Virus record (IMG/VR): IMGVR_UViG_3300008448_000392
Location: 1-31,356 of that record
Direction: 5' to 3' (one strand)
From: a virus
DNA length: 31,356 nt
Shown here: positions 1 to 31,356 of the stretch, piece after piece
Numbering within the stretch: position 1 is the stretch's first letter
Layout: each line of letters starts with the position of its first letter
Made by a program: the position numbers and the translations under genes
Notes under the pieces: generated by a model
Told to the model about the DNA's origin: nothing
Database searches by the model: none
The model's input: only the letters and a program-made list of their open reading frames with translations

Positions 1-928
1 CAGGACCAGCTAATCCTCCAGGACCGCCGGGACCGCCAGGACCTGCTGCACCGCCAGGACCGCCAGGGCCTCCAGGACCCGCAGCGCCGCCTGGTCCGCC
101 TGGTCCGCCTGGTCCGCCAGCACCACCGGGACCTCCTGCGCCTCCGGAACCACCTGGACCGCCAGTTCCTCCAGTAAACGTACCGCCGCCATTATCGACA
201 ACTGTAATTAGTCCAGTTACTGCAGGAACTGCAAACGAAACTCCGCCTGTACCGCCTGTACCTCCAGCATTGCCTGGATTGCCTACTGTTCCATTATTTC
301 CTGGACCACCAGTACCACCAGCTGTACCATTATTTCCTGGACCGCCTGTGCCGCCTGCATTGCCTGGTGTACCATTAGTAGCGTTATTACCGAACGAACC
401 AGGACCACCTTGATTTCCTGGACTACCGTTAGAATTTAGATTAGCTGCACCACCAGATCCGCCAGCGCCAGAACTTCCTGGATTACCAGGTGTACCACCA
501 GCTCCAGCATTTCCGGGAGTACCAGTATTACCAGGATTTCCGGGAGTCCCAGAAGCACCAGTATTTCCAGTTGTTCCAGCAGCGCCCGGATTGCCTGTAT
601 TTCCTGGATTGCCTGCTGTACCCGGATTGCCTGTTGTACCAGTATTACCAGCGGCTCCTGGATTACCTGCTGTACCAGAATTACCTGTATTTCCTATTCT
701 ACCTGTAATCGTATTGTTGTTGTCGATATAAACAAAAGACCCACCTTTGAAATTTCCAACATCGAAAGCTGGAGTTGAAGGTGAGTTAGAAGTTACTGCT
801 GCGTTGATAAAACAAAGCAAGTTTAGCGGATAGTTTGGGCTACCCGCTTGCGTATACAGATTATAGTTAGATGCAGCATTGCTGATCGTAACAACTTTTG
901 TTGGGCGTGCTAGAAATCCTAGAAACAT
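1..928 (-). CDS. Collagen-like glycine-rich fibre/adhesin protein (C-terminus beyond window)
   Basis: An open frame runs from ATG at 928 to the left edge with no stop, giving at least 309 codons; the 3' end lies outside the window. Residues 1-78 (beginning MFLGFLARPTKVV) are non-repetitive and resemble the short N-terminal module seen ahead of glycine-rich phage tail proteins. From about residue 79 the protein is almost pure Gly-X-Y triplets, first rich in Asn, Thr and Pro (GNPGNT type), then rich in Gly-Gly-Pro, with breaks near residues 160-185 and 235-255. Such stretches form collagen-like triple helices or polyglycine-II bundles; T4-like gp38 adhesins use the latter. A ribosome site AAGG lies 7 nt before the ATG, and the fibre gene ends 3 nt upstream. 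I infer a distal fibre or receptor-binding role from position and composition; no binding domain is visible. Confidence 0.8.
   Translation of the reverse strand, partial: MFLGFLARPTKVVTISNAASNYNLYTQAGSPNYPLNLLCFINAAVTSNSPSTPAFDVGNFKGGSFVYIDNNNTITGRIGNTGNSGTAGNPGAAGNTGTTGNPGTAGNPGNTGNPGAAGTTGNTGASGTPGNPGNTGTPGNAGAGGTPGNPGSSGAGGSGGAANLNSNGSPGNQGGPGSFGNNATNGTPGNAGGTGGPGNNGTAGGTGGPGNNGTVGNPGNAGGTGGTGGVSFAVPAVTGLITVVDNGGGTFTGGTGGPGGSGGAGGPGGAGGPGGPGGPGGAAGPGGPGGPGGAAGPGGPGGPGGLAGP
2..694 (-). repeat. Gly-X-Y coding repeat tract
   Basis: Degenerate 9-bp-phase coding repeat (glycine codon every third codon) inside the collagen-like gene. The left part (about 2-165) is dominated by GGP/GGA triplets, while the right part (about 450-694) has GNP, GNT and GTA triplets. 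The alternate frames here also lack stops, which creates spurious ORFs on both strands. Confidence 0.85.
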
Positions 929-931
929 TTC

Positions 932-1801
932 TTACCTTACATCTGGGAGATAAGATCCATACATCTTTGAACCATCAGAGAAGAATGTGAAGATATCTAC
1001 TGCACCAACAGCTGTCGATAGAACAGGAGCAGTTTGAGCGGTCCACTTGAAGTTACCATTCCATGTAAGCGTATAGCTTCCTGTGCCGCCCTGTACAACG
1101 CGGAGAATATATGTACCGACCTTTTGATTAGTTGGAGCAGCAATCGTGCGAGAAGCACCAAGAGTTACTGTGGCTACGCGACCGAGCGCAGTATCCCAAG
1201 AGATTGTAGCTGCGTCTGTAAGCGTTTGATTGAGAGCGTTTGATTTGTCGGTTGTTGTGCCGTTGAGTGTTGTATTACCACCGACAAACAAGTTAGTCGA
1301 AACTGTTGCACGACCGTTGACACCAAACCAACCAGTGGCGTTGGCAAGTTTACCAGCAGCACCAATAGTTGTGTTGCCTGATACGGTTAGATTGTTGTCG
1401 ATAGTTTGACGACCAGTAACCGCAAGAAGACCAGTAACTGATGCTGTTTTACCAGCGGCACCAAGATTTGTATTACCAGAAACCGTCAAGTTTGTAGTAA
1501 TCGACTGTGTACCGGTATGAGAGATTGCGCCAGTTGTTGTAATTGTTTTACCAGCAGCACCTAGGGTTGTATTACCTGAAACCGTAAGATTGGTTCCAAC
1601 TGTAGCACGACCAGAAGCGGCAAACAAACCAGTAACAGTAGCCGTGCCCTTTGCAGTAAATGCTACGTTAGAAGTTAGTGTATTGGCATAAAGAGATGAT
1701 TCGTTGATAGCAAACGCATTCAGACGGACAAACCCGATATTGGTGCGAGTGCGCCACGTATCAAAAGTATTAGTAAGTTCTACTGCAGGAATTACAGCCA
1801 T
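932..1801 (-). CDS. Repeat-containing tail fibre protein
   Basis: 289 residues. The central part holds 33-residue repeats, each containing a NLTVSGNTTLGAAGK-like core; three full copies and one partial copy start with GRATVGTN, GTQSITTN, GRQTIDNN and GRATVSTN. The last ~100 residues (from about NQTLTDAATISWD to the end) match a C-terminal module I recognise from many phage fibre and structural proteins, with the patterns VTLGASRTIAAPTN, GTYILRVVQGGTGS and FKWTAQTAPVLST. Repeats with conserved Gly/Asn turns suggest a trimeric beta-helical shaft followed by a globular tip. A ribosome site AGGAT precedes ATG 1801, and a TATAAATA octamer on the same strand lies about 70 nt upstream. The role in host recognition is inferred from architecture and from its place at the end of the baseplate operon. 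Confidence 0.75.
   Translation of the reverse strand: MAVIPAVELTNTFDTWRTRTNIGFVRLNAFAINESSLYANTLTSNVAFTAKGTATVTGLFAASGRATVGTNLTVSGNTTLGAAGKTITTTGAISHTGTQSITTNLTVSGNTNLGAAGKTASVTGLLAVTGRQTIDNNLTVSGNTTIGAAGKLANATGWFGVNGRATVSTNLFVGGNTTLNGTTTDKSNALNQTLTDAATISWDTALGRVATVTLGASRTIAAPTNQKVGTYILRVVQGGTGSYTLTWNGNFKWTAQTAPVLSTAVGAVDIFTFFSDGSKMYGSYLPDVR
1331..1660 (-). repeat. ~99-bp (33-codon) tandem coding repeats in the fibre gene
   Basis: Three and a half imperfect copies of a 33-codon unit; the shared text on the plus strand is of the form ccagcagcaccaa..gttgtattacc followed by accgt(t/a)ag. The boundaries given are approximate. Confidence 0.7.
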
Positions 1802-1804
1802 TGG

Positions 1805-2023
1805 TTATCCTATCTTATCTAAAATGCGCTGCATGAGCGTTTTGAGTTCTGACATTTCTTGTTTCATATTATTTATATCATCGAAGGCTTGATCGATTTC
1901 TCGATGCTTAGCCTTTTGTTTTTTATAGGCGCTTAGAGCATCTATATTGGTATTCAAGATAGCCTGAGTTCCCATATCACGGATCAAATCAGGGTTATCT
2001 TGAACTTTCGCAATTTTTTTCAT
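1805..2023 (-). CDS. Small coiled-coil protein, unknown function
   Basis: 72 residues, highly charged. The C-terminal half (about AFDDINNMKQEMSELKTLMQ) has heptad-like spacing of hydrophobic residues, so a short coiled coil is likely. No signal peptide or membrane segment is visible. The gene sits 3 nt after the giant structural gene and 3 nt before the fibre gene, in the same operon, with an AGGT ribosome site before ATG 2023. It could be a trimerising connector or a fibre-assembly chaperone, but I do not recognise the family. A TATAAATA octamer lies inside it and probably serves the next gene. Confidence 0.6.
   Translation of the reverse strand: MKKIAKVQDNPDLIRDMGTQAILNTNIDALSAYKKQKAKHREIDQAFDDINNMKQEMSELKTLMQRILDKIG
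1870..1877 (-). promoter_or_regulatory. Candidate T4-type late promoter ahead of the fibre gene
   Basis: Exact TATAAATA on the minus strand, about 69 nt upstream of the fibre ATG at 1801. It overlaps codons for Asp-Ile-Asn-Asn of the small coiled-coil ORF, so chance is possible, but orientation and distance fit a late promoter. Confidence 0.5.
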
Positions 2024-2026
2024 ATT

Positions 2027-5000
2027 TTATACCTGCAATGCAATTGCTCTCAAATCTTTGACTCTTGGCGGGTTAGTGCTTGAGCTATTGACTAGAACAA
2101 TCTTGATGGCAAAATACTTGAACCCAGTAAAGCGAGCTTTTGCTGTATTACGATATTCAACCACACCCGTTGCGCTATTCGCACCAAACTTATAAGGTGA
2201 TCCAGATGAAGCTGAATATGTAGGTGTCTTATATACAAGCTCGATGAAGTTGTTTCTATCTTCATTGCTTGAATATAGAGTAGCCGAGCTAAAGCCTTGT
2301 CCTGTATCCAGATCCATTAGAATCCAACGAGTATCACCAAAAGTATCGCTATCATCTGCGCTCAGAATCTTATAGTAAACAAGAATGTCTGAACTTGTTG
2401 GCTTATAAGCTGTTAGATATACACGAAGGTCTTCAGCATCCTGACCGTCAGCCAAAGTTACCGTTCTTGTAATATAACGAACCTTTGAGTTGCCTCCGTT
2501 CTTTACATACTCTTCTGATGTTCCAATTTCACCGCTTGTGCTAATCAAATTGTGTGTTGAATGCAGAGATAGTCTGCCCAAGTCGATTGCAGGAGAAGCA
2601 ACCTTGTTGCGACCTGTAAGTTCATACTTGATTTCAACAGAACGTCTTGCCCCCATTGTAGCTGAAGAAGCAGCCGTATTTGATTCGACACTACGCGACA
2701 AATGATATCTTGGCGTAGAGAACTCTGTATCACCGTTGATATTCAACTTGAAGAATGATGTATCGCGCGTGCTTGTAGATGTTGCCATCTTAGCATAAGC
2801 TTGAACATCGTTGTTCGATGGTAAAATCATATTTGTAATTAGATTCACGTTGTCCATCGTCGTATTCACAAAGGTTACAATACGTGCTGTATACCCGTTT
2901 GACTGACCTCTAATATAAGAATCAGCAAGGAAGTAACGAGCATTTGAAAATGATCCACCACTCTCTACATAAGATGTATTAGCGATGACCAATCTTGTAT
3001 TGGCATAATCAATTGAGTTGTAGTAGTAAATACGACCAACCGGATAAGTTGTTATAGTTGTATTAGACGTACCTTTGATCTCACCGTTTAGTGCAGTTGT
3101 TGAAGAGGTATTCGCAATTCGAATACGAACCTTTTCTCCGCCAACAAACTTATTGCTTGTAGAAACATCGCGAACCGTAATACGATTTGCAGCCAAGCTA
3201 ATAATCTTACCAGTTGCGCCAGAAGTAATACCCTGAGCAAAAGCAGAGTTATTAGCAACGTGCAAATTGATAACTGTTGTATTTGCAGCACCAAAAGCAA
3301 ACTTACCTATAATTGTTGTCTGACCATGAACAACTTCACCAGCGCGATCCAGAGGACCAGTTGTATTGGCAATTACAACTGTATCAAAGTTTGGATTCTT
3401 TACAATCAAGTTGCCTACATTTGAAGTATCAAACTCAGCATAGTAAGCTGTAAACTTCAAATCTTCGTCCTGAACTGGTGTAAAGTTTCGGTCATTTGCA
3501 GACGTAAACAAGAATCCTGTTGCAGGCTGGGTTGAGATACGGTTGCCAGTTCTAATATCACTTTCACCAAGAACTGCAGTCCAAATTGTCACATTTGGAT
3601 TATTAGCTGCTGGACCAATAACAATTGCATATTCTGTTTCGTCAGACAGATAAACTGGCGCAGGGAAATAAACTGGTGTTGGTGCCGATGAATCTGTACT
3701 TAGATTGATATCATCAGCAGCCAGTGAAACTTTAGCATATGGAAGTGTACGACGTGTAATCTGACCAGTTAGATTATCAACTTCGCGAAGCTCAACAATT
3801 ACTGGAAGTGTTGGATGCTTTGTTGCGAAGAACAAATCAAACTTTGTTAGATACATGCCAGATGTATTGATCTTTGCTGTCTGACGGCCTGTTACAAGGA
3901 ATGTCTGAGCAAGCGGATCTTGATCATTAGATGGCGGCGGATCATTATCTTCTTCGGGTTCTGGATCAGGTGTTGGAATAACTTCTGAACCAATTAGATT
4001 TGATCCGGAGGCAGTTGATGACGACGAGACAGAACCTTGTGTAGTTTTGGTTAGAGCAGTTTGGGTAATCGATACAGACTTGGTTGTAACAGTCAACGCC
4101 GATACTTCATTAGCCAAACCTTCAGCAGAATACTGAGCTTCAGCCGATGTCGTATATTGGCCTGAAATAGAAGAATTGGTTGGGTTATCAACCATACGCA
4201 AACGCTTAGTTCCTGTACGGAACTTTAGATTGGCGTCATTTGGTAAACGGAATACAGCATACGCATTACCGTTGGCATCAGAGTATAGAGCACTACCTTC
4301 CGCTGCGGCAGGAGTAATAGCGTTACCGTTTGTATCTCTTAACCCACTGCTATACTCTGCTGCAGTTAGAGGTGTAATATATGCACTTACATTTACATCA
4401 TCGAAGAACGAGTATAGTTGGCTTGATGCTTTCATACCTGAGAGAGATACAAATATCATACGCGAACGCATGAACGGAACAATACTAGTATCTTTTACAA
4501 CATTACCAAATGACTGAGTATTGGTATTGATTGCAATACCCGTTTGATTACCAGTCTGTGTTGTTTGTGTCTGTTGTGTAGATGTTGTCGTTGTTGTATA
4601 GTCTTGATACGTGTTCATGAAGTTGCCTTCTTGAACAGTATGTTGACCCGTATTTGTAGTTGTGCTTGTTACAACTGGCTGACCAACAAACGAAGTTACA
4701 GCAGCGTTCCAAGTCGCAGGCCATGTTGATGCGAGATATTGCCAAGCATCGGTATTTTGATCCAGTGTAATGTTTGTTGCAGGAGACTGGATTGTATCGC
4801 ACCAGTAATCACTATCTGGTGTTAGAATCATTGTTCCCTTATACTTCCAGGAACCACCGGATGTATTACGAGTTGTTGTGGCGTATGGCTGCTGAACAAG
4901 AACTTTGTGTGCATAAGGCAGAGTAACCAGACTATCTGGGGATGTCATTGCCTTGACAGCAGAGATTGTTGTGCTTCCGCCGTCAGTTGAGGTAATGGCT

Positions 5001-8000
5001 ACAGAAACAGCAAAGTTACCTGTAGCATCTTCAACATAGATGCGATTACCAACCTTGTTACGGATTTTAGCGCTGAATGCACCAGAAGTTACAGTCGCAC
5101 CAGCAAGGAATGTTGTTGACGATGGTGTAGCTGCCAGAGTAATACGCTGATCTCTTGCAATACCAGCTGGTGTTACGTTCGAACGAACAATATTCGATGA
5201 GTTAGACGTATAGACTAGCGGAAGCTCGTTGACTTCAGCTTTTGGACGAAGATTACCCAAAGCAGGATCAACCGCAGCATTATAGTCTGGATCAAATACG
5301 TTACCAATAGCGTGATTGATAAACGCGTCGATAAGCATACCGTTCTTGAAACGATTTAGACCGTTTGCATCTTGAACCAGCATATCACGTGCGCTCTTTT
5401 CGAGCAGATTCAATGATGTATAGTATTCCAGACGGTCGATGCGCTGAGCAATCTGACCGATATCTTTCATAGTATAACGACGATTGTTGATCTTGCGAAC
5501 AGAGTTTGTAATATCTGGACGACCAATTCTACGACCTACCTGCTCTGGCAGAGAAGGATAAGCTGCAATATTTACAAATGCCAACGGCATCACATCTTCA
5601 GGAACAGTTGGAGTAACTGGTCTATTCGAAGATACACCGCGTGTTATCTGCAACTTGCCCAGTGGGGTCAAGCCAACAACATCAACACGAGGCAGATAGT
5701 AGCTAAGATCAGTTGTAAAATCTTCACCAGGCGGCGGGAAGTGCAGACCATTAGTTGGAAGCACAAATGTATTTGACGTCTTCGGATTGATAGCTAAACT
5801 ACCAGCCGAAAAAGTTGTAATAACATTAGCACCAGTAACCGTATCTGTCATACGAGGACGATTGTCGATACAGTCGCGAAGATTGTATTTTTCGCCAGTT
5901 GTTGGCGAAGTAAAGATAGGAATCTCGTAGGTATAAATCTTCGAAGAATCCGTACCAGCTGTTGTATCGTTAACTGGATATGAATCTACAGAGAAGTAAC
6001 CTCTACCAGCAGAAGAATGTGTAAAGTAGTCAAGCTTGACTAGCAGACGATCTGTAGAACCGATAGTAAGTGAGCTTGTTGATTTCTTTACAAGTCTAGC
6101 ATGACTATAGTAGCCATCGAGCATACCGCTATCAAGCGTAAAGTGTGATGTTACATCTTTACCTTCGGTTGCAGCACTAAAGTTTGATCCTGACTTCTGA
6201 CGAACTTCTACAAGCTTGAAGCCGTCTGATACACCAAGATTCCATGGACCAGTTGTATTAGCCACATAAGAAGTACCGCCGCCGGCGTTGATACGAATAC
6301 CAACGTAAATACCACGCACAACCGACTTAGATTCTTCTTGCCCATCAACTTTATTCAGTCGTGCAATTACAGTAGCATTGAATGAATTGCTGAGAGTTCC
6401 TTCCTGAAGAGAAAGTCTTGCTGATGTTGTTGAAATAACATTAGCTTGACGACTAAGACCGCTTTTTCCTACTCCGCCAAAGTCAAGAACTTGACCAGAG
6501 TAAATTCTCTTGTGGAAATTTTTTCCAGCGCCAGCAGAGCCAGATGTAGGTTTAGCAAGATTGATTGTTGTACCGCTAACACCAGTTACAACAAAGTCGC
6601 CGCCTTGTGTATGAATATTGATAATATCGCCAGGGCTTACCTTTGTATCAATCGTAGCCGAAGCGGTTACGGTATTTGAACCGGTTGTTGTTAGAGTTTC
6701 TGCAAAGACTGAAGTATTCGAGTTGCCGCGTGCAACAACATAGAAGTTTGCACGAGCCGCATCGTCGCTAAGAGTTCCAGATCCTTCAAACTCTCCATCA
6801 GAACTAGTTCCAAAATTAGAAATACCGTTAGTATCAAAGCTGGTATTGATTGATTTATAGAACCAATAGTCGTTATTTACAATATTGATTGAGTTACGAA
6901 GTCTTCTTGTAGCTGTTGTTGGTAAACGGAATACAGCGCGATCAAACGAAGAATCGAATGTGTTTGCACTTAGATTGATGTCTGTCGTCCCAAAAATATT
7001 AGCTTTACCAAGAGCAAAAGATGCACCAGGATTATAACCAACAGACTTGACATTCTTGAAAGAATATCCAGCAGACATACTGATATCTGTTAGATACATC
7101 TTATACTGACCGCCTGGAGTACCAGGAGTTCCTGTGTAATACTTCAAGGCGCGAACACGCGCAGTTCCAATTTGATTACCGCGGAAGTTGGCAGAAAGGA
7201 ATCCTGGACCAGAAGTGGTAGAAGAACCAATAGTATTGGCGCACTGATCGCGAAGCGATACAATACTCTGACGATCCAGATCCCAGTTACCAACAACGTT
7301 GTTTACGATAATATAGTTACCGTAATCTGCATATCCCTTAGCAGACTCAATCTCTTGAAAGTCGATACCCTTTTCAGTCGATACGTTTGTTGAAACAATT
7401 TTATCAACATCGTAACCCTTGACATATGCTTTACCTGGATCTGCTGTAACAGCGATAAGGAAAGTATTGCCGCCTTGCGCTGCAGTATATACACCGCCGT
7501 TATTAGCTGCTCTTAGATGTTCGCGAGTATTGACAGCAAAGCCGCTTACAATATAGTTTCCAGACTCGTCGAATGTACGCTGAGCCATATAATCGCGGAT
7601 TTGTGCATACTGTGTACGATTAGATACAGACTGTACAACACCGTTCTTGACCTGCATCAATTCGACAAATGTATTTGACAGAGCTGCAGTAAGAGAATAT
7701 GATCTGATAGGTGCTTCGAGCTTCAGGCGAGCGGCACCAGGAGCAGCATAGTTATACGAGCCTGATGCAGGATCAAGCAGAGAAGTATCAGTAATTTCTG
7801 TTACAATTGTTTCGCTTACATCAAAGCCTACGCGCGCAGAACCTAGATTGTCATACTTGCTAACAATAACTGTTTGAGTAGGAACACGAATGAAATGGTC
7901 TTTGGCAAAAACAATACCAGCTTGGAAAGTAGCTGCTGTACCCGTTCCAATAGCACCAGTTGTATGAGCACCAAAAGTAGCAGGAATAGCGTTTGCAGAG

Positions 8001-8491
8001 TAAACTGTTCCGCCAACTGTATTGATAATTTCATTGTTAGCAAAGTAGCGATAGCCCGTTGTAGTATTAGCTGCCTGATACTTTACATAGATTGTTTTGA
8101 AGTTTGGTGTATTAGCTTCTGATCCATCGCTAACATTTACAACTGTAGCAATAACACCAGAAGTAGCACCCTTGACTGTTTTGTTCAAAAAGTTTGAAAC
8201 TGTAACCGAAGCGCCTGTTGAATTTTTGTCGCGCAGCTTTACAAAGTTATAACTGGTATCAAACTGCATTTCCAAGCCGCGAACTGTTGAGCCCTCTTGG
8301 AAAATATGCGAAGCGAAACGATCAATCTGATTTTGAAGGATCGTTTGCATCTGTGTAAGTTCGCGCGCCTGTACCGCCAAACCCGGACGGAACAAAATGC
8401 GATGGAAGTTCTTTGCCTCATCAAAGTCGTCGTAGTAAGGAGCTACGTTGAAGTTCGTTGAGAGCGTGACGTTATTAGCTTCTGCAGCCAT
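2027..8491 (-). CDS. Giant baseplate/virion structural protein (DUF4815-like)
   Basis: 2154 residues. The N-terminus (YYDDFDEAKNFHRILFRPGL, then AVQARELTQMQTILQNQIDR) is the characteristic start of the DUF4815 structural family found in marine T4-like phages. Further landmarks are a region near residues 1040-1100 (RRYTMKDIGQIAQRIDRLEYY), a Thr/Gln-rich linker near 1300, the segment RSRMIFVSLSGMKASSQLYS near 1350, an Asp/Pro-rich linker near 1510, and from about 1523 (DPLAQTFLVTG, FDLFFATKHPTLPVIVELRE) a beta-rich domain widespread in phage structural proteins. Short Gly-Ala-Thr modules recur along the chain. A GGAAGG ribosome site precedes ATG 8491, 12 nt after gp8. It occupies the place of T4 genes 9-12, between wedge and fibre, so I infer a peripheral baseplate or fibre-anchoring role. 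Confidence 0.85.
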   Translation of the reverse strand: MAAEANNVTLSTNFNVAPYYDDFDEAKNFHRILFRPGLAVQARELTQMQTILQNQIDRFASHIFQEGSTVRGLEMQFDTSYNFVKLRDKNSTGASVTVSNFLNKTVKGATSGVIATVVNVSDGSEANTPNFKTIYVKYQAANTTTGYRYFANNEIINTVGGTVYSANAIPATFGAHTTGAIGTGTAATFQAGIVFAKDHFIRVPTQTVIVSKYDNLGSARVGFDVSETIVTEITDTSLLDPASGSYNYAAPGAARLKLEAPIRSYSLTAALSNTFVELMQVKNGVVQSVSNRTQYAQIRDYMAQRTFDESGNYIVSGFAVNTREHLRAANNGGVYTAAQGGNTFLIAVTADPGKAYVKGYDVDKIVSTNVSTEKGIDFQEIESAKGYADYGNYIIVNNVVGNWDLDRQSIVSLRDQCANTIGSSTTSGPGFLSANFRGNQIGTARVRALKYYTGTPGTPGGQYKMYLTDISMSAGYSFKNVKSVGYNPGASFALGKANIFGTTDINLSANTFDSSFDRAVFRLPTTATRRLRNSINIVNNDYWFYKSINTSFDTNGISNFGTSSDGEFEGSGTLSDDAARANFYVVARGNSNTSVFAETLTTTGSNTVTASATIDTKVSPGDIINIHTQGGDFVVTGVSGTTINLAKPTSGSAGAGKNFHKRIYSGQVLDFGGVGKSGLSRQANVISTTSARLSLQEGTLSNSFNATVIARLNKVDGQEESKSVVRGIYVGIRINAGGGTSYVANTTGPWNLGVSDGFKLVEVRQKSGSNFSAATEGKDVTSHFTLDSGMLDGYYSHARLVKKSTSSLTIGSTDRLLVKLDYFTHSSAGRGYFSVDSYPVNDTTAGTDSSKIYTYEIPIFTSPTTGEKYNLRDCIDNRPRMTDTVTGANVITTFSAGSLAINPKTSNTFVLPTNGLHFPPPGEDFTTDLSYYLPRVDVVGLTPLGKLQITRGVSSNRPVTPTVPEDVMPLAFVNIAAYPSLPEQVGRRIGRPDITNSVRKINNRRYTMKDIGQIAQRIDRLEYYTSLNLLEKSARDMLVQDANGLNRFKNGMLIDAFINHAIGNVFDPDYNAAVDPALGNLRPKAEVNELPLVYTSNSSNIVRSNVTPAGIARDQRITLAATPSSTTFLAGATVTSGAFSAKIRNKVGNRIYVEDATGNFAVSVAITSTDGGSTTISAVKAMTSPDSLVTLPYAHKVLVQQPYATTTRNTSGGSWKYKGTMILTPDSDYWCDTIQSPATNITLDQNTDAWQYLASTWPATWNAAVTSFVGQPVVTSTTTNTGQHTVQEGNFMNTYQDYTTTTTSTQQTQTTQTGNQTGIAINTNTQSFGNVVKDTSIVPFMRSRMIFVSLSGMKASSQLYSFFDDVNVSAYITPLTAAEYSSGLRDTNGNAITPAAAEGSALYSDANGNAYAVFRLPNDANLKFRTGTKRLRMVDNPTNSSISGQYTTSAEAQYSAEGLANEVSALTVTTKSVSITQTALTKTTQGSVSSSSTASGSNLIGSEVIPTPDPEPEEDNDPPPSNDQDPLAQTFLVTGRQTAKINTSGMYLTKFDLFFATKHPTLPVIVELREVDNLTGQITRRTLPYAKVSLAADDINLSTDSSAPTPVYFPAPVYLSDETEYAIVIGPAANNPNVTIWTAVLGESDIRTGNRISTQPATGFLFTSANDRNFTPVQDEDLKFTAYYAEFDTSNVGNLIVKNPNFDTVVIANTTGPLDRAGEVVHGQTTIIGKFAFGAANTTVINLHVANNSAFAQGITSGATGKIISLAANRITVRDVSTSNKFVGGEKVRIRIANTSSTTALNGEIKGTSNTTITTYPVGRIYYYNSIDYANTRLVIANTSYVESGGSFSNARYFLADSYIRGQSNGYTARIVTFVNTTMDNVNLITNMILPSNNDVQAYAKMATSTSTRDTSFFKLNINGDTEFSTPRYHLSRSVESNTAASSATMGARRSVEIKYELTGRNKVASPAIDLGRLSLHSTHNLISTSGEIGTSEEYVKNGGNSKVRYITRTVTLADGQDAEDLRVYLTAYKPTSSDILVYYKILSADDSDTFGDTRWILMDLDTGQGFSSATLYSSNEDRNNFIELVYKTPTYSASSGSPYKFGANSATGVVEYRNTAKARFTGFKYFAIKIVLVNSSSTNPPRVKDLRAIALQV

Positions 8492-8503
8492 GATACCTTC
8501 CGA

Positions 8504-10306
8504 TTAGTATTTTACAACTAGTTTGAAATCTTCAGTCTGATCAACACTTCTGTTGATTGGCGTTCTATTCTCAGTATATATTACGATACCGCTATACCTT
8601 TTTAGAGCAGGTGTGGATACCGATTGAACGTTTCCGGTTACCGTTGATACTGAACCAGTAACAAGTTCTCCAACTGTAAATCCTTGACCAGTTCCGTTTG
8701 TAGTAACACGAATAAGCTTTAGATATCCATTTGATCTTGCAGCATTACTATTTGCAAAGTAAACGACGCGAGCTTTTGCGCCACTTACAGAACCAGTTAC
8801 AATCTCGTCGGCGCGGAAATCGCCACCAACACCATTGACAAGAACATTTGTAGTTTGGTCAATTACTGTTGTGTTTGCATAAGAGCCGTTAGCAAGTATT
8901 GGGTCACGAATAACACCAATAACTCTAAAGTCATTATTGGTTGGGAATGTACCAGATTGAGACCCAATAGTTTTCATATTCATCATAACAGCAGTGCCGT
9001 AGAGTTCATCTACTGGATCAGAACCGTGCCCACCTTTTGGTGAAATAATAGCTCTTGCTGTTGCGCCATAACCGTACACAGAGTTAGCTGTAATACTTAC
9101 GTTTGCTGTTGAATATGAACGACCTTGACTGACAATTGTAATTCTACGAACTTGACCAGCAAATGTATTTGAAACGTATGCTGTTGCGCGAGAGGTTGTC
9201 GATAAACCACTATCACCACGAATTGTTACCAAAGGAGATATAACATAACGACTCGTGGTGTTTGGTGATGTAGAGAAAGCGGTATTGACAACCAATACGT
9301 TGTTGGCACCAAAATACTTTACAATCTTACGAAGCTGACCCGATCCAGCTCCTTCACTAATATAAAGTCCAGATCCAACATAAGAACCGTCAACAGAACT
9401 TGCATTACTCTTGATTGTGAGATATGTTGAATTGATAATCGATTGGAACGTATTTGATGTACTTAGATATCCAGAACCATTTGATGTAATCTTGATATGA
9501 TGAATAGCACCGTTACTTGCCAGCTGCTGCACATACCACTGGTTTGAATTGTCATTAGCCGTAAGAGTTTTTACTGGAATATAAGCATTAGTTTTGAACT
9601 TGAGTGCTTCACCAGGTGTAACTGTATACATATACTTCCAACGATAACCGTCGGATGTAAATTGAATGTTTGAATAGTCAATCGTTGTTGGCTTTACAGT
9701 TGAGTTTGCACCACGATTGTTATCAATACACTTATATACGTTACCAGTATCAGTTACAGTATAAAACTGCTTTGTATCCAAATCAGCATCTTTATCATCA
9801 TACTCGGTATAGAAAGTATTATTTGCCCAAACATTATTTGGTATAACATGAGACACATCAGAAGATTGAAACTTCTTCAATGCAATCATATCTCTCCAGA
9901 CATCATAATAAACATTATTGTATGATGCATCTACTGCCGGCGGATTAGTTTCTGCAAACAACTTACGAATATAAGCATTTGCACCAGCTGTAATTGTTGC
10001 ACTTGGTCTTGGCGTAACTACAATTGATTGTGCACTTGGAATTGAGTGAACACGAACAACTGTAGCTTGCCCAGTAATACCAACACGATCACCAACAGCA
10101 AGTTCTGTCTTGAATAGAGTTCCTTGCCCAACAATTGTATTCGAACTACTCGTCGTCTTTACTGTTCCAGATAAAGGAATAGCATTAGCATATGGCTGCG
10201 TCTTACCGATAAAGAAATAGTATCGGGTAGGCGCAGCCTCATTGAACGACTCAAAAAACTGAATCGCGTTGTGAATTCTAAAGTGACGAGTAATAAGAGC
10301 TGTCAT
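8504..10306 (-). CDS. 8: Baseplate wedge subunit gp8, enlarged
   Basis: 600 residues versus 334 in T4. The fold ends match T4 gp8: the N-terminus with FRIHNAIQFFES and YYFFIGKTQPYA, the DVWRDMIALKKF segment near residue 135, KCIDNNRGA and DGYRWKYMYTVTPGE in the middle, and the C-terminus YTENRTPINRSVDQTEDFKL (T4 has a very similar ENRPPI..DQTEEI ending). Two expansions explain the size: an inserted domain at about residues 44-116 (SNTIVGQGTLFKTELAVGD), also present in the gp7-position protein, and a long beta-rich segment at about residues 290-560 with Gly-Tyr motifs. gp8 links wedge subunits in the baseplate. The start ATG 10306 lies 3 nt after the previous stop, without a clear ribosome site, which suggests translational coupling. 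Confidence 0.9.
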   Translation of the reverse strand: MTALITRHFRIHNAIQFFESFNEAAPTRYYFFIGKTQPYANAIPLSGTVKTTSSSNTIVGQGTLFKTELAVGDRVGITGQATVVRVHSIPSAQSIVVTPRPSATITAGANAYIRKLFAETNPPAVDASYNNVYYDVWRDMIALKKFQSSDVSHVIPNNVWANNTFYTEYDDKDADLDTKQFYTVTDTGNVYKCIDNNRGANSTVKPTTIDYSNIQFTSDGYRWKYMYTVTPGEALKFKTNAYIPVKTLTANDNSNQWYVQQLASNGAIHHIKITSNGSGYLSTSNTFQSIINSTYLTIKSNASSVDGSYVGSGLYISEGAGSGQLRKIVKYFGANNVLVVNTAFSTSPNTTSRYVISPLVTIRGDSGLSTTSRATAYVSNTFAGQVRRITIVSQGRSYSTANVSITANSVYGYGATARAIISPKGGHGSDPVDELYGTAVMMNMKTIGSQSGTFPTNNDFRVIGVIRDPILANGSYANTTVIDQTTNVLVNGVGGDFRADEIVTGSVSGAKARVVYFANSNAARSNGYLKLIRVTTNGTGQGFTVGELVTGSVSTVTGNVQSVSTPALKRYSGIVIYTENRTPINRSVDQTEDFKLVVKY

Positions 10307-10309
10307 TTA

Positions 10310-10897
10310 TTAGGCAGATGCTGTATATGTGATGTTTAGAGTGTCGCCTGGTGTGACAACTTTGTCGCCAACAGTAAAGAGACCAGCTGAGTAAAGGATA
10401 CCAGTTGTACCAGCCTTTGTTGCGTTGTTGGCAATAAACGCGCCCTTTACAGTTCCTCCGGTACCGATTGAGAATACAACAGCGTTTGATGTTGCTTTCG
10501 ATCCAGAAGAAGACGCGGCAAATGTTACCTGACGACGTGTTCCCTGTGTATAGCCTGGAGCTGCAGCACCATCTGCGCCAGATTCTTTCCAGCCAGTGTG
10601 CGAATTCATTGTATCTGATGAAGAAATAGCCGAGTAGCCATTAGCAGCGATTAGACCCATATACCATGTGGTTGTACCTGGACCAACTGCGGCCGCACTA
10701 AGATACGCATCGAGAAGCGCATTCTTACCAGCTGTTGTAACTGTATTTGGGAAATCTTCTTCCCACTTTACGTTGCCTTCTGCATCGTAGCAAACGGCTG
10801 TATATGTGCCGTGCAGATCAACTGATTCTTGCGAACCAGCTCCGCGTGTAACGACTACATTAGTAGAGTCGCCGGCGTTAATCTTTTCAACTGACAT
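10310..10897 (-). CDS. Beta-rich virion-associated protein, unknown function
   Basis: 195 residues. It resembles a family of small phage structural proteins with the patterns GTYTAVCYDAEGNVKWE, NTVTTAGKNALLDAYL and TTWYMGLIA that occurs in several unrelated tailed phages, usually annotated hypothetical or as a decoration/fibre-associated protein. The composition is rich in Gly, Ala, Thr and Ser, with no cysteine pair, membrane segment or catalytic motif. It is the best-expressed-looking gene of the operon: an exact late promoter octamer lies 32 nt upstream and a strong AGGAGA ribosome site precedes ATG 10897. It separates the gp7-position gene from gp8, where T4 has no gene. A high-copy decoration or adhesion role is plausible but unproven. 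Confidence 0.7.
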   Translation of the reverse strand: MSVEKINAGDSTNVVVTRGAGSQESVDLHGTYTAVCYDAEGNVKWEEDFPNTVTTAGKNALLDAYLSAAAVGPGTTTWYMGLIAANGYSAISSSDTMNSHTGWKESGADGAAAPGYTQGTRRQVTFAASSSGSKATSNAVVFSIGTGGTVKGAFIANNATKAGTTGILYSAGLFTVGDKVVTPGDTLNITYTASA

Positions 10898-10944
10898 TTA
10901 TCTATTCTCCTTTGGGTTTAGACATGGGTATTTATATCAAGAAA
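10898..10944 (-). promoter_or_regulatory. Late promoter and ribosome site for the 195-residue gene
   Basis: Intergenic stretch with exact TATAAATA at 10929-10936 (minus strand), followed after about 20 nt by AGGAGAATAGATAA and the ATG. It sits immediately after the stop codon of the gp7-position gene, in non-coding sequence, so the octamer is not explained by coding constraint. Confidence 0.75.
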
Positions 10945-13554
10945 TCATGACCTATTTACAGTATCGTCAAGATTTAGGGTCGGGTCGACGATAGTTGCAA
11001 TCTGGGTTGATTGATAAGTTGTAATCTGAACTGCAGCATATGGTGTAATCTCACCATTGTTTTCTTGAATACCAAGATTCATTGCGGTTCCACCAACAAC
11101 TTGATCTGTTGGTGTTACCGACTCAGCAATCTGAGCACCAAGTAGAACTGTTGGATCTGGAAAATCCGTTGCAGTTATTGATTCTGTTCCAGTATCAAGC
11201 GCAACTGAATTATAAGTTCCATTTGTAGTATCTGTAGCAGTTACTGATTGAGTTCCTGTATCCAGATTACCAGAATTATAAGTTCCTGCTACACTATCGG
11301 TTGACGTTACTGACTCTGTTCCAGATGTTAGATTGACTGAACTATAGACACCAGCAACAATATCTGTTGATGTTACTGATTCAGCACCAGATGTCAAATT
11401 GCCAGAATTATAAGTTGCGTCTTGCGTATCCGCAGTTGTTACCGATTCAGTTCCAGATGTTAGATTACCAGAAACGTATGTAGCTGCGAAGCTATCGGTT
11501 AGCGCAATAGTTTCTTCATGACCAACGTTTTTGGTTACTATAGCAGTTGGCATCGAATCTGTTAGAGTTACAGACTCTGTTGGTATAGAAGCAGATGTTA
11601 CAAGACGACCAACAACTGTATCGGTAGATACGACTGATTCATCAACTTCTACATCATAAATGTTTGAATACGAGAATGATGTGATTACAACAGCAGGCGC
11701 AGTCGAATTGATAGTAAGCTCGTTGAAACGCTTTGTTCCCGCAGGATGAAGCGTTTTCTTGATAATCTCGCTATACTTATCTAGTGCTTCTGATACTCGA
11801 AGAACATAAGAAAACTCTTGATAATAGTAATTATCTTGTAGTCTATTGTTCCAGCTCAAGAAACCTTTTGTATCGATATAGCGTCCTGGGAAAGTAACAA
11901 TACCAGATGGCTTCGGTTGAGCCGAACCAGAGAAGGTTTTATGACGGCGAAGATAGCGATCTGCACTTCCGCCAGATACGTTAGCAGAAGAATATGTCTT
12001 TACAATTGCAGTATTACCTTGTGTAACATTGAGCAATGATGCATTTTCAAATCTATTGAAGTTTTGACCTGGGGAAATAATGCGCATCTTTTTGATAGCG
12101 CCTGGCGCAGGATTTACAGATACTATTGCATTTCTACCAATATAATTTCCATGACCGTCAGCTACGTTTAGTGATGATGTTTCGTTATCAACAATAGTAA
12201 CTGTTGGTAATGTTGTATACCCATATCCAGGATTGATAATGGCAATTGCATTGATTGCGAAATAGTTGGTTGCGGTAAACTTGAGTGCGTTGCCAATAAG
12301 GCTATATGCGTTTGCAGCGGCAAGACCAACATATGCACTTGCGCCGACAGCAATATTAGTTGTTGCGGCAATAGCGGAAATAAATGTCTGCGCACTTGAG
12401 ATAGAATGTACGCGAAGCGTATTAGCACTTCCATTGACGCGAACAATATCGCCTACATTTAGCTGCTCTGTAAAAGAAGATCCTTGACCAACAACAGTAT
12501 TCGATCCGCTTGCAAGCTTTACTGTTCCTGTAAGTTTGACGCGAACCGAAGCCGTATTAGCTCCACCAGCAACAAAGAACGGACCTGCACCAATCTGAAC
12601 GTTTCTGAGTGCAGAAATAGTATCGATACCAAGAGTTGTCGGAATTGGCTCTTGTGTCCAAGATGCAACCTTAGCAGCGAAGCCAGTTCCATTACCACCA
12701 CTAATAACAATTCTAGTATTGTCTTTAGTATAACCAGAACCACTATTTGTAATTCTGATTTCAATGCCTTCACCAGTATTGTTGGTTTCTGTAACAACAC
12801 CGCGCGCAACTTCTGTTGAACCCGCTCCACCAATTTCAATAACATCGCCAGGACTATGATAAGCGCCACCATCGACAACTTCTGCATCAATCAAAGAACC
12901 AACTTGTGCGCTAACAGTTACAAAGTTACCATTATCATCAACAACACGCTCGCCGTCAATAAAGAGTCCTGATACGTTTTCAACAACCATATCATAGATT
13001 GTCATACCAGCAGCAATTGTAGATGTAATACGCTGAACAAGCGCAGTTGCACCAGAAGTAATACCTCTTACATTGCTACCGCCAAATTCTATAGGGTTTA
13101 GTGAATATGGTTTGCCTACGCGTAGCTTTGTTTCTTGAACCCATCGACCATCAGATGCACGAAGAATATCTTCGCCAGGATAGTAGAACTCAAGTTCTGT
13201 ATCGAAGAGCGCACGAAATAGAAAGCGATACGACTCTTGCGAACCGCGCGAACGATAGAACTCGCGAATATGTTTAGCTAATAGACGCTTGTCGGCTAAT
13301 ACTTCTTTTGGAATATTGATCATAAACTCTTTGCGGAAGTATTCCACAAACGAGTCTACAGTTCTATCAATATCTTTGTTATCGCGCAGAGAACGAGCGG
13401 CATTGACTGGATTGCCATTCTGTTCCATATACTCAAAGTATGCCTTCATAAATGAGACAAATTGAGGCCCTTCCTCGCGAATGAATCCAGGGAACTGGGA
13501 ATCAATCTGCGAAGAGATTTTCTTTAGGATTTCGTCTGCGCCTGCTATTGCCAT
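10945..13554 (-). CDS. Baseplate structural protein in the gp7 position
   Basis: 869 residues. The N-terminal ~130 residues (FPGFIREEGPQFVSFMKAYF, LLAKHIREFYRSRGSQESYR, FLFRALFDTELEFYYPGEDI) are a conserved alpha-helical module of T4-like virion proteins. Then come beta-rich segments with the motifs GSGYTKDNTRIVISGG and INPGYGYTTLPTVTIV, an inserted domain at about residues 340-410 shared with gp8, and a C-terminal array of 22-residue repeats (about 695-804). The gene lies directly between gp6 and gp8, as gene 7 does in T4, and overlaps gp6 by one nt (TAATG). Membership of the gp7 wedge family is inferred from order and the N-terminal module; T4 gp7 is 1032 residues and I cannot confirm homology by eye. 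Confidence 0.75.
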   Translation of the reverse strand: MAIAGADEILKKISSQIDSQFPGFIREEGPQFVSFMKAYFEYMEQNGNPVNAARSLRDNKDIDRTVDSFVEYFRKEFMINIPKEVLADKRLLAKHIREFYRSRGSQESYRFLFRALFDTELEFYYPGEDILRASDGRWVQETKLRVGKPYSLNPIEFGGSNVRGITSGATALVQRITSTIAAGMTIYDMVVENVSGLFIDGERVVDDNGNFVTVSAQVGSLIDAEVVDGGAYHSPGDVIEIGGAGSTEVARGVVTETNNTGEGIEIRITNSGSGYTKDNTRIVISGGNGTGFAAKVASWTQEPIPTTLGIDTISALRNVQIGAGPFFVAGGANTASVRVKLTGTVKLASGSNTVVGQGSSFTEQLNVGDIVRVNGSANTLRVHSISSAQTFISAIAATTNIAVGASAYVGLAAANAYSLIGNALKFTATNYFAINAIAIINPGYGYTTLPTVTIVDNETSSLNVADGHGNYIGRNAIVSVNPAPGAIKKMRIISPGQNFNRFENASLLNVTQGNTAIVKTYSSANVSGGSADRYLRRHKTFSGSAQPKPSGIVTFPGRYIDTKGFLSWNNRLQDNYYYQEFSYVLRVSEALDKYSEIIKKTLHPAGTKRFNELTINSTAPAVVITSFSYSNIYDVEVDESVVSTDTVVGRLVTSASIPTESVTLTDSMPTAIVTKNVGHEETIALTDSFAATYVSGNLTSGTESVTTADTQDATYNSGNLTSGAESVTSTDIVAGVYSSVNLTSGTESVTSTDSVAGTYNSGNLDTGTQSVTATDTTNGTYNSVALDTGTESITATDFPDPTVLLGAQIAESVTPTDQVVGGTAMNLGIQENNGEITPYAAVQITTYQSTQIATIVDPTLNLDDTVNRS
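11143..11472 (-). repeat. Five tandem 66-bp (22-codon) repeats
   Basis: Consecutive units of the type SGNLTSGTESVTSTDSVAGT plus two residues, coding for residues about 695-804 of the gp7-position protein. Two more degenerate units with ESVTLTDS and ETIALTDS lie just N-terminal. Copies differ at many third positions, so this is not a recent duplication. Confidence 0.8.
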
Positions 13555-15446
13555 TAGAAGTTATACAGCTTGATTGATGGGGTTAGCAATGTAGTAGTCT
13601 GACCAACCGTTTCAATATTCGAAGCAGTAGATAGTGTCAGATTAGTATTGTCATCAATAACATTTACTTCACTCTGCGAGATTAGTAGAATCTGATTTCT
13701 TACAGGTGTGATATTTGGATTCAATGGAGCAGCAATAATAGAAATGCTTTCTCCAGTATAGGCTTCAGGTACAAAGTTTGTTATTGTTACTGTACCAGTG
13801 TCATAATCAATTGATCCAACATTGTAGTTGGTATATACTCGTCCAAGTCTACCTGCTGTCGATGGATAGTAAATACGAAGTGTACCAAATCCATTATCGT
13901 CAAAGTATGATGTTTGACCTGCGTAGGTAAAAGAAGAAGAAGTTACAGAACCATATCCTGGGTGTCGTGATACACCGCTAATCAACTCTTTAGTACCCAA
14001 ACGCTGAAGAGGATTGTTGAACTTCAACGAATAAGAATTGACGCCAGTTAGATTTGGCGTAAATGTTTTTCTCAAACGAATCTGCGCGTCTGTTGTTTGA
14101 ATGGCATCGTCTGTCGAATCAAGATAGTCGAGGAATCTTGAGAAACGGAAGCTATTGCCGAATGTCGATAGATAGTTTTCTTCAAAGGAAACGATACGAG
14201 CAGCAACAGCGGCTGCAAGCTCGCCTGGTGTTTTTGTCGTAAGCGATAGATTATATCTCACGTTTACCGTAGGAACCATGTACAGATATGTTGGATCGAC
14301 AATTTCGGTATCGATAGCTTGAACATTATACTTGTTTAGCTTTGCAATGATTTCATCTTTGCGTGAAGCTGAGAACAATGTTCCTGTCTTTGGCTTCGCA
14401 GCGATAAACACTTTGCCGTAGATAGGCGGATCGTTTTCTTCGCCACCCCACACATTGACAGCAGAGATATCTGGATTTTGATCCAGTAGCAATCTTCTAT
14501 AGTCCTCTGATGTTACGCAACGATTTTGTGTCTCGTACATTCGTGGCGCATTGAAGCGAACCGACTCAATGCTTTCGATACTAGAGCCACCAGAAGAACG
14601 ACCCATTGGAACAATTGTAATACCAGATTGACCATCAATTGTTGTATTGACAAGCGTAAATGTATTTGCGCCGTTCGGAAGTCCAGCATTACATACACGA
14701 TATGAAACAGTAATGATAGAAGATGTAGCTGGCTGAACACCAAGCACACCATCACCAAAACCAATCTTATACTTTTGCTGACGATCTGCTTCGACAAAGT
14801 AAATTTTAGAACTTGAGTTTACAGAGAGAATATCGTTACCAAGTACATATGTTTGCGTATTGCCGCCAGATGTTACCGTAACTGAAATGCTTGTTGTATC
14901 TACCATTTCATTTGGTAGAACAAAAGACGTATTCGAGCTTCTATTATAAACAAATCTATGTGTTAGCGGTTCGCCTTCAACAATATTGATATAATCGGCA
15001 AAGCCGTTTGAAGTATTGGCAGTAATCGTATATGTCTGTGGTGTAACAAATTTATATGTTGCACCATTTACAACTGCGTTGAAAGCTGTATCCTTAGGAA
15101 CACGAATTGATCTAAAAGTTGTATTGGCAAACGAGTTGGTAAAGATAAGCTGCACATTAGCACGAGCGCCACGCGCTGATCTTGGCGTATAGCCAAGTGC
15201 CTTAGCATGAGATACAACCGAGTCATATAGCTGAGCTGAATCGATAAAGCTTTCATTGACTGCCATGTTTGCATAGAACGCATTATAATACGTATTGTAT
15301 GCAAGCAAATCAAGCAACGTACCTAAAGCTGAGTCCGCAAAGTCATAATCAGCAAAATCTTGTTTCGACGCAATATAGTTGCGAAGATTGCTACGGATTG
15401 TATCAAAGTCCAATCCTGTTACGATGAGGTCGGTGTTGACTGCCAT
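13554..15446 (-). CDS. 6: Baseplate wedge subunit gp6 (gpJ-like)
   Basis: 630 residues versus 660 in T4. The N-terminus (DFDTIRSNLRNYIASKQDFA, then ALGTLLDLLAYNTYYNAFYA and NMAVNESFIDSAQLYDSVVS) is the classic gp6 start. The middle contains the baseplate_J-type region around SYRVCNAGLPNGAN and ESIESVRFNAPRMYETQNRC, followed by TSEDYRRLLLDQNPDISAVN. gp6 dimers form the inner wedge ring with gp53, gp25 and gp7. It overlaps gp25 by one nt at its start and the next gene by one nt at its end (TAATG both times), so the three are translationally coupled. Nothing looks truncated. Confidence 0.92.
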   Translation of the reverse strand: MAVNTDLIVTGLDFDTIRSNLRNYIASKQDFADYDFADSALGTLLDLLAYNTYYNAFYANMAVNESFIDSAQLYDSVVSHAKALGYTPRSARGARANVQLIFTNSFANTTFRSIRVPKDTAFNAVVNGATYKFVTPQTYTITANTSNGFADYINIVEGEPLTHRFVYNRSSNTSFVLPNEMVDTTSISVTVTSGGNTQTYVLGNDILSVNSSSKIYFVEADRQQKYKIGFGDGVLGVQPATSSIITVSYRVCNAGLPNGANTFTLVNTTIDGQSGITIVPMGRSSGGSSIESIESVRFNAPRMYETQNRCVTSEDYRRLLLDQNPDISAVNVWGGEENDPPIYGKVFIAAKPKTGTLFSASRKDEIIAKLNKYNVQAIDTEIVDPTYLYMVPTVNVRYNLSLTTKTPGELAAAVAARIVSFEENYLSTFGNSFRFSRFLDYLDSTDDAIQTTDAQIRLRKTFTPNLTGVNSYSLKFNNPLQRLGTKELISGVSRHPGYGSVTSSSFTYAGQTSYFDDNGFGTLRIYYPSTAGRLGRVYTNYNVGSIDYDTGTVTITNFVPEAYTGESISIIAAPLNPNITPVRNQILLISQSEVNVIDDNTNLTLSTASNIETVGQTTTLLTPSIKLYNF

Positions 15447-15868
15447 TATCGGACCCTATTGAGATTGATGTCGATATCAACGTCGTTGAGTGTAACGGCG
15501 TTTCTAAACTTGACTGTAATATAAAGTTGGTTACTATCTCTGTTCTCAGTAACAACTACACCACCATTTTCAGCAACAACAGCTCTTGGTTCGTAATTCT
15601 TGATAGCCGTTGTAATCTGGTTTTCGTAGTCGCTGGCAAAAATAGTATCGAAGTTATCGAATAGACGCTTACGAACATCTCCGCCAAACTCTGGGCGAAA
15701 CGGACGCTCGTAGCGATTTGTCAGCAAAAGGTTCTTTAGTCCTTGCTTGACCGCATCGTCATCCTTCTTGACAAGCAGCTTGCCTGTCGATGGATGCGCA
15801 CGAAACATAAGATCAAAGTCTTTGTTTGTGGTTTTGCCGAGCGATGGTGGTAGTGGTCTTTTTTTCAT
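15446..15868 (-). CDS. 25: Baseplate wedge subunit gp25
   Basis: 140 residues, close to T4 gp25 (132). Signature features: the N-terminal SLGKTTNKDFDLMF, the central LKNLLLTNRYERPFRPEFGG, LFDNFDT, and the conserved Glu-Pro-Arg motif at residues 93-95 (KNYEPRA). gp25 nucleates sheath attachment at the wedge; the family is called lysozyme-like by fold only. The start ATG 15868 has an AAAGGA ribosome site. A 77-nt non-coding gap separates it from the preceding gene, and this gap holds a near-consensus late promoter on this strand. Confidence 0.93.
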   Translation of the reverse strand: MKKRPLPPSLGKTTNKDFDLMFRAHPSTGKLLVKKDDDAVKQGLKNLLLTNRYERPFRPEFGGDVRKRLFDNFDTIFASDYENQITTAIKNYEPRAVVAENGGVVVTENRDSNQLYITVKFRNAVTLNDVDIDINLNRVR

Positions 15869-15884
15869 ATGTTTTCCTTTATCT

Positions 15885-15892
15885 TATTTATT
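15885..15892 (-). promoter_or_regulatory. Candidate late promoter ahead of gp25 (AATAAATA)
   Basis: AATAAATA on the minus strand, one base from TATAAATA, 17 nt upstream of the gp25 ATG in a non-coding gap and followed by the AAAGGA ribosome site. Placement matches the other late promoters in this window. Confidence 0.5.
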
Positions 15893-15905
15893 CTGAAAAA
15901 AAGAC

Positions 15906-15934
15906 TTGACAAATCAATCAAACGCCATTATAAT
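15906..15934 (+). promoter_or_regulatory. Perfect-consensus sigma70 promoter, antisense to the late operon
   Basis: TTGACA at 15906-15911, a 17-nt spacer, then TATAAT at 15929-15934, all on the plus strand. Both hexamers and the spacing are the ideal bacterial housekeeping form. The predicted start is near 15941, at the 3' end of the minus-strand 439-residue gene, so the RNA would be antisense to it and to the spike and hub genes. No convincing plus-strand gene lies downstream before 22567. Confidence 0.7.
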
Positions 15935-15945
15935 AGGAATTGTAT

Positions 15946-17265
15946 TCAGGCGGTCGTAATACTCGTATTAGCTTTAGCTGCCGCAGCTTTATCCGTTTCC
16001 TCGATAATATGCAATGCTTCAGCCACCGTCGATGTTGGTTTGATAGCAGGATACTTCTTGATTAGTTCCGGATAGCTATACTTAGTAAGTTTGGTATAGT
16101 CAACTTGCTGTAATAGTTCTGCTGTATGCTTTTCGATCTTAGCAGAGATTTCCAGTCTTTTCTTTTCCAAATTCTCTTTAGACTTGTCTCGTCCATAGCC
16201 ACCAGAGCCCCAATTAGCACTATTTGCAGTCGAGGTTAGTTTCTGTGGGCCATAAGATGTCTTAGCAGGACTATCAGCAATTAGATTGTTGCGCGGACCA
16301 ATTGTCGACATAATACCCATAAACTTGGATAGAGGCTGATTTAGCGTCGAAAGCGATGAGCCGGCTGCTGATTCCGCAAATAGATTTTTTGGTATAATAG
16401 GATCTTTTGGCTTTGTTGGTGGCTTGAGCTTCTGTGGTCCTTGTGCGTCTTTTGTTGGAGCAATAGTAACCTTAGGAAGCATCTTGAGTGCGCCGCTTGC
16501 CAATACAAGATTAGGAACAAGTGTAGCAAAGTTTGGTTTACGACCAGAAGCGGCAGTAGCGAGAAGCACACCAGCCATCGCGTTCATATTGAGCATAGGG
16601 AAGTTTGCTTGGATACCAGCAGCTTTAGCAGCGAACCCGATCGGGTCAGCGGCAATCTTTGTGAGTGATGCAATCTCGTTAGCAAGTGGGATCTGACTTG
16701 CTAAATCTGCAAGTCCAGGAATGCCACTCAATAGATTACCTTTGATAGCAGCAAAAACAAGAGACGCTGGTCCAGATAGACCTAGCTGCATAAGCACTTT
16801 TACTTGTGCAATCTTATTTACAATGTCTGCAGCTCCACCAAACTTGAATGGTAGTGCGCCTGTTAGGTTCTTGATTGCGCCCGTAACAGCAGAGATCGGT
16901 CCGTCGAGTCCAGCGCCAAGAAAGTCTTTAGCAAGTCCAGTCATTGCGTCAAGTGCACCAGTCTGCTTGAGCGCAGCAAGACCAACGAGAATAGCTGGAT
17001 CAATTTGATATGGAGGCGCACGATAGCCAAGTGGATCTTGAATCATACGCTTTGCTTCAGCATGATTGACCAATTCAGGATGGTCGCGATTCATTCGCTC
17101 CAGCAATTCACAGAGTTCGTTTGTTCCGGTATAGATGTATTGCTTGCCGTTGAGCGTATATTTGTCGCCCTTAGCAAGAGGCGTCTTGTTATCCGCTTCC
17201 TGCTTTAGTTGAGCGAGACGCTCACGCTTCGAAACAATATCTGGTGTATCTGGTATATCTGCCAT
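15946..17265 (-). CDS. Unknown protein of the spike/hub locus, alanine-rich hydrophobic core
   Basis: 439 residues. I do not recognise the family. The N-terminus is charged, with a YTLNGKQYIYTGTNELCELL segment near residues 37-56. Residues about 90-290 are Ala/Gly/Leu-rich and moderately hydrophobic (LVGLAALKQTGALDAMTGLA, LSGIPGLADLASQIPL, NAMAGVLLATAASG); residues 290-370 form a Pro/Lys/Ser-rich linker; the last ~70 (from ENLEKKRLEISAKIEKH) are helical and charged, probably coiled coil. No catalytic motif is visible. ATG 17265 lies 2 nt after the stop of a 25-codon ORF and has no ribosome site of its own, so translation probably depends on that ORF. Position next to the split gp5 suggests a hub or spike-associated, perhaps membrane-interacting protein. 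Confidence 0.7.
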   Translation of the reverse strand: MADIPDTPDIVSKRERLAQLKQEADNKTPLAKGDKYTLNGKQYIYTGTNELCELLERMNRDHPELVNHAEAKRMIQDPLGYRAPPYQIDPAILVGLAALKQTGALDAMTGLAKDFLGAGLDGPISAVTGAIKNLTGALPFKFGGAADIVNKIAQVKVLMQLGLSGPASLVFAAIKGNLLSGIPGLADLASQIPLANEIASLTKIAADPIGFAAKAAGIQANFPMLNMNAMAGVLLATAASGRKPNFATLVPNLVLASGALKMLPKVTIAPTKDAQGPQKLKPPTKPKDPIIPKNLFAESAAGSSLSTLNQPLSKFMGIMSTIGPRNNLIADSPAKTSYGPQKLTSTANSANWGSGGYGRDKSKENLEKKRLEISAKIEKHTAELLQQVDYTKLTKYSYPELIKKYPAIKPTSTVAEALHIIEETDKAAAAKANTSITTA

Positions 17266-17267
17266 GT

Positions 17268-17345
17268 TTAGAATTCGACTTGTTTATCAGGTTTCAATGG
17301 GCCTGTTGGTTCAGGAACTTGAATATCTTTAGGTTCATTTGACAT
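17268..17345 (-). CDS. 25-residue ORF with strong ribosome site, probable coupling leader
   Basis: ATG 17345 to TAA 17268-17270 encodes 25 residues starting MSNEPKDIQVPEPTGPL, rich in Pro, Glu and Lys. A near-ideal ribosome site TAAGGAG lies 8 nt upstream of the ATG. The next gene starts 2 nt after this stop and lacks its own site. It fills most of the gap between the beta-helix spike gene and the 439-residue gene. It could be a functional small protein or a leader whose translation feeds ribosomes to the next start; sequence alone does not decide. Confidence 0.6.
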   Translation of the reverse strand: MSNEPKDIQVPEPTGPLKPDKQVEF

Positions 17346-17360
17346 AATTATATCTCCTTA

Positions 17361-18251
17361 CTATGTTGGGTAGAATCCGCCTACGCCAGGAATAGTAGAT
17401 GCTGTATCAATCTTAGATCCATCATCCGTTTCAACAAGCAATTTGCCGCCGGAACCAATACGAACGTCGTGATCTTTCGAAAAGATGCCAGCTTTGTAAC
17501 CCGAAGCCGCTACAACAGTTCCGCCACTACCAGAGCTTTCGACAAGAATAGCGTAGCTATCTCTAATAAAAGTACCTGTTACTGCGCGGGTTTGAATCTG
17601 TGTTTGCGACTGCAACTTCATAATATCAGCAGAAGCAAGACCCATTTGAGTGCCAGCACCAATACCAACTTGTTTTGTGGCAATAGCTTGAAAATCTTCG
17701 CCAGCAAGAACAGCGTAGTTTCCACCAGAGATAACAGTTGACTCTGTTCCTGTGGATTGGAAATACTCGTTGTTATTTGTTTCGGTCTTATTACCGCCAG
17801 TTACTTCGTCGCGATTGCCTGATGTACGATGGGCTGTCTTGCCGTTGACTTGTGTGCGCTGATCACCAATGACTTCGCGTAGCTCGTTGCCGCCAACTTT
17901 TACTTTGAGATCGCCACCAATATTCAACTCGTAGTTTCCGTCAACATGCTGAATGACGTTGCCTGTGCAATAGATATTGATCGGACCATTGACTGTTAGA
18001 TTGAATTCACCGGTGGTTACTTCGTCACGCCCTTTGTCGTTGAAGTCTTGTCGACCGCCCTTAGCAGTCGTGATCATAGCTCCATCGTCTTTGATCTCGA
18101 CGAATGTTCCTGACTTGTGGTAGATGTGAATACGGCAATCGCCTGGAGTATTATCAAACTCCACGACATGACCGGCTTCAGTCGTATAGGTATGATTGCC
18201 GAGATACTCGGACTTCTTACCGCCTTGATCCTGTTGATTCCAATCTGCCAT
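17361..18251 (-). CDS. gp5 C-terminal-like central spike protein (beta-helix)
   Basis: 296 residues. The N-terminus (GNHTYTTEAGHVVEFDNTPG, then RIHIYHKSGTFVEIKDDGAM) is the typical entry of gp5/VgrG spike domains. Residues about 80-200 are short V-x-G-x repeats (TVNGPINIYCTGNVIQHVDG, LKVKVGGNELREVIGDQRTQ, VNGKTAHRTSGNRDEVTGGN), which in T4 gp5 form the trimeric beta-helix that punctures the outer membrane. There is no lysozyme domain and no OB domain; the OB part is a separate gene two genes upstream. Ribosome site AGGAT, 3-nt gap from the previous gene. In T4 these parts are one 575-residue protein that is cleaved after the lysozyme; here the spike is encoded on its own. Confidence 0.85.
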   Translation of the reverse strand: MADWNQQDQGGKKSEYLGNHTYTTEAGHVVEFDNTPGDCRIHIYHKSGTFVEIKDDGAMITTAKGGRQDFNDKGRDEVTTGEFNLTVNGPINIYCTGNVIQHVDGNYELNIGGDLKVKVGGNELREVIGDQRTQVNGKTAHRTSGNRDEVTGGNKTETNNNEYFQSTGTESTVISGGNYAVLAGEDFQAIATKQVGIGAGTQMGLASADIMKLQSQTQIQTRAVTGTFIRDSYAILVESSGSGGTVVAASGYKAGIFSKDHDVRIGSGGKLLVETDDGSKIDTASTIPGVGGFYPT

Positions 18252-18254
18252 ATT

Positions 18255-19076
18255 TTATCCTATTGATCCTAAACCTATTGTTCCGCCTTGAACTTCAGGC
18301 ACTCCTAGCGCAGCTGCTCCTGCTGCTTCAGCTTGTTTAGCAGCTGTTTCGTCAAGTGCACTAATAGTATCTGTTGGCATCGAGCCGGCAGAAAGAAAAT
18401 CAAGATTATCTATAACATTTAGATCGCTTGCTGCAGCGCGCTCAATATCTGTCAGACTATATGTTCCAGCAGCACTTGCTGTAGGATCTACAGCTTTATT
18501 CTGCACAGGATTTGCTTTTACGTTACCCTTGCGCTGTGTCTTGTCTTTACTCTTGACGATTGTTTCTTCGACGCGTTCTTCGTTACCACGACCCACAAGT
18601 GATGTTGAAGCATCGTCGTTGAGCGTTGGATGAACAGAAGGGACGGGAGCAATACCGTTCTTGCCGCCAAATAGTTTATTCAAGTTTGCCATAAGCAAAG
18701 CAACAGTCGCAACCTTTTCGAGTAGTGTTGGATTCTGTTGTTGAATCTGTACTGGCGTTGGTGGTATAATGGTAATACCAGTTTCCTTAGTATCACTCGC
18801 AAGAATAGTGTCTGTCGCTATATCTGATACGTAAGCTTCGACCTGATATGTTCCGGGCTTGAGCGGTGTAGAGAATTGCAGCTTCCATTTATTTGGCTGT
18901 ACTGTTTCGTCTAGACCTAAATTACCTTCAAACAGTTTATATCTTGTATAATTGACATAAACAGATATTGTTTCTTTTGCTTTTCCAGGAGCACTAAAAC
19001 GCTGAAAGTCAACATAGCCCGTAAGTGTAGGCACAGTATTAGATGTTGAAAGCGGCGTAATACTAATTGAACTCAT
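18255..19076 (-). CDS. Ig-like protein between the two gp5 pieces
   Basis: 273 residues. Residues about 1-105 look like a beta-sandwich (Ig-like) domain: SISITPLSTSNTVPTLTGYV, a KWKLQFSTPLKPGTYQVEAY strand pair and a final TGITIIPPTPVQ. Residues about 115-140 are hydrophobic and helical (TLLEKVATVALLMANLNKLF). The rest is low-complexity Ala/Ser/Thr/Lys sequence ending Gly-rich. No lysozyme or protease motif is visible. It overlaps the OB-fold gene by 4 nt (ATGA) and is 3 nt from the spike gene, so all three are co-translated. I infer a connector or accessory subunit of the central spike; it sits where the T4 gp5 lysozyme would be but does not resemble it. Confidence 0.7.
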   Translation of the reverse strand: MSSISITPLSTSNTVPTLTGYVDFQRFSAPGKAKETISVYVNYTRYKLFEGNLGLDETVQPNKWKLQFSTPLKPGTYQVEAYVSDIATDTILASDTKETGITIIPPTPVQIQQQNPTLLEKVATVALLMANLNKLFGGKNGIAPVPSVHPTLNDDASTSLVGRGNEERVEETIVKSKDKTQRKGNVKANPVQNKAVDPTASAAGTYSLTDIERAAASDLNVIDNLDFLSAGSMPTDTISALDETAAKQAEAAGAAALGVPEVQGGTIGLGSIG

Positions 19077-19465
19077 GACATTGCTCCACCAGAGCCAATC
19101 GAGTTCTGCTCAGTATCTTCTTTTTGTTGAATATGTGGTAGCACGCCAATTGCTACAGGAAACTGTTCGCCGTCTCCGTCGAAAAAGAATCCAACCACTT
19201 TGCTATTCTCGACAATACCCGTAGGGCTGTGTCCCACTCCCGAGATACCTGCGGACGTCATAGGCATAAGTACATAGCACCACGGCAACTGACTCGTTGG
19301 CAAGTCGCCTTTATTATCCGTGTGCTTGCCCTTGATGCGCACTTTGATACGACCCAGCTTGAGATCGTCCTTCTCACCCGAGAACTGCCCAGTGCCGCGA
19401 TCCTCGACCACGCCGATCCACCACTTCAATCCGTCTTGTCCGAGAACTGTACCTAACTCAGCCAT
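19073..19465 (-). CDS. gp5 N-terminal-like OB-fold hub protein
   Basis: 130 residues matching only the OB-fold part of T4 gp5: WWIGVVEDRGTGQFSGEKDD, LKLGRIKVRIKGKHTDNKGD, PTSQLPWCYVLMPMTSAGIS and GVGHSPTGIVENSKVVGFFF align with the T4 pattern WWVGTVEDR, LGRCRVRI.G.H, LPW.SV..PITSA..SGIG, G.V.GT.V.G.F. T4 continues into the lysozyme; this protein ends about 25 residues after the domain. The OB domain docks the spike onto the gp27 hub, and the gp27-like gene lies directly upstream (2-nt gap). Ribosome site AAGGGA. Confidence 0.88.
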   Translation of the reverse strand: MAELGTVLGQDGLKWWIGVVEDRGTGQFSGEKDDLKLGRIKVRIKGKHTDNKGDLPTSQLPWCYVLMPMTSAGISGVGHSPTGIVENSKVVGFFFDGDGEQFPVAIGVLPHIQQKEDTEQNSIGSGGAMS

Positions 19466-19467
19466 AA

Positions 19468-20694
19468 TTATCCCTTGCTCTGCGAATCAGATTTACATTC
19501 TAAAACACATTCATACTTCATATCTTTTCCGTCTTTATATAATACGTGTCTGACTGACGTAACCAAATAAGAACCAGAACGATTATCCAGTTCGCCTTCT
19601 TCTTGGTTAGCCGGAATATTCAATTTTACTTTGATCCCAGGCTTATATTCTACGTCTCCAGGAACGCGAACGTGCATAATAAGATTATCTAGTTGCGTTG
19701 CAGCTGACGAATTTGCTCCATGCTCGTGCACAGTTCTTTTATTTTCAGAAATCTTTGGATCGCGCGCGTCACGAAATTTACTCTTAGATGCTCCTGGCGC
19801 AATAACAAAGTTGAATCGTTCGCCGCGCGCTGTCTTTTGTTTTTGTGTAATTTGATTTTTGCCAGTGTGCGAAGTATCGCCGGCACCATCGCGCTTTGAT
19901 CCACCACCCGTCTTTCCTGTAGTCGGATCAAAATAATACCAGTGGTCAGAGTCTGCGCCATTGAAACTGGACTCAACAGTATTGAAATCTTTTTGTTGCT
20001 CGAAGGCAATAATATTACGCTGCGGATCACTACCGGCAGCACCAATATTCTGTTGCGCATAGCTAAATGTAAACTTATCGCCTTCCGATAACATCGAGTC
20101 AATTGTTTTGAAGTGATAGCCTTCGCGGTCTTGGTAATAAACATAATTCGATGCTTTAGCCTTAGCAGACTTTGCTTCCTTCGCAGCCCATCGAATAGCG
20201 GTTACCGGCGAGCGCCCGGTTCCATAATATGTTGCGTTGCCCTCGGACTCTTCATTTGTGGTTAGGTCTTTTTTGATTGTGATTGAGTCCTTAGTATAGT
20301 CCTCGTGCCACTTCTTGACCATCTCAGAAAGCTTCTCGCCGACATAAGCTTTAGCCACTTCTTTTTGATTATTCTCTAAAAACTCTTGCGGTACGCAGGT
20401 CAACTCATAATAATCTTGATTATCTTTGACGCGCGTTCTGTCTCCAATAATACCAGTCTTGAATTTCATGCGAATGGTGCTACCTTCGCGATTGCCAAAA
20501 GCAAGCTCGACGTCCTCGCCGCCCTTCAACTTAGCCTGCTGATGGAACCCAGACGCGTCGTTGACTGATATATTAGATGAGGCGGCTGTTTCATAAATGC
20601 TTTCGAAATAATCCAGCTTACTGACAAGACTGCGAATGTCAGCGCCACCCACAGTGCATTGTGAAACAATACCAGTTGCTACATTCGGATTCAT
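19468..20694 (-). CDS. 27: Baseplate hub protein, gp27-like
   Basis: 408 residues, close to T4 gp27 (391). Evidence is a mix of position (directly ahead of the gp5 OB gene) and fold-like features: an N-terminal LVSKLDYFESIYETAASSNI segment with IRMKFKTGIIGDRTR, a middle domain with a long Lys/Asp-rich helix, and a C-terminal barrel with VRVPGDVEYKPGIKVKLNIP and GSYLVTSVRHVLYKDGKDMK, a pattern typical of hub proteins of the gp27/gpD family. A gp27 trimer forms the threefold collar between tube and spike. The start overlaps the gp53 end by 4 nt (ATGA). Confidence 0.8.
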   Translation of the reverse strand: MNPNVATGIVSQCTVGGADIRSLVSKLDYFESIYETAASSNISVNDASGFHQQAKLKGGEDVELAFGNREGSTIRMKFKTGIIGDRTRVKDNQDYYELTCVPQEFLENNQKEVAKAYVGEKLSEMVKKWHEDYTKDSITIKKDLTTNEESEGNATYYGTGRSPVTAIRWAAKEAKSAKAKASNYVYYQDREGYHFKTIDSMLSEGDKFTFSYAQQNIGAAGSDPQRNIIAFEQQKDFNTVESSFNGADSDHWYYFDPTTGKTGGGSKRDGAGDTSHTGKNQITQKQKTARGERFNFVIAPGASKSKFRDARDPKISENKRTVHEHGANSSAATQLDNLIMHVRVPGDVEYKPGIKVKLNIPANQEEGELDNRSGSYLVTSVRHVLYKDGKDMKYECVLECKSDSQSKG

Positions 20695-21281
20695 CTGACG
20701 AATTGGCTTTCTTCAAAGATATATGGATGCTGATCGCGAATAAGATGTACGTAGTGCAAATCGAGTAAATAAATGTGTCGACGTTGCTCGTTCAAATCAT
20801 TTTCATATTCGAATATATTTACTTCTTTTCTATCCGTAACTGGTAAAGCTGCGTATGTGGTATAATCAACAATAACAGTCTTTTCCGGATAAACACGGCT
20901 TTGAAGACCATCAGAAGCAATAGTATTCTTTTGCAGTATTTTTTCATAGTGGTGAATATTCTGATATGCATACTGCATCGAGCCATACTTCTGTACAATA
21001 TACGCATTGAATTGCTCGTAGCTTAGAGGCCATTCATAATATGGGTCGTGGATCTCATTAGTCAATAGCACAAGCCAGTCGAGTGTATAGTCGTCATAGT
21101 AGTCATACGCCACAACGTCTGGGCGCTCACCGTCTTGTATATAATACTCGTCGTATGTAACCGCCGCATTGCTAATAAAATTAGCCACAGAAAAACGACG
21201 AGTAATATCGGTAACAGCAATACCTTTATTCTGCCCAGGAATACGATAAGGAATAATTGGATGCGGTCTAAAGAAAAACAT
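20691..21281 (-). CDS. 53: Baseplate wedge subunit gp53
   Basis: 196 residues, the same length as T4 gp53. Conserved features: an N-terminal FFFRPHPIIPYRI in place of the T4 start, DITRRFSVANFI, then the family hallmark DYTLDWLVLLTNEIHDPYYE-WPLS followed by FNAYIVQKYGS. The C-terminus carries NIFEYENDLNEQRRHIYLLD, typical of the wedge-binding tail. gp53 ties wedges together in the inner ring with gp6 and gp25. Ribosome site AAGGAT, 8 nt after the gp48 stop. Confidence 0.88.
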   Translation of the reverse strand: MFFFRPHPIIPYRIPGQNKGIAVTDITRRFSVANFISNAAVTYDEYYIQDGERPDVVAYDYYDDYTLDWLVLLTNEIHDPYYEWPLSYEQFNAYIVQKYGSMQYAYQNIHHYEKILQKNTIASDGLQSRVYPEKTVIVDYTTYAALPVTDRKEVNIFEYENDLNEQRRHIYLLDLHYVHLIRDQHPYIFEESQFVR

Positions 21282-21289
21282 TGTTATCC

Positions 21290-22522
21290 TTAGTTAGTAG
21301 CACTATTTGGAATATCAAGCGCAGGATCTGGTGTTTTTCCAGGATTTGATGCGTTCCACTGTGCTGTTGAATTTCTGACAAGACCAGCAGCTTCATCCGG
21401 AGCAGCTCTCAAACGCTCTGCTATTTCCGGATCATTATAGACAGCCGACATATCAGCTGGTGGCGCTGATGGACGACCCAAAGTTTTATTGAGCGAATTC
21501 TTTGTGACGATCTCTGTTTCTTTGAACGATAGCGTCAATTCAACTTCAACTGGTGCAGGAGCTCCACCGCCATTTGCGTCACGAATATAAGCAGCAACGC
21601 CTTGACCATGGTAATTGACCTGAATATCTGTACAGACTGATGGCTGCAGCTCAAACAAATAATTTGGATGGCGGAACTTGATATTGAAGAACTCTGGATA
21701 TTTGAAGAATAAACCGCCGCCAACATATTCTGGGTGAGCATAATAAGTAAAAGCGTCAATAATCATTTTGATCATATTCGATTCTTCGCGGCTTCTTGGT
21801 GATAGCTTCCAAGAGAAGCGATGTTCGCGGAAATCAACGCCAGTAAATAATACGATCTTGTGAGGATTCTGTGCTACACCAAGACCTACCTTGAGTGCCG
21901 CTTCGAATGTACCTGCGCCGCCGATACCATTTACTGCTGTTCCGAGTGCGTTTGTGGCTGCAGCTGCTCCGCCTCGCCCGCCGCTTTCTAGTGCAGCACC
22001 AGAGATACCATCGCCGCCTGCTCCACCCAATAGAGAAGGAAGCGACGAATTATTATAAATTTTTTGGTCAAATGGTTTTAGAATAGCGCCAGCCGCTGCA
22101 CCCAGATCAGGTGTGCTATACTGTGGATTATAATCTGTGGTAAGACTAGACGGCATCGGAAGTCTAATCGTTGCGAGATTGACCTGATTGCCGATATTAG
22201 CTAGACCCTGTACGCCTTGACCAATAAATGCGTTGAGTTCATTTTTAGTAGCAAAGTCCTGAAATACTTTAGAATCAGCTAATTTACCAAAAGCATCAGA
22301 ACCTTGACCTTTTGTTTCGACTGCTTGAAATTCAATCCAGTGGTCAATTGTTTTGAGATCGTCTGGGAAATAATAGCTTGAGTCCTGAAAAGGATCTGGT
22401 CTGCTAATTTGTCCAACAAGAGAAACTCTTGGTGATGCTGTACGACTCAATGCTGTAAACGCTGCAGCGATGCCAGCAACACCGGTTGCAAGTCTTTCTG
22501 ATCTTAGTTGTTTAGCAGACAT
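21290..22522 (-). CDS. 48: Baseplate tail-tube cap gp48
   Basis: 410 residues versus 364 in T4. The tube-like core is recognisable from about residue 225: PHKIVLFTGVDFREHRFSWK, LSPRSREESNMIKMIIDAFT and FFKYPEFFNIKFRHPN align with the T4 gp48 segment ending in LTPRSTEDLMAIINIYQYF; the C-terminal VEVELTLSFKETEIVTKNSL closes the domain. The N-terminal ~200 residues are looser, with a Gly/Ala-rich stretch (GGAGGDGISGAALESGGRGG). gp48 forms the ring on the hub that starts the tube with gp54. A strong AGGAG ribosome site and an exact late promoter precede ATG 22522, making this the first gene of the minus-strand operon. Confidence 0.88.
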   Translation of the reverse strand: MSAKQLRSERLATGVAGIAAAFTALSRTASPRVSLVGQISRPDPFQDSSYYFPDDLKTIDHWIEFQAVETKGQGSDAFGKLADSKVFQDFATKNELNAFIGQGVQGLANIGNQVNLATIRLPMPSSLTTDYNPQYSTPDLGAAAGAILKPFDQKIYNNSSLPSLLGGAGGDGISGAALESGGRGGAAAATNALGTAVNGIGGAGTFEAALKVGLGVAQNPHKIVLFTGVDFREHRFSWKLSPRSREESNMIKMIIDAFTYYAHPEYVGGGLFFKYPEFFNIKFRHPNYLFELQPSVCTDIQVNYHGQGVAAYIRDANGGGAPAPVEVELTLSFKETEIVTKNSLNKTLGRPSAPPADMSAVYNDPEIAERLRAAPDEAAGLVRNSTAQWNASNPGKTPDPALDIPNSATN

Positions 22523-22543
22523 TGAAACTCCTTTTCGATATGA

Positions 22544-22551
22544 TATTTATA
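22544..22551 (-). promoter_or_regulatory. T4-type late promoter ahead of gp48
   Basis: Exact TATAAATA on the minus strand in the 44-nt gap between divergent genes, followed within about 13 nt by AGGAG and the gp48 ATG. It lies inside a perfect 7-bp inverted repeat (TCGATAT at 22535-22541 and ATATCGA at 22549-22555), so the promoter could be bound by a symmetric factor or form a hairpin. Confidence 0.75.
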
Positions 22552-22566
22552 TCGATACATAGTGCC

Positions 22567-23013
22567 ATGGCTACTTACAGAGGGCGCTTTCAGCCCAAAA
22601 ACCCAAACAAGTATAAAGGTGATCCAACGAACATTGTCTATCGTTCGTCGTGGGAATTACGCTTTATGAAATATCTCGATGAGAATCCAAATATAATTCA
22701 GTGGGCGTCAGAAGAATTATTCATACCATATAAATCCCCGCTCGACGGTAAATGGCATAGATATTTCCCAGACTTTATTATTCGTATGCGAGACCGCGAT
22801 GGCAAACTATCGACAAAGATGATTGAGATCAAACCGCGCTCACAGTCTGTACCACCGACAGTCAAAACAAATGGATCAAAGCCAACAAAGAAGTATCTGC
22901 GAGAGGTCGCAACTTACGGTATAAATATATCGAAGTGGGAAGCAGCGAAAGAATACTGCTTGGACCGCAACTGGGAATTCGTCGTATTGACGGAAAAAGA
23001 ATTAGGAATATAG
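22567..23013 (+). CDS. 4: Head completion nuclease-like protein gp4
   Basis: 148 residues from ATG 22567, close to T4 gp4 (150). The motifs RGRFQPKNPNKYKGDPTNIV, YRSSWELRFMKYLDENPNII and the TnsA-like endonuclease core (HRYFPDFIIRMRD with the downstream MIEIKPRSQ, a PD-x(n)-ExK arrangement) are typical. The protein completes DNA-filled heads before tail joining. An upstream TTG at 22522 and an ATG at 22540 are in frame, but the homologous start is MATYRGRF and the upstream part would overlap the divergent promoter. It is the first gene of the plus-strand cluster. Confidence 0.9.
   Translation: MATYRGRFQPKNPNKYKGDPTNIVYRSSWELRFMKYLDENPNIIQWASEELFIPYKSPLDGKWHRYFPDFIIRMRDRDGKLSTKMIEIKPRSQSVPPTVKTNGSKPTKKYLREVATYGINISKWEAAKEYCLDRNWEFVVLTEKELGI
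22920..22927 (+). promoter_or_regulatory. Candidate T4-type late promoter inside gp4
   Basis: Exact TATAAATA on the plus strand, about 88 nt upstream of the next start (TTG 23015). It overlaps Gly-Ile-Asn-Ile codons of gp4. It is the only exact plus-strand copy I found, and it points the same way as the genes it precedes. Confidence 0.45.
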
Positions 23014-23014
23014 C

Positions 23015-23626
23015 TTGGTAGCTTACGTCTTCGACACAATACTAAAGCGCGGTGCTAAAGCCGGCTTCACGCCGTCAATCAAACGCGATGCGCGTCAGTG
23101 GTTCCGTAAGCAAGCGCAGGCAGCTGTTGCAACACCAATGCGTATGATCGGTAGTGATCGCTCCAGACTAACAGCGCGCCCAGTTATTGGCAGCATGTAT
23201 TTGTTTCAATATGATCCAAAGGGAAAAGGAAAACTACCTTATTATGACAGATACCCTCTTGTCTTTCCTATCGGCGCTGGTCGGACCGGCGGATTTGCCG
23301 CAACTGGAGGTTCTTTCTTGGGACTCAATCTCCACTATCTACCACTCCCTCTTAGAGCCAGATTGATGGATGCGCTGTATGCAACAGCGAGCAATCAAAC
23401 GCTGGACGAGAATACGCGTCTGAAAATATCTTATCAGATATTAGCCCAAGCAAGTAAATATCGTTTCTTTCGTCCGTGCATCAAGCGTTATTTGATCTCG
23501 CACGTACGCACTAAATTCTTTTACATCGAGCCCACTGAATGGGAAATGGCTTTATTTTTACCTTTTGATAGATTTGTTGGCTCAAATAAAACTCGCATTT
23601 ATCGCGACAGTCGCGACAGGATCTAA
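23015..23626 (+). CDS. Conserved T4-like phage protein, unknown function
   Basis: 203 residues from TTG 23015; an AGGA site lies 7 nt upstream and the gene follows gp4 by one nt. The core MYLFQYDPKGKGKLPYYDRY with PLVFPIG, then GGSFLGLNLHYLPLPLRARL, is a pattern I associate with a conserved protein of marine and alphaproteobacterial T4-like phages. The C-terminus (IEPTEWEMALFLPFDRFVGS) is also regular. It is basic, with no membrane segment. Candidate roles include DNA end protection (T4 gp2 lies next to gene 4) or a head-tail joining function, but I cannot show homology to gp2. An ATG 39 codons in is an unlikely start because conserved-looking sequence precedes it. Confidence 0.7.
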   Translation: MVAYVFDTILKRGAKAGFTPSIKRDARQWFRKQAQAAVATPMRMIGSDRSRLTARPVIGSMYLFQYDPKGKGKLPYYDRYPLVFPIGAGRTGGFAATGGSFLGLNLHYLPLPLRARLMDALYATASNQTLDENTRLKISYQILAQASKYRFFRPCIKRYLISHVRTKFFYIEPTEWEMALFLPFDRFVGSNKTRIYRDSRDRI

Positions 23627-23629
23627 CAA

Positions 23630-24397
23630 ATGCCATTCAATATCGAAGAATTCAACGCAAATATATCGCAGAGCGGTATTGCACAGACCTCTCACTTCGA
23701 AGCATGGATTCTTGGCGGTCCAGGCGTAGCACCGAATATTCTAAACAGATACGGTCTTGACGGTGGTATGCGCTTCCGTATTGAATCGATCAATCTACCT
23801 GGGCGTAATCTACAGACTCTGGATCAGAATTATCATGGTCCGGTTCGTCGTATTCCATTCCGCTTTACTCAACAGCCCGTCACGATAAGCGTTATTCTCT
23901 CAAAGGATATGCGCGAGCGTGAAGTATTCATGCGCTGGCAGGATTTCTTTATTGGGCACTATCGCGATAACCCTAATGGCACCGCTATTCCGGGCATGTT
24001 TGATACCAAGTATTATAAAGATGGTATTGGAACGATTGCTATTCTACAGTTCTCGCAGCCAATCGGAACTGACGCAATGACCCTCGCGCGTATCGGATCG
24101 CAGGTCATTACTAAGTTTGTCAATCCAAATAGTAATGCTGGACGTAATATTACAGCAGGCGCTCAGATTGCCTCTAATATTCTACGCATCTTTGACCAGC
24201 CTACGTTTGAAATTCAGAATACTATTACGCTGGAAGAAGCATATCCCGTCTCCGTCAATGATATACAAATGGCTTGGGGTGACGAGGGATATGGCAAATT
24301 GCAGATTGAATTGAATTATCGTTATGCTATTGAACATAATCAGAACTTCGGTAGCAGCGATCTATTCAATATGGAAAAGTCAAATAGAGTCAAATAA
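23630..24397 (+). CDS. 54: Baseplate tail-tube initiator gp54-like
   Basis: 255 residues versus 320 in T4. The start MPFNIEEFNANISQSG aligns with the T4 gp54 start (LEEFNN..), and MRFRIESINLPGRNLQTLDQ, NYHGPVRRIPFRFTQQPVTI, SVILSKDMREREVFMRWQDF align with the T4 tube-like core (KMPENRLSYETDWNYNSPNI). The C-terminal EEAYPVSVNDIQMAWGDEGY then IELNYRYAIE closes the beta-barrel typical of tail tube proteins. gp54 stacks on gp48 to start tube and sheath polymerisation. Here gp54 and gp48 are on opposite strands. The protein is shorter than T4 gp54, lacking its Gly/Ser-rich end. Confidence 0.8.
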   Translation: MPFNIEEFNANISQSGIAQTSHFEAWILGGPGVAPNILNRYGLDGGMRFRIESINLPGRNLQTLDQNYHGPVRRIPFRFTQQPVTISVILSKDMREREVFMRWQDFFIGHYRDNPNGTAIPGMFDTKYYKDGIGTIAILQFSQPIGTDAMTLARIGSQVITKFVNPNSNAGRNITAGAQIASNILRIFDQPTFEIQNTITLEEAYPVSVNDIQMAWGDEGYGKLQIELNYRYAIEHNQNFGSSDLFNMEKSNRVK

Positions 24398-24420
24398 AAT
24401 CATAATTGGAGTGAATTATT

Positions 24421-25131
24421 ATGGCATTACCTAAGTTAGCTGCGCCTCGCTTCTCAGTCGAACTACCGTCAACCGGTCAGCGTATTTCGTTTAGACCATT
24501 TCTAGTCAAGGAAGAAAAGGCGCTGCTGATGGCAGCAACTTCCGACGATCAGAACTCGATGATTGACGCAGTAAAAGATGTACTCTCGGCATGTGTATTA
24601 GACGAGAGTGTAAACGTATCGAATCTGCCGTTCTTTGATTTGGAATATCTGTTTCTCAATTTGAGAGCCAAGTCTGTTGGCGAGGTTGTCAAGCTAGAAT
24701 ATCGTCATACTGGCGGTAGAAATTATCAGGGTATTGAGTGCGAAGCAGTAACTCCGGTCGAGATCAATCTGGAACGAGTCAAGGTTGAGAAGAGCGAGAA
24801 GCATAGCAATAAGATTCAGATCACTGATAATCTTGGTGTGGTTATGCGCTATCCGACAATCAGCGATATCAAGCTGGTCAATGACGGCGCAGACGAACTA
24901 AAGATGATTGCCAAGTGTATTGTTTCGGTATACGACGAAGAGAATTTATACGAGCCGGATAATTTACAAGATGCAGTGGACTTTATTGACTCGTTGAATA
25001 CGCAGCAGTTCTCCAAGATCATGGAATTTATTGCGACAATGCCTAAGCTGCGTCATACGTTTAGCTATAAGTGCAAGGGCTGTGGGCAAGAAGATACGGT
25101 CACGCTGGAGGGGCTGTCAGATTTTTTTTGA
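24421..25131 (+). CDS. 26: Baseplate hub assembly chaperone gp26
   Basis: 236 residues. The N-terminal FSVELPSTGQRISFRPFLVK-EEKALLMA is the hallmark of the T4 baseplate family (PF12322), followed by DVLSACV, FFDLEYLFLNLRAKSVGE, and a C-terminal CxxC knuckle (YKCKGCGQED). gp26 acts in hub assembly and corresponds in fold class to tail assembly chaperones such as lambda gpG. A GGAGTG ribosome site precedes the ATG. The last codons before the stop are TTT TTT in an eight-T run, and the stop overlaps the next ATG by one base, so the product may also be made as a longer frameshifted form (about 299 residues). Confidence 0.9.
   Translation: MALPKLAAPRFSVELPSTGQRISFRPFLVKEEKALLMAATSDDQNSMIDAVKDVLSACVLDESVNVSNLPFFDLEYLFLNLRAKSVGEVVKLEYRHTGGRNYQGIECEAVTPVEINLERVKVEKSEKHSNKIQITDNLGVVMRYPTISDIKLVNDGADELKMIAKCIVSVYDEENLYEPDNLQDAVDFIDSLNTQQFSKIMEFIATMPKLRHTFSYKCKGCGQEDTVTLEGLSDFF
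25107..25130 (+). promoter_or_regulatory. Candidate -1 programmed ribosomal frameshift site
   Basis: Slippery heptamer T TTT TTT at 25122-25128 in the gp26 frame, directly before its stop (TGA 25129-25131). A ribosome-site-like GGAGGGG at 25107-25113 lies 8 nt upstream, the arrangement that stimulates -1 shifting in dnaX. A -1 slip reads on into the next ORF (Leu-Met-Ile-Leu-Ser...) with no stop. The same GGAGGGG is too far (17 nt) from ATG 25131 to serve it well as an initiation site. Confidence 0.65.
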
Positions 25132-25319
25132 TGATCCTCTCTCATAATACGCTTGCAAATTACTACCAGACTAATTTTTCGTTGATGCAGCACCACAAAT
25201 ATTCGCTAAGTGATATAAATGAAATGATTCCGTGGGAGAGGGATATTTACGTCAAAATGCTTATTGAGCATTTAGAGAAACTAAAAGAAGAACAAGAAAA
25301 AGCTAAAGCAAGGCGATAA
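25131..25319 (+). CDS. Small hub chaperone partner (gp51/gpT-like), possibly made as a gp26 fusion
   Basis: 62 residues from ATG 25131 (overlapping the gp26 stop, TGATG) or the C-terminal extension of gp26 through the frameshift site. The segment YSLSDINEMIPWERDIYVKM-LIEHLEKLKEEQEKAKARR is a helical, charged end that resembles the small downstream ORFs of tail chaperone pairs (patterns with a Pro-Trp-Glu-Arg-Asp/Glu-Ile-Tyr core). T4 encodes gp26 and gp51 side by side; assignment to gp51 is by position and size only. The next gene overlaps its stop by one nt (TAATG). Confidence 0.75.
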   Translation: MILSHNTLANYYQTNFSLMQHHKYSLSDINEMIPWERDIYVKMLIEHLEKLKEEQEKAKARR

Positions 25320-27547
25320 TGTCAAAGGAAGACGAAGAAATTCTTAGAGCCATCCTTGAGAAGGGTGGTGATAAAGCTAAGAAAGCTGCTGCGGAAGCAT
25401 TGGCTGCGCAGCCGCATACTTCGGACACACCGCCAGAAGTCAAGCAGGTCAAGCAAAAGCGCAAGGTCAAAGGTCTTGGTCAAGTTATTGGCAAGATCGG
25501 TAAGTCTAATTTTTATCAGACCAAAGAAGGTAATATTGTAGACCAGAACGGTCAGATCCTTGAAGGCCGTCTTGCTCAAATCCTAGCTAAAGAAACTGAA
25601 GTAAAGAAAGCTGCGGTTCAGCAGGCCGTAGCTACAAAGCCGGCTGCTTCGAATCAAAAGAACGCTGAACGTCAAATTGATCGCGAGCTAAGTGGTGTTG
25701 TCAAAGCTACATCAAATCTAGCTAAGAGCCACGAGAAAATCCTTACAACGTTGCCAAATGCTTTCGGTGAAGTTGAAAAGGTTATAGCAAATATAACTGA
25801 GCAGCATGAGAAAGTTGTTTCTAATCTAATCAAACAGAACGACGAGTTACGCGAAAAGATTATTGAAGCAATAACAGGTGTAAAGGCAGCATCTAAATCT
25901 GGTGGCGCTGCAAAAAGAAAACCGTCTAAGGGAGTTGGCGCTTCGCGTGCAGCGAAAGGCACAGAGATCAAAGCTGCTGCAGCAAAAAAAGCTGCAAAAG
26001 AAAAAGCAGCAAAGGAAGAAAAAGAGAAGGTGAGAGCACCTTCTCGTCCTGTTGCAGCTATGAAAAAGGCTGCAAAGGAAATTGGGTTCGCTACACTTGC
26101 CGGCGCTGCAATTGGCGCTGCTGGATACTTTGCTCCTAAGCCAGAAGAAGCAGCTCCTCCACCAGCAGGCGGCGGTGGTCGAGCAGCTCCAACAGGACCT
26201 GTAACAAAGTATGAAGGTCTTGGTAGTATCTCAGCAAAGTATGAATCCGGCGGTAAGGGCGTTCATACCATTTCGTCTGGACGCGGTGACCCAGGCGGTG
26301 TGTCGTATGGCGCGCACCAGCTGGCAACTAATACTGGAACGATGGCGCGCTATCTTGCGTCTGCCGAAGCAAAAGAATATGCAGGTAGATTTGCTGGACT
26401 ACAACCAGGAACAGAGCCGTTCAATCAAGTCTATAAGCAAATTGCTGCTAGTGATCCACAAGGCTTCGCTGCTTCACAAAAAGCATTTATTACAAGAACA
26501 CACTTCGATCCAGTATCAAAAGCTGCTGGAGATAAAGGCTGGGCTGTAGCTGATCCACGTATACAGGAAGTTCTGTATAGTATGGGCGTTCAGCACGGCG
26601 GCGCTAAAAAGATCGTCGAGCAAGCAGGCAGTCCGCAAGGCAAGACTGTGGAAGAGCAAGTTCAAATGCTCTTCGAGGCTCGCAAGAAATATGTCGCTGG
26701 CGTATCAAAAATGCCAGAGTCTACTAGACAGTCGCTGTATAATAGATATGCGAGTGAGCAGAGAGATATTCTTGCTATGGCTCCTGCGCCCAGTGCTCCG
26801 CCCGGTGCGCCTACACAAGTTGCTGGTAGTAATTTTGCAGTTCCCGGACAAGGAATGGGCGGAGCAACACCAAGCTTCGGTGAGCCGCAGAAGACAGGCT
26901 CGAATGGTAATCTAGACGATGCACAGCTTGTGGCTATTGGTGGCGGTAGACATAGACTGCAGCCAAGCGCAGCTGCAGCTTATGAAGCAATGGTTCAAGC
27001 TGCTAAAGCAGATGGAGTATCGTGGTCTATTACAGATTCGTATCGTCCGTATGCAGCGCAGGTCAAAGTTGCACAAGAAAAGGGATTGTATTCACAGGGC
27101 GGTCTTGCTGCTCGTCCTGGTACTTCTAATCATGGTTGGGGTACAGCGCTTGATCTTGGTGGCGGCGCTAACTCACGCGGAACAAAACAGAACGATTGGT
27201 TGATGGCAAACGCAAGTCGCTTTGGCTTTAGCACAATTGCGCGCGAACCATGGCACTGGGAATATAAAGGATCCGGAGCAGCTATAGCATCTGCTGGACG
27301 ACCAGAAGCAGCGCCACAACGAGAGCCAGGAAACGCTCTTGCTGTTGCGTCAAGACAAAATCAAGTAGATACAATGCTTGCTGAAAATCAAGCTCGCGGC
27401 GGAACTGTTATTGTGCAAACAGACAGAGTTATCAATAATACAAGAACAGTATATCAGACAGCATCAGTTTCGCAGAGAAGAATGGAACAAGATTTCAATC
27501 CATATAATATGCTCGCTAGTGCTGCCACAGGGAGACCTTTATTCTAA
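25319..27547 (+). CDS. Tape-measure-like tail protein with muramidase-like and M15 peptidase domains
   Basis: 742 residues. Order: a helical Lys/Ala-rich part (1-240) with a coiled-coil-like stretch near 115-185; a Gly/Ala-rich hydrophobic segment near 254-272 (EIGFATLAGAAIGAAGYFAP); a Pro/Gly linker; a lysozyme/transglycosylase-like domain at about 297-487 with candidate catalytic Glu309 in AKYESGGKG and GDPGGVSYGAHQL; a linker; and an M15/VanY-type peptidase at about 538-650 with DSYRP, the zinc motif SNHGWGTALDLG (His605, Asp612) and His646 in EPWHWEYK. It thus carries both glycan- and peptide-cleaving domains. It follows the chaperone pair directly, as the tape measure does in lambda. T4 has gp29 for this role. 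I infer a tape-measure or ejected tail protein; the M15 call is strong, the muramidase call moderate. Confidence 0.8.
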   Translation: MSKEDEEILRAILEKGGDKAKKAAAEALAAQPHTSDTPPEVKQVKQKRKVKGLGQVIGKIGKSNFYQTKEGNIVDQNGQILEGRLAQILAKETEVKKAAVQQAVATKPAASNQKNAERQIDRELSGVVKATSNLAKSHEKILTTLPNAFGEVEKVIANITEQHEKVVSNLIKQNDELREKIIEAITGVKAASKSGGAAKRKPSKGVGASRAAKGTEIKAAAAKKAAKEKAAKEEKEKVRAPSRPVAAMKKAAKEIGFATLAGAAIGAAGYFAPKPEEAAPPPAGGGGRAAPTGPVTKYEGLGSISAKYESGGKGVHTISSGRGDPGGVSYGAHQLATNTGTMARYLASAEAKEYAGRFAGLQPGTEPFNQVYKQIAASDPQGFAASQKAFITRTHFDPVSKAAGDKGWAVADPRIQEVLYSMGVQHGGAKKIVEQAGSPQGKTVEEQVQMLFEARKKYVAGVSKMPESTRQSLYNRYASEQRDILAMAPAPSAPPGAPTQVAGSNFAVPGQGMGGATPSFGEPQKTGSNGNLDDAQLVAIGGGRHRLQPSAAAAYEAMVQAAKADGVSWSITDSYRPYAAQVKVAQEKGLYSQGGLAARPGTSNHGWGTALDLGGGANSRGTKQNDWLMANASRFGFSTIAREPWHWEYKGSGAAIASAGRPEAAPQREPGNALAVASRQNQVDTMLAENQARGGTVIVQTDRVINNTRTVYQTASVSQRRMEQDFNPYNMLASAATGRPLF

Positions 27548-29031
27548 TGGCTATTTCTAATCTTCTTCCTGCGCAAGGCGCAAACGATAATAGACCAAAC
27601 CTAAAGCAGTTCTTTGGTAAGAATCCTGCTACGGCTAACGACAACGTACAGCGTGTGTCGAGTGGTATGTTCTCCAATGCTTTCATTGATTCCGTTGTTG
27701 GCGCATTACAAGGTCTTGTTCAAGAGATTGCTAAGATTACTGAGATTGCGCAGAAGGTTATTGCGTCTTTTGGAAATATCGTCGAATCAATAAAGGCACT
27801 AAACAAAGACGTAACTAATCGTTTTCGCGTTCTCAATAACGAACTCAACGCAAGCAAGATTGATTTTATTCGTACAGTTCTAGCTATTCCAAAGACAGAT
27901 ACACCAGTCAAGATCGACGGTGTGCCTGTCAATGTAAACGCACCAGAAGCAGCTAAGAAAGAAGAAAGTAAAGGTTTTGATCTCGCAGAATTGCTTGCTG
28001 CTTTCTTAGGTGGCGAAATAGCTAAGACAGCAATTCAAGCCACGCTAAGGGGTTTGATGAGTTTTGGAACAACACTTCTAAAACCGCTTGTAACATTTTT
28101 TGCTGGACCTCTTGGTGCAGGTCTTCTTGCTGGTAGCTTGGTTGCTTATGGTATTTACGAAATTATGGGCGGTATGATTCGTGACTATAATAAGAAGCTC
28201 GGTATTACAGATGATATGACTCAGGAAGAAATAGAAAGACGCAAGAGAGTATATCAAGGTGAACGTAAAGAAGCACCGTATCGTGATATGGCTGAACTTA
28301 GATTGCTAGCCGCACAAATTATGGACGGAAAGCACGACGAAGAACTAGGCATCAAGCCAACCGATAATGCAAAAGAATCCGACAAGATTAGACAAAAGAT
28401 TGCTGAAGACCTACTAAAGCCTGTTCCTATTATTGATCCAAGACTAACTAATCGTCCTGTTATCAAAACAAGAGAGGAAAGAAAAACAGAAGCAATGCTT
28501 GCACAGGGTGAGCCAGGATTCTCTGGAGCACAAGGTCAGGTTATGCAAGATGCTGCTAAAGCTGCTGGCTACAATGTGGGAACTGGAGCAGGCGCAGGAG
28601 CTGGAGCAGGAATTGGATCACCAACTCCAGCGACTCCGCCAGCACCACCAGCTAATCCAACAAAGGGTATGACGCCGGCTGAAAGATCGCGTTACAATAG
28701 AGAACAAGCAGCAAAAGAATTATCTGGTCGAAGCGGCGCGCCGGCTGGTGAGGTAAAAACAGAATCTAACGTACCTGCGCCGCCTCCTTCTGGTGCACCC
28801 AGCGGCACTCCAGCAGCAACTAGTATGGCTCCGCCTCCAGCTGGTCCATCTGGCGGAGAAGGTGCTGGCAGTGGTGGTGGAGTTGCAGTTGTTCAGAATA
28901 GTAGTGTACAGAATGTCGGAACAACTGCTGGTGCAGAGAATGGCGGTATGACAGGACAGAACTTACCGATGTTTGCGCGCAATCCAAAGCTGCAATCTAC
29001 ATTCGGTATGCAGACAGTAAAGTATCAATAA
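27547..29031 (+). CDS. Second large tail protein with hydrophobic segments (tape-measure partner candidate)
   Basis: 494 residues. Residues about 41-105 are helical with regular hydrophobic spacing (VGALQGLVQEIAKITEIAQK), and 165-210 are strongly hydrophobic and Gly-rich (LVTFFAGPLGAGLLAGSLVA), able to span a membrane once or twice. Residues 340-470 are a Pro/Gly/Ala/Ser-rich disordered region, and a short end follows. No catalytic motif. It overlaps the previous gene by one nt (ends ATTCTAATGG). Like the preceding protein it combines helices, a hydrophobic segment and low-complexity linkers, the make-up of tape-measure or pore-forming ejected proteins. It may be the gp29 equivalent; homology cannot be judged by eye. 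Confidence 0.7.
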   Translation: MAISNLLPAQGANDNRPNLKQFFGKNPATANDNVQRVSSGMFSNAFIDSVVGALQGLVQEIAKITEIAQKVIASFGNIVESIKALNKDVTNRFRVLNNELNASKIDFIRTVLAIPKTDTPVKIDGVPVNVNAPEAAKKEESKGFDLAELLAAFLGGEIAKTAIQATLRGLMSFGTTLLKPLVTFFAGPLGAGLLAGSLVAYGIYEIMGGMIRDYNKKLGITDDMTQEEIERRKRVYQGERKEAPYRDMAELRLLAAQIMDGKHDEELGIKPTDNAKESDKIRQKIAEDLLKPVPIIDPRLTNRPVIKTREERKTEAMLAQGEPGFSGAQGQVMQDAAKAAGYNVGTGAGAGAGAGIGSPTPATPPAPPANPTKGMTPAERSRYNREQAAKELSGRSGAPAGEVKTESNVPAPPPSGAPSGTPAATSMAPPPAGPSGGEGAGSGGGVAVVQNSSVQNVGTTAGAENGGMTGQNLPMFARNPKLQSTFGMQTVKYQ

Positions 29032-29055
29032 AAAAGGGAGAGCCGAAGCTCTCCC
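29030..29055 (-). terminator. Rho-independent terminator for the gp32 transcript
   Basis: Perfect 8-bp stem GGGAGAGC/GCTCTCCC (29036-29043 and 29048-29055) with a CGAA loop. On the minus strand it is followed by six T residues (29035-29030), so it ends leftward gp32 transcription just before the convergent plus-strand gene. On the plus strand no T-run follows, so it is not a good terminator for rightward transcripts. Confidence 0.85.
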
Positions 29056-29061
29056 CAAGTC

Positions 29062-29095
29062 TAATCATAGGTGAAAGGAATAAGCCCTATGATTA
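29062..29095. repeat. 10-bp inverted repeat overlapping the gp32 stop codon
   Basis: TAATCATAGG at 29062-29071 and CCTATGATTA at 29086-29095 pair perfectly around a 14-nt loop. The right arm contains the gp32 stop codon. Together with the adjacent hairpin it may act on transcripts from either side, for example as a 3'-end stabiliser. Confidence 0.6.
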
Positions 29096-30010
29096 TTCGT
29101 CATCCTCAGCAAGCTTGTTGAAGAATTCCAGATCATCGTCATCTTCGACCTTAGGCTTCTTTGCAGGAGCTGCAGTCTTACCAACAGCAGGTGCTGCGGC
29201 TGGACGAGCAACAGAACGCTCAAAAGGGATATCGTCATCTTCCTCGCTCTTACGAGCAGAACCATTTGGCTCAGAGAGAACCTTTTCGAGACGGCGCTTC
29301 AGTTCATCGTATGACTTGAACTTATCTGGAGCAACGAGTTCTGCGAGTGAGTGTTCGCCCTTCCAGATTGCTTCCATATCATCATCGTCATCGAGCAGTG
29401 GAGCTGGCTCTTCAAACTCTGACTTATCGTAGTTGCGATAGCCTTCGACCTTGCGGATCTTCAGCTTGAAGTTTGCACCAGCCCAGAGATCGAATGGATT
29501 CGTAGGCTTCTCATCTTCAAACTCAGGATTCATCTTCTCGTTGATCTTGTCGAAAATCTTCTTACCGAACTTGAAGAGAAAGACCTTACCTTCGTTATCA
29601 GGATGTGCAGGATCCTTGACAACGTAGATGTTTGCGATATAGCTCAAACGACGCTTGCGTGCGCGAGCAATCTCCTTGTCCTTGTCATTACCAGAGTTCC
29701 AAAGCTTGGAATTCATTTCAGCAACAGGATCGGGCTGATTGAGAGTCGTCAACGAGTTCTCAATGTACCAGCCACCTGGACCTTGGAAACCGTGGTTCCA
29801 GATACGGACCCATGGAAGTTCTTCATTGACGGGAGCGGGAAGGAAGCGAATGATAGCGTATCCGTTACCAGCCTTATCAACTTCAGGCTGCCAGTAGCGA
29901 TCATCGGATGACGATCCTTGTTCTTTGTTGGCAAGCTTGTTGATTTCTTTGGTGAGACGCTCCAGCGAAGAAGTGCGCTGACGCTTGAGGGCAGAAAAAG
30001 ATTCGTTCAT
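29093..30010 (-). CDS. 32: Single-stranded DNA-binding protein gp32
   Basis: 305 residues from ATG 30010 (GGAGA ribosome site); T4 gp32 has 301. The OB-fold core is clear: AGNGYAIIRFLPAPVNEELP, WNHGFQGPGGWYIEN, YIANIYVVKDPAHPDNEGKV, FLFKFGKKIFDKINEKMNPE and ANFKLKIRKVEGYRNYDKSE align with T4. The N-terminal basic region and the acidic C-terminal tail (DDDDLEFFNKLAEDDE) are kept; the latter recruits replication partners. The zinc site is changed: T4 His64 has a counterpart (His73), but the three T4 cysteines are missing (NQPDPVAEMN replaces the CPVC segment) and the protein has no cysteine at all. An upstream in-frame ATG at 30061 lies at the promoter and has no ribosome site, so I reject it. 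Confidence 0.95.
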   Translation of the reverse strand: MNESFSALKRQRTSSLERLTKEINKLANKEQGSSSDDRYWQPEVDKAGNGYAIIRFLPAPVNEELPWVRIWNHGFQGPGGWYIENSLTTLNQPDPVAEMNSKLWNSGNDKDKEIARARKRRLSYIANIYVVKDPAHPDNEGKVFLFKFGKKIFDKINEKMNPEFEDEKPTNPFDLWAGANFKLKIRKVEGYRNYDKSEFEEPAPLLDDDDDMEAIWKGEHSLAELVAPDKFKSYDELKRRLEKVLSEPNGSARKSEEDDDIPFERSVARPAAAPAVGKTAAPAKKPKVEDDDDLEFFNKLAEDDE

Positions 30011-30059
30011 GTATGTCTCCGTTGTATGTGTTGTGTATAACGTCTTATCCACAGTATGC

Positions 30060-30088
30060 ATAATATACTAGTATATAGCACGAGTCAA
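30060..30088 (-). promoter_or_regulatory. Sigma70-type promoter for gp32 with a 14-bp palindrome in the spacer
   Basis: On the minus strand: TTGACT (30088-30083), a 17-nt spacer, TATTAT (30065-30060), each hexamer one base from consensus. Predicted start is near 30052, about 42 nt before the gp32 ATG. A perfect palindrome ATATACTAGTATAT (30063-30076) covers the spacer and reaches into the -10 element, a typical operator position. The -35 element overlaps the gp59 stop codon. Confidence 0.7.
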
Positions 30089-30681
30089 GACGAAAAGACA
30101 TCGCGCATCACTTTTTTTATTGTAGCCTTTTCGACTCTGACAAATGGGCGATACTTAGAAAGCTGACGATGAAACTCAGGCCATACGACTGGATCATCAA
30201 TCTCTTCGTTCCACTTGTCAAGGACGTTGAATGCTACATCAAATGCAATAACAGTTTCAGCCGCGATCTTACCCGCCATATACATTTTCAAAAGAACTGG
30301 ATGAGTTTGCTCAACCAGTAGAATACGGCTTACGCTGTTATTGCATTCATCAAGAATGGTTTCCAAGTCTTGCTTCAGATAGTATGAAAATGCTTCCATA
30401 CGTTTCTGCCAGTTGAGATATACCTTCTCTGACTCGGGACCATTCATCTCTCCAACCCAGCGAACACCTGCGTTGGAGACAAAGTTAGCAACAAAGAAGT
30501 TTGTGAGTTCTTCGTCGCTATATTTGCGTTCCAGTTTGCGAAAGAGATACTGATCCTTGCGCTTCAGGAACGATTCCTCGCTTATCTTGCGGACCTTGCC
30601 ACTATACTTGATGAAGTCGTAATCAGAAGTAAAGTGTAGCTTCAAAGCTTGATAGCGATTGTATGCTTTCATACCTTCCAT
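30085..30681 (-). CDS. 59: Helicase loader gp59
   Basis: 198 residues from ATG 30681; T4 gp59 has 217. The segment DYDFIKYSGKVRKISEESFL-KRKDQYLFRKLERKYSDEEL aligns with T4 (YDVIKYNWCMRVSDAAYQKR, RDKYFFQKLSEKY), followed by FFVANFVSNAGVRWVGEM (T4 LIFISNLVANQDAWIGDI). The second half is helical, with FDVAFNVLDKWNEEIDDPVV matching T4 LDSFLNIIDKHDEQTDNLV. gp59 loads the gp41 helicase onto gp32-coated DNA, and gp32 is the next gene, as in T4. The start overlaps the upstream stop by one base (TGATG), indicating coupling; TTG 30684 is the alternative. Confidence 0.9.
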   Translation of the reverse strand: MEGMKAYNRYQALKLHFTSDYDFIKYSGKVRKISEESFLKRKDQYLFRKLERKYSDEELTNFFVANFVSNAGVRWVGEMNGPESEKVYLNWQKRMEAFSYYLKQDLETILDECNNSVSRILLVEQTHPVLLKMYMAGKIAAETVIAFDVAFNVLDKWNEEIDDPVVWPEFHRQLSKYRPFVRVEKATIKKVMRDVFSS

Positions 30682-31346
30682 CAAGCAGCCACGATTACAG
30701 GATCAGACTTCCAACCGCGATCATGAAACTTTTCGTATCGCCAGAGAGCAGGAGGCTTATCGCTGTTATGAACGAGCTTCTTAGCTTTGATAAGATCGTA
30801 GACTTCACGAGTAATATAGAGCTTATCCTTAGAAAAATCATACGACACGCAGCAGTGCTTGAAATCGAAGTGTTTAATCAGTTCTTCGCGCGTCTTATAT
30901 TTGGTATTGATATATTGAATACGACTGTTCTTGACGAAGACAGTCTTTTCAATCTTATCGTTCTGCATGTAGTTTGAATCACCTACTCTTACATCTCCTG
31001 AGAGAGGAGAAACAGATATGGATTCGACCGTCATACGATTGGAGTCATCGTCCAGCATAAACACATCGTAGTCGTTGACTGGTTCTCTGTTGATCATAGA
31101 AGCAAAACAACCACCAGCAATCACGATCTTTTCCATATTGAATTTCCATCCGCCGAAGTTTTCTATGAAGTGCTTACGAATACTATTCTTCACATCAGCA
31201 ATCAGCATCTGTTCTGCATAAGAAAACAGCTTTGTCTTTAGGTCGATCTCGTGCGGATCATCCAGATAATATGGCATTCCAGTTGCACCAATAGCTCCGC
31301 CGCCGCCGTTAACAATGTGCTGGATACCACCGCCTGAGCCTTGCAT
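30681..31346 (-). CDS. Nucleotidyltransferase-like protein (5' end uncertain)
   Basis: At least 221 residues; the frame stays open to the right edge, so the true start may lie outside. The core has a nucleotidyltransferase signature: KIVIAGGCFASMINREPVND-YDVFML with Gly78-Gly79, Asp92 and Asp94 (G-G-x12-D-x-D), and a third acidic strand may be HFDFKHCCVSYDF. Such proteins include poly(A) polymerase and tRNA nucleotidyltransferase relatives, and many phage members have unknown substrates. The first ~25 residues are unusually Gly-rich (GSGGGIQHIVNGGGGAIGAT) and look non-enzymatic. It overlaps gp59 by one base. T4 has the late co-activator gene 33 in this neighbourhood; this protein does not resemble gp33. 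The function in the replication cluster is unknown. Confidence 0.7.
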   Translation of the reverse strand: MQGSGGGIQHIVNGGGGAIGATGMPYYLDDPHEIDLKTKLFSYAEQMLIADVKNSIRKHFIENFGGWKFNMEKIVIAGGCFASMINREPVNDYDVFMLDDDSNRMTVESISVSPLSGDVRVGDSNYMQNDKIEKTVFVKNSRIQYINTKYKTREELIKHFDFKHCCVSYDFSKDKLYITREVYDLIKAKKLVHNSDKPPALWRYEKFHDRGWKSDPVIVAA

Positions 31347-31356
31347 AGTATGATCC

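Follow-up and report, generated by a model that had tools for sequence, protein, structure and literature searches.

A perfect host-type promoter, site A, reads backward into the late genes of the T4-like late region carried by the sequence analysed here (the window: a phage fragment from IMG/VR, 31,356 bases long). Its conservation marks it as a real promoter element, long kept in evolution and predicted to be active, and, as judged by comparison of related contigs, it is one of about three backward promoters per genome that have a common leader (Table 1). The reading we prefer, to which we assign a probability of roughly 45%, is that site A acts as an early promoter for the host sigma70 polymerase which opposes or occludes late transcription of the baseplate module.

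Table 1. Features of the site A region of the window and of the related sites B, C and D in other contigs
Feature	Position	Strand	Basis or remark
gp25 baseplate wedge gene, late-promoter driven, behind site A	15446..15868	-	Pfam GPW_gp25, E 1.5e-11
gp25 late promoter box AATAAATA, overlapping the upstream part of the site A promoter	15885..15892	-	late box 11-14 nt from -35 in 52/54 relatives
A-tract directly 5' of -35, at the place of the proximal UP subsite	15896..15902	+	AAAA in 50/54 relatives
-35 hexamer TTGACA of site A, the putative antisense early promoter	15906..15911	+	kept in all relatives of the gp25 clade
Spacer of 17 nt, invariant in length, diverged in sequence	15912..15928	+	41 distinct spacers in 54 sites
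-10 hexamer TATAAT of site A	15929..15934	+	conserved across the gp25 clade
Conserved leader: N5-6, TGTA (15941-15944), GCGGTCGTAATA core (15950-15961)	15935..15961	+	common to sites B, C and D
Predicted transcription start of site A, ~7 nt past -10	15941	+	inferred from sigma70 geometry
439-aa late-module (baseplate) gene, first crossed in antisense by site A	15946..17265	-	ORF
gp5-type baseplate hub genes, farther on the antisense path	17361..19465	-	Pfam-type domain matches
Site B	uvsY (phrog_231)/tail tube (phrog_45) gap: L286-L329, G001:24723, G002:61500, G003:44625	anti-gene	12/12 and leader in whole contigs
Site C	beside phrog_455 gene: G003:78856, G002:30415, L282-L285 (six contigs)	anti-gene	overlapping TATAAATA late box upstream
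Site D	G001:126731, G003:110160, G006:32414	sense	promoter and leader before MAILPIYY gene

Conservation of the promoter upstream of gp25

Site A has the form TTGACA-N17-TATAAT, matching the consensus at 12/12 hexamer positions with a spacer that lies within the 16-18-nt range of sigma70, and it occupies the 77-nt gap (15869-15945) between gp25 and the 439-aa late gene. The first-pass annotation had described it as an ideal sigma70 promoter in a non-coding gap, antisense to the late genes and with no sense gene downstream, and all of this holds: on the plus strand the first gene block beyond site A comes only at 22.5-29 kb. The same annotation called the element rare by chance, which stands insofar as site A is the only exact TTGACA/TATAAT match in the window when spacers of 15-19 nt are allowed, but it is only moderately unlikely: shuffled windows hold 0.12 exact matches on average, and since 11 of 100 shuffles contain at least one, rarity alone is weak evidence. 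The 439-aa product gave no match in searches of Pfam and PHROG, while the gp5-type region beyond it contains a weak Gp5_trimer_C-like match (17361-18251) and a Gp5_OB match (19073-19465).

To assess conservation, we took relatives of gp25 from viral contigs and scanned the gap upstream of the gene on the opposite strand. The conservation claim rests on an unbiased scan of 61 distinct gp25 loci, in which the best sigma70 match per locus was taken with spacers of 15-19 nt left free, because a second set of 54 sites had been preselected by hexamer pattern. In the unbiased scan 50 of the 61 loci carry 11-12/12 hexamer matches, always with a 17-nt spacer. Absence from near relatives, which the first-pass annotation had named as one of two results that would refute its reading, is not what we see: at gp25 identities of at least 54% the site is kept at this strength and spacing in 48/48 distinct loci, and the other two loci that bear it fall below 54%. 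The 11 loci that lack it upstream of gp25, among them those of the isolates Melnitz-3, C48C1, S-H9-2, OC and phiM12, all have gp25 identities of 50% or less. A DNA megablast against phages gave no match.

Within the 54-site set, pairwise identity is 98% over the hexamers (for which the set was preselected) and 40% over the spacers, 41 of which differ. Constant hexamers at constant spacing around a drifting spacer argue for a working promoter on the plus strand. They also speak against coincidence, and against the idea that the match reflects constraint on the other strand from the late promoter or the gene end: although a window with a perfect match is no great rarity, as the shuffles show, neither explanation accounts for the exact hexamers and spacing throughout the clade, nor for the recurrence of the arrangement at site B (see below). 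Conservation thus already refutes the chance reading, to which we attach a negligible probability.

Recurrence of the promoter and its leader at other loci

Perfect promoters number 2-11 per related whole contig (0 in the reversed control). Most lie on the gene strand, many with a Shine-Dalgarno (SD) sequence and ATG downstream, and on these grounds we take them to be the early promoters of this phage group. Intergenic matches of at least 11/12 that run against the gene strand are few: 2, 3, 3 and 1 in contigs G001, G002, G003 and G006, respectively. In these four contigs they comprise sites A, B and C only, and every one of them is a 12/12 match followed by the leader. The leader covers the first ~25 transcribed letters and has the consensus TGT, N5-6, (C/G)GGTCA, n, TA, beginning about five letters after the -10 hexamer. 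Since its core also occurs by chance inside genes, only leader matches coupled to a promoter were counted.

Site B and the uvsY early promoter are arranged divergently, and transcription from B would cross the tail tube gene in antisense, followed by gp23. Site B is found at 10-12/12 with a 17-nt spacer in 33/33 distinct clade loci, most of them with the leader; the uvsY sense early promoter is present both inside and outside the clade, and more distant uvsY loci have this sense promoter only. No late promoter overlaps site B. Site C reads into genes that adjoin the TATAAATA late promoter, and its first target varies: the phrog_455 gene is crossed first in L282, L283, L285 and G003, and lies behind the promoter in G002. 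Site D, the one sense member, shares with site C of G003 the leader sequence GAGGGGTCAGTATAT. As a separate observation, three perfect sigma70 sites follow one another in tandem on the minus strand of Melnitz-3 (MZ577098.1 72881-73060), opposite small annotated plus-strand ORFs; these are perhaps another antisense cluster, or the small ORFs may have been annotated on the wrong strand.

The presence of the leader at A, B, C and the sense site D would suit an operator (or RNA target) of a phage regulator, through which promoter and leader are co-regulated with the gene at D while the antisense RNA would contribute little, and so would the form of the leader, a linear motif without RNA structure. 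We nevertheless regard this as improbable: no candidate regulator was identified, the D protein (MAILPIYY..., queried with its first 70 residues) has no PHROG match, and the core at D falls on a plausible SD sequence and start codon, so that translation may account for some of the resemblance.

The first-pass annotation had also suggested that site A might express a small RNA or a small unrecognised gene, an idea invited by a strong promoter that leads to no annotated gene. Neither suggestion gained support. An ORF with SD sequence and start codon begins within the first 130 nt in only 5/52 sites, and none is common across the clade; we found no plus-strand terminator nearby in a search downstream of site A, no conserved structure in folds of the leader RNA (mean z 0.03 over 52 sites) and no match in Rfam. 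Sequence conservation ends ~25 nt into the site A transcript, with nothing clear further on beyond coding. A discrete small RNA or small protein gene is thus very improbable, and these results, along with the variable target at C, suggest that the element functions mainly in cis, through promoter and leader.

Overlap with the gp25 late promoter and a possible early block on late genes

The first-pass annotation had noticed a late promoter for gp25 close by on the other strand, and it is indeed there: the box lies 13 nt from the -35 hexamer of site A, and the gp25 start codon follows 24 nt on. It is of the NATAAATA type and stands, as expected of such boxes, a short distance 5' of an SD sequence and start codon; boxes of this type are biased to the gene strand (18, 29 and 18 in G001, G002 and G003 vs 1, 3 and 3 on the opposite strand). 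The distance between late box and -35 hexamer is nearly fixed, with the two exceptions among the 54 sites having 1-2 nt. The majority of the remaining early promoters in these phages lack the AAAA that directly precedes the -35 hexamer in most sites (Table 1). In the geometry of UP elements, the proximal subsite corresponds to the place of this A-tract and the distal subsite to that of the late box. Given this overlap, two polymerases could hardly use site A and the gp25 late promoter at once. Other late promoters have antisense sigma70 scores of 6-9, which is background.

Two further details of the locus were recorded. Loci L015 and L148 have no A-tract and a gap of 1-2 nt between late box and -35 hexamer, vs 12-13, a spacing about one helical turn shorter, with both promoters intact. 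A perfect 12-nt inverted repeat, GTCTTTTTTTCA / TGAAAAAAAGAC (window 15856-15867 and 15894-15905), flanks the late box and the start codon of gp25 and is probably a chance product of the MKKR start.

The first-pass annotation had proposed an early antisense RNA that blocks premature late expression, and this idea remains the leading candidate mechanism. The features described above would fit the following sequence of events. Early in infection, host RNA polymerase would use the strong antisense promoter, and the holoenzyme at site A would cover the gp25 late box. In these genomes early and late genes lie mostly on one strand, and transcripts running against this co-directional gene strand could prevent premature expression of late genes by read-through or from leaky late promoters. 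Once the polymerase switches to the late sigma factor of the phage, the antisense promoter would fall silent and the late promoter would be freed. The effect would be exerted in cis by promoter and leader and not by the body of a specific antisense RNA; for the leader itself, the likeliest role is that of a binding site, or of an element in the initial transcribed sequence, that jointly sets or shuts off these promoters.

All three antisense sites point into late genes, A into the gp5 module, B into the tail tube gene and gp23, and C into the genes by the late promoter. Occlusion, however, is not their common function, as site B, which diverges from the uvsY early promoter, overlaps no late promoter, and the lack of a conserved target at C argues against a specific antisense target. 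Late loci equipped with such a promoter number only 2-3 per genome, vs 3-18 intergenic late-promoter-like sites per contig. That so few late promoters have an antisense partner, and that the leader also precedes the sense gene at site D, both weigh against an early lock on the late genes.

Possible replication origins and comparison with known systems

The same architecture could also belong to a replication origin primed by transcription. In phage T4, oriE lies inside gene 5, and its record states that the 'primer RNA is complement of gene 5 transcript' (AF158101). By analogy, an early antisense transcript from site A would form an R-loop near its start, its 3' end would prime the leading strand, and A, B and C would be several origins with a common start sequence. 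Site A lies in the interval between gene 5 and gene 6 and reads in the same direction as T4 oriE, and site B adjoins uvsY, the location of T4 oriF, although this synteny argument is post hoc. The restriction of conservation to the promoter and ~25 nt, and the unconserved antisense target at C, also suit an origin, and the clustered G residues of the leader would be expected to favour an R-loop.

Several marks of an origin were sought at site A and not found. No iterons (12-nt repeats, clustered in oriE) lie nearby, and no conserved ORF that could correspond to RepEA or RepEB starts in the first 130 nt. The A+T content downstream, at 60.5%, is only slightly raised over the genome (54-57%), with no clear unwinding element. 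Cumulative GC skew peaks within 60 nt of site A in G003 and G006, but we rejected this as an origin signal: fourfold sites show no switch there, for which reason we put the maxima down to amino-acid composition. On balance, an oriE-like origin is a tentative but real possibility. The stronger proposal, that A, B and C form a family of origins defined by a perfect host promoter and a TGT-N5-6-GGGTCA leader, with origin firing and late transcription mutually exclusive at A and C, is rather doubtful; if true, it would be the first sequence-defined origin family in T4-like phages. We prefer the early antisense lock to the origin, while noting that the two are compatible, as a single early antisense transcript could serve both ends.

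Early antisense transcription has been measured in phage PAK_P3, a precedent for such a lock: 15 of its 20 early antisense RNAs lie in the structural region, where they have been proposed to keep late structural genes shut early (PMC4933390). The predicted antisense start of site A falls within the structural region as well. In PAK_P3, however, the 20 mapped RNAs are nearly all intragenic, whereas the promoters predicted here are intergenic, number 1-3 per contig and share a leader; the overlap with late promoters at A and C is a further difference. T4 oriE likewise has an early promoter in the gene 5-6 region and an RNA complementary to gene 5, but it lies within gene 5 and not in the gap before gp25, it has the iterons and repEA/repEB that we did not find near site A, and the T4 origins share no motif, unlike A, B and C (AF158101; PMC3016281). 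Overlapping host-type early and NATAAATA late promoters at one locus are known from RB49 and S-PM2, where both drive the same gene, while the pair of site A and gp25 point in opposite directions (PMC2984593). Antisense RNA in a T4-like phage is exemplified by CfrI of cyanophage S-PM2, which differs in being a ~225-nt RNA that links psbA and a homing endonuclease gene, at another locus and with no shared leader known (PMC2984593).

Consensus promoters, NATAAATA late promoters, early antisense RNAs of phages and an antisense early promoter at an origin are thus already known. A search of the open-licence literature returned no account of antisense early promoters that recur as a conserved family at several sites, have one leader in common and overlap late promoters; this combination appears to be new. 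Beyond the one sequence, its interest is evolutionary: a T4-like lineage keeps a few strong host-type promoters, with the same leader, directed against its own late genes. This makes two questions testable: whether lytic phages deliberately lock their late genes by means of early antisense promoters, and how replication origins are marked in T4-like phages other than the coliphages. Promoter and leader together also form a recognisable signature.

One further candidate role was considered and rejected. In all four contigs site A points at the largest block of genes on the opposite strand, which motivated the idea that it serves the plus-strand block at 22.5-29 kb. That block is 6.6 kb away and has its own conserved late-like region before gp4, and no comparable block is found at sites B and C. 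The gap between the divergent gp48-like and gp4-like genes at the start of the block (22523-22566) contains the near-palindrome GATATTTATATC and a conserved ATACATA and is possibly a bidirectional late promoter. For the gp4-like ORF (22522-23013), whose product matches the N domain of TnsA-like nucleases (E 3.7e-24), ATG 22567 is a likelier start than TTG 22522.
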